Below are positions 1 to 64,000 of a DNA stretch of 64,000 nucleotides, piece after piece (position 1 is the stretch's first letter; each line of letters begins with the position of its first letter). Made by a program: the position numbers and the translations under genes. The notes under the pieces are model-generated. The model saw only the letters and a program-made list of their open reading frames with translations. It made no database searches and was not told the origin of the DNA. The stretch comes from Hymenobacter oligotrophus (GTDB taxonomy: Bacteria; Bacteroidota; Bacteroidia; Cytophagales; Hymenobacteraceae), in the NCBI RefSeq assembly GCF_003574965.1, contig NZ_CP032317.1, positions 1,860,001 through 1,924,000 on the forward strand. The letters are read 5' to 3'.

Positions 1-628
1 GCAGCTGATCCTGAGCAAATTGCACCGGTTTTTTGGGCGCACCCGCCACCGTCACTACCTGCCGGCTTAGCTGGTGCGCTTTGCCCACGGGCTGATAATC
101 CTGAAAGAGCACGTACTCGCCCCCGGTTTTGAAAGTGAAGGGCACCTCGTAGCGCCCCGAGGCCTGCAAGTTGGGATGCTCGTGGTAGAACTCTGCCAAA
201 TCCTTGCTCACAACGATGAGGTGCATCTTTTTTTCGTGCACCACGGCCAGCGGCACAGTGGCTTTTGGGTCGGCGGCGGCTTGGGGTTGGAACGAGAGCG
301 TGGCGGGCTGGCCCGCTGCAAGCTGCGCCGGCGTAGCCCGGAAATCCATGCGGTAGTCGGGGCCTGTGGTTGCGGCGGGCTGCGGGCTGGGTTGCAGGTC
401 CATTCCGCATTTGGGGCATTTGCCGGGGTTGGGGCTGGTTACCTCGGGGTGCATGGGGCAAACGTAAGCGGCATTGGCAATGGCCGCGGCAGCTTGCGCT
501 GGCTCGTGGTTGTGGTGCTCGGCGGCAGCGGCCACAGCGGGCTGCGAGGCCGCCGAATCATTCGACGAACACGACGCAGCCCACGTGAGACTGGCCAAGG
601 CAAGAACAGGAAACAAAATGCGCTTCAT
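1..628 (-). CDS. Heavy-metal-binding-domain lipoprotein (C-terminus outside the window)
   Basis: I translated this by hand from the ATG at 628; the frame stays open to the window edge (about 209 residues). The product starts with a hydrophobic signal ending in a lipobox-like WAASC, so it is probably a lipidated envelope protein. A His-rich linker (EHHNHEP) precedes a short motif around residues 55-78, YVCPMHPEV followed by GKCPKCGMDL, typical of the heavy-metal-binding domain found beside copper and cobalt efflux systems. The remainder (HEKKMHLIVVSKDL, YHEHPNL, GEYVLFQDY) looks like a small beta-rich domain common in Bacteroidota copper-handling proteins. A role in metal binding at the cell surface is inference. 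The downstream neighbours on this strand are not visible. Confidence 0.85.
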   Translation of the reverse strand, partial: MKRILFPVLALASLTWAASCSSNDSAASQPAVAAAAEHHNHEPAQAAAAIANAAYVCPMHPEVTSPNPGKCPKCGMDLQPSPQPAATTGPDYRMDFRATPAQLAAGQPATLSFQPQAAADPKATVPLAVVHEKKMHLIVVSKDLAEFYHEHPNLQASGRYEVPFTFKTGGEYVLFQDYQPVGKAHQLSRQVVTVAGAPKKPVQFAQDQL

Positions 629-1105
629 CGACAAGGATTGCTTTGAATATCAAACAAGCAGTGGGCCTGCCGGCAGCCCGGCCGGCGCCGCCTGGTTTGT
701 ACGTCAGCAGCCTGTAAGCGGCAACGCCCACGCTGCCAGGTCAGCCATCGAAGAACGTGCCGAACTGGGGCGCAACCGCAATCATGTAAGGCCTACTCCG
801 AATTGTGTACGACAGCAGCGTTGCCCGCGGCGCGCGTGACAACTAATGCTGCGCGCAAATGCCTATTGTTCGGCAAGTTGGCCGGGCCAGTCGCCATCGG
901 CAAACTGCGTCGGTTGGGTTGGGCAGGTGGGTTTCAACACCAACCGGTGCCACGGCTAGGCGCGGGGTTGGGCGGCGGTGCGGCTTAGCACGGTGCGCGT
1001 TTCGTAGTAGCTTGGCACCTTTGCCCTAGGTGCCTAGCGGCCTATCCTGCTTTGGCACCTAGGCCCCACCGCTGTTTCGCCTACAACCACTACCCTGCCC
1101 CCCCA
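629..1105. other. Divergent intergenic region without a gene
   Basis: This 477-base spacer separates the leftward metal-binding lipoprotein from the rightward peptidase and should hold both promoters. Short open frames here look like GC-rich noise. Two CCTAGG sites (1025-1030 and 1058-1063) lie near the peptidase start; the first is within a small inverted repeat, GGCACCT...AGGTGCC. I see no clear -7/-33 promoter pair. Confidence 0.5.
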
Positions 1106-2611
1106 ATGAAACACACGTTACCCTTGCTGGCCGCGGCGCTTAGCTTGCTGACGGCCTGCGGCACCCGCCCGCCGGGCACTTCGGCCAAAGCCAGCGCCTC
1201 GCCTACCGAGCCACCGGCATTCGGCGCTATTCGCGAAGACGAGCTGCGCCGCGACTTGTTTGAGCTGGCCAGCGACAGCCTGCGCGGGCGCCGCGCCGGC
1301 CGCGAAGATGAGCTCCGCGCCGCCGTTTGGGTGGCCGAGCGTGCCCGCGCCGCCGGCCTCCAACCCGCCGGTGCCGATGGTACCTACTTTCAGTTTTACC
1401 CGCTGCGCCGCGTGGAGGTGTCGGCCGATAGCCGGGTGCAGCTCAACGGGCAGGCGGTGGCTTTGTGGCAGGATGCCTGGGTAACCAACCCCGTAGAAGC
1501 GCGCCTCGACGGCCCCGTGGTATGGCTGAACTCGATGGCTGACACCGCTAGGCGCGACCTACGCGGCAAAATTGTGGCCATGAGCCTGCTGCCGCCCACG
1601 CCGCTGCCCGCGCCCAAAATGAGTTTGTGGGGCTTCCGTTACATCTTGTCGGCCTTAGGTCAGCAGGGTGCGGCGCTGCGCAGCAAGGGTGTGGCGGGCA
1701 TTGTGCTGGTAGCCGATGCCACGGCCGAGCCGCAGTTGGGGTTCGTGGGCTTTCGTTACAAAGACGGCACCTACAACCTGCCGGCCACCGGGGCCGCGCC
1801 CGCCCCGCCAGCTACGCCCTTGCTGCTGGTGCGGCAAGCCCTAGGTGCGCAGCTACGCGCCAAGGCCACGCTGAAGGCCACTTTGGGAGTCGATAGCTAC
1901 ATCTACCCGTCCATCAACGTAATTGCCCGCGCCCCCGGCTCCGACGCCGCCTTGCGCGCCGAGCACGTGCTGTTCAGCGGGCACCACGACCACGACGGCG
2001 TGGGCCCGGCCTTGCAAGGCGACTCTATCTGGAACGGGGCCGACGACAACGCCACCGTGAGCGTGGCCATGTTGGCCATTGGCCGCGCCTGGAAGCTGAA
2101 CCCCGGCCGCCGTTCGGCGCTGTTTGTGTGGCACGGCGCCGAGGAGCGCGGCTTGCTGGGCTCGCGCTGGTACGCCGAGCACCCCACCGTACCCAAAAAC
2201 TCGATTGTGGCCGTGCTGAACGGCGACATGATTGGCCGCAACGCCCCCGACTCGGCCGCGCTGCTGGGCTCGGTGCCGCCGCACCGCAACTCCACGGCCC
2301 TCGTGAACATGGCCCTGCAAGCCAACAGCCAATTCACCAAGTTCAAGCTCGACAACACCTGGGACGACCCCAAGCACCCCGAGGGTTGGTATTTCCGCAG
2401 CGACCACCTGCCCTACGTGCGCGCCGGCATTCCGGGCTTGTTCTTCACCACCTTGCTCCACCCCGATTACCATACCCCCCGCGACGAAGCCGCGCGCATC
2501 GATATGGCCAAGCTCGCCCGCATGACGCGCTGGATGTACGCCACGGGCTGGGCCGTAAGCAACACGCCGGAGCGGCCCGCCGTCGACCCCGGCGCGAAAC
2601 TGGAGCGCTAG
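1106..2611 (+). CDS. M28-family zinc metallopeptidase, lipoprotein
   Basis: 501 residues from the ATG at 1106. An earlier in-frame ATG exists, but this start gives a proper lipoprotein signal (MKHTLPLLAAALSLLTAC), so the enzyme is probably anchored in the envelope. The C-terminal half carries the M28 peptidase metal site in order: GHHDHDG, GADDNA, HGAEERGLLGS (catalytic Glu and metal ligand), NGDMIG, and a late SDHLPY. The middle segment (GIVLVADAT) resembles an inserted PA-like domain. M28 enzymes are aminopeptidases or carboxypeptidases that use two zinc ions; the substrate cannot be told from sequence. The gene is single and followed by a hairpin that abuts the next gene. Confidence 0.9.
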   Translation: MKHTLPLLAAALSLLTACGTRPPGTSAKASASPTEPPAFGAIREDELRRDLFELASDSLRGRRAGREDELRAAVWVAERARAAGLQPAGADGTYFQFYPLRRVEVSADSRVQLNGQAVALWQDAWVTNPVEARLDGPVVWLNSMADTARRDLRGKIVAMSLLPPTPLPAPKMSLWGFRYILSALGQQGAALRSKGVAGIVLVADATAEPQLGFVGFRYKDGTYNLPATGAAPAPPATPLLLVRQALGAQLRAKATLKATLGVDSYIYPSINVIARAPGSDAALRAEHVLFSGHHDHDGVGPALQGDSIWNGADDNATVSVAMLAIGRAWKLNPGRRSALFVWHGAEERGLLGSRWYAEHPTVPKNSIVAVLNGDMIGRNAPDSAALLGSVPPHRNSTALVNMALQANSQFTKFKLDNTWDDPKHPEGWYFRSDHLPYVRAGIPGLFFTTLLHPDYHTPRDEAARIDMAKLARMTRWMYATGWAVSNTPERPAVDPGAKLER

Positions 2612-2633
2612 CGCAGCAGTACAACTCATTGCG

Positions 2634-2679
2634 GGCCCCGCGTTGGCGCAACCAGGCCGATGCGGGGCCTTGTGTTTTT
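2634..2679 (+). terminator. Hairpin with T-rich tail abutting the next ATG
   Basis: An 8-bp stem GGCCCCGC (2634-2641) / GCGGGGCC (2662-2669) encloses a small inner hairpin and is followed by TTGTGTTTTT up to 2679. The next base is the A of the ATG at 2680. It is probably the terminator of the peptidase gene. See the finding on hairpin-ATG junctions. Confidence 0.55.
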
Positions 2680-2907
2680 ATGAGCGCACCACTCACCACC
2701 TACCGCTACCTCGGCGACCGGCTTGCCCGCCTGATGGGCTCGGCCCTGGTTGGCCAGCTGTGCCAGCCCGTGCTCGATGGCCGCGGCAAATGCCTACGCG
2801 GGCGCAACGGCTCCATGCTGGTGCGGTTTGCCGGCGGCCCGGCCGTGGTGCTGGGCCGGCAGCTGCGCAAAGTGCCGCCTGCCTCCGATGCCCCTCCACC
2901 AGCCTAG
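2680..2907 (+). CDS. Small conserved-looking hypothetical protein (75 aa)
   Basis: 75 residues starting MSAPLTTYRYLGDRL. The body is compact and basic, with CQPVLDGRGKCLRGRNG, MLVRF and VVLGRQLRKV, which reads like a real small beta-barrel or nucleic-acid-binding fold. I believe similar proteins exist in Hymenobacter, but I cannot confirm this without a search. It begins directly after a T-run and lacks a ribosome-binding site. Its stop codon TAG is part of a CCTAGG palindrome (2903-2908). No function is assigned. Confidence 0.6.
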   Translation: MSAPLTTYRYLGDRLARLMGSALVGQLCQPVLDGRGKCLRGRNGSMLVRFAGGPAVVLGRQLRKVPPASDAPPPA

Positions 2908-2929
2908 GTGGTTGGGGCGAAGCGACGCC

Positions 2930-3847
2930 CTAGGTAGCCAAAGTTACCTCCACAGCCGTGGAGCCGCCCTGGTCGTCGTCGGTTACCAGCAGCAGTTCGT
3001 AGCAGCCGCGGCCGAGTTCGCCCCGTACAGTTATGCTTTCCACTTTGCCCAGGTACGGTTGTCCGTTGGGCTGCACCAGCCGCGCCATGCGTACGTCCAA
3101 AGTCTTGCGGCTGTGCTGCTTCGCGTCGATGATGCCCACGAAGCTGCCGAGCACTTCGCCGTCGGCCACGGGGTCGGTGGTATCCTCCACCGAAGCCGAC
3201 ACAAACAGCAAGTTGTTGTGCACCGAAGCGCCCGACAAGCCCGCCGGTTTGCCGTTGATGTTTGGCAAAGTGTAGCGCTGCACGCCGATGGTGGGCAGTT
3301 GCGCCGTCCGGTGCTGCACAAAATCGAGGGCGGCCCCTAGGGGGCAACGGAACACGAGGTTGCCGGCGTCGGTACCTACGCTGCGCTGCATCAGAAAAAG
3401 GGTATCGGCGGTAGCTGCGGCGGCCTCCAGGTTCAGCGTAATGCCCGTGGGCAGCAACGGCTTGAGGGCTTGGTACAGCGGCGTGAGCGAAAGCGGGTAC
3501 ACCGTGGCGGCGGGCGGAGTGCCGGCCCCAAGCGCTACCCAAAAGCCAACCTCGCGCGCTGCCGTTGCGCCCGAGCCCATCACCAGCAATCCGCGTTGCC
3601 CATCGGCCAGCGTAACGGCCGTAAGGCATTCCAGGTCGGGCTTCAGGTCTTTGGGGATGCGACCCGAGCTGAAATGCGCCGTTTCGAAAAGCTGCACGGG
3701 GTTGCCGGCCACTAAGTCGCGGGCGCTCAGGCAGTATAAAAACGGCGCGTCGTCGCCGATGATGTAGGCCAAGTCGCCCACTACCTCAATGCCCGAGGCC
3801 GAGGGCAGCTTCGGCAATGATACTTCGCGCTGAATGGTGGCTCGCAT
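2930..3847 (-). CDS. Uncharacterised protein, probably beta-propeller-like
   Basis: 305 residues from the ATG at 3847 (MRATIQREVSLPKLPSASG); an upstream extension is possible but adds unlikely sequence. No signal peptide is visible, so it is probably cytoplasmic. Repeating short beta segments ending in Gly or Asp turns (VVGDLAYIIGDDAPFLY, GQRGLLVMGSGAT, NNLLFVSASVEDT, GSFVGIIDAKQ, CYELLLVTDDDQGG) suggest a six- or seven-bladed propeller. I recognise no catalytic motif. It is convergent with the small gene at 2680. CCTAGG lies at its very end (2929-2934) and inside it (3336-3341). Confidence 0.75.
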   Translation of the reverse strand: MRATIQREVSLPKLPSASGIEVVGDLAYIIGDDAPFLYCLSARDLVAGNPVQLFETAHFSSGRIPKDLKPDLECLTAVTLADGQRGLLVMGSGATAAREVGFWVALGAGTPPAATVYPLSLTPLYQALKPLLPTGITLNLEAAAATADTLFLMQRSVGTDAGNLVFRCPLGAALDFVQHRTAQLPTIGVQRYTLPNINGKPAGLSGASVHNNLLFVSASVEDTTDPVADGEVLGSFVGIIDAKQHSRKTLDVRMARLVQPNGQPYLGKVESITVRGELGRGCYELLLVTDDDQGGSTAVEVTLAT

Positions 3848-3852
3848 AGGAG

Positions 3853-4085
3853 TTTTCAGTTGATAGTTGTTAGTTGGGTTGTTAGTGCGACAGTCCCAGC
3901 GGCCTGAAACGGTCCCCATCGGCCTGCAACGCGCTATGCCGCTACGCAACCGGGGCCGGGGCCGTTGGTAATGCGCTTACCAGGACGGACTAGCCAAGTG
4001 CAAAGCGCCACCTGATCAGCCCTTAAACGAACACCCAAAAACCACCAACCAAAACTAAAACCCGACAACTCACAACCGACAACCG
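3853..4085. repeat. Low-complexity GTTGT/ACAAC repeats forming an inverted pair
   Basis: The spacer between two leftward genes starts with a GTTGTTAGTTGGGTTGTTAG-like tract (3853-3890) and ends with the complementary kind of sequence, AACCACCAACC...ACAACTCACAACCGACAACC (4040-4085). The two ends could pair as a long imperfect stem. The middle is ordinary GC-rich sequence without a gene. Function unknown. Confidence 0.5.
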
Positions 4086-4090
4086 AAGAC

Positions 4091-6157
4091 CTATTGCTTC
4101 GTGATGGTGAACTCGACGCGGCGGTTGAGGCGGCGAGTTTCCTCGCGCTCGTTGCTGGCGCGGGGCTTGGTGCCGCCGTAGCCAACCGTGCTGATGCGCT
4201 CGGCCGGCACGCCTCGGCTCACGAGGTAGCGTTTTACCTCGGCTACGCGCTGCTCGGAAAGCAAGCGGTTTTTCTCGGCGTCGCCCTGGTTATCGGTGTG
4301 GCCTTCGAGGCGGATTTCCACCGAGGTGTTGTCCTGCAGCGTGCGGGCCAGGCGGTTCAGCTCGGCGTACGAGGTGCCCAGCAGGTTGGCTTTGCCCTGC
4401 GCAAAAATGATGGTGGGCAACTCGAGGCGCGAGCCCACGGCGGCGGGCATCACGAGCAAATCCATGGTGAGCGGGCCCGATACCGTGATGGTGTCGGTTA
4501 CCGTCAGGAAGCCACCAGCCGTAGCGGCCACGCGGTATCGCCCCGCGGGCAGGCTAAACTGGTAGTTGCCGCCCGAGGCATCGGTGCGGCCCGTGGCGTT
4601 GAACACGATGTCGCCACCTAGGCGCTGGGCTTTTACCTCGGCCACCACAGGCTTGCGGGTGCGGGCATCGAGCACGCGGCCTTGCACAAAGCCGCGCGCC
4701 GGAGCCGCAGCCACGGGCGCAACCGCTGCCACCGGCGCTGGCGTCGGCACGGTATCGGGGGCCGGCACGAGGCCGGCGGCGGCCCGCACAATGTCGGCGG
4801 GGCCGTTGGTGGTGCGGGCCGCCGCCCAGTACGCCGATTTGCCCTCGGGCCCCAGCTGAAAGTAAGCGTCGAAACCGGGTCCGTTTACCACGGGCCCTAG
4901 GTTGCGCGGCTCCGACCACCGCGTCCAGGTATCGTCGAGCCGCTCGCACACAAACACATCGGCGCTGCCGTAGCCGGCGTGGCCGTACGAGGCGAAGTAC
5001 AGCGTTTTGCCATCGGGCGCCAGCCAAGGCGCAAAATCAAAGCCCGGCGAATTTACGGTGCCACCCAGGCTGCGCGGCTCCGTCCAGCCGCCGTCGCGGT
5101 CGGGTTGGCTGAGGTACAAATCGTTGGCGCCCTGGCCGTCGGCGCGTTCGAGGCTCAGCAGCAGCACCTTCTCGTCGGGCGTCATGTAAAACGTGGAGGA
5201 GGTGCCCGTGGTGTAGTAGTTCAGGATTTCCACCGACTCCGTTTTGCCCCAGGTGCTGCCCACGCGGCGCGTTTTGGACACGCCCTCGTCCTTGGAGGTG
5301 CCATCGGATTGGTACCAGCCGCGCACCAGCAGGGCGTTGCCGCCCGCCAGCACGGCCTGCACGCCGTTGTGCTGCGGCGTATTCAGGGCATCGAGGCGGG
5401 TGGCCGGGCTCCAGGATTGGCCGTTGTCGGTCGTTTGGCTTGTCCATACGTCGCCCGATTCGGTGTTGCCTTCGGTGTTGCCGGCAAAGCGCGTGCGCGC
5501 AAAAAACAGGGTTTTGCCATCGGCCGTGAGTACTGGGTGCAGCTCGTTGGCCGGCGTGTTGACGGCCGCACCTAGGGGCGCGGGCTTGCCAAACGTGCGG
5601 GCGGTTTCGGCCAGTTGCAGGCGCAGCGGAAACATGCGCCACTGCTGCGTGGCCTTGGTTTGGGCGCGCTGGCCCACAATGCCGGTGCCGTTGAGCTTAT
5701 CGGTGCTGGGCACAGCCAGGCAAAAATCGTTGCCCCGGCTTACGATTTGGGCGCAGCCCACGGGGCCTGCGGCTACTAGCTTCCACTGCTGGTACAAGCT
5801 ACCCGTGTAAGGGCGCTGCACCACGGGGGCGTTTTCGTCGGGGCGCTCCAGCGTGAGGCATTTGCCGCTGTGGCGCGCCTCGATGCGGTACCACTCGCTG
5901 CCCGGGCTGATGCGCACAAAGCGCCACTGCTGGCTTTGGGCTTGCGTAAACTCCCATTGCACTACGCTTGCGCCGGCTTCGGCCGTGGCTCCTTTTACCT
6001 CCAGCGCCCGGCCGGTGGCCCGCGCTACCACGCCGTAAAAAGTACCCTCGGTGGGCACCGGTGCATTTTGCGCAGTGGCTTGGTGGCCACCTAGGGCTGC
6101 ACACATCCACAACAGCACCACCACCCAGCTACGCAACAATACAGAGGCAATCGGCAT
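4091..6157 (-). CDS. RICIN / PD40 / carboxypeptidase-regulatory / OmpA envelope protein
   Basis: 688 residues from the ATG at 6157, chosen because it gives a signal peptide ending near ALGGHQATAQ. Domains in order: a ricin-type beta-trefoil (about 25-165, with repeated QWRFVRI / QQWKLV / QQWRMF motifs); a TolB-like PD40 propeller (about 190-430: GKTLFFAR, PDEKVLLLSLER, DGKTLYFASYG, EGKSAYWAA); a Pro/Ala linker; a carboxypeptidase-regulatory Ig-like domain (about 485-560, GRVLDARTRKPV); and a C-terminal OmpA peptidoglycan-binding domain (LEGHTDNQGDAEKNRLLSEQR, RISTVGYG). PD40-regulatory-OmpA order is typical of Bacteroidota envelope proteins including PorE of the type IX secretion system. A carbohydrate-binding role for the trefoil is inference. 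Confidence 0.9.
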   Translation of the reverse strand: MPIASVLLRSWVVVLLWMCAALGGHQATAQNAPVPTEGTFYGVVARATGRALEVKGATAEAGASVVQWEFTQAQSQQWRFVRISPGSEWYRIEARHSGKCLTLERPDENAPVVQRPYTGSLYQQWKLVAAGPVGCAQIVSRGNDFCLAVPSTDKLNGTGIVGQRAQTKATQQWRMFPLRLQLAETARTFGKPAPLGAAVNTPANELHPVLTADGKTLFFARTRFAGNTEGNTESGDVWTSQTTDNGQSWSPATRLDALNTPQHNGVQAVLAGGNALLVRGWYQSDGTSKDEGVSKTRRVGSTWGKTESVEILNYYTTGTSSTFYMTPDEKVLLLSLERADGQGANDLYLSQPDRDGGWTEPRSLGGTVNSPGFDFAPWLAPDGKTLYFASYGHAGYGSADVFVCERLDDTWTRWSEPRNLGPVVNGPGFDAYFQLGPEGKSAYWAAARTTNGPADIVRAAAGLVPAPDTVPTPAPVAAVAPVAAAPARGFVQGRVLDARTRKPVVAEVKAQRLGGDIVFNATGRTDASGGNYQFSLPAGRYRVAATAGGFLTVTDTITVSGPLTMDLLVMPAAVGSRLELPTIIFAQGKANLLGTSYAELNRLARTLQDNTSVEIRLEGHTDNQGDAEKNRLLSEQRVAEVKRYLVSRGVPAERISTVGYGGTKPRASNEREETRRLNRRVEFTITKQ

Positions 6158-6305
6158 AAGGCAACACGGCACACTTAGTACGGTGCGCAAGTTAGGCGAA
6201 ATCCGTGCCGCGGGCTTTCCGCCTAAATGCAACATCGCCCAACCGGCCTAAACCAGTGGGCGATGCGCAATAAGGTTGCCGAAGGCAAATAGCGTCAGTG
6301 TGTTT

Positions 6306-6521
6306 TCATGCAGGATTGTGGATGTACTTGAAGCGCACAAATTTGTCGTTCTCGTAAATGGCCGTAAAGTGGCCGCCGCCGTTGTTGTCGATGGGTTGCC
6401 GCTCGCTGCTTTTGGGAGCAGCCGCCGTTGTGGTGGTAGTGCTCGAAGTGGGCACAGCCGGATAAGCGCCAGGTATTACACCGGGTACGTGGCAGATGAA
6501 GGAGAGGATCTTTGATGCCAT
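6306..6521 (-). CDS. Small hypothetical protein (71 aa)
   Basis: 71 residues: a short hydrophobic start (MASKILSFICHVPGVIPGAY), a Thr/Ser/Ala-rich stretch, then a hydrophilic tail GGHFTAIYENDKFVRFKYIHNP. The codon pattern is plausible, and an AT-rich region upstream offers a -7-like TATCTTAG on this strand. It could be a small secreted or membrane-associated peptide. I recognise no family, and it could still be a chance frame. Confidence 0.45.
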   Translation of the reverse strand: MASKILSFICHVPGVIPGAYPAVPTSSTTTTTAAAPKSSERQPIDNNGGGHFTAIYENDKFVRFKYIHNPA

Positions 6522-6848
6522 GTTCGTTCTCGTGTTTTAGGTTGTTGGAAAAGAGGTTGGGTGTGGTAAGCGTAAGCTACTCTCAGAGGTCAATCACGAT
6601 TATAAACTAAATTTTAATTTATTGAACGATGCTAAGATAGCAGAATATTTTGTTGCTACGCCATCCGTATCATTACGTAATTTACCCTCCGTGCCAGTAC
6701 GTACCAACCAACTCAGTACCAGCCCGGAAGGCAAACCGGCCGTAGATGCCCGGACCGCATTCGCAGACGCAATACGGGCGCCCGTCGACTATGGTTGAGC
6801 CTGTCGCGAAAAAGTAATTTTATCCAATTCAATCTAATCTAAAGCAAA
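6522..6848. other. AT-rich intergenic region
   Basis: About 330 bases without a gene. The stretch 6585-6665 is strikingly AT-rich (TAAACTAAATTTTAATTTATTG, then AGAATATTTTGTTG) against a GC-rich background, fitting a promoter for the leftward small gene. Nothing else recognisable. Confidence 0.4.
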
Positions 6849-6878
6849 AGACCGTTCGGCACTGCTGCCGAACGGTCT
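6849..6878 (-). terminator. Intrinsic terminator of the NarL-type regulator gene
   Basis: A perfect 13-bp stem (6849-6861 with 6866-6878) and a 4-base loop. Read leftward it is followed by TTTGCTTTAGATT, moderately U-rich. It lies 32 bases after the stop codon of the regulator gene. Confidence 0.75.
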
Positions 6879-6910
6879 GCTATGCAACGCCGCCTCTCTT
6901 TTGCCGCCCC

Positions 6911-7612
6911 TTATGAGTTGTTGATGAGCTTGTACTTAAGGGCGTACTGAATCAAGCCTACCACTGATTTGGAATTGGTTTTGGTAAGGATGTTTTTGCG
7001 ATGGGTTTCCACCGTTCGCTCGCTAATAAATAGCTTTTCGGCAATGAGCGCATTGGGGTACTCGCGGGCTATTAGCTGCAGAATCTCCATTTCGCGGGCC
7101 GTAAGCTCCACCGGTTTGTCCTCGCGGGCATCGTGGTGGTTGGCGCCGTTGCGGTGTAGGTTTTGGAGCAGCGCCGCGCCCACCTCGGCACTAAAGTACG
7201 TGCGCCCCGAGGCCACTTGCCGAATAGCATCGGTTAGCTCGGGTTTGGTGGTGTTTTTGAGCACGTAGCCCGAGCCGCCTGCTTCCAGCACATCGGTAAC
7301 AGAGCTGTGATCGTGAAAAACCGACAGCGCCATGGTGCACACGGCGGGGTGCGCCGTCCGGATGGCCCGCATCAGCTCCACGCCCGTCATGCCGGGCATG
7401 TTCAAATCAACGATGGCCACGCGAATAGCCGGGTTTTCTTGCAGGCGCAGCAGGGCATCGGCACCGCCGCCGGCCGTAGCCACCACCCGTATGTCGGGGG
7501 CATCGTTCAGCAGGGCTTTCAGGCCTTCAATCACCAGGGGGTGGTCGTCGACCAGCAATACAGAAAGTGCGCCGGCCGGGACTTGGCTTGCGGCTCCGGT
7601 AGTGTTGCTCAT
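6911..7612 (-). CDS. LuxR/NarL-family response regulator
   Basis: 233 residues from the ATG at 7612; a second ATG at 7642 would add ten residues, and neither has a strong ribosome-binding site. The receiver domain shows the acidic pair in LLVDDHP, the phosphoacceptor Asp69 in VAIVDLNMPGMTG, and the Lys in YVLKN. The C-terminal GerE helix-turn-helix reads ELTAREMEILQLIAREYPNALIAEKLFISERTVETHRKNI. It is a DNA-binding transcription regulator activated by phosphorylation. No cognate kinase is adjacent, so it is an orphan here; its targets cannot be named. CCTAGG (7623-7628) lies just upstream, within the longer alternative reading. Confidence 0.93.
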   Translation of the reverse strand: MSNTTGAASQVPAGALSVLLVDDHPLVIEGLKALLNDAPDIRVVATAGGGADALLRLQENPAIRVAIVDLNMPGMTGVELMRAIRTAHPAVCTMALSVFHDHSSVTDVLEAGGSGYVLKNTTKPELTDAIRQVASGRTYFSAEVGAALLQNLHRNGANHHDAREDKPVELTAREMEILQLIAREYPNALIAEKLFISERTVETHRKNILTKTNSKSVVGLIQYALKYKLINNS

Positions 7613-7642
7613 GGAAGGGTCACCTAGGCTGTTGCCAAACAT

Positions 7643-7951
7643 GCGGGTATTTATACGGAGAGCTGGTTACGCTGCAAAATGGTACCGCAAAGTACGGTAC
7701 AATCGACGGCGCAACGGTGGGGTATAAACGGCAAAGCCGCTGCACACGGTATGCTAATGCTTAGTTTATCGGCGTAGTAACACCCGGCCAATATACAAGC
7801 CTGCAATTCTCAATTGGCAAGCAGCCACTAAGTATCTGGCTCGATAAATACGTACGCGCGCACGTTTGCGTGCCGATGTGCCCGGCGCAGTGGCTGTTCA
7901 AATTGGTAAAGGCCGCCCGCTGCCAAAACAGCGGCGGGCGGCCCGGGCGGG
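7643..7951. other. Intergenic region upstream of the response regulator
   Basis: About 310 bases. The left end is upstream of the leftward regulator; the right end carries a terminator for the amidohydrolase gene. A modestly AT-rich patch (7745-7815) probably contains the regulator promoter, but I cannot fix its boxes. A short leftward frame over this stretch overlaps the terminator and is rejected. Confidence 0.4.
7911..7943 (-). terminator. GC-rich terminator-like hairpin after the amidohydrolase gene
   Basis: GGCCGCCCGCTG (7911-7922) pairs with CAGCGG-CGGGCGGCC (7929-7943) with a three-base bulge. Read leftward it is followed by a U-rich TTTACCAATTT. It begins eight bases after the stop of the gene at 7952. 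Confidence 0.55.
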
Positions 7952-9268
7952 TTACAGCCCGTACTTGCCGCTGAACTTACGGTTGAGGTAGAGTTGCTTG
8001 TTCTCGAGGCTGAACGCGCGGCCATCGATGTAGGCGCGCGTTACGTTGTTAGTGCGCATATCGAGCAAGTCGCCGGTGCTTACCACCAATGTGGCGCTTT
8101 TGCCCTGCTCCAAACTGCCGTAGTCCTTGTCGAGGCCCATTAGGCGGGCCGGGCTCAGGGTTACAGACGTTAGGGCTTGCTCTTTGCTTAGGCCAAAATT
8201 GGCCGCCGTGCCGGCAATAAAGGCCAGGTTGCGCGAGCCGGGTATTTCCATGTCGCCCTGGTAATCGAGGCAGAACGGGATGCCGGCCTGCTGCAAAATA
8301 GCGGGCAATTTGTAGGGCAGGTCGTAGTCGTCGTCGGCGCGGCGCGGCAGGGCGTGGATGCGCGAGAGCACCACCGCCACGTTGTTTTGCTTGAGGAAAT
8401 CGAGAGCCATCCAGGCGTCGCGGGCGCCTACCACAGCTACTTTCTGCACGCCCAAACGCTTGGCAAAGCGTACGGCCTCAATCATTTCCTTGCCGTAGTC
8501 GACGTGGATGAACAGCGTTTTGGAGCCGTCGAACAAGCCGCCTAAGGCCGTGAGGCGCAGGTTTTCTTTGCGGCCTTTGGGCAGTTGCTGGTAAGCGGCG
8601 GCTTCGGTTAGCAGGCTTTCCAGGTCGCGCAGCTGCTGGTCGCGGGCGTCTTGGCGCTTTTGCACAGCCTGGGCTTCTTCGGCGGCGTTTAGCTTGAGCA
8701 CCATGGCGGGCCAGTTGAGGTGCATGCCCTCGTCGGCGCGCACGGCCGCGTCCTGCCAGTTCCAGGCATCCAGTTGTACCACCGAGCTCTGGCCCGAAAT
8801 CATGCCGCCCCTAGGTGTTACCTGGGCCAGCAGCACCCCGTTGGTGCGCAGCGTCGGGATGATGTCGGAATCGGTGTTGTAGGCAATCAGGGCGCGCACG
8901 TTGGGGTTGAACACGCCCACCTCGCGCGAGTCGACGGTGGCCCGCACGGCGTCGACTTCCGTCAGACCTAGGGTGGTGTTCGGCAAAATCAGGCCGGGGT
9001 AAATGTGCTGGCCTTTCACATCCACCACCTCGTAGGCAGCCTTGTCGGCAGCAAAGCCGTTTTGGGCGCCCACGTAGGTAATGCGGCCTTTATCGAAGGC
9101 GACGGCGGCATCGTTTACAACGGTGCCGTTGCCCACGTGCAGCGTGCCGCCCACCAGCAGTATGGGTTTGGCTTGCGCGGGGGCCGGCGTGGGCACCTGC
9201 CCGAGCGCCGCGGTGGCGCTGGCACCTAGGGCCAGGGCTAGGGTAAATAATTTATGCGTAAAGCGCAT
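7952..9268 (-). CDS. Secreted amidohydrolase-like protein (shorter partner)
   Basis: 438 residues from the ATG at 9268; the longer reading adds no signal, while this one begins MRFTHKLFTLALALGASATAALGQ, a signal peptide. The fold is imidazolonepropionase-like: N-terminal beta sandwich (LLVGGTLHVGNG, DKGRITYVG), a barrel, and the C-terminal return (SPARLMGLDKDYGSLEQGKSATLVV). The usual metal-binding HxH after the first barrel strand is replaced by ILPNTTLG, so catalysis by the normal metal site is doubtful. It follows the larger gene at 9330 with a 61-base gap and is probably co-transcribed and functionally paired with it. Confidence 0.85.
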   Translation of the reverse strand: MRFTHKLFTLALALGASATAALGQVPTPAPAQAKPILLVGGTLHVGNGTVVNDAAVAFDKGRITYVGAQNGFAADKAAYEVVDVKGQHIYPGLILPNTTLGLTEVDAVRATVDSREVGVFNPNVRALIAYNTDSDIIPTLRTNGVLLAQVTPRGGMISGQSSVVQLDAWNWQDAAVRADEGMHLNWPAMVLKLNAAEEAQAVQKRQDARDQQLRDLESLLTEAAAYQQLPKGRKENLRLTALGGLFDGSKTLFIHVDYGKEMIEAVRFAKRLGVQKVAVVGARDAWMALDFLKQNNVAVVLSRIHALPRRADDDYDLPYKLPAILQQAGIPFCLDYQGDMEIPGSRNLAFIAGTAANFGLSKEQALTSVTLSPARLMGLDKDYGSLEQGKSATLVVSTGDLLDMRTNNVTRAYIDGRAFSLENKQLYLNRKFSGKYGL

Positions 9269-9329
9269 GGCTTTTGTGTGTCTGACTAAGTTGAGGTGGC
9301 GCCGCATTGGCTAGCGGCGCATTCCGGGC

Positions 9330-12300
9330 TTACTGATCGAGGTCTTTGTCTTCGCCAACCGTGTCGCAGTGGAAATGGCCGGTTTGGCGCTGCACGCCCA
9401 TTTGGGTGGGCGCCCCGCCTTTTTTGGCATCCATCATCTTCTGCACTAGGCGCTGGCGCTCCTGCTTCATCAGCTGGCGCAGTTGCAGGTCGCTTTCCAG
9501 ATCAAACAGCTGGCGGCCGTCCACAAAGGTGCGCTCGGCTTTGGCGTAGATGCTCAGCGGGTTGGCCGTCCAGAGCACCACGTCGGCGTCTTTGCCTTCC
9601 TTAATCGAACCCATGTGCTTGTCGAGCTTGAGGGCGCGGGCCGGGTTCAGCGTAATCAGCTTCAGCGCTTCTTCCTCCGAAAGGCCACCGTACTTGATGG
9701 TTTTGGCGGCTTCCTGGTTGAGGCGGCGCGACATTTCGGCGTCGTCGGAGTTGATGCACACGTTCAGGCCCACCTTCGTCATGATGGCAGCGTTGTACGG
9801 AATGGCATCGCGCACTTCGTTTTTGTAAGCCCACCAGTCGGAGAACGTGGAGGCTGTAGCGCCGTGTGCTTTCATCTTGTCGGCCACTTTGTAGCCCTCC
9901 AAGATGTGCGTAAAGGTATTCACCTTGAAGCCCATGCGCTCGGCCACGTTCAGGAGCATGTTAATCTCGCTTTGCACATAGCTGTGGCACGAGATGTTGC
10001 GCTTGCCCTCCAAAATCTCAACCAAGGCTTCCAGCTCCAGGTCGCGGCGCGGGGCGCCTGCCTTTTTCTGCTTGCCTTTGCCCAGCTTGTTGAACGCCGC
10101 CCACTCCTGCTGGTACTCCTTGGCACGGGTAAAGGCATCCACAAACACCTGCTCCACCCCCATGCGCGACTGCGGAAAGCGGGTCACGTTCAGGTCGCCC
10201 CAGTTGGCTTGCTTCACGTTTTCACCTAGGGCAAACTTGATGAAGCCGTGCGTGTCCTGGATTTTGTACTGCTCGCCGGGCATGCCCCAGCGCATCTTGA
10301 TGATGGCCGATTGCCCGCCAATGGCGTTGGCCGAGCCGTGCAGCAGCTGCGCCGCCACCACGCCGCCGGCTAGGTCGCGGTACACGTCCACGTCCTCGGC
10401 ATCCACCACGTCGCTCACGCGCACCTCCGAGGTAACCGATTGGGTGCCCTCGTTTACGCCTTCGCTGATGGCAATATGCGAGTGTTCGTCGATGATGCCG
10501 GGCGTGAGGTGTTTGCCCGTGCCGTCGACGGTGCGGGCACCGCTGGGCGCTACCAAGCCCTTACCTACTTTGGCAATCTTGCCGTCTTTCAGGAGTACAT
10601 CGGCACCTTCCAGGCGGCCGTCTTTTTCGTTGGTCCAAACGGTGGCGTTCTTGATCAGCACCACCTCCTGCTTGGGCACCTCGGTGCGGCCGTACGCCAC
10701 AAAGGGGTACATCATGCCGCCCAGCTGCGGCACTTCGGGGGCTTTGGCCGAGTCGCGCTTGGCGGCGCGGCTGGCTTCTTCGAGGCGGCGGGCCGTCCAC
10801 TTCACCTGGCTGGCATCGGGCAGTTGGCCTTCGCCCTGAAACACGCGGCCCTCGGCGGTGTAGTAACCGCTCAGGCGCACCGTTTGGCCCTTGGCTTTGC
10901 CTTTCTGGGCGAACACAATGGTTGCCAGGTCGCCGGTTACGCTCAGGCTGCCGCGCACGGTGTCCTTGGGTGCCACGGCTACTTTCAGCTCGGGTGCTTC
11001 GGGCTTGCCGGCTACCAGCATGCGCACTTCGGGTTGTTGGCCGATTTGCAGGGCGTACACGCCGCGGTAATCGGCAGGTATCTCGCTTAGCTTGTAGCGG
11101 CGGCCCTGTACCCAGTTGTCGAGTAACACGTTGTCGTCGGCAAACAGGCGCGCCGAGGTTACCAGGAAGTTGGCTTCCATGCCGGGCTTTAGGGCTCCTA
11201 CCCTATCCTGCACCTTCAGCAACTCGGCCGGCGTGGCCGTGAGGGCGCGCAGAGCTTCCTGCTCGGGCAAGCCGTAGCGCACGGCCGTGCGCAGGTTCGC
11301 CCAGAACTTCTTTTTGTCCTTCAAATCAGCCGACGACAACGCGAAACGTACGCCGGCTTTTTGCAGCAATGCGGCGTTGGCCGGGGCCATTTCCCAGTGC
11401 TTCAGGTCCTCCAGCGCAATGCGCGTGGCGTCGTAAATGTCGTCTACCTGGTAGGCGTCGGGGAAGTTCAGCGTCAGAATCAGCGGCGCCTTAGTGGCTT
11501 TCACGTCGTCGATACGCTGGTACTCGTCGCCGCGGCCTTTGATGATGTATTGCTGGCCGAACTCGTCGCCCACGCGGTCGGCACGCAGCAGGCTTTGCTT
11601 ATCGCGCACCTCAAAAATTTGGGGCAAGCGGCGCTGCTCGTTCAGGGCCCTGAGCGACAGGTTTTGCTCCTTTTGCGGGTTGCGCTGGTTCCAATCGGCG
11701 TCGAGGTAGGTTTGGCGCAGCAGCGCAATGCTGCCCATCAGCGACGAGGGATAGTCCTGCGTGCTGGTGCCTTTATCGAAGGAGTAGGCGGCGGCGGCCC
11801 GGTCGAGCAGCAGCACTTCGCCCTCTTTGCGGCCCGAGCTAAGCGCTACCAAGGCACCAGTACCGCGCGCAATGCCGTCGGCCTGGTGCGTGAGCACGGC
11901 GCCAAAGCCCAGCTTGCGCAGCTGTTCGGCCTGTTCGTCGTTTACCTTAAACAGCTCGGCGGCATTTACCTCGGGGTGCACGGCCTGGTTCCAGTCGTAG
12001 GCGCCGGCTTTGGTGCTTTCGAACTGCGGCCCCTGGGCACGGCGGCCGCGGTTATCGGCGGGCTTTACTTCGGGCAGGCCATAGCTGGAGTACGCTTCTA
12101 CAAAAGCCGGGTAGATGTGGCGGCCGCGCATATCCTGCACTACCGCACCAGTAGGCACTTTTACGTTTTTGCCCACGGCTTCCACCTTGCCGTCGCGAAT
12201 CACGAGCGTGGCATCGTCGAGGCGGGTTTTGTAGTCGGTGAAGATGGTGGCGTGCGTGAAGGCAAAGAGGCCGGGTCGTTCGTCGTACACGCCGTTGCGC

Positions 12301-12380
12301 GGGTACGTTACCTGAGCCCAGGCCGGGCTAACTGCTGCCAGCCCGAACACCAAGCCTAGCAGGCGTAAATGGTTTCGCAT
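9330..12380 (-). CDS. Large secreted two-domain amidohydrolase
   Basis: 1016 residues with signal peptide MRNHLRLLGLVFGLAAVSPAWAQ. It contains two amidohydrolase modules. In the first (about 25-440) the HxH position reads YPAFVEAYSSYG and the metal site looks lost. The second (about 575-970) keeps it: IDEHSHIAIS, a later HSYVQSE and THILEG, and a catalytic-type Asp in INSDDAEM, followed by LNPARALKLDKHMGSIKEGKDADVVLW. A 140-residue linker between them has short beta segments. Function is hydrolysis of a cyclic amide or peptide-like substrate in the periplasm; the substrate is unknown. It is the first gene of a two-gene leftward unit with 7952. Confidence 0.9.
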   Translation of the reverse strand: MRNHLRLLGLVFGLAAVSPAWAQVTYPRNGVYDERPGLFAFTHATIFTDYKTRLDDATLVIRDGKVEAVGKNVKVPTGAVVQDMRGRHIYPAFVEAYSSYGLPEVKPADNRGRRAQGPQFESTKAGAYDWNQAVHPEVNAAELFKVNDEQAEQLRKLGFGAVLTHQADGIARGTGALVALSSGRKEGEVLLLDRAAAAYSFDKGTSTQDYPSSLMGSIALLRQTYLDADWNQRNPQKEQNLSLRALNEQRRLPQIFEVRDKQSLLRADRVGDEFGQQYIIKGRGDEYQRIDDVKATKAPLILTLNFPDAYQVDDIYDATRIALEDLKHWEMAPANAALLQKAGVRFALSSADLKDKKKFWANLRTAVRYGLPEQEALRALTATPAELLKVQDRVGALKPGMEANFLVTSARLFADDNVLLDNWVQGRRYKLSEIPADYRGVYALQIGQQPEVRMLVAGKPEAPELKVAVAPKDTVRGSLSVTGDLATIVFAQKGKAKGQTVRLSGYYTAEGRVFQGEGQLPDASQVKWTARRLEEASRAAKRDSAKAPEVPQLGGMMYPFVAYGRTEVPKQEVVLIKNATVWTNEKDGRLEGADVLLKDGKIAKVGKGLVAPSGARTVDGTGKHLTPGIIDEHSHIAISEGVNEGTQSVTSEVRVSDVVDAEDVDVYRDLAGGVVAAQLLHGSANAIGGQSAIIKMRWGMPGEQYKIQDTHGFIKFALGENVKQANWGDLNVTRFPQSRMGVEQVFVDAFTRAKEYQQEWAAFNKLGKGKQKKAGAPRRDLELEALVEILEGKRNISCHSYVQSEINMLLNVAERMGFKVNTFTHILEGYKVADKMKAHGATASTFSDWWAYKNEVRDAIPYNAAIMTKVGLNVCINSDDAEMSRRLNQEAAKTIKYGGLSEEEALKLITLNPARALKLDKHMGSIKEGKDADVVLWTANPLSIYAKAERTFVDGRQLFDLESDLQLRQLMKQERQRLVQKMMDAKKGGAPTQMGVQRQTGHFHCDTVGEDKDLDQ

Positions 12381-12417
12381 GCGAAAAAACGGGGGAAATG
12401 AAGGGGAGTGAACCCTC

Positions 12418-12450
12418 TAAAGGTAGCCAAAGAAACTGCCCGGCCCGCAA
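12418..12450 (-). promoter_or_regulatory. Probable promoter of the amidohydrolase unit
   Basis: On the minus strand a -33-like TTG (12450-12448) is followed after 22 bases by TACCTTTA (12425-12418), one base from the Bacteroidota -7 consensus TAnnTTTG. The start codon is 38 bases downstream of it. Confidence 0.5.
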
Positions 12451-12530
12451 TGGTTGCAGCCCCCGCAAAGCCGAGTTTCGCGGCTTTGCGTAAGTGAGTT
12501 GATGTCAGACACCTTTTAACACCCAACCAT

Positions 12531-12743
12531 ATGCGCAAAGGCACCCGCGTTTCCTGGAAATACGGCACCGGCTCGGCCGTTGGCAAAATCGAACAGTCCT
12601 TTAAAGAGCCCGTAACGCGCACCATTAAAGGCGCCGACATCACCCGCCACGGCACTCCCGATAACCCGGCATTTCTTATCGTGCAGGAAAACGGCGACCG
12701 GGTGCTTAAGCTGAAAAGCGAAGTGCAGCCGGTGAGCAAGTAG
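12531..12743 (+). CDS. DUF2945 / HVA1 TUDOR-domain small protein
   Basis: 70 residues, full length for this family. The sequence MRKGTRVSWKYGTGSAVGKI, then RTIKGADITRHGTPDNPAFLI and NGDRVLKLKSEV, matches the small TUDOR-like domain of the DUF2945 (hypervirulence-associated) family, which is widespread in bacteria and fungi. The biochemical role is not established. Cytoplasmic. It is followed by a strong terminator and transcribed divergently from the amidohydrolase unit. Confidence 0.85.
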   Translation: MRKGTRVSWKYGTGSAVGKIEQSFKEPVTRTIKGADITRHGTPDNPAFLIVQENGDRVLKLKSEVQPVSK

Positions 12744-12762
12744 AACGGTGCGACCCGCACAA

Positions 12763-12794
12763 AAAAGCCCCGCCGGGATACCGGCGGGGCTTTT
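12763..12794. terminator. Bidirectional intrinsic terminator
   Basis: A perfect 14-bp stem AAAAGCCCCGCCGG / CCGGCGGGGCTTTT with a GATA loop, between convergent genes. A-run and T-run on both sides make it usable from either direction. Confidence 0.9.
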
Positions 12795-12817
12795 GCTATT
12801 TAATCCTAAAAAACGAC

Positions 12818-14404
12818 CTAGGCGTTTTTGGGGTCGGGCTCGATGAAGGCTTGCTCCTCCATTTCGGTCGGGATTACCACAATGCCTTTCTGCAGCTTGG
12901 AGTTGCGCTTGCCGTAGATGAAGTACACGATAAAGCCGAGCACCATCCAGCCCAAGGCCAGCTTCAGGGTGTTGGCATCGAGGGCTACAATCATGCCCAG
13001 GCAGATGGCCGCCCCCAGGAAGGGCACCAGCGGAAACGCAGCCGACGAAAGCGGCGAACGGAACGGACGCGGCTGATCGGGGTCGGTGCGGCGCATCAGC
13101 CACACGCCCGCCGACACCAGCACGAAGGCCAGCAGCGTACCGAACGAGGTAAGGTCGCCGGCCAAGGAGCCGGGCACGAAGGCCGCAAACGCGCCCACAA
13201 ACACCAGCAGCGCCAGGTTGGACTTGTAGGGCGTACGGAACTTGGGGTGCAGTTCAGAAAACGCCTTGGGCATCAGGCCGTCGTTGGCCATGGAGAAAAA
13301 CACGCGCGACTGGCCCATGAGCATCACCAAGATTACCGAGGTGAAGCCGAACAGGATGGCGCCCGTTACGGCCGTACCCAGCCACTTGTAATCCGTCATG
13401 TACGTTTCGATGGCGTAGGTTACCGAGGCCTCGCCGCCCTTGGCCGGGTCGGCAAACTCGCGCCAGTTGGTTACGCCCGTCAGCACGTGGCCGAACAGGA
13501 TGTAGAGCACGGTGCACACGGCCAGCGAACCGAGAATGCCGATGGGCATGTCGCGCTTGGGGTTTTTGGCTTCCTGCGCAGCAGTCGATACGGCGTCGAA
13601 ACCGATGAAGGCAAAGAACACAATGGCGGCGCCGCCAAGGATACCACCCCAGCCGTGCTTGTTCCAGGCGGTGTACTCGCGCACTACCTCGCCGGCAGCG
13701 TTTTTCACGGGCTCGGCGTTTTCGGGAATCAGGTAGGGCGTGTGGTTGGCGGGGTTGATGTACTGCCAGCCCACGGCGATGAACACCAGCACCACGGTCA
13801 CCTTCAGCACCACCAGAAACGCGTTCAGGGTGGCCGATTCCTGCGTGCCTTTGATGAGCAGCAAGCTCAGCACCACGATGACGAGCAGCGCCGGCAGGTT
13901 GATGATGCCGGAGTGCGTTACGCCGTCAACAACGGCACTTTCGAAGGGCGAGTGGCTGAACTCGTAGGATATGGGCGCTATGTGTAGCGCCTCCAAAAGC
14001 TTGTTCAGGTATTCGCTCCAGGCAATGGATACCGTAGCGGCACCTAGGGCATACTCCATAATCAGGGCCCAGCCGATAACCCAGGCCACAAATTCGCCCA
14101 TGGTGGTGTAGGCGTAGGTGTAGGCCGAACCGGCAATCGGAATCATGGCCGCAAACTCGGCGTAGCACAGGCCTGCAAAGGCGCAGCCGATAGCGGCCAC
14201 AATGAATGCAAGCGTAACGCCCGGACCCGATGCCTGCGCGGCCGCCGCAGCGGTGCGCACAAACAGGCCAGCCCCGATGATAGCCCCGACGCCGAGTGCC
14301 ACCAAGTTAGCCGCGCCCAGGGTGCGCTTTAGCGCGCCTTCGCCGGAGGCATTGGCTTCGCCCAACAGCTGAGCGAGCGGTTTTTTGGCGAAAATGTTTG
14401 CCAT
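12818..14404 (-). CDS. APC-superfamily cationic amino-acid permease
   Basis: 528 residues from the ATG at 14404 (MANIFAKKPLAQLLGEA). About 12-14 hydrophobic spans are visible. The first carries the APC signature GVGAIIGAGLFVRTAAAA, the unwound helix that binds substrate, followed by IPIAGSAYTYAYTTMGEFVAWVIGW. Length and an extracellular loop of about 60 residues fit the CAT-type subgroup of amino-acid transporters. It imports or exchanges amino acids across the inner membrane; specificity cannot be read. CCTAGG at 14043-14048 is in frame as Leu-Gly, and another lies just before the stop codon. Confidence 0.93.
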   Translation of the reverse strand: MANIFAKKPLAQLLGEANASGEGALKRTLGAANLVALGVGAIIGAGLFVRTAAAAAQASGPGVTLAFIVAAIGCAFAGLCYAEFAAMIPIAGSAYTYAYTTMGEFVAWVIGWALIMEYALGAATVSIAWSEYLNKLLEALHIAPISYEFSHSPFESAVVDGVTHSGIINLPALLVIVVLSLLLIKGTQESATLNAFLVVLKVTVVLVFIAVGWQYINPANHTPYLIPENAEPVKNAAGEVVREYTAWNKHGWGGILGGAAIVFFAFIGFDAVSTAAQEAKNPKRDMPIGILGSLAVCTVLYILFGHVLTGVTNWREFADPAKGGEASVTYAIETYMTDYKWLGTAVTGAILFGFTSVILVMLMGQSRVFFSMANDGLMPKAFSELHPKFRTPYKSNLALLVFVGAFAAFVPGSLAGDLTSFGTLLAFVLVSAGVWLMRRTDPDQPRPFRSPLSSAAFPLVPFLGAAICLGMIVALDANTLKLALGWMVLGFIVYFIYGKRNSKLQKGIVVIPTEMEEQAFIEPDPKNA

Positions 14405-14614
14405 TAGTGAGAGTGAATGGGGAGAATATTTAGAGAGAAGATGGTCGTGGAGCACCAGACTGGGCCGGAAACGGACACGTCGGGGCCCGAATATAGGCAG
14501 AATCCGGCTTGCTGCTAGCTTGGCCCGGAAGTTGCCCTAGGTTGCGCAAGCCAATTAAACCCAAAGGCCGGCTTGCCCTCTAAGCCAGCAAATTTGCTCA
14601 CAGACACGCTTGCC

Positions 14615-15133
14615 ATGAAAAAGATGCTTTTGTTGCTGACGGTTGCGGCCCTCGGCTTTACCACCGCTCAAGCCCAAAACCCCTCGAGCGCCAACGCCGG
14701 TACGCCCAACCCCGGCAATTACCAGGGCCGCGGCCAAGGCCAAGGCCGCTTCTCGCCCGAGCAGCGCGCCGATATGCAGGCCCAACGCCTTGCCAAACAA
14801 CTACGCCTTACGCCCGACCAGCAAGCTCGTGCGCGTGCCATCTTTCTGACGCAGGCCACCGAAATGGAAACCCTGCGCGCGCAAAACCAACCCGGCAACG
14901 CCGACCGCCAGGCCCTAGGTCAGAAAGTGCAGGAAGCCCGCACCCGCACCGACGAGCAGTTGCGCGGCGTGCTCACGCCGGAGCAGTTTGCCCAGTACCA
15001 AGCCAAGCGCGAAGACCAGATGGAAGACCGCCTGGAGCGCCGCGAGGAAGTGAAAGAAGCCAAGGTGAAAGCCAAAGGCGACAAAGTGAAGGTGAAAACC
15101 GACAAGAATAAAGCGAAGGTAAAAGCCGACTAA
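14615..15133 (+). CDS. Small periplasmic Spy/LTXXQ-like protein
   Basis: 172 residues from the ATG at 14615, giving the signal peptide MKKMLLLLTVAALGFTTAQAQ. The mature part has two helical segments with repeated LTP motifs (LRLTPDQQARARAIF, GVLTPEQFAQYQAKRE), as in CpxP/Spy-type periplasmic proteins and related Bacteroidota proteins. The C-terminus is a Lys/Val/Glu repeat tail (VKAKGDKVKVKTDKNKAKVK), very basic and probably disordered. A chaperone-like or stress-sensing role is inference from the family. Single gene with its own terminator. Confidence 0.8.
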   Translation: MKKMLLLLTVAALGFTTAQAQNPSSANAGTPNPGNYQGRGQGQGRFSPEQRADMQAQRLAKQLRLTPDQQARARAIFLTQATEMETLRAQNQPGNADRQALGQKVQEARTRTDEQLRGVLTPEQFAQYQAKREDQMEDRLERREEVKEAKVKAKGDKVKVKTDKNKAKVKAD

Positions 15134-15173
15134 ACCTCCACCTCGCTCCTTCTCCACCACCTCCACCGCTTCC

Positions 15174-15204
15174 AAAAGCCGCGCCTAACCTAGGGGCGGC
15201 TTTT
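15174..15204 (+). terminator. Intrinsic terminator containing CCTAGG
   Basis: AAAAGCCGCGCCT (15174-15186) pairs with AGGGGCGGCTTTT (15192-15204) with one mismatch, ending in a T-run. A CCTAGG palindrome (15189-15194) overlaps the loop and right arm. Confidence 0.8.
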
Positions 15205-15506
15205 GTGCTTTGCTGACTTTCCGGCCAAACAGCGCCCGCAAAGCTCCACCCAGGGCGTATTTATTGGTGGTAACGCTTGGTAAGCAGCGGCTTAGCTGCG
15301 TATAAACACGCAAGCGGTGCAAATTTCAAGGCTGCCGCCGGCCGATAGGATTCTCGGATTGTTATATTTGACAACGTCAGCCTGCGCCGGCTCCGGCCGC
15401 CAGGCTGTCAGCTCACGCCCAAACGGCGCGGTGCTTGCTGCCGGCAAGCCGCCTGTTGGGCGGCCGCGCCACCTAGGTGCGGCAATTGTCACTTTACGCT
15501 ACATTC

Positions 15507-16880
15507 ATGAGTCCCCTGCCTTCCTCACAACCCTTCAGGATACACCAGTTCTACGACAAAGGGTTGGCCCACGCCTCTTACGCCGTGCTCAGCGGCGGCC
15601 GCATGGCCGTCATCGACCCGGCCCGCGACCCGCAACCGTACTACGACTTCGCCGACGAGCAGGACGCCAAAATTGTGGCCGTCATCGAGACGCACCCCCA
15701 CGCCGACTTCGTCTCGTCGCACCTGGAAATTGCTGAGGAAACCGGCGCCACCATCTACGTGAGCAAGCTGGTGAAGGCCACTTATCCGCACAAGCCCTTC
15801 GACGAGGGCGACCGGATTGCCATCGGGCAAGTGGAGCTGCACGCCATCAACACGCCCGGCCACTCCCCCGACTCCATCTGCATTTTGCTCGTTGATGAGT
15901 TTGCCAACATTCGGGCGGTTTTTACCGGCGATACGCTGTTTGTGGGCGACGTTGGCCGCCCCGATCTGCGCGAAGACGAAGCCGTGGGTGGCCACAAGCG
16001 CGAGGAGCTGGCCGCGCTGATGTACGACAGCACCCGCGAAAAGCTGATGACCTTGCCGCCCACCACCAAGGTGTACCCGGCCCACGGGCCCGGCTCGTTG
16101 TGCGGCAAAACCACTTCCACCGACCTCGACTCGACCATCGGCAAGGAGCTGAAAACCAACTACGCGCTGCAGCCCATGTCGCGCGACGAATTTGTGCGCG
16201 TGCTGCTCGAGGACCAGCCCTTCGCGCCCAAGTACTTTGGCCGCGACGTGCAAATCAATAAGCAAGGTGCGCCCGCCTTCGAGGATTCGATACGCTCGGT
16301 GCCGCACCTGCAAGGCGGCGCTCCGCTCGAAGCCGGTATTCCGATTATCGATACCCGCCCGGCGGCGCAGTTCCGGCAGGGCCATTTGCCCGGCGCCATC
16401 AACCTGATGGACGGTGGCAAGTTTGAGACGTGGCTGGGCTCCATCCTAGGTCCGAAAGAGCAATTCTACCTGGTGGCCGACTCGCAGATTGCTCTCGACA
16501 CGGTAATCCGGAAAACTGCCAAAATCGGCTACGAGAGCAACATTAAGGGTGCATTGCTTACCCCGCGTGAGCTGGCCGCTACCGCGCCCGAAGTTGATGT
16601 GGAGCAAGTGCGCCAGCACCCCGGGCAGTTCACCATTGTCGATATCCGCAACCGCACCGAAGCCAAGCAGCCCGTTTTCGACAATGCTTTGCTGATTCCG
16701 CTGCCCGAGTTGCGCGAGCGTGCCCACGAAGTGCCTGCCGATAAGCCTGTACTGGTGCACTGCGCCGGTGGCTACCGCTCGGCCGCCGGCAGCAGCATTC
16801 TGAAGGCTGTGCTGCCCAGCGTGCCCGTGTACGACCTAGGCGAAGCCATTACGGAGTTCCAGAAGCAGGCGGTGCACTAA
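15507..16880 (+). CDS. MBL-fold hydrolase fused to two rhodanese domains (persulfide-dioxygenase-like)
   Basis: 457 residues from the ATG at 15507. Residues 1-230 form a metallo-beta-lactamase domain like ETHE1/CstB, with ETHPHADFVSSH, GHSPDSICILL, FTGDTLFVGDVGRPDL and PAHGPGSLCG. The canonical HxHxDH is HxHxDF here: the second-site His is replaced by Phe, compatible with the single-iron site of persulfide dioxygenases. Two rhodanese domains follow (about 265-350 and 365-455). Only the second has the active Cys in LVHCAGGYRSAAGSS; the first lacks it. The role is oxidation or transfer of sulfane sulfur in the cytoplasm (family knowledge). Stands alone with its own terminator. Confidence 0.88.
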   Translation: MSPLPSSQPFRIHQFYDKGLAHASYAVLSGGRMAVIDPARDPQPYYDFADEQDAKIVAVIETHPHADFVSSHLEIAEETGATIYVSKLVKATYPHKPFDEGDRIAIGQVELHAINTPGHSPDSICILLVDEFANIRAVFTGDTLFVGDVGRPDLREDEAVGGHKREELAALMYDSTREKLMTLPPTTKVYPAHGPGSLCGKTTSTDLDSTIGKELKTNYALQPMSRDEFVRVLLEDQPFAPKYFGRDVQINKQGAPAFEDSIRSVPHLQGGAPLEAGIPIIDTRPAAQFRQGHLPGAINLMDGGKFETWLGSILGPKEQFYLVADSQIALDTVIRKTAKIGYESNIKGALLTPRELAATAPEVDVEQVRQHPGQFTIVDIRNRTEAKQPVFDNALLIPLPELRERAHEVPADKPVLVHCAGGYRSAAGSSILKAVLPSVPVYDLGEAITEFQKQAVH

Positions 16881-16902
16881 GCCGGTCCTTGTTTATGCTG
16901 AC

Positions 16903-16943
16903 AACAAAAGCCCTCACCGCGTGTCGGGGCTTTTGTTTTTTTT
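16903..16943 (+). terminator. Intrinsic terminator after the MBL-rhodanese gene
   Basis: An 11-bp stem (16903-16913 with 16927-16937) followed by eight Ts. Confidence 0.85.
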
Positions 16944-16954
16944 CCATTTTAGCC

Positions 16955-17007
16955 CGCAGAGGGCGCCGAGGTTTACGCAGAAGTCGCGGAGCTCAGCACC
17001 CTCTGCG
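16955..17007. repeat. Intergenic inverted repeat of the CGCAGAGGG type
   Basis: CGCAGAGGG (16955-16963) is matched by CCCTCTGCG (16999-17007), with a partly repeated GCGCCGAGGTTTACGCAGAAGTCGCGGAG inside. It lies in the 286-base gap before sbcD and looks like a dispersed MITE- or REP-like element. Confidence 0.55.
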
Positions 17008-17166
17008 AAAACATTGGCTTAATCTGCGGTCTAACTAAACCAGTTTACTAACCAAGATCAGTAACCCGGTTTACCAAGCTTCTACTAATATATACGCCCA
17101 CAAATTGCGGCAAAATTCAACGCGGCAAGCGTTATTTTTGGTGTTCATTACTTCTTCCACCACCGC

Positions 17167-18399
17167 ATGAGAGTCCTGCACACCGCCGATTGGCACTTAG
17201 GCCAACGCTTCATCAGCGGCCATGAGCGCACCGAGGAGCACCGCCATTTTCTGGAGTGGCTGGTGAGAACCGTGCAGGAGCGGCAGGTGGAAGTGCTGGT
17301 GCTGGCCGGCGACGTGTTCGACACCGGCTCGCCCTCTAGCGCCGCGCTCGAGCTGTACTACTCCTTTTTGGTGCAGCTGCGCCAAACCTACTGCCGCGAC
17401 ATAGTGATTGTGGGCGGCAACCACGACTCGCCGGCCACGCTCAATGCCCCGGCCCGCCTGCTACGCCACTTGCGCGTGCACGTGGTGGGCTGCGTGCCCG
17501 ATTGCTTCGACGACCAAGTGCTGATACTGGACGACGTCACGGGCCAACCCGGACTGGTGGTGTGCGCCGTTCCTTTCCTCCGCGACCGTGACGTGCGCCT
17601 CTCGCTGCCCGGCGAAACCGCCGAGGAGCGCGAAAGCCGCATTAAACAAGGTATTGCTGACCACTACGCTCGCGTGGCCGAGTGCGAGCGGGTTTGGCAG
17701 CACAAAGCCAACGGCTTGCCCGTGCTAGCCACCGGCCACCTCTACGCCGCCGGCGGGTCGGCTTCCGACTCGGAACGCACCATTCACGTGGGCAACCTAG
17801 GGCAGGTAACGGCCGACCACTTTTCCGATTGCTTCGACTACGTGGCCCTAGGTCACTTGCACCGCCCGCAGCGTGTGGGCGGCCGCGAGCATATCCGCTA
17901 CAGCGGCTCCCCCATTCCGCTGTCGTTTTCCGAAATCCACGACCCCAAGCAGGTATTGCTGCTCGAGTTCAAAGGCACGGGCTGCCCCCGCATCGAGGCC
18001 ATTGCAGTGCCTACCTCCCGCCGCCTCGTCCGTTTCCACGGCGACCTGGAGGAAGTATTAAACCAGCTTGCCGCCTACGACAACGCCGGGCTGCCCCTGC
18101 CCGCCTGGGCCGATGTAGAAATCCGCTCCGAAATAGGCCAGCTCGAGGTAGCCGAGCAGTTGCTCAAGGTTATCGAGAAGCTCGACCGCAAGCAGATTGA
18201 AGTGCTGGCCCGCCGGCATTTCCGCATCGTAACGCTCCGGCCCCTCGGCGAAACCGGAGCCGAGCCACTCACCCGCAGCCTGCACGACTTTTCGGAGCGA
18301 GAGGTGTTTGAGCGCCGCTTAGAGGGCGAGCCGGAAGACGGCCGCGAGGTGCTGCTGCGCACCTTCGACGAGTTGGTGGAGTTGATGCACTCGCGGTAG
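17167..18399 (+). CDS. sbcD: Nuclease SbcCD subunit D
   Basis: 410 residues, normal length. Calcineurin-like nuclease motifs run in order: HTADWHLGQ (I), VLAGDVFDTG (II), VGGNHDSP (III), ATGHLYAAGG and LGHLHRPQ (IV/V), with RYSGSPIPLSFSE and a C-terminal SbcD capping region. It is the Mn2+-dependent Mre11-type nuclease that works with SbcC to open hairpins and process DNA ends and palindromes. sbcC follows 192 bases downstream, an unusually large gap for this pair, and contains a hairpin. CCTAGG occurs twice (17796, 17847), both read as Leu-Gly. Confidence 0.96.
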   Translation: MRVLHTADWHLGQRFISGHERTEEHRHFLEWLVRTVQERQVEVLVLAGDVFDTGSPSSAALELYYSFLVQLRQTYCRDIVIVGGNHDSPATLNAPARLLRHLRVHVVGCVPDCFDDQVLILDDVTGQPGLVVCAVPFLRDRDVRLSLPGETAEERESRIKQGIADHYARVAECERVWQHKANGLPVLATGHLYAAGGSASDSERTIHVGNLGQVTADHFSDCFDYVALGHLHRPQRVGGREHIRYSGSPIPLSFSEIHDPKQVLLLEFKGTGCPRIEAIAVPTSRRLVRFHGDLEEVLNQLAAYDNAGLPLPAWADVEIRSEIGQLEVAEQLLKVIEKLDRKQIEVLARRHFRIVTLRPLGETGAEPLTRSLHDFSEREVFERRLEGEPEDGREVLLRTFDELVELMHSR

Positions 18400-18452
18400 C
18401 GGCAATGACCTTGAAGATTATCCACTTACTTATCCACCAGCGCACCTTCGCA

Positions 18453-18491
18453 CATACTCGTTGCCGCACTTGTATTCACCCAACGAGTATG
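18453..18491. repeat. Inverted repeat in the sbcD-sbcC gap
   Basis: CATACTCGTTG (18453-18463) and CAACGAGTATG (18481-18491), a perfect 11-bp pair with a 17-base loop. No T-run follows, so it is not a clear terminator. It could be an operator or a transcript-processing site between the two nuclease subunit genes. Confidence 0.5.
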
Positions 18492-18591
18492 TAGGCTATT
18501 GAGCGATGCGCGATAGGTGCATTGCTCTACTATCAATGTAATTTTAAGGTAGCGTTGGCCAGCTTCTGGCCGTGCGTACCTTCTTCCGCTT

Positions 18592-21500
18592 ATGAAAATT
18601 CTCCGCGTCCGGTTCTTCAACCTCAACTCGCTGCGCGGGCAGCACGAGATTGATTTCAGCAACGCCCCGCTTTCCGATGCGGGCTTGTTTGCCATTACCG
18701 GCCCTACCGGCGCGGGCAAAACCACTATTCTCGATGCCATTACGCTAGCGCTCTACGGCCAAGTACCCCGCCACGATGGCGAGGTAGCGCAGGTAATGAG
18801 CCAAGGCACCGGCGAAAGCTGGGCTGAGGTGGAGTTTAGCGTAAACGGCAAGCTGTACCGCTCGCGTTGGGGCCAGCACCGCGCCCGCAAAAAAGCCGAA
18901 GGGCAGCTGCAGGACGCCTCCATGAGCATCAGCGAGTTGAAAGAGGGCTCCGACGAAGGCGTGATACTGGAAAGCTACAAGTCGCGGGTGCCGGCGCGGG
19001 TAGCCGAGCTTAGTGGCCTGGAGTACCGCCAGTTTTTGCGCTCGGTGCTGCTGGCTCAAGGCGAGTTTACGCGCTTTCTGAAATCGAACCCCGGCGAGCG
19101 GGCCCAACTGCTCGAAAAGATTACCGACACGCAGAAGTACTCCGAGATTTCGCGCTTCGCGTTCGAGAAAGCCAAGGAAGAAGACAAGCGTAGCGAAGCC
19201 TTGCGGGCTGGCCTCGCGGGCGTAACCCTTCTGTCGGAAGACGAACTGACCGCCCTGACGGCCGAAGTAGCCGCCCTTGAAACGCAAGCCGCTACGGCCA
19301 CGGCCACGCGCCAGCGCCTCAACGAAGCTCATACCTGGCTGCGGCAGCTCGAAGACCTAGGGCTACGCCGCCAACGTGCGGCCGCCACGCTGGAGCAGCT
19401 CACGGCGCAGGCAGCCAGCCTCAAGCCCGTGCACCAGCGCCTCAAGGCCCACCAACAGGCGGCGCCGTTCAGCACGCCGTGGGCTTTGGTGCAGCAAACC
19501 GATGCGCAACTGCAGCGCCTACGCCACGAGCAAATGCAGCTGGCATTGCGCCGCCCGCTGTTGCACAACACCCTAGACACTGCCCGTCAGCAGCGCGCTA
19601 CGGCCAAGCAGCAACACGCCCAAGCTCAGCAAGCCCAGCAAGAGCAGGAGCCCAAGTTGCTTGAGGCCGATAAGCTCGATGGCTTGATTGGGCAAGCCGA
19701 GGAGCAGCTCCGCAAAGAGCGCCTGGAGTACGATCAGCGCCTCGAACAGCACAAGCAGGCGGCTGCTACCATCGAGCAAACCACAGCTCAGGTGCAGGCC
19801 CTAGGTCAGCAGTTGCACGAACTCGAGCAGTGGCTGCAGCACAACCAGCGCTTGGCCGAGCTATCCGAAGCCCTGCCCGACCTTACCAGCGAACTGCAGG
19901 TTTGGACAAGCCTGCAGGCCGAATTGGGCGAGCTACGCAAAGCCGAAGCTGACCTTAAAACCCGTTTGGCAGCGGCCACTACGGCCGCGCAACGTGGCCA
20001 CCACGAAACTGAAGCCACGCAGCAACGCCTTGCCGCCGTGCGCCAGCAACACCAAGCCGCCGCCACTGAGCGCGACGAATGGTTGCGCCGCCTGCTGCAC
20101 CACATAGCGGCCCTGCAGCGCGAACACCGCGAGCAAGAGCAACGTTGGGACGACCTACGCCGTCTTACCCAAGCCCACCAATTAATCTTGACGCACGAGG
20201 AAGCCCGGCAGCACCTGGTTGCCGGCGAGCCGTGCCCGCTGTGCGGTGCCACCGAGCACCCCTACGCGGCCGGAGTGCTAGGCATCAGCCACGATTCGCT
20301 TAAGCAGGACCAGCAACGCGAGGAAGAGCTAGGCCAACTGGTGCGTACCCTGAATGCGCGCCTCAACCGCATGCAAAGCCTCACGGGCCTACTTGAGCAC
20401 GCCGGTGGCAACGCCGCCGCGGCCGAAGCACCTACCCTGCTGGCCCTGCTAACCGAAGCCGACGAAGAAGCTGCCCCCAAAGCCGTACGGGCCATCGGCC
20501 AGCAACTCCGCGAGCTGGATCAGCAGCAGCACGACCTCGAAGTTGCTTTCACCAAAGCTCAGGGCTTGCAGCAACAAGCGGCGGCTCAGCAGCAACAGCT
20601 TACGCATGAGCTGGCTAGCCTGCACACCCGCCTGCTCGATGCCGAAGAGCGTGTGCCCGTGGTACGTGCTACCATCAGCAGCTTGCTTAGCTCGTTTGGG
20701 CTGCAGTTTACGGGCGAAAACGGGGCTACGCTGGTTGAGCAGCTGAAGCGCCTAGGTGCCGATTTTGAGCAGAAGAAGCAGGCGCGCACCAACGTAGAAA
20801 AGCAGCTCAGCACCGCCCAGGCCCGCGTGGAGGAACTCACCAAGAGCCGCACCGAAAATCAGCAGTGGTTGTCGGGCCGCAAAGAGGTATTGGTGCAGCA
20901 GTTCAAGGGCATTGAGCAGCAGCGCACGCAACGGCAAGAGTTCTTTGCCGGCGCCGACGTAGCCCAGGCGCGGGCGCAGCTAGCCGAAGCCGTGCGCCAA
21001 GCCACCGAAGCTTACGAACGCCACGACAAAGCTTTCTGCGAGCAGGAAGCAGCCCTAGCCCGCCACGACGAACGCCACAAACAACTCGGCGAAGAAATAG
21101 CCCAGCAACAGCAGCAGCGCGACCAACGCCATGCGGCCCTGCTGGCCGATTTGCAAGCCGCCGGCCTGCCCGCCGATGGTGCCGAGTTGGCTGCCCGCCT
21201 GCTGCCCGAGCAAGAGGTGCACCGCTTAGCCGAGCAACTGCAAGCGCACGAGCGGGCTGTAGCGGCTGCGCAACACAGCATTACGGAGCTTACGCATCAG
21301 CACCAAACCGAGCAGGCCCGCGCCCTCACCACCGAATCGGCGGAGGTGGTGCAGGTGCAGCTGCGCGAGGCCGAACACCAGTTGGCCGCTATCAACCAGC
21401 AGTTGGGCCAGCGACAACAGCGCCTTGCCGACCACCGCAGCGGGCAGGAGCGCCACGCCCAGATTGTGGCCGAGCTTGATAAGCAATTGCAGGAGGCTCG

Positions 21501-22017
21501 CCGTTGGCGCCGGTTGGCGGAGCTCATTGGCTCGGCCGATGGCAAGAAGTTCAGCGAGTTTGCGCAGGGCCTCACGCTGGCCCGCCTCGTAGAGCTGGCC
21601 AACCGCCACCTAGGCCGCCTCAACGACCGATACCGCATCACCCGCAACCCCAACGAGCACCTCGACCTGCTGATTGTGGACGAATACCAGGCCGGCAGCA
21701 CCCGCTCGATGAACTCGCTGTCGGGTGGGGAAAGTTTTTTGGTGAGCTTGGCTTTGGCCCTAGGTCTGTCGGAGTTGGCTGGCCGCAAGACGCAGATCGA
21801 CACGCTCTTCATCGACGAAGGCTTCGGCACCCTCGACCCCGACACACTTGATGTGGCGCTTTCGGCCCTCGAAACGTTGCAGGGCACCGGCAAGATGATC
21901 GGCGTGATATCGCACGTGGAGGCGCTGAAAGAGCGCGTAAGCACCCAAATCCACGTGCGCCGCGGCGCGGGCGGCGTCAGCTCGCTGCGCGTGGTAGGCT
22001 TCGGCAGCGAAGGGTAA
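18592..22017 (+). CDS. sbcC: Nuclease SbcCD subunit C (SMC-like ATPase)
   Basis: 1141 residues. N-terminal ATPase lobe: MKILRVRFFNLNSL and Walker A GPTGAGKTT near residue 38. A long Gln/Ala/Glu-rich coiled coil of about 900 residues is interrupted by the zinc hook CPLCG at residue 548. The C-terminal lobe has the signature LSGGESFLVSLALALGLS and Walker B TLFIDEGFGTLDPDTLD. It forms the Rad50-like partner of SbcD in DNA-end and palindrome processing. The coiled-coil section is very rich in Gln codons, normal for the family. A TTG-N19-TACCTTCT promoter-like pair (18555-18584) lies directly upstream, so it may also have its own promoter. Confidence 0.96.
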   Translation: MKILRVRFFNLNSLRGQHEIDFSNAPLSDAGLFAITGPTGAGKTTILDAITLALYGQVPRHDGEVAQVMSQGTGESWAEVEFSVNGKLYRSRWGQHRARKKAEGQLQDASMSISELKEGSDEGVILESYKSRVPARVAELSGLEYRQFLRSVLLAQGEFTRFLKSNPGERAQLLEKITDTQKYSEISRFAFEKAKEEDKRSEALRAGLAGVTLLSEDELTALTAEVAALETQAATATATRQRLNEAHTWLRQLEDLGLRRQRAAATLEQLTAQAASLKPVHQRLKAHQQAAPFSTPWALVQQTDAQLQRLRHEQMQLALRRPLLHNTLDTARQQRATAKQQHAQAQQAQQEQEPKLLEADKLDGLIGQAEEQLRKERLEYDQRLEQHKQAAATIEQTTAQVQALGQQLHELEQWLQHNQRLAELSEALPDLTSELQVWTSLQAELGELRKAEADLKTRLAAATTAAQRGHHETEATQQRLAAVRQQHQAAATERDEWLRRLLHHIAALQREHREQEQRWDDLRRLTQAHQLILTHEEARQHLVAGEPCPLCGATEHPYAAGVLGISHDSLKQDQQREEELGQLVRTLNARLNRMQSLTGLLEHAGGNAAAAEAPTLLALLTEADEEAAPKAVRAIGQQLRELDQQQHDLEVAFTKAQGLQQQAAAQQQQLTHELASLHTRLLDAEERVPVVRATISSLLSSFGLQFTGENGATLVEQLKRLGADFEQKKQARTNVEKQLSTAQARVEELTKSRTENQQWLSGRKEVLVQQFKGIEQQRTQRQEFFAGADVAQARAQLAEAVRQATEAYERHDKAFCEQEAALARHDERHKQLGEEIAQQQQQRDQRHAALLADLQAAGLPADGAELAARLLPEQEVHRLAEQLQAHERAVAAAQHSITELTHQHQTEQARALTTESAEVVQVQLREAEHQLAAINQQLGQRQQRLADHRSGQERHAQIVAELDKQLQEARRWRRLAELIGSADGKKFSEFAQGLTLARLVELANRHLGRLNDRYRITRNPNEHLDLLIVDEYQAGSTRSMNSLSGGESFLVSLALALGLSELAGRKTQIDTLFIDEGFGTLDPDTLDVALSALETLQGTGKMIGVISHVEALKERVSTQIHVRRGAGGVSSLRVVGFGSEG

Positions 22018-22020
22018 CCC

Positions 22021-22056
22021 AACCGTAGCGCGGACTTTGCAGTCCACGCTACGGTT
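22021..22056. terminator. Shared hairpin between convergent genes (GTAGCGCGGACT family)
   Basis: A 16-bp stem (22021-22036 / 22041-22056, one mismatch) with loop TTGC. It starts four bases after the sbcC stop and contains the stop codon of the opposing gene (22049-22051). The same GTAGCGCGGACT...AGTCCGCGCTAC element recurs at about 60.46 and 60.61 kb. Confidence 0.7.
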
Positions 22057-23128
22057 GGGCAGCTACACCAGTTGCTCTGGTTTCATCCCAACTCCAATAG
22101 CGCCGGGGTTCAACACCAACATATTGGGTCTTGAAGAAGCGAACCACCTCCGTTTCCAATTCAGCAGCAGGAATAGAAGACGCATAAATAGGCCGCTGAT
22201 CGGGGTCGGCGTAGCGCTGCACTTTGCTGAGGCCGCGGCCGGAAAGGCGCATTTGCGGGCCGGTGTCGGTAACGGCATCGCACGTCCAGAGGCGGCGGGT
22301 GGTTTCAAGCTCGTTCAGGCGTTCGGCTAGGGCTTGCAACGGCAGGCGCGGCAGCGTGGGGCGGCTTTCCAAATCAACCCACGTGGTGTATTTATACTCC
22401 AGCTCGTAACGCTGCTCGTTGTAGCAACTCAGCACCATATCGTAGCCTGCTGTGGGCCCGAACAAGGCGTAATAAGGCAGCGGCTCGGGTGTGTGCACCA
22501 CCACCAAGCCAAGCTCCGGGTAGCGGTGCAGCTGCGTGGCGGAGCTTTGCATTACCTCAGTGGCTTGGCGCACGCGCTCGTACTCCGGAACCCAGGCTCC
22601 GCGCCCTAGGTTGGGGTTTTGCATTACCTCGGCAAAGGCAGGCAGAAACCAAGCAAACTTTTCAGCCGAGGCTTCGTCTTCGCGACGGCGCAGCTCAGGA
22701 GCCCCAAACGGCGGGTAAAACAGCTCCTTCTCCTTCGCATTCAGCCAGCATACCAGCTTAAGAGCGGTGTCGGCCAACGGGTGCTGCCAATCCAGCTCCC
22801 GAAAATCACCTAGGGTAGCTACCATGCGCAGCAAGGTTTCGTGCTGCTTGGCTAGCCCAGGGTTCAGCAGCGCCCACACGCCCACAAAACCATCCACATC
22901 GAAGTGGTTGGCCGTCACAAACTGCGCGCCTTGCAGCTCGGGTGGTTGTTGCAGCAGCGCCCGTAGCGCCGAGCCGGCGCTGGTATCGTCGCGGTAAAGT
23001 TCGGGCGTGGGTGCCTGCCGCCAGTGCGCCAGCGTAAGGGTAGCCCTAGGTAAAATACTGTCGACCACCACCGTGGCAGCGGCTTGCCGGCGGGCTTGGG
23101 CAAACGGCAGAAATGTAAGCTGGGGCAT
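22049..23128 (-). CDS. Uncharacterised protein with an HFDVDG motif
   Basis: 359 residues from the ATG at 23128 (MPQLTFLPFAQARRQ). No signal peptide or membrane span. Near residue 75 it has VTANHFDVDGFVGVWALL, which resembles the H-x-D-x-D-G metal motif of DHH-type phosphoesterases; the rest does not clearly follow that family. Other segments: WCLNAKEKELF-like stretch, RYELEYKYTTWVDLESR and TWTCDAVTDTGPQM-like stretch. It sits 30 bases after an HNH gene in the same direction, so the two are probably one operon. Function unknown; a phosphoesterase-like role is a weak guess. CCTAGG at 23045 is read here as Pro-Arg, a rare exception to the Leu-Gly rule. Confidence 0.8.
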   Translation of the reverse strand: MPQLTFLPFAQARRQAAATVVVDSILPRATLTLAHWRQAPTPELYRDDTSAGSALRALLQQPPELQGAQFVTANHFDVDGFVGVWALLNPGLAKQHETLLRMVATLGDFRELDWQHPLADTALKLVCWLNAKEKELFYPPFGAPELRRREDEASAEKFAWFLPAFAEVMQNPNLGRGAWVPEYERVRQATEVMQSSATQLHRYPELGLVVVHTPEPLPYYALFGPTAGYDMVLSCYNEQRYELEYKYTTWVDLESRPTLPRLPLQALAERLNELETTRRLWTCDAVTDTGPQMRLSGRGLSKVQRYADPDQRPIYASSIPAAELETEVVRFFKTQYVGVEPRRYWSWDETRATGVAAQP

Positions 23129-23158
23129 AGGCCGGCAAATAAACACCCGCCGAGCCAA

Positions 23159-23476
23159 TTAGCGCCGCCGCCGGCGGTTGCTGATGCGCTCCACGCGGCT
23201 GCGCTTTATCCAGTGCAGGTACTTTTGGAGCTCACCGGCGCTGCGTAGGGCCTCAACCGAATGGTATTGCCGGGCCAACTCCTTGTTGGTGAGCAGCAAA
23301 TGCACGGTGCTGTGGCACGGCTGGCACAAGTCGACGGTGGGGCCGTAGCGGCCGCCTTCTTCGCGGGGCACTAAGTGGTGGCGCGATACGTGCTGCACCT
23401 GCCGCTCGCAGAGTTGGCAGGTGGGCTCGGGCGGCGGGGCCGCAGCTGCAAGGTGTATTTTCCGACGTCGGGCCAC
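23159..23476 (-). CDS. HNH endonuclease-family small protein
   Basis: 105 residues from a GTG at 23476 (no ATG upstream in frame). It carries a compact HNH fold: CQLCERQ, RHHLVPREEGG, VDLCQPCHSTVH, with two Cys pairs for structural zinc and the His-His at the active site. The C-terminus is extremely Arg-rich. Family members nick or cut DNA, but many stand-alone HNH proteins have unknown targets. Upstream of and probably co-transcribed with the 22049 gene. It is not part of an obvious restriction system. Confidence 0.85.
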   Translation of the reverse strand: MARRRKIHLAAAAPPPEPTCQLCERQVQHVSRHHLVPREEGGRYGPTVDLCQPCHSTVHLLLTNKELARQYHSVEALRSAGELQKYLHWIKRSRVERISNRRRRR

Positions 23477-23586
23477 GAAACAGGCTTACGCGAAGCCCGG
23501 ATAGCAGGATACCCAGGCCGGCAGCGAAAAACAGGCGATTCAGAAAAAATTTACTTGTGCTTTTTTCAAGGCGCTTGTCAGATTTA

Positions 23587-23594
23587 TATATTTG
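23587..23594 (+). promoter_or_regulatory. Possible -7 box TATATTTG
   Basis: This matches the Bacteroidota -7 consensus TAnnTTTG in an AT-rich patch 139 bases before the ATG at 23733. A TTG at the usual upstream distance is not clear, so support is limited. Confidence 0.35.
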
Positions 23595-23732
23595 GTAGCA
23601 TCAGTGTGGCAAAGGCCCAATAAGTCAATTTCTTACCTAGCTGCACTCGCTGCCGTTGCGGGGCACCCCTGCCCGGCAACCCCGCTTTCCTTCCGCTTTC
23701 TCCTCCTATTACTTCACTCACTCCTCCGCCCT

Positions 23733-24173
23733 ATGAACACTCCTACCCTTGCTTTGTGGAAACGCATGAGCAGCCTTGCCGCGCTGCTTGTTGTGTTGCT
23801 GCTGTGCTCGCCTAGCGCTAAGGCCCAAACCTGGATGGTATCCACCGACCCGTTTGTGAAAATTGGGGTGGCTGACAAATTCGGCCAACTTGGTGCCTAC
23901 AAGGCCAAGTTCACGGTTACGAGCCAGTCGTCGGGCAAAACCTACACCCTAGTGAAAAGCGTGCAGAACGGCCAGAACGGCGTCGACGTGATTTTCCCGA
24001 GCCCGGCCACCGAGGCCGATTTCTTCCAGACTGACAACGGCATTGCGGCCAACGGCGCCCCCGGCGAATACACCTGGGTTTGCGAAGTAAGCGGCAAGCG
24101 TGCTGGCGGTGGCCGCTTCTCGCTGCCCGCCGTATCGAACGACGTGACGGTGGTAGAGCGCGCCAAGAAATAA
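23733..24173 (+). CDS. Secreted small protein of unknown function
   Basis: 146 residues from the ATG at 23733. Signal peptide of about 30 residues (ALLVVLLLCSPSAKAQ). The mature domain alternates short beta strands (KFTVTSQSSGKTYTLVK, GVDVIFPSPATEADFF, GEYTWVCEVSGKR), suggesting a single Ig-like or beta-sandwich domain in the periplasm or outside. No catalytic motif seen. The 256-base upstream gap holds an AT-rich promoter-like patch. Single gene. Confidence 0.75.
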   Translation: MNTPTLALWKRMSSLAALLVVLLLCSPSAKAQTWMVSTDPFVKIGVADKFGQLGAYKAKFTVTSQSSGKTYTLVKSVQNGQNGVDVIFPSPATEADFFQTDNGIAANGAPGEYTWVCEVSGKRAGGGRFSLPAVSNDVTVVERAKK

Positions 24174-24296
24174 CCCCCTCACAACCTTTGGCACCTGCCG
24201 CCCGGCCCGCACCCACGCGCCGGGCGGTTTCATTTTTTGCCTACCCGGCCGGTTTGCGGCTGCGTATACTTGCGCAGCAACAAGCCCTCCGTACCC

Positions 24297-24614
24297 ATGG
24301 CCAAAAAATCCTTCAACGAGCTCATCAACAGCCCGGGCATGCCTGTGCTGGTCGATTTTTACGCCGATTGGTGCGGCCCCTGCAAAGCCATGGCGCCCAT
24401 TCTGGAGCAGGTGGCGGCGCGGCACCAAGGCAAGGTCAAGATCATTAAAGTAGACGTAGACCGCAACCCGGCGGCCGCGCAGCAGTTTCGGGTGCAGGGC
24501 ATTCCTACGCTTATCCTGTTTCACAAAGGCCAGCCGGTGTGGCGGCAGTCGGGCGTGGTGCCCGAGCCGCAGCTCAACCAAGTACTTGCGAGCTACGTGG
24601 GCCAACGCGCCTAA
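24297..24614 (+). CDS. Thioredoxin
   Basis: 105 residues from the ATG at 24297, normal thioredoxin length without signal peptide, so cytoplasmic. Active site WCGPC (Cys26, Cys29), then the cis-Pro in GIPTLILF, and DVDRNPAAAQQFRV. It is a general dithiol-disulfide reductant. A TATACTTG -7-like box lies at 24265-24272. The next gene starts 54 bases after the stop, immediately behind a hairpin. Confidence 0.95.
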   Translation: MAKKSFNELINSPGMPVLVDFYADWCGPCKAMAPILEQVAARHQGKVKIIKVDVDRNPAAAQQFRVQGIPTLILFHKGQPVWRQSGVVPEPQLNQVLASYVGQRA

Positions 24615-24638
24615 GCAAATTGCGCGGCTTATCTTGTG

Positions 24639-24668
24639 CGGCCGGTGCTGTTGCGCCGGCCGTTTTTT
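24639..24668 (+). terminator. Hairpin plus T6 touching the next ATG
   Basis: A stem of about 10 bp with one G-T pair (24639-24648 / 24653-24662), loop TGTT, then six Ts (24663-24668). The ATG of the flavoprotein gene begins at the next base. It looks like the thioredoxin-gene terminator. Confidence 0.7.
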
Positions 24669-25910
24669 ATGCGCCACGCCGATATCTGCATCCTGGGGGC
24701 CGGCCCTGCCGGTGCCACTGCTGCCCTTCACCTAGCCAATGCCGGCCACCGCGTAACGGTGCTCGACAAGGCAACTTTTCCGCGCGACAAGGTGTGCGGC
24801 GATGCGCTCAGCGGCAAGGTGCTGATGGAGTTACGGCGCATTGATGAGGCATTGCCGGCCAAGCTGGCCGCCTGGCCCGGCCAGATACCCAGTTGGGGCA
24901 TCGATTTTTTTGCGCCCAACGGCCAGCGCCTCAGCGTACCCTTTCGGCCCCGCTACAATCCCGATACCGAAGCCCCCGCCGGCCACGTAGCCCGGCGCGT
25001 CGATTTCGACCATTTGCTGGTTGACGAACTGCGCCAGCGCCCGGAGGTGGAGTTGCTCGAAGGCATAGCCGTGGCCGACCACCGCCTAGGTGCCGACGGC
25101 CGCTGGCAGCTACTCGATGCCGCCAATCAGCCCATTATCACGGCGCGCTTGCTGCTGGTGGCCAACGGGGCGCAATCGGCGTTTGCGCGGCAAATTGGCG
25201 GGCACGCGCTGGAGCCGGCGCACCACTGCGCCGGCCTGCGGGTGTACTACCGCGGCGTGCGGCAGCTGCACCCGCACAATTTCATCGAGCTGCACTTTCT
25301 GCCCGATTTTTTGCCGGGTTACCTCTGGATTTTTCCGCTGCCCGACGGCGCCGCCAACGTGGGCGTGGGCATGCTTACCCAGGAAGTTTCGCGCAAGCGC
25401 GTGAACCTGCGCGAGCGGCTGCACGAGCTGCTTACCACCCACCCCAAGCTGCGCGAGCGGTTTGCCGACGCCACGCCCGAGGGCCCGGTGCGCGGTTTTG
25501 GCTTGCCCCTAGGTTCGAAGCGCCGCTCGCTCTCCGGCAACGGCTACCTGCTGCTGGGTGATGCCGGCTCCCTTATCGATCCGTTCACGGGCGAGGGCAT
25601 CGGCCACGCCATGATTTCGGGCCGGCACGCCGCCGACTGGGCCGCCCGTGCCCTGGCCGCCAACGATACCTCCGCTCGCTTGCTGCAGGGCTACGATGCG
25701 GCCGTGTACCGCCGCCTAGGTAAAGAACTGCGCCTGAGCCACGGCATGCAGCGGCTGCTGCGCTGGCCTAGCCTGTTCAACTTTGTGGCCAACCGCGCCG
25801 CGCGCAACCCCACGCTGGCCGAAACCCTTTCGGCCATGTTCCTCGACCTTGATTTGCGCGAGCGGCTGCGGCAACCGTCGTTTTACTTGCGCCTGTTGGC
25901 AGGCAAATAA
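24669..25910 (+). CDS. Geranylgeranyl-reductase-family FAD oxidoreductase
   Basis: 413 residues from the ATG at 24669; a GTG at 24636 would put the hairpin inside the coding sequence and is less likely. Rossmann FAD motif ICILGAGPAGATAALHLANAGH, then KVCGDALSGK and the second FAD motif LLGDAGSLIDPFTGEGIGHAM. This matches the geranylgeranyl reductase / CrtI-like dehydrogenase group, which reduces isoprenoid double bonds or oxidises lipid-like substrates. The substrate is unknown; menaquinone or carotenoid side chains are possible. No isoprenoid genes are adjacent. Leu-Gly CCTAGG sites occur at 25085, 25508 and 25715. Confidence 0.88.
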   Translation: MRHADICILGAGPAGATAALHLANAGHRVTVLDKATFPRDKVCGDALSGKVLMELRRIDEALPAKLAAWPGQIPSWGIDFFAPNGQRLSVPFRPRYNPDTEAPAGHVARRVDFDHLLVDELRQRPEVELLEGIAVADHRLGADGRWQLLDAANQPIITARLLLVANGAQSAFARQIGGHALEPAHHCAGLRVYYRGVRQLHPHNFIELHFLPDFLPGYLWIFPLPDGAANVGVGMLTQEVSRKRVNLRERLHELLTTHPKLRERFADATPEGPVRGFGLPLGSKRRSLSGNGYLLLGDAGSLIDPFTGEGIGHAMISGRHAADWAARALAANDTSARLLQGYDAAVYRRLGKELRLSHGMQRLLRWPSLFNFVANRAARNPTLAETLSAMFLDLDLRERLRQPSFYLRLLAGK

Positions 25911-25940
25911 CGGCGCATAGCCTACGATCAGCAGGCCGGC

Positions 25941-26067
25941 GTGTAGCGCGGTAATGTGTTCCGCGACGTGCCTAAGGACGTATGTACAAACGCACGAAAT
26001 CACCAAGCGGCGCGGCAACAGATACGCGTCCGTTGGGCGCGTCGCGGAACGGATTTCCGCGCTACAC
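25941..26067. repeat. Long inverted-repeat element, 28-bp arms
   Basis: The left arm 25941-25968 (GTGTAGCGCGGTAATGTG...) and right arm 26040-26067 match in about 25 of 28 positions as inverse complements, with 71 bases between. It lies between convergent genes and belongs to the same GTAGCGCG-type group as other intergenic palindromes here. Confidence 0.7.
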
Positions 26068-26099
26068 CGCGGCAGACTGCTGGCATGCCCTAGGTGCTC

Positions 26100-26879
26100 T
26101 TACTTGCCCGCGTAGCGGCGCAGGCTTTTGTTGGCTTCGGGGTTGAGCGCGGCGGCGCGCTCCAGGTCTTTGCGGGCGTCTTCGGGTTTGTTGAGCGAAG
26201 CGTAGCAAATGCCGCGGTACTCGTAGGCATCGGCGTACTGCGGATCGAGGTCGATGGCCTTGTTGAAATCGGGCATGGCGCTTTTGTAGTTGCCGAGCTG
26301 CATTTTGGCAATGCCGCGGCCAAAATAAGCCTCTTTATCGGCGGGGCTGTACCGAATGGCTTTGCCAAAGTCGCTGATGGCGGCGTTGTACTCTTTCAAG
26401 CGCAAGCGCGTGAGGCCGCGGTTGTACAAGGCCACGGGGTTGGTGGCTTTCACGCGCAAGGCCGCGTTGAAATCGGTGAGGGCATTGCGGTAATCCTTGA
26501 GTTGCGCTTTGGCACGGCCGCGGGCAATCAGGGCGTCGGCGTTGCGCGGGTTGGTTTTCAGGCGGGCGTCGGCAGCTTTAATCTCGGTCCGAAAATCGGC
26601 CGGGGTGAGGCGTTCGGCCACGGCAGCCCTAGGTGCCGCAGGTGCCGTGGGCGCAGCGGCACCTAGCACGGGGGTGGGCGCGTTGCTGGCCACGGGCGTG
26701 GCAGACGTGGTGGTGAGGGGCCGGCTCGAATCGGCCGCGGCGGCGGCCTCGGCCTCGTTGAGGCGCGCGCGCGCAGCCATGGTGGGCGTTTCGTTTTCGC
26801 GGGTGGCCGAGCACTGGGCCGTAAGCAGAATTAGCAGCAGGCCGCCCAAAGCGGGCAAGTTGGGTATGGTTGGTTTCAT
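26100..26879 (-). CDS. TPR-repeat lipoprotein
   Basis: 259 residues with lipobox LLILLTAQC. After an Ala/Thr/Pro-rich linker (about 30-90), four or more tetratricopeptide repeats follow with the usual spacing: NADALIARGRAKAQLKDYRN, NPVALYNRGLTRLRLKEYNA, DKEAYFGRGIAKMQLGNYKS, YADAYEYRGICYASLNKPED. It should form a helical scaffold in the envelope for protein contacts; partners are unknown. The codon pattern and length are sound. Divergent from lpd. Confidence 0.88.
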   Translation of the reverse strand: MKPTIPNLPALGGLLLILLTAQCSATRENETPTMAARARLNEAEAAAAADSSRPLTTTSATPVASNAPTPVLGAAAPTAPAAPRAAVAERLTPADFRTEIKAADARLKTNPRNADALIARGRAKAQLKDYRNALTDFNAALRVKATNPVALYNRGLTRLRLKEYNAAISDFGKAIRYSPADKEAYFGRGIAKMQLGNYKSAMPDFNKAIDLDPQYADAYEYRGICYASLNKPEDARKDLERAAALNPEANKSLRRYAGK

Positions 26880-26975
26880 CAGAAGTCGTCAGAAAAAAAT
26901 AATGCAAGCGCGGAAAAGCCCAAACCCAGGCCCCGCGGTTTAGTATACGGCGCCCGCCCGCCAAAGTACCGCGCA

Positions 26976-27007
26976 TTGGGGCGGTATTGCCGGGGCGGCT
27001 ATCTTTG
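26976..27007 (+). promoter_or_regulatory. Probable promoter of lpd
   Basis: TTG (26976-26978), 21-base spacer, TATCTTTG (27000-27007), a full match to the Bacteroidota -7 box TAnnTTTG. The start codon is 63 bases downstream. Confidence 0.6.
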
Positions 27008-27070
27008 CCCACCCGAGCCCTGGCTGGGCCCGGCTTTCATTTGCCCATCTTTCCCATCAGACAACCTTAT

Positions 27071-28465
27071 ATGGCATTGCAGTACGACGTAGTCGTGATT
27101 GGCTCGGGCCCTGGCGGCTACGTAGCGGCCATTCGCGCCTCGCAGCTTGGCCTGAAAGTAGGCGTGGTAGAGCGCGAATCGCTCGGTGGTATCTGCCTCA
27201 ACTGGGGCTGTATCCCCACCAAAGCCCTGCTGAAATCGGCGCAGGTATTCGACTACCTGAAGCACCCGCAGGACTACGGCCTCTCGGCCGACAACGTAGG
27301 CTACGACTTTGGCGCCGTGGTAAAGCGCAGCCGCGGCGTGGCCGAGGGCATGAGCAAGGGCGTTACCTTCCTGCTGAAGAAAAACAAGGTTGACGTAATT
27401 TCGGGCACGGCTAAAATCAGCAAGCCCGGCGAAGTGGCTGTAACCAAGGCCGATGGCGGCGCCGAAACCATTCAGGCCAAGCACATCATCCTGGCTACCG
27501 GCGCCCGCGCCCGCGAGCTGCCCAACCTGCCCATCGACCACAAAAAAATTCTTGGCTACCGCGATGCCATGGTGCTGCCCGAGCAGCCCAAAAGCATGGT
27601 GGTAGTAGGCTCGGGCGCCATCGGCGTGGAGTTTGCCTACTTCTATGCCACCATGGGCACCAAGGTTACCATCGTGGAGTTCATGCCGCGCATCGTGCCG
27701 GTGGAGGACGAAGAGGTATCGAAGCAGCTGGAGCGTTCGTTTAAAAAGTCGGGCATCGACATCCTGACCAACGCCTCGGTAGAGAAGGTAGATACAAGCG
27801 GCGCCGGCTGCAAAGTGACCATCAAAACCGCTAAGGGCGAGCAGCAAATGGAGGCCGACGTGGTGCTGAGCGCCGTGGGCATTCAGCCGAACCTCGAAAA
27901 CCTAGGCCTTGAGGAGCTGGGCATCACGGTGGAGAAAGGCCGCATCAAGGTGGATGAGTACTACCGCACCAACGTGCCCGGCATCTACGCCATCGGCGAC
28001 ATCGTGCCCGGCCCGGCGCTGGCGCACGTGGCTTCGGCCGAAGGCATTACCTGCGTGGAGGCCATTGCGGGCCACCACCCCGAGCCCATCAACTACGGCA
28101 ACATCCCCGGCTGCACCTACTGCTACCCCGAAATTGCCTCGGTGGGCCTCACCGAAGAAGAAGCCCGCAAGCAGGGCTACGACGTGCTCGTGGGCAAATT
28201 TCCCTTCTCGGCCTCGGGCAAAGCGTCGGCTTCGGGGGCTAAGGATGGCTTTGTGAAAGTCATCTTCGACAAGAAGTACGGCGAATGGCTGGGTGCCCAC
28301 ATGATTGGCGCCGGCGTAACCGACATGATTGCGGAAGCCGTGGTGGCGCGCAAGCTCGAAACCACCGGCCACGAAATCATCAAGGCCATTCACCCCCACC
28401 CCACCATGTCGGAGGCGGTGATGGAAGCTGCCGCCGCTGCCTACGGCGAGGTAATTCACTTGTAA
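27071..28465 (+). CDS. lpdA: Dihydrolipoyl dehydrogenase (E3)
   Basis: 464 residues from the ATG at 27071. FAD motif VVVIGSGPGGYVAAIRASQ, redox-active disulfide GGICLNWGCIPTK (Cys42, Cys47), NAD motif VVVGSGAIGVEFAYFY, GDIVPGPALAH, and the C-terminal catalytic HPHPTMSEA. It reoxidises dihydrolipoamide in the pyruvate, 2-oxoglutarate or branched-chain dehydrogenase complexes, or in glycine cleavage. No other subunit is adjacent, which is common for the shared E3. Cytoplasmic. Has its own promoter and terminator. Confidence 0.97.
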   Translation: MALQYDVVVIGSGPGGYVAAIRASQLGLKVGVVERESLGGICLNWGCIPTKALLKSAQVFDYLKHPQDYGLSADNVGYDFGAVVKRSRGVAEGMSKGVTFLLKKNKVDVISGTAKISKPGEVAVTKADGGAETIQAKHIILATGARARELPNLPIDHKKILGYRDAMVLPEQPKSMVVVGSGAIGVEFAYFYATMGTKVTIVEFMPRIVPVEDEEVSKQLERSFKKSGIDILTNASVEKVDTSGAGCKVTIKTAKGEQQMEADVVLSAVGIQPNLENLGLEELGITVEKGRIKVDEYYRTNVPGIYAIGDIVPGPALAHVASAEGITCVEAIAGHHPEPINYGNIPGCTYCYPEIASVGLTEEEARKQGYDVLVGKFPFSASGKASASGAKDGFVKVIFDKKYGEWLGAHMIGAGVTDMIAEAVVARKLETTGHEIIKAIHPHPTMSEAVMEAAAAAYGEVIHL

Positions 28466-28487
28466 GCCCTAGGTAAGCTTATAGGCC

Positions 28488-28522
28488 AACGGCCCGCCGG
28501 AACAGTGTTCCGGCGGGCCGTT
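28488..28522. terminator. Strong hairpin between convergent genes
   Basis: A perfect 16-bp stem (28488-28503 / 28507-28522) with a 3-base loop, 22 bases after the lpd stop and before the end of the opposing small gene. Confidence 0.85.
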
Positions 28523-28537
28523 GTGCTTGTTGTAGTA

Positions 28538-28792
28538 TTACTTCGATTTCTTTCGGTGCACCAAGCTCCGAATTCTGGAAAGCCTTCGTTTCAGCACCCT
28601 GCCGATAAGCGCCGCCTTGGCTTTCTGCCGCTGCTGCAAATGGGTTAGTTGCTGAAACCCGGCCCAAATATTGACGGGGTCGAACAATGCCAAGGATGCA
28701 GCCAAATCAGGCTCAGGAGCCTGGTTGAACGCGTATCCGTTTTGGCGAGCTTGATCGAACAATCCGATAGGTACGGCCATGGCGTTAAGCAT
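28538..28792 (-). CDS. Small basic hypothetical protein (84 aa)
   Basis: 84 residues from the ATG at 28792 (MLNAMAVPIGLFDQARQNGY); a TTG four codons earlier is possible. The middle is mildly hydrophobic (LAASLALFDPVNIWAGF), the C-terminus strongly basic (VLKRRLSRIRSLVHRKKSK) and predicted amphipathic helical. No family recognised. It could be a small nucleoid- or membrane-associated protein, or a peptide precursor without maturation genes nearby. Local GC is a little lower than in neighbours. Could be a chance frame. Confidence 0.45.
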   Translation of the reverse strand: MLNAMAVPIGLFDQARQNGYAFNQAPEPDLAASLALFDPVNIWAGFQQLTHLQQRQKAKAALIGRVLKRRLSRIRSLVHRKKSK

Positions 28793-29071
28793 TGGTATTC
28801 TCAAATATTAGCAATAACAATGTATAACCCAAGCTCAGGCACGGCATTATTCCCGCGCACTGCCCATTTAACAGCGCCATTTTGCCAAGCCTGGCAGCGC
28901 CAGCAACGTTTTCAGGTTACTCAACTGGCCTTCCTTCTGTTTTACCGTCTGGTAGCTGGTGTTTCTCCTAGGTTCCGCTCGATGCAGCATATCCACACGG
29001 CACGGGCTACACGCCCAACAATTCTTCGTCTAGGGTGTTGGGCCGGCACGCATGCACAGAGTTCAACAAGG

Positions 29072-30529
29072 TCACGGGTTGGTGGCAGCCGCCTCCCAGC
29101 CACCACCTAGGGCACGGTACAACTCGATAAGCAGTTGAAATTGCTCCTTGCGCAGTTGGGTAGCTTCCAGCTCGGCATCGAGCACATTGCGCTGAGCGGT
29201 AATGACTTCGAGGTAAGTAGCCCGGTTGGCCACGTACAGGCTGTTGGAGGCCTCCACCGCCCGGTTGAGCGAGGCTACCTCTTGCTGCTTAAAAGCGTAG
29301 GCCCGCCGGAAATAAGCCAGCCCGCTGAGGTTGGTGTGCACCTCCCGAAAACCGGTCTGCAGGGCCTTCTGGTAAGCAAAAACTGCTTCGCGCTCGGTGG
29401 CGGTAGCGCGCTGATAATCGGCTTTTATCTGGCTGCGGTTGAACACGGGTGCGGCCAAGCCCGCCAGCAGCCCAAAGGCTACCGATTGCGGCTGAAACAA
29501 CAGCGACGTGCGGTAGGCGTTCAGCCCCACATAGGGCGTGATGGTGAGCGAAGGCAGAAACGCCGCCCGGGCAGCAGCCACGTCGGCGCGGGTAGCGGTT
29601 AGCTCCAACTCGGCCTGCCGGATATCGGGGCGGCGCAGCAGCAAACGGGTGGGCACGCCGGCAGCCACGCTATCGGGCAGTGCCTGCTGCCGGATGGGCG
29701 CGCCCCGCACCACGCGCTGCGGGTACCGACCCAGCAGTTGGTTCAGCTCGTTTTCGGCCCGCACGATGCGCTGGCGTACTTGCTGCTCGAGGCTTTGGGT
29801 GCGCAGCATTTGCGCAGTAAACTGCTGCACAGCCAACTCGGTGGCGCGCCCACCGGTTTTCTGCACCTGCACAATCTCGAGGGCGCGCTCCTGCAGGCGG
29901 GCGTTGCGCACCAGCACATCCAGCTCCGAGTCGAGGGCCAGCAGTTCGTAGTACAGGCTGGCTACCTGCGCCACCAGCGAGGTGGTAACCAGGTAGCGGC
30001 CTTGCTCGGTAGCCAACAAACGCGCATAGGCTGCCTGCCGGCGCTGCCGCAGCCGGCCCCACAGGTCGATTTCCCAGGTGCTACGCAGGCCCAGAAAGTA
30101 GTCGGGCGTGGCAGGATTGGGGATGCGCTGGTCGCCGCGGATGTTGGGCGAAAGGTTGGTGTCGTAGTTGCCGACGCCGTTGAGCGTGTACTTGCCCCAC
30201 CGATCGAAACCGGCGGCGGTTACCCCGCTTACCGTTGGGAACAGCGCCCCGCGGGCCGCCACCACCGAGGCCCGCGCCTGCTCGATGCGCTGCACGGCCA
30301 TGCGCACATCGAGGTTGTTTTGCAGGGCTGTATCGATGAGGCTGACCAGCCGGGCATCGGCAAAGAACTCGCGCCAAGGCCGCTCGGCAACGCTGGCCGA
30401 GTCGGCGGCAGCGGCGGGGCCGTACTGCGCCGGCAGCACGGCCGCGGCCCTAGGTGGTGTGGGCTCGGCCACTTTGCAGCCAGCTAGCAGCAGCAGGCTT
30501 AGCAGGAAATACAAGCGTTGAGAAAGCAT
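29072..30529 (-). CDS. RND efflux outer-membrane factor (OprM/NodT family)
   Basis: 485 residues from the ATG at 30529, chosen because it gives the lipoprotein signal LYFLLSLLLLAGC. The OEP/TolC fold is shown by two similar helical halves with PWREFFADARLVSLIDTALQ, RGALFPTVSG, STWEIDLWGRLR, LLLRRPDIRQAELELTATRADVAAARAAFLP and SLNRAVEASNSLYVANRATY. It forms the outer-membrane exit channel of the pump encoded just upstream (gap 217 bases). Last gene of the leftward efflux operon 35768-29072. Confidence 0.95.
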   Translation of the reverse strand: MLSQRLYFLLSLLLLAGCKVAEPTPPRAAAVLPAQYGPAAAADSASVAERPWREFFADARLVSLIDTALQNNLDVRMAVQRIEQARASVVAARGALFPTVSGVTAAGFDRWGKYTLNGVGNYDTNLSPNIRGDQRIPNPATPDYFLGLRSTWEIDLWGRLRQRRQAAYARLLATEQGRYLVTTSLVAQVASLYYELLALDSELDVLVRNARLQERALEIVQVQKTGGRATELAVQQFTAQMLRTQSLEQQVRQRIVRAENELNQLLGRYPQRVVRGAPIRQQALPDSVAAGVPTRLLLRRPDIRQAELELTATRADVAAARAAFLPSLTITPYVGLNAYRTSLLFQPQSVAFGLLAGLAAPVFNRSQIKADYQRATATEREAVFAYQKALQTGFREVHTNLSGLAYFRRAYAFKQQEVASLNRAVEASNSLYVANRATYLEVITAQRNVLDAELEATQLRKEQFQLLIELYRALGGGWEAAATNP

Positions 30530-30746
30530 GAGGTAGAGCATAAGAGCGGGCCGCCGCGGGTGCAGGGCCCGGCCTAGGTGGAGCGGCGCGTTGTGCAGGG
30601 CACCAGCGGAAGCTTCGGCACCGGTTCGCAGAAAAATGGCGGTTCCCCAACCGTAGCCATTTGCTTGCTCTCCGGCCCGAAGCCTGGCTGTGCCCGGCAC
30701 AACGCTAAGCGGCCTTGCCACCTAGGCGTTTAATCCGTTGTGTTAC

Positions 30747-33700
30747 TTAAGCTGGTTCGGGCTCGAGGCGCCGCACCGCGTGCCGGGTTTCCACCGGGGC
30801 TTCTTCGTCATCTTCTTCCGCAGCAGCGGGTTTGCTGAGGCCGGCAAACAGCACGTACAGGCCGGGAATCAGCACTACCCCAAACAGGGTACCGATGAGC
30901 ATACCGCCCGCCGAGGCCGTGCCGATGGAGCGGTTGCCCATGGCCCCGGCGCCCGAGGCAATGCACAGCGGAATCAGGCCCGCGATGAACGCAAACGACG
31001 TCATCAGAATGGGCCGCAGGCGCGACACGGCGCCCTCCACGGCGGCCTCGAGCACCGAGGCGCCTTGCTGCCGGCGCTGGTTGGCTACCTCGATGATGAG
31101 GATGGCGTTTTTGCCTAGCAAGCCGATAAGCATTACCAGCGCCACCTGCGCGTAGATGTTGTTTTCGAGACCTAGGAGCTTCAGCGACAGGAAGGCGCCG
31201 AACACGCCGGTGGGCAACGACAACAGCACCGGCATGGGCAGCAGGAAGCTCTCGTACTGGGCGGCCAGCAGCAGGTACACGAACACGATTACCACCAGAA
31301 AAATGTACACGGCCTGGTTGCCCGACAGGATTTGCTCGCGCGTCATGCCCGACCACTCAAAGCTGAAGCCGCGGGGCAGCTCTTTGGCAGCTACGCGCTC
31401 GGCCGCCGCGATGGCGTCGCCGGACGAGAAGCCAGGGGCGGGGTCGCCGTTGAGCATGGCCGAGGTGTACATGTTGTAGCGGGTGAGCAGTTCGGGACCG
31501 AACACGCGCTCCATGCGCAGGAACGTGGAGTAAGGCACCATTTCGCCGCGGTCGTTTTTGACGTAGAGCTTGAGCACGTCCTCGGGGGCGGCGCGGTAGT
31601 TGGGCGCAGCCTGCACCATTACCTTGTACATGCGCCCAAAGCGGATGAAGTTGGAAGCGTAGAGCGAGCCCAACAGCGTCTGGAGGGAGTTCATGGCCCG
31701 GTCCACGGTTACGCCTTTTTTGGCGGCCATCTCCTGGTCGACGTGGATGAGGTACTGCGGGAAGCTGGCGTCGAAGGTGGTGAAGGACGCCCCGATGGCG
31801 GGCGTTTGCGCCAGGGCCGTTACGAAGCGGTTGGTGACGGCGGCCGTCTGCTGCAGGTCGCCGCGGCCGGTTTTGTCGAGCACGCGCAGCTCAAAGCCGC
31901 TGCTGTTGCCAAAGCCCGGCACGGTGGGCGGCGAGAAGAACTCGATGTTGGCGTCGGTGATGTGGGCCGTGCGCTTGCGCAGCTCCGCAATCAGCTCGGT
32001 GGCCGTTTGGGGCCGCTCGTCCCAGGCTTTGAGGTTGATCATGCCCATGCCATAGGAGGCGCCGGCCACCTCGTTGAGCAAGCTGTAGCCGGCCAGCGTC
32101 GTCACCGATTCTACCGGCTCCAGCTTGGCGGCAGCTTGCTGAATCTGATCGAGCACGCGCTCGGTGCGCTCTACCGTGGCGCCGGGCGGGGCCGTTACGT
32201 TCACGTAAATCATGCCCTGGTCCTCGGTTGGGATAAAGCCCGAGGGCAGCACCGTGCTCACGCCGTACGTAGCCAGGCAGAACGCCAGAAACAAACCCAG
32301 CGTAACCGCGCGCCGGGGAGCCAGCCACCGCAGCAGGTTTTCGTAACGCCGGGCCAGCTGGTCGTAGCGGTGGTTGAAGCCGGCAAAAAAGCGGGCCATC
32401 GGCCCCGGGCGTTTGGGCGCGGCGTGGGCATCGGCCGTGGCGTCTTCGGTAGCCGTGCCGTGCGCGGGCATTGGCCTGAGCAACAGGGCGCACAAGGCCG
32501 GCGTCAGGGTAAGCGCGTTGATGCCCGAGATGACGATGGAAATGGCCAGCGTCAGGGAAAACTGCCGGTAGAACACGCCCACCGGGCCCGACATAAACGC
32601 CACCGGCACGAACACGGCCGACATTACCAGCGTGATGGCCACGATGGCCCCGCCAATTTCGCGCATGGCGGCCAGCGTGGCGGCCCGGGCCGACAAATGC
32701 TCCTCGTGCATCTTGACGTGCACGGCCTCCACCACCACAATGGCGTTGTCGACCACAATGCCAATGGCCAGCACCAGGGCGAAGAGCGTGAGCAGGTTGA
32801 TGCTAAAGCCCAGCATTTGCATAAAGGCCAGCGTGCCAATAAGCGCCACGGGCACGGCCAGGGCCGGAATCAGGGTGGAGCGCCAGTCCTGCAAAAACAC
32901 GTACACCACCAGAAACACCAGCAGAAAGGCCTCGAGCAAGGTGCGCACCACTTCCTGAATGGAGGCGTCGAGGAAGCGCGACACGTCGTAGCTGATGTTG
33001 TAGGACATGCCCGGCGGGAAGCTGGTTGCTTGCAGCTCCGCCATGCGCGCCTTTACGTTGGCAATTACCTCGCGGGCGTTGGAGCCGGGGCGCTGCTTAA
33101 GCATGATTGCGGCCGAGGCGCGGCCGTCGGTTTTGGAGGCCATGCCGTAGCTGAACGTGCCAAATTCCACGTCGGCCACGTCCTTCAGGCGCAGAATGGA
33201 GCCGTCGGCATTGGCCCGCACCACGATGTTGCGGTACTGCTCCGGCTCGAAAAACTTGCCGGTGTAGCGCAGCACGTACTGCAGCATTTGGGCCGTGCGG
33301 CCGGAGCTTTCGCCGGCCTGGCCGGGAGCGGCCTCCACGTTCTGGGCCCGGATGGCCTCCACCACTTCGTCGGCCGACACGTTGTAGGCCAACAGGCGGT
33401 CGGGCTTTACCCACACGCGCATGGAGTACTCGCGGGAGCCCATGATTTCGGCCCGGCCCACGCCGTCGATGCGCTTAAGCTCCTGCAGGATGTTGATATC
33501 GGCGAAGTTGTAGATAAACTTCTCGTCGGCCGCCGGGTCGGTGCTCATCACGTTCAGGTAGAGCAACATGCTGTTGACTTCCTTTTCCGTGGTTACGCCG
33601 GCGCGGATCACCTCCACGGGCAGCTCGTCGATAACCGTCGTGACGCGGTTCTGCACGTTCACGGCGGCTAGGTCGGGGTCGGTGCCTACCTCAAAAAACA

Positions 33701-33974
33701 CCTGCACGGCCGTGATGCCGTTGTTGCTGGTCACCGTCGACATGTACGTCATGCCCGGCACGCCGTTGATGGCGCGCTCCAGCGGCGTGGCCACGGCCTT
33801 GGCGCACACCTCGGCGTTGGCCCCGGTGTACTTGGCCGTTACCGTTACGGAGGGCGGCACAATTTCGGGAAACTGCGTGATGGGCAGGGTAAGAAACGCC
33901 AGCCCGCCCAGCAGCACAAAAATCAGCGAAATGACCAGCGAGAGTACCGGTCGTTTGATAAACAATGCGAGCAT
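30747..33974 (-). CDS. RND multidrug efflux permease (AcrB/HAE1 type)
   Basis: 1075 residues, usual for AcrB-like pumps. MLALFIKRPVLSLVISLIFVLLG forms TM1. The porter domains contain NGITAVQVFFEVGTDPD and QNRVTTVIDELP. The TM4 proton relay Asp pair is in LFALVLAIGIVVDNAIVVVEAVHVK, and RND repeats occur near GLIPLCIASGAGAMGNRSIGT. Proton-driven export of drugs, dyes, detergents or similar amphiphiles across both membranes. Middle gene of the operon; the adaptor is upstream, the channel downstream. The large antisense open frame over it is a GC artefact. Confidence 0.97.
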   Translation of the reverse strand: MLALFIKRPVLSLVISLIFVLLGGLAFLTLPITQFPEIVPPSVTVTAKYTGANAEVCAKAVATPLERAINGVPGMTYMSTVTSNNGITAVQVFFEVGTDPDLAAVNVQNRVTTVIDELPVEVIRAGVTTEKEVNSMLLYLNVMSTDPAADEKFIYNFADINILQELKRIDGVGRAEIMGSREYSMRVWVKPDRLLAYNVSADEVVEAIRAQNVEAAPGQAGESSGRTAQMLQYVLRYTGKFFEPEQYRNIVVRANADGSILRLKDVADVEFGTFSYGMASKTDGRASAAIMLKQRPGSNAREVIANVKARMAELQATSFPPGMSYNISYDVSRFLDASIQEVVRTLLEAFLLVFLVVYVFLQDWRSTLIPALAVPVALIGTLAFMQMLGFSINLLTLFALVLAIGIVVDNAIVVVEAVHVKMHEEHLSARAATLAAMREIGGAIVAITLVMSAVFVPVAFMSGPVGVFYRQFSLTLAISIVISGINALTLTPALCALLLRPMPAHGTATEDATADAHAAPKRPGPMARFFAGFNHRYDQLARRYENLLRWLAPRRAVTLGLFLAFCLATYGVSTVLPSGFIPTEDQGMIYVNVTAPPGATVERTERVLDQIQQAAAKLEPVESVTTLAGYSLLNEVAGASYGMGMINLKAWDERPQTATELIAELRKRTAHITDANIEFFSPPTVPGFGNSSGFELRVLDKTGRGDLQQTAAVTNRFVTALAQTPAIGASFTTFDASFPQYLIHVDQEMAAKKGVTVDRAMNSLQTLLGSLYASNFIRFGRMYKVMVQAAPNYRAAPEDVLKLYVKNDRGEMVPYSTFLRMERVFGPELLTRYNMYTSAMLNGDPAPGFSSGDAIAAAERVAAKELPRGFSFEWSGMTREQILSGNQAVYIFLVVIVFVYLLLAAQYESFLLPMPVLLSLPTGVFGAFLSLKLLGLENNIYAQVALVMLIGLLGKNAILIIEVANQRRQQGASVLEAAVEGAVSRLRPILMTSFAFIAGLIPLCIASGAGAMGNRSIGTASAGGMLIGTLFGVVLIPGLYVLFAGLSKPAAAEEDDEEAPVETRHAVRRLEPEPA

Positions 33975-34187
33975 GCAGGAGATAAATGGTCAGTTGACAG
34001 TCGTCAGCGACTTGAGAAAAACACCCTGCCCCTCACGCCCGCCCAAAGCCGCGTTGCCAACCGGCCAGAGCCACCTCTTTCACCTTGTTTCTCCTTGAAA
34101 ATGGCTTTGGCCGGGGTGGGGCAACGCTGCTTCGGCGGGCGGATGTCGCGTGCTGAACAGGTGGAGAGCAGCGACATGGGGCGAAAC

Positions 34188-35405
34188 TCAGTAGGCGTGC
34201 ACCGTGGCTACCGAACCGCTGCCGCCACCGCTGGGCCTAGGTGCTGGCGCCAGCAGGCTATCGATGCCCACGGCCCGGGGCCTGATGCGCATACCGTCGC
34301 GGGCATCCTGCACGCCTTCGTACACCACCCGGTCGCCGGGCTTCAGGCCGGCTTCCACCACATAAAAGTGCGAGAGGCGCGTTTTGGGCACAAAGTGCGT
34401 TTGGCGCAAGCGGTTGTCTTGGCCGACGAGGAACACGTAGTTTTTGTCCTGAAGCTCGAACACGGCCTTTTGCGGCAGCAGCACGGCATTGGCTACCTCG
34501 CTGGCGAGCTTAATGCGGCCGGTGGCGCCGTGCTTCAGCAGCTTATCGGGGTTCTGGAAACGCGCCCGGAACGCAATGGAGCCGGTGTTGGCATCGAACT
34601 CGCTCTCCACGGTTTCGATGCGCCCTAGGTGCGGGTACTGCGAGCCATCGGCCAGCACCAGCTGCACCTCGTCGGCGTGGCTGCTGGGGCCTTTGGCGCG
34701 GCGCTTCATGTAGTCGAGGTACTCGCCCTCCGACACCGTGAAGTAGGCAAACACGGCCCGGATGTCGGACACGGTGGTGAGCAAGGTGCCGTCGTCGACC
34801 AGACTGCCCACTTTCAGCGGAATCCGGTCGATGATGCCATCGAAGGGGGCGCGCACCTGCGTGTACGAGAGGTGCAGTTGGGCATCGGCCAACGACGAGC
34901 GGGCCTGCGCGGCCTCGGAGTGCGCGGCCTTCAGCTTGGCCTGGGCCACCTCCAGCTCCGTTTTCGACACGATGTTTTTATCGACCAGCAGCGTTACTTG
35001 CTTTACCTCCAGCTCGGCTACGCGGGTGGCGGCTTGGGCGCTGGCCAAGGCCGCTTTTGCCTTGCTGATTTGGGTGCGGTACGGCGCGTCGTTGATGCTG
35101 AACAGCAGTTGGCCTTGTGTTACCTCCTGGCCTTCGTCGACGTGAATTTTATCGAGGAAACCCTGCACGCGGCCGCGCACCTCCACGTTGCGCAGGGCCT
35201 GAATGTCGGCTACGTACTTGCGAAACAGCACGGTATCCTTGGCTACAAGCTGCGTAACGGGCAGCACGGGCGTAGCTTCGGTGGCGGCGGCGGCGTTGGC
35301 CGATTGCTCGGTTTCGCCTTTGGCCGTGCAGCCGGCCAGGGCCAGGCCACCTAGGGCGGCGGAAAGCAGGGGTAAGCGTAGTATTTGGGGTAGCGGTGCG
35401 AGCAT
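34188..35405 (-). CDS. RND efflux periplasmic adaptor (MFP)
   Basis: 405 residues from the ATG at 35405, giving the lipoprotein signal LLSAALGGLALAGC. Typical adaptor order: a barrel-sandwich lipoyl half (VRGRVQGFLDKIHVDEGQEV), an alpha hairpin (about 105-175), the second lipoyl half (RAPFDGIIDRIPLKVGSLV), a beta barrel and a membrane-proximal C-terminal domain (GLKPGDRVVYEGVQDARDGM). It links permease and outer-membrane channel. A four-unit ATTAG array lies 61 bases upstream of its start, so it may have its own regulated promoter. Confidence 0.95.
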   Translation of the reverse strand: MLAPLPQILRLPLLSAALGGLALAGCTAKGETEQSANAAAATEATPVLPVTQLVAKDTVLFRKYVADIQALRNVEVRGRVQGFLDKIHVDEGQEVTQGQLLFSINDAPYRTQISKAKAALASAQAATRVAELEVKQVTLLVDKNIVSKTELEVAQAKLKAAHSEAAQARSSLADAQLHLSYTQVRAPFDGIIDRIPLKVGSLVDDGTLLTTVSDIRAVFAYFTVSEGEYLDYMKRRAKGPSSHADEVQLVLADGSQYPHLGRIETVESEFDANTGSIAFRARFQNPDKLLKHGATGRIKLASEVANAVLLPQKAVFELQDKNYVFLVGQDNRLRQTHFVPKTRLSHFYVVEAGLKPGDRVVYEGVQDARDGMRIRPRAVGIDSLLAPAPRPSGGGSGSVATVHAY

Positions 35406-35465
35406 AGCTATTTGCCTTGCAAAGGCAATAAGGGTGGTTGGCGCCTCCAAAATTGATGTAGCGAC

Positions 35466-35502
35466 ATTAGAGCCGCATTAGGGCGGCATTAGAAAACATT
35501 AG
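35466..35502 (-). promoter_or_regulatory. Operator-like array: four ATTAG units, spacing 11/11/10
   Basis: ATTAG starts at 35466, 35477, 35488 and 35498 (plus strand; CTAAT read leftward). It lies upstream of the adaptor gene and overlaps the stop codon of the small gene at 35499. Helical phasing and tandem orientation are typical of OmpR-family regulator sites. The same architecture recurs at 35805. Confidence 0.65.
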
Positions 35503-35768
35503 AGGCGAGTTTGGGCGGTGGGCTGCCGTTGCCGCAGCAGGCTAACCAGCACGCTATCCTTGCGCAGCTGCTCGGCCTGGCAGGCGGCCAATTGGCCTTG
35601 CATCAGGCGCAGCTCCACCGCCGACTCGTCGGCCACGGTTTCGCGGTCGAGGCGGTAATCGGCTCCGGGGTACAGCAAATAGCAGTTTAGGCTGGCCGAC
35701 AACAGCAACGCCGCCAGCAGCAGCAAAGCGGGCAGCGGCGTTGGCCGACGATGCTTTTTCATGGGCAT
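35499..35768 (-). CDS. Small membrane-anchored protein at the head of the efflux operon
   Basis: 89 residues from the ATG at 35768 (a second ATG two codons later is equally good): MPMKKHRRPT, then one membrane span (LPALLLLAALLLSASLNCYLLY), then a charged helix likely to be a short coiled coil (VELRLMQGQLAACQAEQLRKDSVLVSLLR). It lies between the two ATTAG arrays and 93 bases upstream of the adaptor. It may be a small accessory or regulatory subunit of the pump or its sensor. No family recognised. Confidence 0.6.
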   Translation of the reverse strand: MPMKKHRRPTPLPALLLLAALLLSASLNCYLLYPGADYRLDRETVADESAVELRLMQGQLAACQAEQLRKDSVLVSLLRQRQPTAQTRL

Positions 35769-35804
35769 AAATGCACGGATCGGCCACAAAGGAGGCCGTA
35801 GCGC

Positions 35805-35841
35805 ATTAGAGCCGCGTGAGAATCGGATTAGAAAAAATTAG
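35805..35841 (-). promoter_or_regulatory. Operator-like array upstream of the efflux operon
   Basis: ATTAG at 35805, the degenerate GTGAG at 35816, then ATTAG at 35827 and 35837: spacing 11/11/10, identical to the 35466 array. It begins 37 bases before the ATG of the small membrane protein gene. Confidence 0.65.
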
Positions 35842-35946
35842 AAGGGCATGCGGCAAGTGCGTTTGCCGGGCGTGTCGCGCCTTAACACGGCCTGTTGAGC
35901 ATGTTGCGCTTGGAGCAAGGTACCGCGGCATTTCACCGGGTAGTGT

Positions 35947-36242
35947 TATCATCCTGAGCCTGAGCGAAGGGCCTTATCGAAACCTCACCCCCCGGCCCCC
36001 CTCCAGAAGAGAGGGGAGCTAGGCGACCTAGGGCCGTTGTCATGTCGAGCAGGGCGAGACATCTGGGGTGCTGACGCTTGATAGCATCCACTCCCCTCTC
36101 TTCGGGAGAGAAGCTTGCCGCGTAGGGGTCCCGTGAGGTTCAACGAAGCAGGCGTGATAAGGTCCTTCGGCTGGCGCCTCAGGATGACATAACAATAGTA
36201 TCGGGCGTCAACTCGCAGATGTCTCGCTTTGCTCGACATGAC
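35947..36242. repeat. Mosaic of three intergenic inverted repeats, two interleaved
   Basis: Arm A 35947-35978 (TCATCCTGAGC...CCTTATC) pairs imperfectly with 36156-36188. Arm C 36039-36065 (GTCATGTCGAGC...GACATCTG) pairs with 36216-36242 in 25 of 27 positions. Inside A are B arms: AACCTCAC (about 35980) with GTGAGGTT (36133-36140), and AAGAGAGGGGAG (36007-36018) with CTCCCCTCTCTT (36091-36102). The A and C pairs cross rather than nest. No gene is present in this 505-base gap between the kinase and the efflux operon. Confidence 0.7.
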
Positions 36243-36273
36243 AAGCCGTACTCGCCCTGACAAGCCCTAGGTG

Positions 36274-37668
36274 CTAGTGGGCCGCTTTGGGCTCGGCAGC
36301 CGCTACGTATGCCGGCAGCCGCACGGTAGCGGTGGTGCCCTGCCCCGGCTCCGAGCTTAGGGTAAGCTCGCCTTTATGCAAGCGTACTACTTTTTGCGTG
36401 ATGGGCAGGCCAATGCCGTAACCGGGCTGCGCGCGGCCGTTTTCGGCCCGAAACAGCGGCTCGAAAACGCGCTGCAAGGCCTGTGGCTCGATGCCAATGC
36501 CTTCATCGGCAACGGTTACGAGCAGGGTTTTGCGGTTGTGGTAACCCAGCTGCACCGTTACGGGCTTGCCGGAGTACTTGCAGGCGTTGTCGAGGAGGTT
36601 GAAGAGGGCGGTGGTGAGCAGGTGCTCGTTGCCCAGCACCATAAAGGGGTCCTCGAGGTCGTCGGGCAGGTAGCCGAAGTGCAGCTGCACCGCGCAATTG
36701 GTGTGCTTGGCCGTGCAGTAATCAATGGCTTGGGTTAGGCACTCATCCAGGCGCACGGGGTTGCGCTTGAAGCTGGTCTCGTCGGCTTTGGCGAGGGCCA
36801 ACAGGCCGTTGGTCAACTCAATAATGCGGCGCAGCTCCTCGATGGACGACTGCATGCTGCGCTTGGCCTCGGTTAAATCGGTGTCGTAGCTCAGGGAGGT
36901 TTCGAGGGTACCTAGGGCGTTGGCCAGCGGCGTGCGCAGCTCGTGCGAGGCGTGGGCCACAAAGCTTTTGTGGGCGTCGAAGGCCTGCTCCAGCCCCTCG
37001 AGCATGCGGTTGAACGTAATGGCCAGCTGAGCAATTTCATCCTTTTGGTTGCCCTCGTGCACGCGCTGCCCTAAGTTGGAGGCCGTAATGCGGCGCACCT
37101 CGCGCACGATGCGCGCAATCGGCTTCAGCGACTCTTCGGCGAAGTACCAGCCGGCCACCACCGTGAGGGCCAGCGCGCCAATGTTGCCCACCAGCAAAAT
37201 CAGCAGCAGCTTGCCCAGTTGCTCGTGGCCTACTTCGTCGTGGCCGGCGGCAAAAATGCGGTAGCCCTGTCCGCGGTGCTCGTAGTACGCGCCCAGGCAC
37301 TCGCGCCCGTCGTACCAAAATGCTACTTGGTGGTTGGGCTGAATCTGACTTAAATGCGCTCGGTTGCCGCGTTGGTCGATGTGGTCGTCGGAGGCGTAAA
37401 TAAGTTGCCCCTGCGGACCGAAAATGCTGATTTGCTCGCCGGCGTGCGTCACCAAATCGCGCCGCCGAAACGCGCTCAAAATACCGCTGCGCAAATTGTC
37501 GCGCTCGAGCAGAATGCGGCCCGTAAGCTCCACTTTACCCGCCAAGCGGTTATGAAACTTCTTTTCGCGCGTGGCAGCATTGAAGTAATAAATGAACAGC
37601 GAAAAACACAGCTGAATAGCCAGCACCAGCAGCGTAAAGCGCAGAATCAGTTTATTACGAATCAGCAT
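36274..37668 (-). CDS. Sensor histidine kinase (EnvZ/CusS-like)
   Basis: 464 residues. TM1 at about 8-28, a periplasmic sensor region to about 150, TM2 at about 152-175, HAMP (about 176-228), HisKA with phosphoacceptor His242 in SHELRTPLANALG, and HATPase_c with NLLDNACKYSG, VADEGIGIEPQAL and GYGIGLPITQKVVRLH. It autophosphorylates and passes phosphate to the regulator encoded 117 bases upstream. The signal is unknown; position next to an efflux operon suggests metal, drug or envelope stress. Transcribed after the regulator gene. Confidence 0.95.
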   Translation of the reverse strand: MLIRNKLILRFTLLVLAIQLCFSLFIYYFNAATREKKFHNRLAGKVELTGRILLERDNLRSGILSAFRRRDLVTHAGEQISIFGPQGQLIYASDDHIDQRGNRAHLSQIQPNHQVAFWYDGRECLGAYYEHRGQGYRIFAAGHDEVGHEQLGKLLLILLVGNIGALALTVVAGWYFAEESLKPIARIVREVRRITASNLGQRVHEGNQKDEIAQLAITFNRMLEGLEQAFDAHKSFVAHASHELRTPLANALGTLETSLSYDTDLTEAKRSMQSSIEELRRIIELTNGLLALAKADETSFKRNPVRLDECLTQAIDYCTAKHTNCAVQLHFGYLPDDLEDPFMVLGNEHLLTTALFNLLDNACKYSGKPVTVQLGYHNRKTLLVTVADEGIGIEPQALQRVFEPLFRAENGRAQPGYGIGLPITQKVVRLHKGELTLSSEPGQGTTATVRLPAYVAAAEPKAAH

Positions 37669-37671
37669 TTT

Positions 37672-37780
37672 TATAAATTAAAAATTAAGAATCAACAATT
37701 AAAAATTATTTGACGGACACACCTTACTGGCTTTTGAATGATAAATAAGTTGAAGCGGTGGTATTTGTCATTTTTAATTC
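37672..37780. repeat. AT-rich AATTAAAAATT repeats between regulator and kinase genes
   Basis: The gap contains AATTAAAAATTAAGAATC and AATTAAAAATTATTTG (37678-37709) and a further TTTTTAATTC copy in reverse (about 37770-37779). Much lower GC than the surroundings. Possibly a low-complexity dispersed repeat; no gene. Confidence 0.45.
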
Positions 37781-37785
37781 ACCAA

Positions 37786-38463
37786 TCATCCCTCGCGCAT
37801 GGTGTAGCCCATGCCTACCACCGTATGAATAAGCTTGGGCGTGAAATCTTTGTCGATCTTTTTGCGCAGGTAGCTCACGTACACGTCAATGATGTTGGTG
37901 TTCGTGTCGAAGTTCAGCTCCCACACCCGCTCGGTAATATCCACGCGGGTTACGGTTTTCCCGCGGTTGAGCAGCAGGTACTCGAGCAAAGAATATTCGC
38001 GGGTGGTGAGGTCGATGCGCTGACCCGCACGGGTTACGTAACGGCCGTCGAGGTTGAGTTCGAGGTCGGCCATGCGCAAAACGCGTTTGGCCGTGGCGGC
38101 CTCGTGGTTGCGCTTACCTAGGGCCCGAACGCGCATCAGCAACTCCCTGAACTCGAAGGGCTTTACGAGGTAATCGTCGGCGCCGGCCTCAAAACCGGCC
38201 ACTTTGTCGTCGAGGCTATCGAGGGCCGTGAGCATGAGCACGGGCACGTGGGCGTCGTGCTCGCGCAATTGGCGGCACAGCTCAAACCCGTTGATGTAGG
38301 GCAGGTTTACGTCGAGAATAACCACATCGTAGCGGTTGCGCTCGAGCAACGATTTGCCCACGCGGCCGTCGTAAGCCACCTCAATCTCGTAGGCCTCGTT
38401 TTCGAACCCTTTCCGGATAAACGAAGCCAGCTTGGGCTCGTCCTCAACCAACAATAGCTTCAT
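37786..38463 (-). CDS. OmpR/PhoB-family response regulator
   Basis: 225 residues from the ATG at 38463 (MKLLLVEDEP); the longer frame has no sensible N-terminus. Receiver: the acidic pair in VEDEP, Asp51 in VVILDVNLPYINGF, Thr in MLTALDS, Lys in YLVKPFEF. The C-terminal winged helix has DLTTREYSLLEYLLLNRGKTVTR, NIIDVYVSYLRKKID and HTVVGMGYTMRE. Forms a two-component pair with the kinase at 36274. The tandem ATTAG arrays in front of the efflux genes are good candidate binding sites (inference). Confidence 0.96.
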   Translation of the reverse strand: MKLLLVEDEPKLASFIRKGFENEAYEIEVAYDGRVGKSLLERNRYDVVILDVNLPYINGFELCRQLREHDAHVPVLMLTALDSLDDKVAGFEAGADDYLVKPFEFRELLMRVRALGKRNHEAATAKRVLRMADLELNLDGRYVTRAGQRIDLTTREYSLLEYLLLNRGKTVTRVDITERVWELNFDTNTNIIDVYVSYLRKKIDKDFTPKLIHTVVGMGYTMREG

Positions 38464-38499
38464 AAGCGCGGGGCTTGGCACAGCGGCAGTGGCCGTGCA

Positions 38500-38507
38500 C
38501 AAAGGTA
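38500..38507 (-). promoter_or_regulatory. -7 box of the regulator gene
   Basis: TACCTTTG on the minus strand (38507 to 38500), an exact match to TAnnTTTG, 36 bases upstream of the regulator ATG. The upstream TTG is 27 bases away, longer than usual. Confidence 0.45.
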
Positions 38508-38640
38508 AGTGGCCGCCTTTCTGTGAGTCGCCGCCAAGAGTACCGCTAGCTGCCCGCAAAGTTTCGCGTATTGCCGAGTTTTCGTTATCGTTGGCTTCTG
38601 CTCCTAGCTAACGTAAATCCAACACCTAAGCTCCTGCCGC

Positions 38641-38862
38641 ATGAAGACGTTGCTCACCTTCTGGAAACTGCTGTACCTGCTGCTGGGTGGCTTGGTGCTG
38701 GCCGGCCTAGGCGTGTTTTTTAAGGTGGCCAACCTGTCGCCGTTGCTGGCCGATGGCGGCTTATTGCTGGGCCTCAGCTGCGCCTTACTAGCCAAAGTGC
38801 TGTTGCTGCTGTTGTTTGTGCGTTGGGGCTGGCGCGTAAACCGCCAGCTGCTCGATGCTTAA
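38641..38862 (+). CDS. Mini membrane protein, GldL-N-like (73 aa)
   Basis: 73 residues, two membrane spans (LLYLLLGGLVLAGLGVFF and LLLGLSCALLAKVLLLLLFV) joined by a short loop KVANLSPLLADGG. The FFK...G-LLLGL layout resembles the two-helix unit of the next gene and of GldL, the gliding-motility/type IX secretion motor protein, but without the characteristic HW. It is followed after 64 bases by the clearer copy. Probably an inner-membrane protein; function unknown. Confidence 0.65.
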   Translation: MKTLLTFWKLLYLLLGGLVLAGLGVFFKVANLSPLLADGGLLLGLSCALLAKVLLLLLFVRWGWRVNRQLLDA

Positions 38863-38926
38863 CTTCAAGCCCGGTTGCCCAACGGCAAACCTTTCATCTT
38901 TGCGTTTCACAAAATCATTTATACCA

Positions 38927-39142
38927 ATGAATCAGCTGTTTACTTACCGCGCGCTGTTTGGAATTCTGTTGCTCGGCGTGCCCATCGTGGTGGTGGGTGC
39001 GCTGTTCAAAATTCAGCACTGGCAAGGCGGCGACGCGCTCATTACGGCCGGTTTGGTAACGGAAGCCCTAGCGTTTGCGGGCATTGCGGCGCGGCTGCTG
39101 CTGCCCCGCGCGGTGCTGCGCTCCGGCCACGAGCCCCGGTAG
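38927..39142 (+). CDS. Stand-alone GldL N-terminal-like membrane protein (71 aa)
   Basis: 71 residues from the ATG at 38927. The core VGALFKIQHWQGGDALITAGLVTEALAF matches the two-helix N-terminal unit of GldL (pattern GALFKxxHWxG, then GLxTEA), the inner-membrane motor subunit of the type IX secretion/gliding system. Normal GldL is over 200 residues with a periplasmic tail; this protein ends after the second helix with LLLPRAVLRSGHEPR. It cannot replace GldL alone. Possibly a regulator or relic of the family. Convergent with the DMT transporter. Confidence 0.72.
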   Translation: MNQLFTYRALFGILLLGVPIVVVGALFKIQHWQGGDALITAGLVTEALAFAGIAARLLLPRAVLRSGHEPR

Positions 39143-39158
39143 CGGTTACGCGCCTAGG

Positions 39159-40103
39159 TCAGTCCTGCACCGGCTCAAGCGGCACTTCCTTCCCTATCAC
39201 GGTTTTGTGCTTGGGTTTCTGGCTGACGAGCCACACGCCCACGAAAATCAGTGCGCCTTGCAAGGCCCGGCCCCACGTGAGGTGGTCTTTGCCTAGGGCC
39301 ACGGCAATGAGCACGGCCAGAATGGGTTGCAGGTAAATGTACACGCCCAGCAGCGCCGGCGACGCGTGCTTCAGGGCCCAGTTGTTGAGCAGGTAGGCCA
39401 CCACGGTCACCATCAGAATCATGTACACGATAACCACCCAGATGCGCAGCGGCAGCTCGGCATAATCGGGGGCCAGGGCTTGCCGCAACCCGAAAGGCAC
39501 CACAATAAACGCCCCCACCAAAAAGCTGCGCGCCAGCACCGTAAACGCGTGGTACTTGCGCATGAGCGGCGCTACCAGCACCAGGTACAACCCGAAGAAG
39601 GTGGCGTTCAGCAAAATCAGCAGGTTACCTAGGGCCGCCGATTGGCCTGCGGCCCCGGCCGGCCCCCGGCTCAGGATTACCATGGCCGCCCCGGCCCCGG
39701 CCAGGCCAATACCGAGGGCGCGCTTCAGGGTGATTCGCTCGCCGAGCAGCACCACCGAGGCCAGCACCACCACAATGGGCGAAATGGTTTGCACCAACGA
39801 GGCGCTGATGGGCGTGGTGAGGTTGAGCCCGCCGAAAAACAGCAGCTGGTTCAGTCCAATGCCCGAAATGCCGCACAAAACGGACCGTATGTTATCGGCC
39901 CGCCCCGTAATGCGCTCCTTGGCAAACACCCGCGCCAGCACCTCGAACACCACCGCGGCCGATACCACGCGCAGCACCACAATGCCGTACGGCCCCACGT
40001 ATTGCGGCATTACTTCCTTGGAAAGGCTGTAGTTGGCAGCGTAAATCAGCGACACGACGAACAGCGCGGCGTGCACGCGCAGCGGGTTGGAGGGCTGATT
40101 CAC
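39159..40103 (-). CDS. DMT-superfamily transporter (EamA)
   Basis: 314 residues, about ten membrane helices in two EamA repeats. First repeat: LFVVSLIYAANYSLSKEV, then LRVVSAAVVFEVLARVFAKE and PIVVVLASVVLLGERITLKRALGIGLAGAGA. Second: PALLGVYIYLQPILAVLIAVALGKDHLTWGRALQGALIFVGVWLV. Members export or import metabolites such as amino acids or nucleotide sugars; specificity unknown. The gene ends 16 bases from the convergent mini-protein gene, with CCTAGG in the gap (39153) and two more inside (39292, 39628). Confidence 0.93.
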   Translation of the reverse strand: MNQPSNPLRVHAALFVVSLIYAANYSLSKEVMPQYVGPYGIVVLRVVSAAVVFEVLARVFAKERITGRADNIRSVLCGISGIGLNQLLFFGGLNLTTPISASLVQTISPIVVVLASVVLLGERITLKRALGIGLAGAGAAMVILSRGPAGAAGQSAALGNLLILLNATFFGLYLVLVAPLMRKYHAFTVLARSFLVGAFIVVPFGLRQALAPDYAELPLRIWVVIVYMILMVTVVAYLLNNWALKHASPALLGVYIYLQPILAVLIAVALGKDHLTWGRALQGALIFVGVWLVSQKPKHKTVIGKEVPLEPVQD

Positions 40104-40146
40104 GCAAGGAGGGCTAGGTGGATGAAGCCGCGAAGATACGGTGCCC

Positions 40147-40245
40147 GCAGCGCGAACTTTCCGTTCGCGTATTGTTGCACGACGTTTAGCACAACATCGC
40201 AGCGCCGGCGACGCGCGAGCGGAAAGTTCGCGCGTCGCCGGCGCT
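40147..40245. repeat. Compound palindromic element
   Basis: CGCGAACTTTCCGTTCGCG (40151-40169) is inversely repeated at 40214-40232. The latter is the loop region of a second, perfect 18-bp hairpin (40201-40218 / 40228-40245). It lies between divergent genes and shares the GCAGCGCG/GTAGCGCG core of other elements in the window. Confidence 0.7.
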
Positions 40246-40268
40246 ACCTTGCGCGTATTGCATCTTCT

Positions 40269-41579
40269 ATGAACTCACTTTTCGACCCACCCGCCGACCA
40301 ACCGCGGCCCGGCGCCCCGCTGGCCGAACGCCTTCGCCCCCGTACGTTGGCCGAGTACGTGGGCCAGCAGCACCTCATTGGCGAGGGCGGCGTGCTGCGC
40401 CGCTACCTCGAGGCCGGTCGTTTGCCTTCGCTGATTTTGTGGGGCCCGCCGGGCGTGGGCAAAACCACCCTGGCCCACTTGCTGGCCGCGCAGCTAAAGC
40501 TGCCGTTTGTGGCCCTCAGCGCCATCAACGCCGGCGTGAAAGACGTACGCGACGTGATTCAGCAGGCCAAGTCGCGGCGCGGCACCATTTTGTTTATCGA
40601 CGAAATCCACCGCTTCAGCAAGTCGCAGCAAGATGCGCTGCTGGGGGCCGTGGAGCAGGGCATTGTTACGCTGGTGGGCGCCACCACCGAAAACCCTTCG
40701 TTCGAGGTAATACCGGCCATCCTGAGCCGGGCCCAGGTGTACGTGCTCGAGGCCCTAGGTAAAGACGAGCTAACCGGCCTCGTGGACCGGGCCCTGCGCG
40801 ACGACGAAGCGCTGCGCCGCCGGCCCGTGCGCCTCGAAAGCTACGACGCGCTGCTGCGCATTTCGGGCGGCGATGCGCGCAAGCTGCTCAACCTGCTCGA
40901 AATAGTGGTGCAGGCGGCCAAGGCCAACCCCGAAACCGGCGAAGTCGTCATCAACGACGAGGTGGTGCAGCAGCTGGCCCAGCAAAACCTCTCGCGCTAC
41001 GACAAAGGCGGCGAAATGCACTACGATGTCATTTCGGCCTTTATCAAGAGCATTCGGGGCTCCGACCCCAACGCGGCGCTTTACTATCTGGCCGTAATGC
41101 TCGAGGGCGGCGAGGACCCCAAATTTATTGCCCGGCGCCTGCTCATCCTGGCTTCGGAAGACGTAGGCAACGCCAACCCCAACGCCCTGCTGCTGGCGCA
41201 AAACACGTTTCAGGCCGTTACGGTTATCGGCATGCCCGAGTCGGATATTATCCTAGGTCAGTGCGTGGTGTATTTGGCTACCTCGCCCAAGAGCAATGCC
41301 TCGTACACGGCCATTCGGGAGGCGCGGGCTTTTGTGCGGCAAAACGGCGTGGCCGCGGTGCCGCTGCAATTGCGCAACGCCCCCACCAAGCTCATGAAGC
41401 AGCTGAACTACGGCGCCGAGTACCACTACTCGCACGACGGCGAAGGCAACTTCGTGTTCCAGGAGTTCATGCCCGATGGCCTCGGCAACAAGCGCTTCTA
41501 CACGCCCGGCGACAACCCCACCGAAGCCAAAATGCTGGAGCGCCTGCGCTATTGGTGGGGCGAGAAGTATGGTTACTAG
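40269..41579 (+). CDS. rarA: Replication-associated recombination protein A (MgsA/RarA)
   Basis: 436 residues from the ATG at 40269. AAA+ clamp-loader-like ATPase: Walker A GPPGVGKTTLAHLLA, Walker B TILFIDEIHRFSKSQQDALL, sensor 1 VGATTENPSFEV, sensor 2 SGGDARKLLNLLE, then the conserved tetramerisation C-terminus (ISAFIKSIRGSDPNAALYYLA, RRLLILASEDVGNANP). Acts at stalled replication forks with SSB and RecA. A TACCTTGC -7-like sequence lies 16 bases before the ATG, partly overlapping the palindromic element. Confidence 0.96.
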   Translation: MNSLFDPPADQPRPGAPLAERLRPRTLAEYVGQQHLIGEGGVLRRYLEAGRLPSLILWGPPGVGKTTLAHLLAAQLKLPFVALSAINAGVKDVRDVIQQAKSRRGTILFIDEIHRFSKSQQDALLGAVEQGIVTLVGATTENPSFEVIPAILSRAQVYVLEALGKDELTGLVDRALRDDEALRRRPVRLESYDALLRISGGDARKLLNLLEIVVQAAKANPETGEVVINDEVVQQLAQQNLSRYDKGGEMHYDVISAFIKSIRGSDPNAALYYLAVMLEGGEDPKFIARRLLILASEDVGNANPNALLLAQNTFQAVTVIGMPESDIILGQCVVYLATSPKSNASYTAIREARAFVRQNGVAAVPLQLRNAPTKLMKQLNYGAEYHYSHDGEGNFVFQEFMPDGLGNKRFYTPGDNPTEAKMLERLRYWWGEKYGY

Positions 41580-41599
41580 CTGATACAGAACTCAAAGCT

Positions 41600-41640
41600 C
41601 CCCTCCTCAGATGAGGAGGGGACGGCGCAGCTTTAGCTGC
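41600..41640. repeat. Intergenic double-hairpin repeat
   Basis: CCCCTCCTCA / TGAGGAGGGG (41600-41609 / 41612-41621) followed by GCAGC-TTTA-GCTGC (41627-41640). It begins 20 bases after the rarA stop and lacks a T-run. The composition is like the B arms at 36.0 kb. Confidence 0.55.
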
Positions 41641-41769
41641 GGCTGGGGTGGTTGACGGGCGTCCGCGCCGTCAGAACAATTCTTATCTGCTTCATTAACG
41701 GCTATTGCAACATTCTGACCTAGACGTGGACTGGCGCAAGCCTTGGCGCCGAGCACCATTCGACACTAC

Positions 41770-41805
41770 TTTGTGCAACCCGCTACCAAAACCCTTCTAC
41801 TTTTG
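41770..41805 (+). promoter_or_regulatory. Probable sppA promoter
   Basis: TTTG (41770-41773), 24-base spacer, TACTTTTG (41798-41805) matching TAnnTTTG. The ATG is 33 bases downstream. Confidence 0.5.
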
Positions 41806-41838
41806 TTTATTAGCCGCTGATACCCTTCTTCCTCAACA

Positions 41839-43602
41839 ATGCGTCAATTTCTTAAATACGTACTGGCTACCATCGTCGGGCTGATCCTGTTCTCGGTGGT
41901 GGGCCTGTTCTTGTTCGTTGCCATGGTGGCTGCCCTGGGTAGCTCGGCCGACGAAGTAACCGTGGCCAGCAACTCGGTGCTGGAGCTGAAGCTTGACAAA
42001 CCGATTACCGAGCGCAAGCAGGAGGCCGAGTTCACGCCCTTCGGCGCGGGCAACGCCTCCATAGGCCTCGTCAACCTGAAAGAAGCCATCGGCCGGGCCA
42101 AAACCGACGACGACATCCGCGGCATTTTGCTGAACCTGGATGTGGTATCGGGCGGCATGGCCTCGCTGGAGGAAGTACGCGACGCGCTGATCGACTTCAA
42201 GAAATCGGGCAAGTTTGTGGTGGCCTACCACGAAACCGGCTCCGAGAAAGGCTACTACCTGTCGTCGGTGGCCGACGAGGTGTACCTGCACCCGCAAGGC
42301 CTGCTTGAGTTCAACGGCTTGTCGTCGGAGGTGTTTTTCTACAAGCGCTTGTTCGATAAGCTGGGCGTAGAGCCGTTTATCTTCCGGGTGGGCTCGTTTA
42401 AGAGCGCCGTGGAGCCCTACATGCGCGAGAATTTTTCTGACTCGGCCCGTTACCAAACGGTGTCGTTCCTGAACTCCATCAACAACCACACCGTGCAGCA
42501 AATTGCCGCCGCGCGCAAGCTGCCGGTTGCCCGCCTCAAGGCCGTGCAAGACTCCATGCTGGTGCACAACGCCGAGGACGCCAAGCGCTACGGCTTGGTA
42601 ACCAAGCTGGGCTACTACGACGAAGTGCTCGACTACATGCGCGGCAAGCTGAAGCTAGACAAAGAAAAAAAGCCGAGCATCGTGAGCCTCAGCACGTACA
42701 GCAAGGCCGAGAAAGACGACGAGGAAGCCACCAGCAGCAACCGCATTGCCGTTATTTACGCCGAAGGCGACATCGTGAGCGGCAAAGGCGGCGAGGAAAG
42801 CATCGGTGGCACAAAGTTCGCCGAGGCCATCCGCAAAGCCCGCCTCGATAAAAAGGTGAAAGCCATTGTGCTGCGCATCAACTCGCCCGGCGGCTCGGCT
42901 TTGGCCTCGGATGTGATGTACCGCGAGGTGCTGCTGGCCAAGAAAGAGAAGCCGGTAATTGCCTCGATGTCGGACGTGGCGGCCTCGGGCGGGTACTACC
43001 TGGCCATGGGTTGCGACGCCATTGTGGCCCACCCCAACACCATCACCGGCTCGATTGGCGTGTTTGGCGTGCTGCCCAACCTAGGGCCGCTGCTCTCCGA
43101 TAAGCTCGGCATCACCGTCGACCGCGTAACCACCGGCAAGTTCTCCGATATCCCAACGGTAACGCGCCGCCTCACGCCCTTCGAGCAGCAGCAACTGCAG
43201 CGCGAGGTAGAGCGCACCTACGCCGATTTCACCAGTAAGGCAGCCCTAGGTCGGAAAATGCCCGTGGAGCGCCTGCGCCGCTTGGCCTCGGGCCGGGTGT
43301 GGTCGGGCACCGAGGCCAAGGAACGCGGCTTGGTTGACGTACTCGGCGACTTCGACGACGCCGTGGCCATGGCCGCCAAGCGCGCCAAGCTCGACAAAGG
43401 CGACTATCGCCTGCAGAGCCTGCCCCGCCGCAAATCGGCCTTCGAAAGCTTCATGAGCTTCTTCGGCGACTCGGAAGAGGCCGAAGCCCGCGCCCTAAAG
43501 GCCAAGCTCGGCCCGCTGTTCCCGATTTACGAGCAGTACCGCACCGTTACGCAGATGCAGGGCGTGCAAGCCCGCCTGCCCTACGAGTTGCAGATTCAGT
43601 AA
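41839..43602 (+). CDS. sppA: Signal peptide peptidase SppA (67-kDa type)
   Basis: 587 residues with an N-terminal membrane anchor ([27 protein letters not shown]). Two tandem ClpP-like S49 domains. The catalytic Lys is in the N-terminal half ([17 protein letters not shown]) and the nucleophilic Ser in the C-terminal half ([13 protein letters not shown]), with [17 protein letters not shown] and [11 protein letters not shown]. Length fits the E. coli-type tetrameric enzyme that degrades released signal peptides at the inner membrane. Ends 73 bases before the PNP hairpin. Confidence 0.95.
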
Positions 43603-43645
43603 ACGCCACGACCGGGCTTGATAAAAATCAGCCCGCGCCTAAACG

Positions 43646-43674
43646 TTGCGAAGCTCAACTTAAAGCTACTTTTA
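43646..43674 (+). promoter_or_regulatory. Possible PNP promoter just upstream of the hairpin
   Basis: TTG (43646-43648), 18-base spacer, TACTTTTA (43667-43674). If used, transcription would begin at or inside the left arm of the hairpin at 43676. Confidence 0.4.
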
Positions 43675-43675
43675 C

Positions 43676-43707
43676 GCGCCGCCGGCACTTGTCGGCGGCG
43701 CTTTTTT
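43676..43707 (+). terminator. Hairpin plus T6 touching the PNP start codon
   Basis: Perfect 9-bp stem GCGCCGCCG / CGGCGGCGC (43676-43684 / 43693-43701), loop GCACTTGT, then six Ts (43702-43707) and the ATG at 43708. Terminator for sppA or a leader attenuator. Confidence 0.7.
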
Positions 43708-44550
43708 ATGCCCCAAACCGCCGCCGAACAACTCACCCAACTGCGCGCCGCCGCCGCGTACATTCAGCAACAAGCCGCTGCTTTTCAGCCCGAATTTGGC
43801 ATCATCCTGGGCACGGGCCTAGGTGCCTTGGCCAAGGAGGTGCAAGTAGAGCACGCACTCAGCTACGCTGATATTCCGCACTTTCCGGTATCAACGGTGG
43901 AAAGCCACGCGGGCCGGTTGCTGCTGGGCACCCTAGGTGGCCGGCGGGTGGCGGTATTGCAGGGGCGCTTCCACTACTACGAGGGCTACACCATGCAGCA
44001 GGTGGTGTTTCCGGTGCGGGTGCTGAAGCTGCTGGGCATCAGCAAGCTGTTTGTGAGCAACGCCGCCGGTGGCCTGCACCCCGAGTTCCGCATCAGCGAC
44101 CTGATGCTGATCGACGACCACATCAACCTGCAGCCCACCAATCCGCTCGTGGGCCCCAACCTCGATGAGCTAGGGCCGCGCTTCCCCGATATGTTTGCGC
44201 CCTACGACGCCGGCCTGCTTGCCCAAGCCGAAGCCGCCGCCGCCGACCTAGGGTTTGGCCCGCGCGTGCGCCGGGGGGTGTATGCCTCCTTGCCCGGCCC
44301 CATGCTCGAAACGCCGGCCGAGTACCGCTACCTGCGCACCATTGGCTCCGATGCCGTGGGCATGAGCACCGTGCCCGAGGTAATTGCCGCGCGCCACATG
44401 GGCCTGCCGGTACTGGCCGTTTCCGTCATCACCGACCTAGCCAGCCCCGAGCACCTCAAGCCGGTTGATATTCAGCACATCCTCGCCGCCGCCGCCGATG
44501 CCGAGCCGCGCCTGACTGCGTTGCTGAAGCGCGTGGTGGAGCAGCAGTAA
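43708..44550 (+). CDS. Purine nucleoside phosphorylase (trimeric, PNP I type)
   Basis: 280 residues from the ATG at 43708. Motifs: FGIILGTGLGALAKEV (phosphate loop), PHFPVSTVESHAGRLLLG, GRFHYYEGYTMQQVVFPVRVLK, SNAAGGL, GVYASLPGPMLETPAEYR, IGSDAVGMSTVPEVIAARH (purine/ribose pocket). Cleaves inosine and guanosine with phosphate in purine salvage; cytoplasmic trimer. An upstream start would lie inside the hairpin region and is rejected. Followed by two intergenic inverted repeats, the second a terminator. Confidence 0.95.
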   Translation: MPQTAAEQLTQLRAAAAYIQQQAAAFQPEFGIILGTGLGALAKEVQVEHALSYADIPHFPVSTVESHAGRLLLGTLGGRRVAVLQGRFHYYEGYTMQQVVFPVRVLKLLGISKLFVSNAAGGLHPEFRISDLMLIDDHINLQPTNPLVGPNLDELGPRFPDMFAPYDAGLLAQAEAAAADLGFGPRVRRGVYASLPGPMLETPAEYRYLRTIGSDAVGMSTVPEVIAARHMGLPVLAVSVITDLASPEHLKPVDIQHILAAAADAEPRLTALLKRVVEQQ

Positions 44551-44551
44551 G

Positions 44552-44626
44552 GGCCTCACGGGACCCCCACGGGGCACGGCCCCCTACCTCGCTCCATGCG
44601 CGACATCGTAGAGAGGGGGAGCCAGC
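44552..44626. repeat. Intergenic repeat related to the B arms at 36.1 kb
   Basis: CCTCACGGGACCCC here is the inverse complement of the GGGGTCCCGTGAGG part of 36125-36140. A GAGAGGGGGAG segment follows, as in the other copy. No gene. Confidence 0.5.
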
Positions 44627-44653
44627 CGTCAGCAACGATTCCGTTCAACGATT

Positions 44654-44687
44654 GCGGGGCCGCCGAACTCTCGTTCGGCGGCCCCGC
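44654..44687. terminator. Terminator after PNP, between convergent genes
   Basis: Perfect 15-bp stem (44654-44668 / 44673-44687), loop TCTC, then TTGCTTTT on the plus strand. Confidence 0.85.
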
Positions 44688-44705
44688 TTGCTTTTCTGAC
44701 AGGGC

Positions 44706-45326
44706 CTAGTAGTACCCCAAACGGTTGATGCGATGGTCGAAACGCCCTTCTACCACCTGTACCGAATCGGAGCGGCGGTACGCGGTAAAGCGGAATGTGC
44801 CCGACAGGATGTACTCGGTGTAGGGCTGCCCGCCGCCATTTGTATTAGACAACACCTTTTTCTGTACCCGTCGCACGTGCAGCTCGCCCCGCCCGGCGCC
44901 GTAATCGGTGTAGTTTCCGAGCCAATCCATGCGGGCGAAGTGCCGCCGGCCGTCGAGCACGAAGCGGCGGTTGTTCAGGTTCAGGAGCGAATCCAGGGTA
45001 AAGGACACGCGGCCGTCGCGGCGCAGGGCAAAAACAAAGCCCTCCCGGGGGTCAGCAGCGCCGCTGTTCTGCATCTCCCCGTCGAATGTGATAAACAGGG
45101 TATCTGCTTGCGCCTCAACCACCAGCGGCTTGCGGCGGCCAAGCAGGCCCTGGTTCATATAGGCCCGCCATACTTGCCCGTTGATGAGGGCACCGCCCGC
45201 ATTATTGCCTTTTTCGGTGTACAGGGGCAGTTGCTTGTTGGCTGGATCGGGCTCGAACTTATCCTTGCGGCAAGCCACCAGGGCCGACAGGCCAAGCAAG
45301 CAAACCCAAGCGTATCGTAGTATCAT
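44706..45326 (-). CDS. Lipoprotein, last gene of the TonB-receptor operon
   Basis: 206 residues from the ATG at 45326 (MILRYAWVCLLGLSALVAC, lipobox Cys). The mature part is beta-rich (NNAGGALINGQVWRAYM, ADTLFITFDGEM, TEYILSGTFRFTAYRRSDSVQVVEGRFD), like the single-domain surface lipoproteins often encoded with TonB receptors in Bacteroidota. The GGALINGQVW opening is common in such proteins. It may bind the same ligand as the receptor. 75 bases after the DUF4249 gene. Confidence 0.8.
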   Translation of the reverse strand: MILRYAWVCLLGLSALVACRKDKFEPDPANKQLPLYTEKGNNAGGALINGQVWRAYMNQGLLGRRKPLVVEAQADTLFITFDGEMQNSGAADPREGFVFALRRDGRVSFTLDSLLNLNNRRFVLDGRRHFARMDWLGNYTDYGAGRGELHVRRVQKKVLSNTNGGGQPYTEYILSGTFRFTAYRRSDSVQVVEGRFDHRINRLGYY

Positions 45327-45401
45327 GAACAGCAAGCGGATTAGGTAGCGCTATACAGGGCAGAGCCGCCGGCTGCGGGCAAGGTTGGCAGGCAGGCCAA
45401 A

Positions 45402-46253
45402 TTACTCTTTTAGAATAATCCGGCGCCGGTCGTAGCTCAGGATGGTGAACACCCCAATGCCGCCCTCCACGGTGCTGCGCACTTTGGCCGGTTGCCCAAA
45501 CGGGTTGCCGTTGGCCGATTGCGCGTCGTCGATGGAGCGCAGGAAATCGTAGTACGGCCGCTCGAGATGGTAGAGCGTTACGAACAGCGTGTCGTTGGGC
45601 GAAAACTCGTAGCTGGTGCCCAGCACAAAGCGTTGGCCGTTGAGCAGGCGGTCGTCGGGCTCGTAGTCTACTTCGGGGTCGTCGTTGATGCGGCGGCGGT
45701 GCACCTGCAGGCGGTAAAAATCGACGGTAGCGGCCGGGTCGTCGAACTTGGTGAGTACGTACGCCTTGCGCTGCTCGCCCGTGAGGTCGTTAAACTTCCA
45801 CTCCACGGTATCGATGGGTACATCGGCCGGCATGGTTGAGGTGCCAAACAAATGGCGGCCTTTGGTATCCTTCACGTCGAGGCGGTACGTGTCGCCGGGC
45901 CGGATGGTGAGCCGCCGGCGCCCTTGGTGCGTAAAGAATTTTTTGGTGCCGGGGTTTTGGCCGGGCCGGAACCGCAGCGTATCCACGCGCCCCGTGGGGC
46001 CGGTAAGCGTAACCGTTACGTCGGTCAGCAACTGGGTGCTCGGCTCGCTGAGGTAGGGCACCGTTTCGGTAACGGTGAGCTGCGGAATCTGGCCCGACTC
46101 CAGGTAGCATTCGGCCACCAGCTGAGCGGGCGGCGCGGGCAGCTCCACGTCCACGTCTTTCTGCAAGCCGCAGCCGCTTAGCAAGCCGGCCGATACCACG
46201 GCCAGCGCAAAACCGCACCGGCGCCGGGCAGAAGCTATTGAAGACAATTGCAT
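45402..46253 (-). CDS. DUF4249-family lipoprotein
   Basis: 283 residues with lipobox VVSAGLLSGC. N-terminal ELPAPPAQLVAECYLESGQIPQLTVTETVPYLS and LTDVTVTLTGPTG, then RLTIRPGDTYRLDVKD, are typical of DUF4249, a Bacteroidota family encoded directly after TonB receptors of the CarboxypepD-reg type. Probably a surface-exposed partner of the receptor. Seven bases separate it from the receptor stop codon, indicating one transcript. Confidence 0.88.
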   Translation of the reverse strand: MQLSSIASARRRCGFALAVVSAGLLSGCGLQKDVDVELPAPPAQLVAECYLESGQIPQLTVTETVPYLSEPSTQLLTDVTVTLTGPTGRVDTLRFRPGQNPGTKKFFTHQGRRRLTIRPGDTYRLDVKDTKGRHLFGTSTMPADVPIDTVEWKFNDLTGEQRKAYVLTKFDDPAATVDFYRLQVHRRRINDDPEVDYEPDDRLLNGQRFVLGTSYEFSPNDTLFVTLYHLERPYYDFLRSIDDAQSANGNPFGQPAKVRSTVEGGIGVFTILSYDRRRIILKE

Positions 46254-46260
46254 GGTTCGG

Positions 46261-48603
46261 CTAGAACTTGAAGTTGTAGGTAACCGACGGAATCACGGGG
46301 AACAGCGAAACCTGCCGGGCGCGGTAGCGCAGCACTTGCTCGGTTTCTTCGTCGCGCACCTCATCGATGTAAATAAAGTACGGGTTGCGGCGGTTGTAGG
46401 CGTTGTAAATGCTCAGCGTCAGGTCCGACTCGCCGCCCCAGCGCATGGGCCGCAGTTTGTACACCACGCCTAGGTCGAGGCGGTTGTAGCTAGGCAGCCG
46501 GAAGGCGTTGCGGTCGGGGTACAGCGGCACGGCCTCGGTTTCGCCGCCAAAAACATCTTGCAAGGCAATGCGGCCGGTGGGCAGCGTGGTGGGGTTGCCC
46601 GAGGTGTACACAAACGAGCCCGTGAGGTTGATGCGCTTGCTAAGCTGGTGCAACAGCACCACGGTAAGGTTGTGGCGGCGGTCGTAGGTGGGGAAAAACG
46701 GCTGGCCGCCGTTGATGCCGTTGGTACCGCGCTGGGGCTCAAACTCGCGCTTTGTCCAGGCCAGGGTGTAGCCCAGCCAACCGGTGGTGCGGCCGTCTTT
46801 CTTCTCGAGGTACACCTCGTTGCCGTAGGCCCAGCCGCGCCCGAACAGAAATTCCTGGTCCAGCTCGGGGTTCACGAACAGCTGCGCGCCGTCGCGGAAA
46901 TCGATTTGACGCTGCGCCCACTTGTAGTACACCTCGTTGGTGAGCAGCAACTTGCCGCCGGCAAACAGCCAGCTTACGCCCGCCGAAACCTGCTGCGAGC
47001 GTTGCGGATCGACCGACAAGCGCGAAGGGTACCAAATGTCGGTCGGCAGGGAGGCACCCGAGTTCGTAACCAGGTGCACGTACTGGTACATGAGGGCGTA
47101 GCTGGCCTTCAGGGTCGTTTTCGGCGACAACGTGTAGCGCGCCGCCGCGCGGGGCTCGAGCCCGCCGTACTCGTTGCTGCCCGAGCGGAAACCCGACAGG
47201 CGCAGGCCGTAATCGAGGGCCAGCTTATCGGTTACGGTAAAGTTGTCGGCCGCGTAGAGGCCCCCCTCCTGCCCGTCGTACTGCACGTCCTGCCCTAGGT
47301 TCAGCTCCTGATCCTGCGAGCCGGCCCGCAGTCGTCCTACGCCAAAGTGGTGCAGGGTGCCGCTGCCGCCAAACCGCACCACGTGCTTGCCGCCCTCGGG
47401 GCGCCACTCCCAATCGGAGCGCAGGTTGTAGTCGCGGATGCTGCTGCTCAGGCCAAAGCTGAACTGATCGAGCTTGTTGGCGATGTTGTAGGTGTAGTAA
47501 GATGCCGTGGCCGACGTGTTGGTAAACAACCTAGGGCTGAAGACGTGGCTCCAGCGGGCGGTGGCGGCGCGGTTGCCCCACCGAAAGTCGAAGTTGAAGC
47601 CTTGCGTGGAGTTGAAGCCAAACACATCGTTGCCGAGGTAGCCGCTCAGAAACACCTGGTCTTTGTCGGTGAGCTGGTAGTTGGCCTTGGCGTTGAGGTC
47701 GTAGAAGTAGTAATCCGGGATGGGTTTGTAGTCGGGGTCGTCGGCGTTCAGCTTGTTGATCTGGCGCGTAAACACATCGAAGTACGTGCGCCGCCCCGCC
47801 ACGATAAACGAGCCTTTGCCCTTTCGGATGGGCGCCTCCACCGCCAAGCGCGACGAAATAAGGCCGATGCCGCCGCTTACGCCCACGGAGTCGCGGCTGC
47901 CTTCGCGCAGCTTCACATCCACCACCGACGAGAGGCGCCCGCCGTACTGCGCCGGGTAGCCCGATTTGTACAAATCCACGGACTGCACCACATCGGAGTT
48001 GAAGGTGCTGAACAACCCGAACAAGTGGTTGGGGTTGTACACCACCGCGTCGTCGACGAGGAAGAGGTTTTGGTCGGCCGAGCCGCCGCGCACAAACAGG
48101 CCGCTGGTGCCCTCGCCACCGTTTTGCACCCCGGGCTTTAGCTGCAGGGTTTTCAGGATATCGACCTCGCCAAACAACGCCGGCAGCAACTTGGCTTCGC
48201 GGGCCGTAATGCGCTCGGCGCCCATTTGGGTGGTTTGCAGCTTCTGCTCGAGCGTGCCCGAGCCTTCAATTACCACTTCCTGCAGCTCGGTACCGCCCAG
48301 GGGCAGCGCAAAATCGAGGCGCTGCGTATTGCGCAGGTTCACTTCCAGGGTTTGGTTTCGGTAACCGATAAACGAGGCCTGCACGCTGTGGCGGCCGGTG
48401 GGCAAGCTGAGCTCGTAGCTGCCATCGGGGTTGGTGGCGGTGCCCAAACCTAGGCGCGGCACGGCCACGTTGGCCCCGGGCAGCGCGGTGCCATCGGAGC
48501 CGCGTACGGTGCCGCGTAGCACCACTTGGGCAAGCAAACTAAGCGGCGCTGCTGCCAGCAACAGCAGCAGAAAAACAAATCGGAACGAGCGTAAACGAAC
48601 CAT
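46261..48603 (-). CDS. TonB-dependent receptor with N-terminal carboxypeptidase-regulatory domain
   Basis: 780 residues from the ATG at 48603; the longer frame adds sequence without a signal. Signal peptide FRFVFLLLLLAAAPLSLLAQ. Regulatory domain (about 28-105: RGTVRGSDGTALPGANV, FIGYRNQTLEVNL), plug (about 125-240: PGVQNGGEGTSGLFVRGGSADQNLFLVDDAVVYNPNHLFG, NSDVVQSVDLYKSGYPAQYGGRLSSVVDV) and a 22-strand barrel ending in VTYNFKF. Takes up an unknown large ligand using TonB energy. Leads the operon with DUF4249 and a further lipoprotein. Confidence 0.94.
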   Translation of the reverse strand: MVRLRSFRFVFLLLLLAAAPLSLLAQVVLRGTVRGSDGTALPGANVAVPRLGLGTATNPDGSYELSLPTGRHSVQASFIGYRNQTLEVNLRNTQRLDFALPLGGTELQEVVIEGSGTLEQKLQTTQMGAERITAREAKLLPALFGEVDILKTLQLKPGVQNGGEGTSGLFVRGGSADQNLFLVDDAVVYNPNHLFGLFSTFNSDVVQSVDLYKSGYPAQYGGRLSSVVDVKLREGSRDSVGVSGGIGLISSRLAVEAPIRKGKGSFIVAGRRTYFDVFTRQINKLNADDPDYKPIPDYYFYDLNAKANYQLTDKDQVFLSGYLGNDVFGFNSTQGFNFDFRWGNRAATARWSHVFSPRLFTNTSATASYYTYNIANKLDQFSFGLSSSIRDYNLRSDWEWRPEGGKHVVRFGGSGTLHHFGVGRLRAGSQDQELNLGQDVQYDGQEGGLYAADNFTVTDKLALDYGLRLSGFRSGSNEYGGLEPRAAARYTLSPKTTLKASYALMYQYVHLVTNSGASLPTDIWYPSRLSVDPQRSQQVSAGVSWLFAGGKLLLTNEVYYKWAQRQIDFRDGAQLFVNPELDQEFLFGRGWAYGNEVYLEKKDGRTTGWLGYTLAWTKREFEPQRGTNGINGGQPFFPTYDRRHNLTVVLLHQLSKRINLTGSFVYTSGNPTTLPTGRIALQDVFGGETEAVPLYPDRNAFRLPSYNRLDLGVVYKLRPMRWGGESDLTLSIYNAYNRRNPYFIYIDEVRDEETEQVLRYRARQVSLFPVIPSVTYNFKF

Positions 48604-48848
48604 GAACACAGGTAAAGCGCGCGAGGTACTCCGGCGGCCTGAGGCTAACCCACTCATCAGTATAATAGTTTGATTACGCCCGGGCGAAACTTGCTTGCCA
48701 AGCAGTACGCGGTTTGCTGGCGCAAAGGTGGTGCCCAGCCCCGAAAGGCTGCTTGTGCCGTGGCGCAATGTGCTTGTACAACCTGGCTTGGGGGTTCGGT
48801 TTGCACAAAAAAACAAAGCCGACAGCAGTACGAGCTTCGTCAGAGGTT

Positions 48849-48856
48849 TAGCTTTG
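48849..48856 (+). promoter_or_regulatory. -7 box TAGCTTTG close to the fabG start
   Basis: Exact match to TAnnTTTG, with only five bases between it and the ATG at 48862. If active, the transcript would begin at or near the start codon. No clear TTG at 19-22 bases upstream. Confidence 0.4.
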
Positions 48857-48861
48857 CCCTC

Positions 48862-49611
48862 ATGACCAAACTGCTCGACGGAAAAGTAGCCCTGATTACG
48901 GGCGCTTCGAAAGGAATTGGCCGGGCCATTGCCCAGCATTTTGCCCAACTGGGCGCTCAGGTTGCCTTCACGTACCTCTCCAGCGTCGAGAAAGGCCAGC
49001 AGCTCGAACAAGAGCTAGCCGCTTTCGGCACCAAAGTAAAAGGCTACCGCTCCGATGCGTCGGATTACCAGCAGGCCGAGAAGCTGATCGACGACGTAAT
49101 GGCCGAGTTCGGCAAGCTCGATGTGCTCGTGAACAACGCCGGCATCACCAAAGACGGCCTGCTGATGCGCATGAGCGAGGAGCAGTGGGACCAGGTGCTG
49201 AACGTGAACCTCAAATCGGTGTTCAACCTCACCAAAGCCGCCACCAAGCCCATGATGCGCGCCAAATCGGGCAGCATCATCAACATGACCTCGGTGGTGG
49301 GCATCAAAGGCAACGCCGGCCAGGCCAACTACGCGGCTTCCAAGTCGGGCATCATCGGCTTCACCAAGTCGGTAGCCCTGGAGCTGGGCTCGCGCAACAT
49401 CCGCTGCAACGCCATTGCGCCCGGCTTCATCGAAACTGAAATGACCGGCGAGCTAGACCAGAAAGTGGTTGACGAGTGGCGCAAGGCCATTCCGCTCAAG
49501 CGCGGCGGCACCCCCGACGACGTAGCCAAAGCCACCGCCTTCCTCGCCTCCGACGACTCGGCCTACATCACCGGCCAGGTGCTGCAGGTTGATGGCGGCA
49601 TGCTGACCTAG
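48862..49611 (+). CDS. fabG: 3-oxoacyl-ACP reductase
   Basis: 249 residues. SDR fold: cofactor loop TGASKGIGRAIA, NNAG at 91-94, catalytic Ser144, Tyr157 and Lys161 (SVVGIKGNAGQANYAASKSG), and PGFIETEMT. Sequence and length fit the NADPH-dependent reductase of fatty-acid elongation. No other fab genes adjacent. Its TAG stop codon is formed by a CCTAGG palindrome (49607-49612). Confidence 0.94.
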   Translation: MTKLLDGKVALITGASKGIGRAIAQHFAQLGAQVAFTYLSSVEKGQQLEQELAAFGTKVKGYRSDASDYQQAEKLIDDVMAEFGKLDVLVNNAGITKDGLLMRMSEEQWDQVLNVNLKSVFNLTKAATKPMMRAKSGSIINMTSVVGIKGNAGQANYAASKSGIIGFTKSVALELGSRNIRCNAIAPGFIETEMTGELDQKVVDEWRKAIPLKRGGTPDDVAKATAFLASDDSAYITGQVLQVDGGMLT

Positions 49612-49667
49612 GGTTTGCTGTTATTGCGCTTTTTCAGCACGTCATGCTTCATCTGGCGTCCGCCCCG

Positions 49668-49729
49668 CCGAAGCATCTCTACTGATAGTAACTCCTCTCG
49701 TGAGGATGGCCTAGGTAGAGATGCTTCGG
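49668..49729. repeat. Inverted repeat CCGAAGCATCTCTAC
   Basis: Perfect 15-bp arms (49668-49682 / 49715-49729) 57 bases after fabG. The CCCCGCCGAAGCAT part is shared with the element at 57.47 kb. CCTAGG (49710) lies just inside the right arm. Confidence 0.65.
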
Positions 49730-49777
49730 TTTTGGTTGGCAGGCCGTATTTCGCAAGATTTCACCAAATTAGCCCAC

Positions 49778-50008
49778 ATGAACCTTGCGGACGTGACTCA
49801 GTACATTAGCCTCAACCCCGAAGTACGGTTTGGGAAGCCCGTTGTGACGGGTACGCGCACCACCGTGGCCGAGGTACTGGAGATGTTGGCCAACGGCATG
49901 AGCGCGGCTGACATCGCAGAGGATTTCCCGGCGCTAGGGCCAGCCCAAATTCGGGCGTGCCTGCTTTATGCGGCTTACAAAGAGAGCATTGTGCTCGTGG
50001 CAGCCTAG
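49778..50008 (+). CDS. DUF433 antitoxin-like protein
   Basis: 76 residues from the ATG at 49778. Matches DUF433: YISLNPEVRFGKPVVTGTRT then VAEVLEMLANGMSAADIAEDFPALGPAQIRACLLYAA. The family has a small helix-turn-helix-like fold and is often paired with a PIN-like DUF5615 protein in toxin-antitoxin-like modules; that partner follows three bases after the stop codon. Probably acts as antitoxin and autorepressor (family inference). Confidence 0.88.
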   Translation: MNLADVTQYISLNPEVRFGKPVVTGTRTTVAEVLEMLANGMSAADIAEDFPALGPAQIRACLLYAAYKESIVLVAA

Positions 50009-50011
50009 CGC

Positions 50012-50353
50012 ATGCGCCTGTTGCTCGACGAAAATATATCGTAATGGGTAGCACCGCTGCTGTGGTCGCGCCTGGAGGCGGTAGTGCATGTGCGCGACCT
50101 AGGGCTTGACAACAGCCCCGACAGTACTATCTGGCAGCACGCCCAAGCGCAAGGGTGGCACATTGTTACGAAGGACGAAGACTTTGTTCGCTTGTTGTTG
50201 ACCCACGGATTCCCGCCGAAAGTGATAGTGGTAACCAATGCCCAGGTGCCGGCCCGCGCCTTGACGGTCTATCTGGGCACGCAACTGGAGCGCATACGCC
50301 ACTTTCTGTTCGAGCAACCCGAATCGGGCATGTTGGTGCTGCGTATGCCCTGA
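50012..50353 (+). pseudogene. PIN-like toxin (DUF5615) with in-frame stop at codon 11
   Basis: From the ATG at 50012 the frame reads MRLLLDENIS, then TAA at 50042-50044, then continues open in the same frame as WVAPLLWSRLEAVVHVRDLGLDNS, IWQHAQAQGWHIVTKDEDFVRLL, and on to 50353. MRLLLDENIS plus KDEDF is the family's conserved acidic motif pair, so the frame is one gene of 114 codons cut by a nonsense codon. The length is otherwise complete. Reinitiation at the ATG at 50084 would give an 89-residue product lacking the first Asp motif. The antitoxin partner is intact. Confidence 0.8.
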
Positions 50354-50464
50354 AGGCCGCCGGGCAGTTGCTGCACCACAGCAGCTACCGGTGTTAAGTC
50401 ATTCCCCGCGCAACCGTTTAGCTTGCGGCGGAGTTCTTGGTATTCCATCTGCTGATTCCGCCCG

Positions 50465-52534
50465 TTGCTGACGACCGCCTACTCCCCTTGGTTTCTCCTG
50501 TTGTGCCTGGCCGTAGGCGCCGGCTACGCGGCGCTGCTATACTCAAAACGCGCGCCCTGGAGCAAAGCCCTTAACTACGGCCTTGCCTTTCTGCGCTTTG
50601 CGCTGGTAAGCCTGCTGTGCTGGCTGCTCCTAGGTCCGATTATCCGCCGCAACAGCACCACCGAAGAAGCACCCACCGTGGTGCTGGCCGTCGACGACTC
50701 GCGCTCGGTGCCGCTCTACACGGCCGATAGCACCAGCCTGCGCCGTACGCTCGCGGGCCTGGATGCCATGGCCGCGCGGTTGCGGGCCGCCGGCTACGAT
50801 GTGCAACTCCGCACCCTCGATACGGCCGCGCCAGCACAAGCGGCGCAACTGCGCTTTCGGCAGTCGGCCACCAACCTCGATCAGCTGCTTACGGGCTTGC
50901 AGGAGGGCTACCAGGGCCGCAACCTCGCTGCCGTGGTGCTGGCCTCCGATGGGCTGGCCAACCAAGGCCGCCCGCCCGTGTACGCCGACTTCACCTACCC
51001 GATTTACCCGCTGGCCCTGGGCGACACCGTGCCGCGCCGCGACCTGCGCGTAACGGATTTGCGCTACAACCGCGTGGCCTTTTCGGGCAACCGATTCCCC
51101 GTCGAGGCCGAGATTGGCTTCGACGGATTCGGCAGCGGATCGGCCAACGTGCTCATTCGCGAAAACGGCCGCGTATTGGCTCGCCAAACGGTGCAGCTCA
51201 ACCCCAACCGCCGCCTGCAGCGCATTCAATTTCAGCTGACGGCGGCCGCGCCCGGCAAACACCGCTACGAAGTATTCGTGGAGCAGCAGCCCGGCGAGTT
51301 CACCTTGCTCAACAACGCGCGCAACGCCTACGTGGAGGTGGTAAAAGGCCGCCTGCGCGTGCTGCTGGCCGGCGCTGTGCCCCACCCCGACCTCAAGGCT
51401 CTGCGGGCCGCGCTTATCCAGAACGACAACTTCGAGGTTACGCTCGTGCTGCCCGGCATTGCGCCGCTGCGCGCCAACCAGGATTACGATGTGGCCGTGC
51501 TGCACCAGCTGCCCAGCCGCACCGCCGAGGGCCGCGACATTGTGCAGTACGTGCGCACGCGCCGTTTGCCGGCCCTCTACATCCTGGGTGCCCAATCCGA
51601 CCTAGGCGCCTACAACAACCTAGGCACCGGCGTGCGCGTGAGCGGGGGCTCCGGTTCCGAGGCTTCGCCAGTGCTCAACCCCAATTTCACGCGTTTTACT
51701 TTGGATGTTGGTGTGGCCTCGCGCCTGGCCGATTACCCGCAAGTGCCCGTTACGGGCACGCCGCAGCTGGGCGGGGGCGCCGAGGTAATTCTGCGCCAGC
51801 AAGTAAACGGCACCCGCACCAACCGCCCGCTGCTGGTGGTGGCGGGCCAGGCCGGCCAACGGCAGGCCACCTTGCTCACCGATGGCAGCTGGCAATGGCG
51901 CCTCGAAGAAGCGGCCACCCACGACGACCGCCCCACTGCTTACGATGGCCTGATGACGCGCCTGCTGCAACTGCTCACGCAGGATAGCCGCCGCAAGCGC
52001 CTGGATGTGTACCCCACGCAAGACGCCTTCAACACCACCGACGAGGTAACCCTAGGGGCCGAAACGTACAACGCCGTGTTCGAGCGCGTGTACGGGCAGC
52101 GCATTGCGCTTACGCTCACCGACGAGCAGAACCGCCCGCGCACGTTCAGCTTTACCAACCGCGAAAACGGCGGCCCCCTGAACCTAGGCACCTTGCCCGG
52201 CGGGCTCTACCGCTACACGGCCCGCGCTACCGTGGCCGGCCAAGCCCAGGAAGACCGCGGCGAACTGCTGGTGCAAGAGCAACAGCTGGAAGCCGCCGCC
52301 TCTCGCGCCGACCACAACATGCTTTATCAACTGGCCCAGCGCAGCGGCGGCCGCCTCTACTACCCCGCGCAATTGCAACAGCTTGAGCAGCAGTTGCTAC
52401 AAGCCAAGTTCAAGCCGGTGCTCTACACGCAGGAGGATCTGAAAGACCTGATCGACGAGAAATGGCTGTTTTTTCTGCTGCTCGCGCTGGCTACGGCCGA
52501 GTGGACTATTAGGCGGTACTCGGGGAGTATCTAA
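50465..52534 (+). CDS. VWA-like domain membrane protein
   Basis: 689 residues from a TTG at 50465; no ATG in frame gives the N-terminal helices. Two N-terminal spans (WFLLLCLAVGAGYAALLY and YGLAFLRFALVSLLCWLLLG), a VWA-like domain opening with the MIDAS-type VVLAVDDSRSV (about 75-180), long beta-rich periplasmic domains (Ig-like, about 190-290, and a GATase-like region about 295-480), and a C-terminal span (KWLFFLLLALATAEWTIRRY). Such proteins occur widely in Bacteroidota next to MoxR/BatA systems. Function unknown. Several CCTAGG sites in frame as Leu-Gly. Confidence 0.85.
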   Translation: MLTTAYSPWFLLLCLAVGAGYAALLYSKRAPWSKALNYGLAFLRFALVSLLCWLLLGPIIRRNSTTEEAPTVVLAVDDSRSVPLYTADSTSLRRTLAGLDAMAARLRAAGYDVQLRTLDTAAPAQAAQLRFRQSATNLDQLLTGLQEGYQGRNLAAVVLASDGLANQGRPPVYADFTYPIYPLALGDTVPRRDLRVTDLRYNRVAFSGNRFPVEAEIGFDGFGSGSANVLIRENGRVLARQTVQLNPNRRLQRIQFQLTAAAPGKHRYEVFVEQQPGEFTLLNNARNAYVEVVKGRLRVLLAGAVPHPDLKALRAALIQNDNFEVTLVLPGIAPLRANQDYDVAVLHQLPSRTAEGRDIVQYVRTRRLPALYILGAQSDLGAYNNLGTGVRVSGGSGSEASPVLNPNFTRFTLDVGVASRLADYPQVPVTGTPQLGGGAEVILRQQVNGTRTNRPLLVVAGQAGQRQATLLTDGSWQWRLEEAATHDDRPTAYDGLMTRLLQLLTQDSRRKRLDVYPTQDAFNTTDEVTLGAETYNAVFERVYGQRIALTLTDEQNRPRTFSFTNRENGGPLNLGTLPGGLYRYTARATVAGQAQEDRGELLVQEQQLEAAASRADHNMLYQLAQRSGGRLYYPAQLQQLEQQLLQAKFKPVLYTQEDLKDLIDEKWLFFLLLALATAEWTIRRYSGSI

Positions 52535-52560
52535 TTTCGCCTTCAACTTTTCCGGCTGTC

Positions 52561-52654
52561 ATCCTGAGCCCCGCGAAGGACCTTTACACGGCAGCTACTA
52601 ACTATCATAACGTCGTCGTGCAGCCGTAATAAGGTCCTTCGCGGGGCTCAGGAT
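52561..52654. repeat. Inverted repeat of the ATCCTGAGCCCCGCGAAGGACCTT family
   Basis: Perfect 24-bp arms (52561-52584 / 52631-52654) around a 46-base spacer. Same family as arm A at 35.95 kb. Sits 27 bases after the VWA gene. Confidence 0.75.
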
Positions 52655-52681
52655 AACACGCTAAACAAAGAAGAATTATAC

Positions 52682-53116
52682 ATGGACTACCCTACCGCCC
52701 TCGAACGCCTCCAACGCCACGCCGGCACCTCCAAGCACAAGTCCTCGTCCGATGATTTTCTGCACACGCTGTTCCTGATCAGCGACAAGAAAGCATTCAA
52801 ACCGGTGCAGCCGCTGGCCGAGAATATTTTAGAGTGCTTCGAAGCAGTAAACAAGCACCTCAACGGCGAACAGCCTTCGGAAGCAGCCGACGAGGCCAAA
52901 GCCCAGACCATCGACCGGGCGTTGGTGTATGCCGTGAACAACCTGCTGACCACCGGCCGCAAGTACGCCGCGTGGGTAGAGCAGGAATCGGGTTTTGAGG
53001 TGGCCGACGTGCAGGAAATGCGCCGCGCCGTGCAGGCCATTGAGTTGGGCTGGAACTTTGTGCTGGCCGGCGAGTTCGACGACATTCGCCGCGAGGTAGC
53101 CGCCTGGCTGGAATAA
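52682..53116 (+). CDS. Uncharacterised cytoplasmic helical protein (144 aa)
   Basis: 144 residues, MDYPTALERLQRHAGTSKHK. Mostly helical and acidic; no signal, membrane span or recognisable catalytic motif. Conspicuous segments: SDDFLHTLFLISDKKAF, ENILECFEAVNKHLNGE, RALVYAVNNLLTTGRKYAAWVEQESGF, AIELGWNFVLAGEFDDIRREVAAWLE. Good codon pattern and an ATG at the expected spacing from the flanking repeat. I do not recognise the family. Confidence 0.75.
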   Translation: MDYPTALERLQRHAGTSKHKSSSDDFLHTLFLISDKKAFKPVQPLAENILECFEAVNKHLNGEQPSEAADEAKAQTIDRALVYAVNNLLTTGRKYAAWVEQESGFEVADVQEMRRAVQAIELGWNFVLAGEFDDIRREVAAWLE

Positions 53117-53229
53117 GCCGCTCGCCGCGTGGTTCGGAGTGGTCCTCCGCTGGCGGGTCAAGGCTGCCACTCTTCAACACCCTTTAGAGCACCTAGGGAT
53201 TGATTTGTGTCAGCAGCCCCACACCGGTA

Positions 53230-53262
53230 TTGTGTGCTACCATCCGCAACGCCGTACCTTTG
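53230..53262 (+). promoter_or_regulatory. Promoter of the pseudouridine synthase gene, almost leaderless
   Basis: TTG (53230-53232), 22-base spacer, TACCTTTG (53255-53262), a full match to the Bacteroidota consensus. The ATG starts at 53270, seven bases further, so the transcript probably starts at or within a few bases of the start codon. Confidence 0.6.
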
Positions 53263-53269
53263 TGGTTAT

Positions 53270-54178
53270 ATGCGCTACATCCTCGTCAACAAACCCTTCG
53301 AAGTCCTGCCCCAGTTTACCGACGAGGCCGGCCGTGCCACCCTTAAGCAGTTCGTGGCCGTGCCCGACGTGTACCCCGTCGGCCGCCTCGATTACGACTC
53401 GGAGGGCCTGATGCTGCTCACCGACGACAAGCAAATGCAGTTTCGGTTGGCCGAGCCGCGCTACAAAGTGCCCAAAACCTACTGGGTGCAGGTAGAAGGC
53501 GTACCCACCGACGAAGCCCTGGAGCAGTTGCGCCGCGGCGTGCAAATTAAAGACGGCTTTACGGCGCCGGCCCAAGTGCGCCTGCTGCCCGAGGTGCCGG
53601 AGCAGGTATGGGAACGCAGCAAGCCCGTACGTTTCCGGGCCAATATCCCGACGAGCTGGATTGAGCTGACCATATCGGAAGGCATGAACCGCCAAGTGCG
53701 CAAAATGACCGCCGCCGTGGGCTTCCCCACGCTGCGCCTCATCCGGGCTGGCATTGCCACGCTCACGCTCAGCAACCTAGCCCCCGGCCAATGGCGCGAG
53801 CTGGTGGCAACCGAAATTCAGGAGCTTAAGCAGCTGACCGCAGCCAACTTACCCGGCGAAACCGCTCCGGCCCGCAAGAAGCCCACCGAGCGTTACGACC
53901 CCAACTTCGAGCAAAAGGTAGCCGCCCGCAAAGCGGCCCAGGCAGCCCGCGCAGGCGGCAAGTTTGGCTTCTCGCGCGGCCCTAAAAGTGCCGGCGGTGG
54001 TCGTTCGGCTGGTGGGCCAGGTGCATCGGGTGGTCGTTCGGCTGGTGCGGCGCCTCGCGGTAGCAAACCCACAGGCGGCAGCACTGCGCCGCGCCCGGGC
54101 GGCAAGCCGGCGGGCCCAGGCCGCTCAGGCAACGGTCGCTCATCAGCAACGGGCCGGGGCACGCGTGGTTCGCGCTAG
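53270..54178 (+). CDS. RluE/RsuA-family pseudouridine synthase with Gly/Arg-rich tail
   Basis: 302 residues from the ATG at 53270. Catalytic motif GRLDYDSEGLMLLTDD (Asp of GRLD), KTYWVQVEGVPT, MNRQVRKMTAAVGFPTLRLIRAGI. It isomerises uridine in rRNA; RluE of E. coli acts on 23S rRNA. After residue 190 the protein continues with about 110 residues of basic, Gly/Arg/Ser/Pro-rich disordered sequence (GGRSAGGPGASGGRS), typical of RNA-binding tails in Bacteroidota. The next gene overlaps its end by 14 bases. Confidence 0.92.
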   Translation: MRYILVNKPFEVLPQFTDEAGRATLKQFVAVPDVYPVGRLDYDSEGLMLLTDDKQMQFRLAEPRYKVPKTYWVQVEGVPTDEALEQLRRGVQIKDGFTAPAQVRLLPEVPEQVWERSKPVRFRANIPTSWIELTISEGMNRQVRKMTAAVGFPTLRLIRAGIATLTLSNLAPGQWRELVATEIQELKQLTAANLPGETAPARKKPTERYDPNFEQKVAARKAAQAARAGGKFGFSRGPKSAGGGRSAGGPGASGGRSAGAAPRGSKPTGGSTAPRPGGKPAGPGRSGNGRSSATGRGTRGSR

Positions 54179-55160
54179 CCAACCAGCCTCCAAACGGCGC
54201 CGCTTGTACTGGCTGGTACGGGCGGCGCTGTTGCTTTTTGTACTTGCCAACGTAGTTGCGTTCAACCACGCATGGCGCTTCACACACTTTTCGGCGGAGG
54301 TTGGTCGCCACACGGCCAATCCGGAGCAGCTTTCACTTGCTGAAAAGCTGTGGGTGCTGGCAACGGGCATTTGCAACCCCAAGCCCGTGAATGCCGGCTT
54401 GCCCGCGTTTGCTTATCGCACGGTTAAAATCAGCAGCCCCAACGGCCGGCTCGAAAGCTGGTACAGCCCAGTGCCGCAGGCACGCGGCACCGTGGCGCTG
54501 TTCCACGGCTACACCAGCGACAAATCGCGCCTGCTCCGCGAAGCGGCCTACTTCCGCCACCTAGGATACTCGGTGCTGCTCACCGATTTTGCCGGTGCCG
54601 GCGGCTCCGAGGGCTACCGCATAACCGTAGGTTACCGCGAGGCCTACGATGTGGCGGCGGCAGTGCGCTGGCTGCAACTGCAATACCCTAGGCAATGCAT
54701 TGTGCTGTACGGTGTGAGCATGGGCGCCGTAGCTATTCTGCGGGCCGAAAGCGAACTGGGCGTGCAAGCCGCGGCCAACATTATTGAGTGCCCTTACGGC
54801 AGCATGCTGCAAACGGCGCAAAACCGGTTTGCCTTCATGGGCATACCGGCATTCCCGATGGCCAACTTGCTGGTGTTCTGGGGTGGTGTGCAAAACGGTT
54901 TCTGGGCCTACGGCCTCTCTGCCGAAGCCTACGCCGCAAACATCAAAACGCCCACGCTGCTGATGTGGGGCACCGCCGACCCGCGCGTAACCCGCCAGGA
55001 AACCGATGCTGTCTTCGCGGCCCTAGGTGGCCCCAAGCAGCGCCACGACTTTGCAGGCAGTGGGCACGAGCCCTATTGGCGCAAGCACGAAGCTGAGTGG
55101 CGGCGTACAACTGAAGAGTTTTTGCTTCGCACCGGTACTGCAGCGGCCAGCACCAATTGA
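54165..55160 (+). CDS. Alpha/beta hydrolase with N-terminal membrane anchor
   Basis: 331 residues from a GTG at 54165; no ATG is in frame before the hydrophobic anchor LVRAALLLFVLANVVAF. Hydrolase motifs: VALFHGYTSDKS (oxyanion), LLTDFAGAGGSEG, the nucleophile elbow VLYGVSMGAVAI, the Asp region LLMWGTADPR and the His in FAGSGHEPYW. Similar to membrane-anchored lipase or esterase-like proteins (BAAT/YfcE-type alpha/beta hydrolase). Overlap with the pseudouridine synthase implies translational coupling. Substrate unknown. Confidence 0.85.
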   Translation: MVRASQPASKRRRLYWLVRAALLLFVLANVVAFNHAWRFTHFSAEVGRHTANPEQLSLAEKLWVLATGICNPKPVNAGLPAFAYRTVKISSPNGRLESWYSPVPQARGTVALFHGYTSDKSRLLREAAYFRHLGYSVLLTDFAGAGGSEGYRITVGYREAYDVAAAVRWLQLQYPRQCIVLYGVSMGAVAILRAESELGVQAAANIIECPYGSMLQTAQNRFAFMGIPAFPMANLLVFWGGVQNGFWAYGLSAEAYAANIKTPTLLMWGTADPRVTRQETDAVFAALGGPKQRHDFAGSGHEPYWRKHEAEWRRTTEEFLLRTGTAAASTN

Positions 55161-55376
55161 GTTAAGCTGCGCTACGCTGAACATCTGTCGGCTTGGGTTT
55201 GCCGTAAGACAACTTTCGTCAGCAGCGGGCCAACTCAGCCAAAGCCCCGGTGACAATCTGACAGCCAAAACGACAGGTTTTGGCCTTGGTACGCTGCTTG
55301 TAACTAGCCCCGCAGCCGTCCGCACCTAGGGCAGCTTGCTTAACTAAGACACCTTCACTCCTACTCATCCATACCA

Positions 55377-57335
55377 ATGGGAAAGATTATCGGTATTGAC
55401 CTCGGCACGACCAACTCGTGCGTGGCCGTAATGGAAGGCAACGAACCGGTTGTAATTCCGAACAGCGAAGGCCGCCGTACGACGCCGTCGATTGTGGCCT
55501 TTCTCGATAATGGCAAAGGCGAACGTAAGGTAGGCGACCCTGCCAAGCGCCAGGCTATTACCAACCCGCATAACACCATCCAGTCGATCAAGCGCTTCAT
55601 GGGCCGCCGTTTCTCGGAAGTAACCGAGGAAACCAAGCACGTGGCGTACCAGCTGGCCAGCGGCTCGAACAACACCGTGGGCGTGCAAATCGGCGACCGT
55701 CAGTACACCCCGCAGGAAATTTCGGCCATGGTGCTTCAGAAGATGAAGCAAACCGCCGAAGACTACCTCGGCCAGCCCGTAACCGAAGCGGTTATTACCG
55801 TGCCGGCTTACTTCAACGACGCCCAGCGCCAGGCCACCAAAGAAGCCGGTGCCATTGCGGGCCTCGATGTGAAGCGCATCATCAACGAGCCCACGGCCGC
55901 TGCCCTGGCCTACGGCCTCGACAAAGACCACTCGAACCACAAAGTGGCCGTGTACGACCTCGGCGGTGGTACGTTTGATATTTCCATCCTCGAGCTCGAC
56001 AACGGCGTGTTTGAGGTGTTGAGCACCAACGGCGACACCCACCTAGGTGGCGACGACTTCGACCAGGTTATCATCAACTTCCTGGCCGATCAGTTTGCCT
56101 CCGAAAACGAAGGCATGGACCTGCGCAAAGACGCCATGGCCCTGCAGCGTTTGAAGGAAGCCGCCGAGAAAGCCAAGATTGAGCTGTCGTCGTCGACGGA
56201 AACGGAAATCAACCTGCCCTACATCACCGCTACGGCTACCGGCCCCAAGCACTTGGTGGTGAAGCTGAGCCGCGCCAAGTTCGAGCAGCTGGCCGATTCG
56301 CTGATTCGCCGCTCGATGGAACCGGTGCGCAAGGCCCTGCAAGACGCCGGTTTGTCGGCCTCGGATATCAACGACGTGATTCTGGTAGGTGGCTCCACCC
56401 GCATTCCGCGCATCCAGGAAGAGGTAGAGAAGTTCTTCGGCAAGAAGCCTTCGAAGGGCGTTAACCCCGACGAGGTAGTGGCCGTGGGCGCTGCCATCCA
56501 GGGCGGTGTACTGACGGGCGAGGTGAAGGACGTGCTGCTGCTCGACGTAACCCCGCTGAGCCTCGGCATCGAAACGATGGGCGGCGTGATGACCAAGCTC
56601 ATCGAAGCCAACACCACCATCCCGACCAAGAAATCGGAAACCTTCTCGACGGCTTCGGACAACCAGCCTTCGGTAGAGATTCACGTGTTGCAGGGCGAAC
56701 GTCCGATGGCTTCGCAGAACCGCACCATCGGCCGCTTCCACCTCACCGACATTCCGCCGGCACCCCGCGGCGTTCCGCAAATCGAAGTAATCTTCGACAT
56801 CGACGCCAACGGTATCCTGCACGTAACGGCTAAGGACAAAGGCACCGGCAAGGAGCAGAAGATCCGCATCGAAGCTTCGTCGGGTCTGTCCGACGCCGAT
56901 ATCGAGCGCATGCGCCAGGAGGCTCAGGCCAACGCCGACGCCGATAAAGCCGAGCGCGAGCGTATCGATAAGCTGAACCAGGCCGACTCGATGATCTTCC
57001 AGACCGAGAAGCAGCTGAAAGAGTACGGCGACAAACTGAGCGCCGGCAACAAATCGGCTATCGAATCGGCTTTGGCTGATTTGCGCTCGGCCCACGAAAG
57101 CAAAGACGTAGCCCGCGTTGACTCGGCTATGGAGGCCATCAACGCTGCTTGGCAGGCGGCTTCGCAGGAGATGTACGCCCAGAGCGGCGCGCAAGGTGGC
57201 CCGCAGGGCTACCCCGGCGGCGACGCCAGCGGCTTCCAGGGCGGCCAGCCCGGCGGCAACGGCCAGCAGGCCCAAGGCGCCCCGCACGACAACGTGACGG
57301 ACGTAGATTACGAAGAAGTGGACGGCAACAAGTAA
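55377..57335 (+). CDS. dnaK: Molecular chaperone DnaK (Hsp70)
   Basis: 652 residues. ATPase domain: [58 protein letters not shown]; linker [21 protein letters not shown]; substrate-binding domain to about 610; Gly/Gln-rich tail ending in [14 protein letters not shown]. Folds and refolds proteins with DnaJ/GrpE, which are not in the window. The 216-base upstream gap shows no CIRCE inverted repeat. Only one CCTAGG in almost 2 kb, less than in neighbouring genes. Confidence 0.98.
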
Positions 57336-57360
57336 TTGCTGCCAACCGCGAACTGTGGCG

Positions 57361-57395
57361 AAAAGGCCGGGGATCTGCTCCCCGGCCTTTTTGTT
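57361..57395 (+). terminator. dnaK terminator
   Basis: Perfect 13-bp stem (57361-57373 / 57379-57391) and loop TCTGC, followed by TTGTTTTC. Confidence 0.9.
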
Positions 57396-57466
57396 TTCAC
57401 GGCCCTAGGTGCGCCGGCCTGCTGGCTGGCCGGCAAGCTTAAATAGTCAGTCGCGAATAACCGTTT

Positions 57467-57514
57467 ACGTCTGGGCGTCATGCTGAGCCCCGCCGAAGCA
57501 TGACGCCCAGACGT
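57467..57514. repeat. Perfect 17-bp inverted repeat, GCCGAAGCATGAC type
   Basis: ACGTCTGGGCGTCATGC (57467-57483) and its inverse complement (57498-57514), loop TGAGCCCCGCCGAA. Shares the CCCCGCCGAAGCAT core with 49.67 kb. It lies between dnaK and a convergent gene and may also act as a terminator. Confidence 0.7.
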
Positions 57515-57538
57515 AGGCAGTTACTTACAGTCCATTAC

Positions 57539-58255
57539 TTAGCCCAGGAAGCCCTTGGGCGTCCAGCTCATTGATTGTTCCGACTCGGGGTCTACATCCT
57601 CGAGGTACAGCTTGGGCACGCGCACCGTGCGGGGCTGTGGCGCGGGCTTGGGCTGCCCTTCTGCTGGCTGCACTTGCATCACCTGCTTTCCAGTAAGCAT
57701 ATTGGTGCTTAGGCTTTTGCTTGCGCCACTGGCCCGGTCGATGCTGGTGTAATCCTCGCCGATGAGGCGCATGCGACCCGTTGCCGTTTCGTACCGAAAG
57801 CGCTGCAGTACCTGGTAGGCCCAGCGCGAGCCCGCGTAGTGCGACACCAGCAGCACGCCCCGCGCTATGCTCAGTTGCGGTTGGGTGCCCTCGCCACCTA
57901 GGGCGCCAAAGCACGTGGTGCAGTACAGCAGCTTGCTGCCCACGCCCGCGCGCAGCAGGCGGCCGTCGGGCTGGGCCAGCAGTACCACTAGCGCGCGGTA
58001 ACGGGTGTCGTCCTGCGGGTCGGGCGATTGTTGCTCGATGAGCATCAGCACCTTATCGGGGCGTCGGTCAGCGTTCAGGTCGCCCAAAAGCTGCTGCTCC
58101 AGCCGCCAGCCCTTCGGCACGAAGGCGGCCGGGGCCGGGGCCGAAGCAGGCAGCCGTTGGGCATCGAGCATGCGCCGTTCGGCCTGCAGTGGGTTTGGAG
58201 TGGCCGCATGACCTAGGAACGCCGCAAGCAGCCAAGGCAAGGTAAGGTTGAGCAT
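57539..58255 (-). CDS. Secreted FG-GAP-like protein, paralogue 1
   Basis: 238 residues from the ATG at 58255. Signal peptide MLNLTLPWLLAAFLGHAAT. Core AAFVPKGWRLEQQLLGDLNADRRPDKVLMLIEQ contains a D-x-N-x-D calcium-loop-like motif, as in FG-GAP/VCBS repeats. It ends with KLYLEDVDPE. Shares overall plan and many positions with the next upstream gene, so the two are tandem duplicates. Contains CTTCFGALGG (a Cys pair absent from the paralogue). Function unknown, probably periplasmic. Confidence 0.8.
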   Translation of the reverse strand: MLNLTLPWLLAAFLGHAATPNPLQAERRMLDAQRLPASAPAPAAFVPKGWRLEQQLLGDLNADRRPDKVLMLIEQQSPDPQDDTRYRALVVLLAQPDGRLLRAGVGSKLLYCTTCFGALGGEGTQPQLSIARGVLLVSHYAGSRWAYQVLQRFRYETATGRMRLIGEDYTSIDRASGASKSLSTNMLTGKQVMQVQPAEGQPKPAPQPRTVRVPKLYLEDVDPESEQSMSWTPKGFLG

Positions 58256-58267
58256 GGCCAAAAATAA

Positions 58268-58301
58268 GGGGCGCAACGACAGCCTAGCCGTTGCGCCCCT
58301 G
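58268..58301 (-). terminator. Terminator between the two paralogues
   Basis: Perfect 12-bp stem (58268-58279 / 58290-58301). Read leftward it is followed by TTATTTTTGG, so it should end the transcript of the upstream paralogue. Confidence 0.75.
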
Positions 58302-58324
58302 TTGCCGTAGCGCCGGAGCGGCCG

Positions 58325-59047
58325 TTACTTTATGCCCGAATCGGCGGTGATTTTGCGCACGTCCACGTCTTCGAGGTAGCGCTTGGGAGCTTTGGGCAGC
58401 GTGGCGTCCTTGCGCGAGGTAAGCTGGCGCCGGCCGTCGGGGTCGGCGGGGTCGCGGTACACGCGCTCGGTGCGCTGCTTGCCCGCGAGGTAGTCACTGC
58501 TCCGGATGGTGGTATCGAGCGTTTGGCGGTTACTCTTGATTTGCTCCTCGCTTGCCAGGCGCATTTTTTTGCTTCCAGTGTCGTAAGCGAAGCGGTGCGT
58601 AAACTCGAGGTTTTGCTCGGTGCCCGAAAGGTGCCGCACCACCAACATGCCGTTCTCAACTTTTATTTCCGGCATTTTATCGGCGCTGATCAGCGGATCG
58701 GGGCCGCCACTGCCGTAGAGCACTCGCCCCGAGGCCGCTACGCGCTGTAACTGCCCCGCGGCATCGGCCAGCAGCACCACCACGGCCCGCTCGCGGCGGG
58801 CCTCCGGTGCCGTAGTCGACGGGCGCTCGATCAGCACCAGCACGGGGTCGGCGCGTTTGTCGCCGTTCAAGTCGCCCGATACCTGGCGCTCCAGCAGCCA
58901 ACCCGTGGGCACAAAGGCAGCGGTGCGGGCCGCTTTGGCCGGCAAGGCCGTCGGCTCGAAGGCCGCCGGGGCCGACGGGCCGGGTTTGGTTTGCGAGGAA
59001 CTCAACCAAGCGGCGGTCAGCCAAAGAAGGGTGCAGGCAGTTGTCAT
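58325..59047 (-). CDS. Secreted FG-GAP-like protein, paralogue 2
   Basis: 240 residues from the ATG at 59047 (MTTACTLLWLTAAWLSSSQ signal). Core AAFVPTGWLLERQVSGDLNGDKRADPVLVLIER parallels the first paralogue almost residue by residue, with a cleaner DLNGDKRAD loop. It ends with KRYLEDVDVRKI. Followed by its own terminator, so the two copies are transcribed separately even though adjacent. Calcium binding is suggested by the loop only. Confidence 0.8.
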   Translation of the reverse strand: MTTACTLLWLTAAWLSSSQTKPGPSAPAAFEPTALPAKAARTAAFVPTGWLLERQVSGDLNGDKRADPVLVLIERPSTTAPEARRERAVVVLLADAAGQLQRVAASGRVLYGSGGPDPLISADKMPEIKVENGMLVVRHLSGTEQNLEFTHRFAYDTGSKKMRLASEEQIKSNRQTLDTTIRSSDYLAGKQRTERVYRDPADPDGRRQLTSRKDATLPKAPKRYLEDVDVRKITADSGIK

Positions 59048-59215
59048 GGGCAGGTGGTGTAGGGTAAGCAGCATGGCTGCAACCGCCGCCGCGGGCTGGT
59101 TGGTTCAAGGAGGGCGCGGCCGGCTAGTGGTTTTACGAAAACTTAACCAAGTTGCTGCGGCCTAGGTGGGGCTACTGCGCGCAGCGGACAGTGGCCTTTG
59201 TACCTACCTTCGGGC

Positions 59216-60358
59216 ATGGATTTTCTGATTATCGGTGCTGGCATTGCGGGCCTTGCCACGGCTTTGGCCTTGCACCGGCAGGGCCACAAGGTGGCGGTGT
59301 ACGAGGCAGCACCCGCCCTGCGCGAAATTGGCGCGGGCGTGGTGCTGGGTGCCAACGCCATGCGGGCACTTGGCCACCTAGGGCTGCACGATGCCGTGCA
59401 CGCCGCTGGCTTTGCCGTTACGCGCATCAGCCTACTCGATCAAGCGGGGGGAGTACTCAACGACATCGACACGCGCCCGTTTACCGAGCGCGTCGGTTAC
59501 GATAACCTCGCCATTCATCGCGCCGATTTGCAGCGCGTGCTGCTTGCGCAGCTGCCTCCGGGCGTGCTGCACCTAGGCAAAGCCCTAGCGCGTTTCGAAC
59601 AACTCGGCAATCAGGTAACGGCCTACTTCGCCGACGGCAGCGCGGCCACCGCCGATGCCTTGCTGGCCGCCGACGGCATTCGCTCGCGGGCGCGCCTGCA
59701 GCTGCTGCCGCACAGCCAACCGCGCTACGCCGGCTACACCTGTTGGCGCGGCGTTACCGATGGCTCGGCCCTGCAGCTGCCCGCCGGGCGCAGCACCGAG
59801 TCGTGGGGGGCGGCGGGGCGCTTTGGCGTGGTGCCGCTCGCCAACGGGCAGGTGTACTGGTTTGCCTGTATCAACAGCGCCGTACCGCAAAACCCCGCCT
59901 GCAAAGCCCTGCGGCTGGCCGATCTGCAAAAGCATTTCACTCACTTCCACGCGCCCATTCCGGAGCTGCTGGCGCTTACCACCGACGAGCAGGTTATCTG
60001 GGGCGACATCATCGATCTGAAACCGTTGCGGCAGTTTGCCTTCGGCCGTGTGCTGCTGCTCGGCGATGCCGCCCACGCCACCACGCCCAACATGGGCCAG
60101 GGCGCCGGGCAAGCCGTTGAGGATGCCGCCATGCTGGCCCGCTGCCTTAGCGAGCAACCCGCTTTGCAAGCTGCGTTTCGGTTGTTCGAGCAACGCCGGC
60201 TACCCCGCACCACGCGCATTGTGCGGCAATCGTGGCAGCTTGGGCAGGTGGCGCAGTTCTCGCGGCCGTGGCTGGTGCAGCTTCGCAACGCCGTGATGCG
60301 CCGCGTGCCCAGCTCCCTGAATAGGCAGCAAATGCAATTTTTATACGAAGGCGAGTAG
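59216..60358 (+). CDS. FAD-dependent monooxygenase (UbiH / salicylate-hydroxylase-like)
   Basis: 380 residues from the ATG at 59216. FAD motif MDFLIIGAGIAGLATALALHRQGH, the DG motif LLAADGIRSRAR, and the second FAD motif VLLLGDAAHATTPNMGQGAGQAVEDA. Class A flavin monooxygenase that hydroxylates aromatic or quinone-like rings using NAD(P)H and O2. No pathway genes nearby. A TACCTTCG -7-like box ends four bases before the ATG. Confidence 0.92.
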   Translation: MDFLIIGAGIAGLATALALHRQGHKVAVYEAAPALREIGAGVVLGANAMRALGHLGLHDAVHAAGFAVTRISLLDQAGGVLNDIDTRPFTERVGYDNLAIHRADLQRVLLAQLPPGVLHLGKALARFEQLGNQVTAYFADGSAATADALLAADGIRSRARLQLLPHSQPRYAGYTCWRGVTDGSALQLPAGRSTESWGAAGRFGVVPLANGQVYWFACINSAVPQNPACKALRLADLQKHFTHFHAPIPELLALTTDEQVIWGDIIDLKPLRQFAFGRVLLLGDAAHATTPNMGQGAGQAVEDAAMLARCLSEQPALQAAFRLFEQRRLPRTTRIVRQSWQLGQVAQFSRPWLVQLRNAVMRRVPSSLNRQQMQFLYEGE

Positions 60359-60372
60359 GCCGCTCCCGCCGC

Positions 60373-60718
60373 TGTCCTTGCGAGGCCTGAGCCAAAGCAA
60401 CTGGCCCTGGGTCGGGCGCAACCTCTCAATCGGCACGGAGCGAAAACGACCTAGGCCGTCATGTAGCGCGGACTTCAGTCCGCGTTTGCGTGCCCGATGC
60501 CTTTGTTACGCAACCGGGCAAAACCGCTTATTCTGGCACACGCGTGCTAAAGCCTACGCTACAGCGCACCGCACCTTAGGTAGGGAAATATAAAATAATA
60601 CCCGGAGGCTGCGGACTGAAGTCCGCGCTACTTCGCGCCCTAGGTGCATTTCGGGTGCTGCCAGCTGAACGGCTGTGCCTTGCTCAGGACCGTTTGCTTC
60701 GCTTGGCTCGCAAGGACA
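60373..60718. repeat. Nested intergenic inverted repeats (346 bases)
   Basis: Outer arms TGTCCTTGCGAGGCCTGAGCC (60373-60400) and GGCTCGCAAGGACA (60693-60718) are imperfect inverse complements. Inside are two copies of the GTAGCGCGGACT palindrome in opposite orientation (60463-60484 and 60611-60631), each a hairpin. Between them is an AT-rich spot (AAATATAAAATAATA). No gene in this 388-base gap. Confidence 0.7.
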
Positions 60719-60746
60719 GCGCTTCAGGAACGGTTTCCTAGGTGCG

Positions 60747-61940
60747 CTACGGTGCGCTGGGGCGGGCAGGCTGCTGCAGCTCGAGAGGGACGGGCTGGGG
60801 TTGGCCTTTGACCTCGGCCGACTCCTCTTCGGTCTCTTCCTCGAAACCTTTCTGAATTTTCTCGGCGGCCTCCTGGAAGTCGCCCTCGTCGGGGCGTTCC
60901 ATGTTGGCCATGTGCTGCATTTTGGCGTGCGGCTCGTAGCTCAGCCGGATGTAAATCGGGAAGTGGTCGGAGCCGACGTGGGGCAGCCGCTCGATGCTGG
61001 CTACCTTAAAATGCGCCGAGTGAAACACGTGGTCGAGGGGCCAACGCAGCAGGCGGTAATCGGCATGGAAGGTGGGCAGCAGGCCGCGACCCATGCGCGG
61101 ATCGAGCAGGCGGCTGATGCGGCGGAACAGCTCGGAGGTGTGTGACCAGGCCACGTCGTTCATGTCGCCGGCCACCACGGTAGGGCCGTCGTGGTCTTCG
61201 ATTTCGTGGCCCACCAGCAGCAGCTCGGCATCGCGCTTGGTGCTGGTTTTCGACTCCTGCGGCGCGGGCGGCTTGGGATGCAGGCAGTACAAGCGCACGC
61301 GCAGTCCGTTGGGCATTTCCACGAAGGCGTGAAACGACGGGATGTCGTCGTCGAGCAGAAACTTGATTTCGGGGTTGAGCAGCGGCAGCCGCGAAAACAC
61401 CAGCATGCCGTAGGTGTTGGGAAGCGGAGCGTAGGCCGTGTAGGGGTGCGTTTCCTCGAGGCTGCGCAGCTGCTCCAGCCACCACTGGTCGGTTTCGACG
61501 GCCAGAATCACATCGGGGTTGCAGTGCCGAATGACGCCCAGGCACCGCGAGGCGTCGCGGTTGGTCATCAGCACGTTGGTTACCAGCAGACTTAGGTGGT
61601 TGTCGTTGTCGGTGGTCGGGAGCGAGCTGTCGAGTACCTTTTTGGGCAACAAGTGGGTGTAGGGCAAGATGCGTATCACCTGGTACACAATAGCGCCGGC
61701 CAGCGTGAGCACGAACAGCGGCCCCAGCCAATCGAACTGCCAGAAGTTCAGCAGCAGGGCGCCGACCAGCGCCACGGCCAGCGCCCCCACCACTTGCAGG
61801 CGCGGAAAATCGAACACCCTGATCCACCAGGCTTCGCGGCGCAGCAAGGGCAGCAGCGTAGCCACCACGGCGCCAGTGCCCACCACGGCAACCAGGCCGT
61901 CGAGCACGCGCGTGAAGAGGGTTATCAGAAAGGTTAGCAC
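60747..61940 (-). CDS. Membrane-anchored endonuclease/exonuclease/phosphatase (EEP) family protein
   Basis: 397 residues. Three N-terminal spans (LVAVVGTGAVVATLLPLL, VVGALAVALVGALLLNFW, PLFVLTLAGAIVYQVI) followed by an EEP catalytic domain: LSLLVTNVLM, DVILAVETDQ, LYCLHPKPPAP, VVAGDMNDVAWSHT, RWPLDHVFHS and GSDHFPIYIRLS. The terminal 55 residues are acidic and Pro-rich. It resembles YafD-like and other membrane phosphodiesterases; substrate could be nucleic acid, lipid or an inositol phosphate. 142 bases after purE. Confidence 0.9.
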   Translation of the reverse strand: MLTFLITLFTRVLDGLVAVVGTGAVVATLLPLLRREAWWIRVFDFPRLQVVGALAVALVGALLLNFWQFDWLGPLFVLTLAGAIVYQVIRILPYTHLLPKKVLDSSLPTTDNDNHLSLLVTNVLMTNRDASRCLGVIRHCNPDVILAVETDQWWLEQLRSLEETHPYTAYAPLPNTYGMLVFSRLPLLNPEIKFLLDDDIPSFHAFVEMPNGLRVRLYCLHPKPPAPQESKTSTKRDAELLLVGHEIEDHDGPTVVAGDMNDVAWSHTSELFRRISRLLDPRMGRGLLPTFHADYRLLRWPLDHVFHSAHFKVASIERLPHVGSDHFPIYIRLSYEPHAKMQHMANMERPDEGDFQEAAEKIQKGFEEETEEESAEVKGQPQPVPLELQQPARPSAP

Positions 61941-62082
61941 GGGCGGGTTGAGCGAAGGAGAACAGTTGAGCTATTGTACTGCCACGAAGCAACTAAGTTG
62001 CGGCTTGCATATAATTAGGGCTATATACGCGCCCGACGGTAGCGCGGCTACCTAGGGGCGGCACGCCGCCTGCCTGCAGGGG

Positions 62083-62628
62083 CTAAAAATCGTCGAGGCC
62101 GCCTTTGCGCAGCTCGTCCACGGTGCGCATCACCTTGTCGCGCAGGGCGGCGCGGTATTTTTCCAGCGCATCGGCCAGGCGGGCATTGCCGATGGCCAGC
62201 ATTTGCACGGCAAGAATGGCGGCGTTGGCGGCGTTGTCGAGGGCCACGGTAGCCACGGGCACGCCCGCGGGCATTTGCAGCATCGACAGCACCGAATCGA
62301 GCCCGGCAATGCTGGTGGCCGCGTTGATGGGCACGCCAATTACCGGCAGCGTGGTGAAGGCCGCCACCATGCCGGGCAAGTGGGCCGCGCCGCCCCCGCC
62401 GGCAATTACCACGCGCAGCCCCCGCTTGCGCGCCGACTCGGCGTACTCCACCAAGCGGTGCGGCGTGCGGTGCGGCGACACCAGCGTAATCTCGAAGGGC
62501 ACCTGAAACTGGCGCAGCACCTCGGCCGCCACGTTCATCACGCGCAGGTCGGATTGGCTGCCCATAATGATGCCCACCACCGGCGTGGAGGCATCGGGGG
62601 CGTTGTGGTCGGGAGGAAGCGTTGTCAT
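62083..62628 (-). CDS. purE: 5-(carboxyamino)imidazole ribonucleotide mutase
   Basis: 181 residues from the ATG at 62628; the longer frame adds unlikely sequence. Class I PurE motifs: VGIIMGSQSDLRVM, LVSPHRTPHRLVEY (catalytic His), VIAGGGGAAHLPGMVAAFTTLPVIGVP, QMPAGVPVATVALDNAANAA. Converts N5-CAIR to CAIR in purine synthesis. purK is not adjacent. Cytoplasmic octamer (family knowledge). Confidence 0.96.
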   Translation of the reverse strand: MTTLPPDHNAPDASTPVVGIIMGSQSDLRVMNVAAEVLRQFQVPFEITLVSPHRTPHRLVEYAESARKRGLRVVIAGGGGAAHLPGMVAAFTTLPVIGVPINAATSIAGLDSVLSMLQMPAGVPVATVALDNAANAAILAVQMLAIGNARLADALEKYRAALRDKVMRTVDELRKGGLDDF

Positions 62629-62767
62629 GGCAGTGGCTGGGAGAGGCAATGGGCACCAAGCGGCAAGCCCGGCAGTATGCATACGCAGATGCGCCCCGCC
62701 GGAGCCAACAAAATCGGTACTGTATGCGCTGCTCCGCTACCTTTAGCCAGAATATATTGCCCGCTGC

Positions 62768-63385
62768 ATGGAGATACTGCTCGCCACCTTCACTACGCTG
62801 TTTTCGGTTGTCAACCCGTTCGGGGCCATGCCCGTGTTTCTGACCCTTACGCAAGCCGACACCGCACACCAACGCGCCGCCACCGCCCTGCGCGCCTGCA
62901 CCTACATGGTGGGCGTGCTGGCCGTGTCGTTTTTTGCGGGGCAGTACGTGCTCAATTTTTTCGGCATCAACATCCATCACCTGCGCATTGCGGGCGGTAT
63001 TTTGCTTATGCGCTCGGCCTTCGACCTGCTCACGCCCGGCGCCAACCGCGACCGGGTAGGCCCCGCCGTGCTCGAAGAAAGCCTGCACAAAGACGATATC
63101 AGCTTTACCCCGCTGGCCATGCCCATGCTCTCGGGCCCGGGCTCCATCGCGGTGTGCATCAGCCTGTTTACCGAGCGGCTCAGCTACTTCGATATCAGCC
63201 TGATCGTGCTGGGCTTTGTACTGGTAGCGCTGGCCAGCTACCTTATTCTGCTGTCGTCGTTGCGGCTTACGCGCTTCCTAGGTCGGCCGGGCTTGGCGGC
63301 GCTGGCACGGGTAATGGGGTTTATCACGCTGGCTATTGGCGTCAATTTTCTGGCCTCGGCCATTAAAGCGCTGTTTCAGGAGTAA
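62768..63385 (+). CDS. MarC-family integral membrane protein
   Basis: 205 residues with six hydrophobic spans. MEILLATFTTLFSVVNPFGAMPVFLTLT is the conserved MarC N-terminus; AGGILLMRSAFDLL and PLAMPMLSGPGSIAVCISL are further family motifs. Named after the mar locus, but the biochemical function is still unsettled. A TACCTTTA -7-like sequence is at 62738-62745, 22 bases before the ATG. Followed by hemE. Confidence 0.93.
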   Translation: MEILLATFTTLFSVVNPFGAMPVFLTLTQADTAHQRAATALRACTYMVGVLAVSFFAGQYVLNFFGINIHHLRIAGGILLMRSAFDLLTPGANRDRVGPAVLEESLHKDDISFTPLAMPMLSGPGSIAVCISLFTERLSYFDISLIVLGFVLVALASYLILLSSLRLTRFLGRPGLAALARVMGFITLAIGVNFLASAIKALFQE

Positions 63386-63466
63386 GTGTTTTCGTTCGGA
63401 TAGCGCAGCAGGTGCTAGGCCAAGCCGGTTGATAATTATCACCCAACAGCACAACCATCCGTAGGC

Positions 63467-63474
63467 TATCTTTG
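63467..63474 (+). promoter_or_regulatory. -7 box TATCTTTG upstream of hemE
   Basis: Exact match to TAnnTTTG, 21 bases before the hemE ATG. No TTG at the usual spacing. Confidence 0.4.
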
Positions 63475-63495
63475 CGGCCCGAAACCGCTTATCTG

Positions 63496-64000
63496 ATGCT
63501 GAAGAACGACCTGATCCTGCGTGCCGCCCGCGGCGAACAAACCGAACGTACTCCTGTATGGCTGATGCGCCAGGCCGGCCGCATTTTGCCCGAGTACCGC
63601 GCGTTGCGCGCCAAGCTGAGCGGTTTTAAGGAACTGGTTGAAACACCCGACCTCGCGGCCGAGGTAACCATTCAGCCCATTGATGCGCTCGATGTTGACG
63701 CGGCTATCATCTTCTCCGACATTTTGGTGGTGCCCGAGGCCATGGGCCTCACCTACGAAATGGTGGAGGCCCGCGGCCCGCTTTTCCCGGAAACGGTGAA
63801 GTCGGCGGCCGATGTGGCGCGCCTGCGCGTAGCCGACCCCGAGGAGCACCTCGGCTACGTGCTCGAGGCCCTGCGCGTCACCAAAAAAGCCCTAGGTGGC
63901 CGCGTGCCGCTGATTGGTTTTGCCGGCGCCCCCTGGACGATTCTGGCCTACATGGTGGAGGGCCACGGCTCCAAAACCTTCAGCAAAGCGCGCCGCATGC
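63496..64000 (+). CDS. hemE: Uroporphyrinogen decarboxylase (C-terminus outside the window)
   Basis: 168 residues visible from the ATG at 63496. N-terminal signature [20 protein letters not shown], then [13 protein letters not shown] (catalytic Asp region) and [18 protein letters not shown]. Removes four carboxyl groups from uroporphyrinogen III in haem synthesis. Ends at the window edge, not truncated by mutation. Confidence 0.96.

Follow-up and report, generated by a model that had tools for sequence, protein, structure and literature searches.

The question raised by this locus is what two rows of short direct repeats do in front of the genes of an efflux pump in Hymenobacter oligotrophus. 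In the 64-kb stretch analysed here (hereafter, the window), the initial annotation had read the repeats as ATTAG, starting at 35466, 35477, 35488 and 35498 and again at 35805, 35816 (as GTGAG), 35827 and 35837, and these positions are exact to the base. Because all of the genes involved lie on the minus strand, the motif should however be read as CTAAT with a spacing of 10/11/11, and the layout common to both arrays is CTAAT-N5-CTAAT-N6-CTMAY-N6-CTAAT. Array 1 (35805..35841, minus strand; CTAAT-N5-CTAAT-N6-CTCAC-N6-CTAAT) precedes the gene for a small membrane protein and reads, from 35841 to 35805, CTAAT-TTTTT-CTAAT-CCGATT-CTCAC-GCGGCT-CTAAT. Array 2 (35466..35502, minus strand; CTAAT-N5-CTAAT-N6-CTAAT-N6-CTAAT) precedes the adaptor gene of the pump and reads, from 35502 to 35466, CTAAT-GTTTT-CTAAT-GCCGCC-CTAAT-GCGGCT-CTAAT; here the first unit and the stop codon of the small protein gene overlap. 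The arrays had been described as identical, which is true of the spacing layout but not of the sequence, where identity amounts to 79% over 39 nt.

In the order of transcription, the locus comprises a response regulator, its kinase, array 1, an 87 amino acid protein, array 2, an RND adaptor, an HAE1-type permease and a NodT-type channel. The regulator (37786..38463, minus strand; 225 amino acids) belongs to the OmpR/PhoB family, with a receiver domain (PF00072, 106 bits) followed by a winged-helix Trans_reg_C domain (PF00486, 88 bits), and the phosphorylatable aspartate, Asp51, is present within the segment VVILDVNLP that starts at residue 47. The sensor histidine kinase (36274..37668, minus strand) has HAMP, HisKA and HATPase_c domains, so that domain models bear out both neighbours proposed earlier. 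The best-scoring annotated family for the regulator is TIGR01387 (cztR/silR/copR), at 251.1 bits. A heavy-metal (Cus/Czc) regulator was nevertheless dropped as an identity, as this score lies below the cut-off of 279.2 and the repeats are direct rather than inverted; the PmrA/BasR model (NF007928) likewise gave 176.2 bits against a cut-off of 330.

Behind array 2, the periplasmic adaptor (34188..35405; TIGR01730, 255.5 bits, cut-off 94.9), the permease (30747..33974; TIGR00915, 1079 bits, cut-off 940) and the outer-membrane channel (29072..30541; TIGR01845, 267 bits, cut-off 210), all on the minus strand, identify the pump as a member of the HAE1 RND multidrug efflux systems. The first gene behind array 1 (35499..35762, minus strand) encodes the 87 amino acid protein, which has one apparent membrane helix (LLLSASLNCYLL) and returned no match in a Pfam search. 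Look-alikes with an LS-x-x-LN-x-Y motif stand behind the array in several Hymenobacter loci (L074, L075, L077-L079 and L081), and such a small single-helix protein persists in loci for which a search downstream of the array found no RND pump (L075, L079 and L081). It is perhaps a partner of the kinase or of the pump. The DNA between the kinase gene and array 1 (35946-36260) is filled by dispersed repeats: allowing two mismatches at most, the genome has 34 copies of the pattern GTCATGTCGAGC-N3-GCGAGACATCT (0 in the reversed control), frequently as closely spaced inverted pairs.

The arrays are rare. A degenerate four-unit pattern matches the window twice, at the arrays themselves, and gave no match in 65 shuffles of the window (4.16 Mb in total). 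The whole genome of 4.19 Mb was searched for sites with patterns and with a sequence model. When up to two mismatches were allowed, a three-unit pattern retrieved only the two arrays (one match in the reversed control), and a 57-nt model returned them with E-values of 5e-16 and 4.5e-12, the next place having an E-value of 1.7. The genome scan proposed earlier as a route to the regulon therefore recovers both arrays but no further strong site; a broad regulon in this genome was dropped, and from the sequence the regulon looks limited to the two array promoters. Autoregulation was also dropped, since no array stands in front of the regulator gene here.

Absence of the arrays from orthologous loci had been named as the outcome that would count against the regulator, and the arrays are present there. 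The regulator was found in six of seven Hymenobacter congeners at 85–97% identity, and all six carry both arrays; in the seventh, neither an ortholog of the regulator nor, with the 57-nt model, an array was found. Among the seven congeneric genomes in which both arrays are conserved, several have unrelated DNA separating the kinase gene from array 1, and the arrays are kept regardless. The corresponding gap in two congeners (L037 and L038) reads as a short-chain dehydrogenase gene with a terminator-like hairpin, array 1 being intact.

Beyond close relatives, four or more direct units with an 11-bp period are found right behind the kinase gene in relatives of the regulator from Hymenobacter, Spirosoma, Mucilaginibacter, Pedobacter, Chitinophaga, Flavobacterium and other genera. 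Over 160 loci, the array density is 0.746 per kb in the zone behind the kinase gene, 1.25–1.9 kb behind the regulator, versus 0.008 per kb (same strand) and 0.009 per kb (other strand) outside it, an enrichment of approximately 90-fold. In 120 genomes of the family, 42 of 49 strong sites lie on the same strand 1.4–3.4 kb behind a regulator that is at least 70% identical. Downstream of the arrays, the genes differ among loci and include RND/OEP and HlyD parts, SulP permeases, a P-type ATPase with Mntp, bestrophin, PAP2 and one ECF sigma factor; the array thus follows the regulator and not the pump. Arrays were undetected in roughly one quarter of a first set of loci, in 47 of 100 loci of a second set and in ten loci of more distant regulators. 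In one Hymenobacter strain (L075), a second full array (7043-7099) precedes a gene for an ECF sigma factor that is situated upstream of the regulator, which suggests a regulatory cascade in that strain.

A putative promoter box follows each array at a fixed distance. The consensus of the flavobacterial -7 box is TAnnTTTG (PMC9723704), and the candidate boxes here are CTCCTTTG for promoter 1 (35787..35794, minus strand) and CAATTTTG for promoter 2 (35448..35455, minus strand), the G of each standing 22 nt downstream of the C in the last unit. Placing the box at -12 to -5, as in PMC9723704, predicts transcription starts near 35782 and 35443, respectively. As in the primary-sigma promoters described for Bacteroidota (PMC9723704), TTTG is kept at a fixed spacing; unlike in those promoters, the TA is missing in the window and is replaced by CT or CA, as at weak or activator-dependent promoters. 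In 13 of 14 arrays from the seven congeneric genomes TTTG ends exactly 22 nt past the first base of the final CTAAT, the fourteenth having TTCG. Among 53 arrays of the first set, found by a search that made no use of TTTG, [TC]TTG occurs at offset 22 in 31 and at offset 34 in 11; only the first set was used for these spacing statistics, since TTTG earns a bonus in the scores of the second. A clade of Sphingobacteriaceae and Flavobacterium loci (L122, L124 and L127-L132) has TTTG 34 nt from the last unit, farther away by about one helical turn, and two Spirosoma loci (L080 and L082) have the perfect box TAGCTTTG. A GGCC-TCCTTTGT-GGCC hairpin at promoter 1 was rejected as a conserved element, as array 2 and Spirosoma have lost it but retain TTTG.

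The first base of the repeat unit varies with a single residue of the regulator. The recognition helix reads VYVSYLRKK, and its fifth residue is Tyr198 (codon at 37870..37872, minus strand). In the first set, the first base of the core unit is C in 109 and T in 13 units of members with Tyr, versus 8 C and 76 T for members with Phe or His. The last figures become 2 C and 74 T on leaving out two coding-strand matches: at L104 and L105 the matches lie on the opposite strand inside coding DNA and are the only two exceptions in the set, whereas the TTTG-linked array on the other strand obeys the rule. A second set, 100 further loci from a search of 395 Bacteroidota genomes, was taken as a second test and gave 110 C and 44 T for Tyr versus 1 C and 44 T for Phe or His. 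Phe and His are hence accompanied by T (TTAAT) nearly without exception, while Tyr favours C (CTAAT) and tolerates T, four Tyr members having mostly T units (L183, L185, L220 and L249). With Lys, Arg or Met in this column, none of 12 members has a detectable array.

On trees from which the helix columns were left out, the residue changes six times in the first set and nine times in both sets together. The motif follows the residue in 53 of 55 rows of the first set (55 of 55 using the TTTG-linked arrays of L104 and L105) and in 91 of 95 rows of both. An independent-pairs test gave 3–4 supported pairs with none opposite, and with so few pairs it falls short of significance (p 0.125–0.5). The column aligns with Tyr220 of the PhoP regulator from Mycobacterium tuberculosis, the side chain of which hydrogen-bonds C5 of TCACAGC in the crystal structure (PMC4832192). 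Its counterpart in PhoB is Arg201, which makes a bond to a guanine, and in PmrA it is Asn196 (PMC3973317), for which base reading has been reported in a PmrA-DNA crystal structure (PMC4660055). That Phe, having no hydroxyl, should accompany loss of the C is what the Tyr220-cytosine contact would predict, and we infer that a similar contact may operate here.

Taken together, conservation of the arrays, their co-occurrence with the regulator, the variety of genes behind them, their phasing with the promoter and their covariation with a DNA-contacting residue support the earlier proposal that they are the motif through which the regulator controls the pump. It is very probable, judging from these comparisons, that both arrays are operators of the adjacent regulator, bound in tandem and activating the small gene and the pump operon. 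The kinase would phosphorylate the regulator before it binds, and one DNA-binding domain may then occupy each 11-bp unit, TTCTAAT-N4, with Tyr198 of the recognition helix predicted to read the C of CTAAT. Each array would hold a head-to-tail row of four such domains, presumably two dimers. This stoichiometry has a precedent in PhoP, which binds DNA with four 11-bp-spaced motifs, the same period, at 2.2 nM and more tightly than two-motif DNA (PMC4832192). The promoter-proximal unit would lie over the -33 region, approximately 10 bp upstream of the weak -7 box with its TTTG but no TA, and from there the regulator could recruit RNA polymerase in the manner of a class II activator. Promoter 1 would thereby switch on the small membrane protein gene, and promoter 2 the operon of adaptor, RND permease and channel.

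The regulator could conceivably act at the same sites as a repressor, for example by blocking the -33 and -7 regions, with phosphorylation relieving the repression. Occlusion is physically possible because the last unit overlaps the -33 region, but the -7 box without TA is what is expected of an activator-dependent promoter, and the TTTG box starts some 10 bp past the last unit, as with class II activators. The two fixed phasings (22 and 34) are also better suited to activation by contact, since occlusion requires no fixed phase. Members of the OmpR/PhoB family encoded beside their targets are mostly activators, and we regard repression as unlikely.

Binding by a different regulator would have its most obvious candidate in a paralogue elsewhere in the genome (L040; G000:C1, about 1697600-1700000), which is 57% identical to the regulator, falls in the same subfamily and likewise has an 11-bp array. 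This paralogue, however, carries Phe in the key column, and a separate array of the TTAAC type follows its own kinase gene. The CTAAT arrays, for their part, occur together with the local regulator, and binding by a different regulator is accordingly very improbable. In two relatives, a TTAAC-type array of the paralogue kind precedes a SulP permease gene. It is scarcely credible that the repeats reflect chance or low complexity, or form an RNA or translation element with TAATG overlaps, serving no regulator at all. The overlap of the first unit of array 2 with a stop codon would suit such an element, yet the shuffles gave no matches, the arrays are concentrated behind the kinase gene in the 160 loci, and the distance to TTTG is fixed though the flanks change. 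Moreover, the promoter box lies downstream of the arrays, so that transcripts from these promoters probably do not include them.

As a kind, tandem direct-repeat sites of OmpR/PhoB regulators are already known from PhoP and PmrA, and the present arrays resemble them in their head-to-tail units and 11-bp period. M. tuberculosis PhoP similarly recognizes a 7-bp unit with a 4-bp spacer, TCACAGC-N4-TCACAGC, arranged head-to-tail, some promoters having tri- and tetra-repeats, and it shares the Tyr in the same helix column, which there contacts the C at unit position 2 (PMC4832192). It differs in unit sequence, phylum and promoter type, and the regulon here seems confined to the regulator's own locus. 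The PmrA box of PmrA/BasR, CTTAAT-N5-CCTAAG, has head-to-tail [CT][CT]TAA[TG] half-sites with an 11-bp period and a base contact from the same helix column (PMC3973317, PMC4660055), but two units as against four, and the regulator falls well short of the PmrA/BasR family score. For the CusR/CopR/PcoR/AgrR group (TIGR01387), which scores best with the regulator and for whose AgrR type II activation has been proposed, the core site is an inverted repeat, ATKACAN4TGTMAT (PMC7380067), unlike the direct array seen here. In the open-access papers searched, subscription papers lying outside this scope, no earlier description was found of the operator of this regulator clade, of its promoter layout in Bacteroidota or of the residue-base correlation.

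More broadly, we consider it somewhat probable that a large clade of regulators in Bacteroidota shares one promoter grammar, composed of at least four head-to-tail 11-bp units that stand at one or the other of two set distances from the -7 box, directly follow the kinase gene and precede varied cargo, in which one helix residue sets one base (Tyr permitting and favouring C, Phe or His giving T). If so, both the motif and the regulon would be predictable from the protein sequence of the regulator alone. For dozens of two-component systems that otherwise lack annotation, the arrays would provide a motif, a promoter geometry and targets. Together with the PhoP contact, the correlation of Tyr versus Phe or His with C versus T would turn OmpR/PhoB specificity in this clade into a testable question about one residue, and may offer a route to understanding how paralogous regulators within one genome stay insulated from each other.
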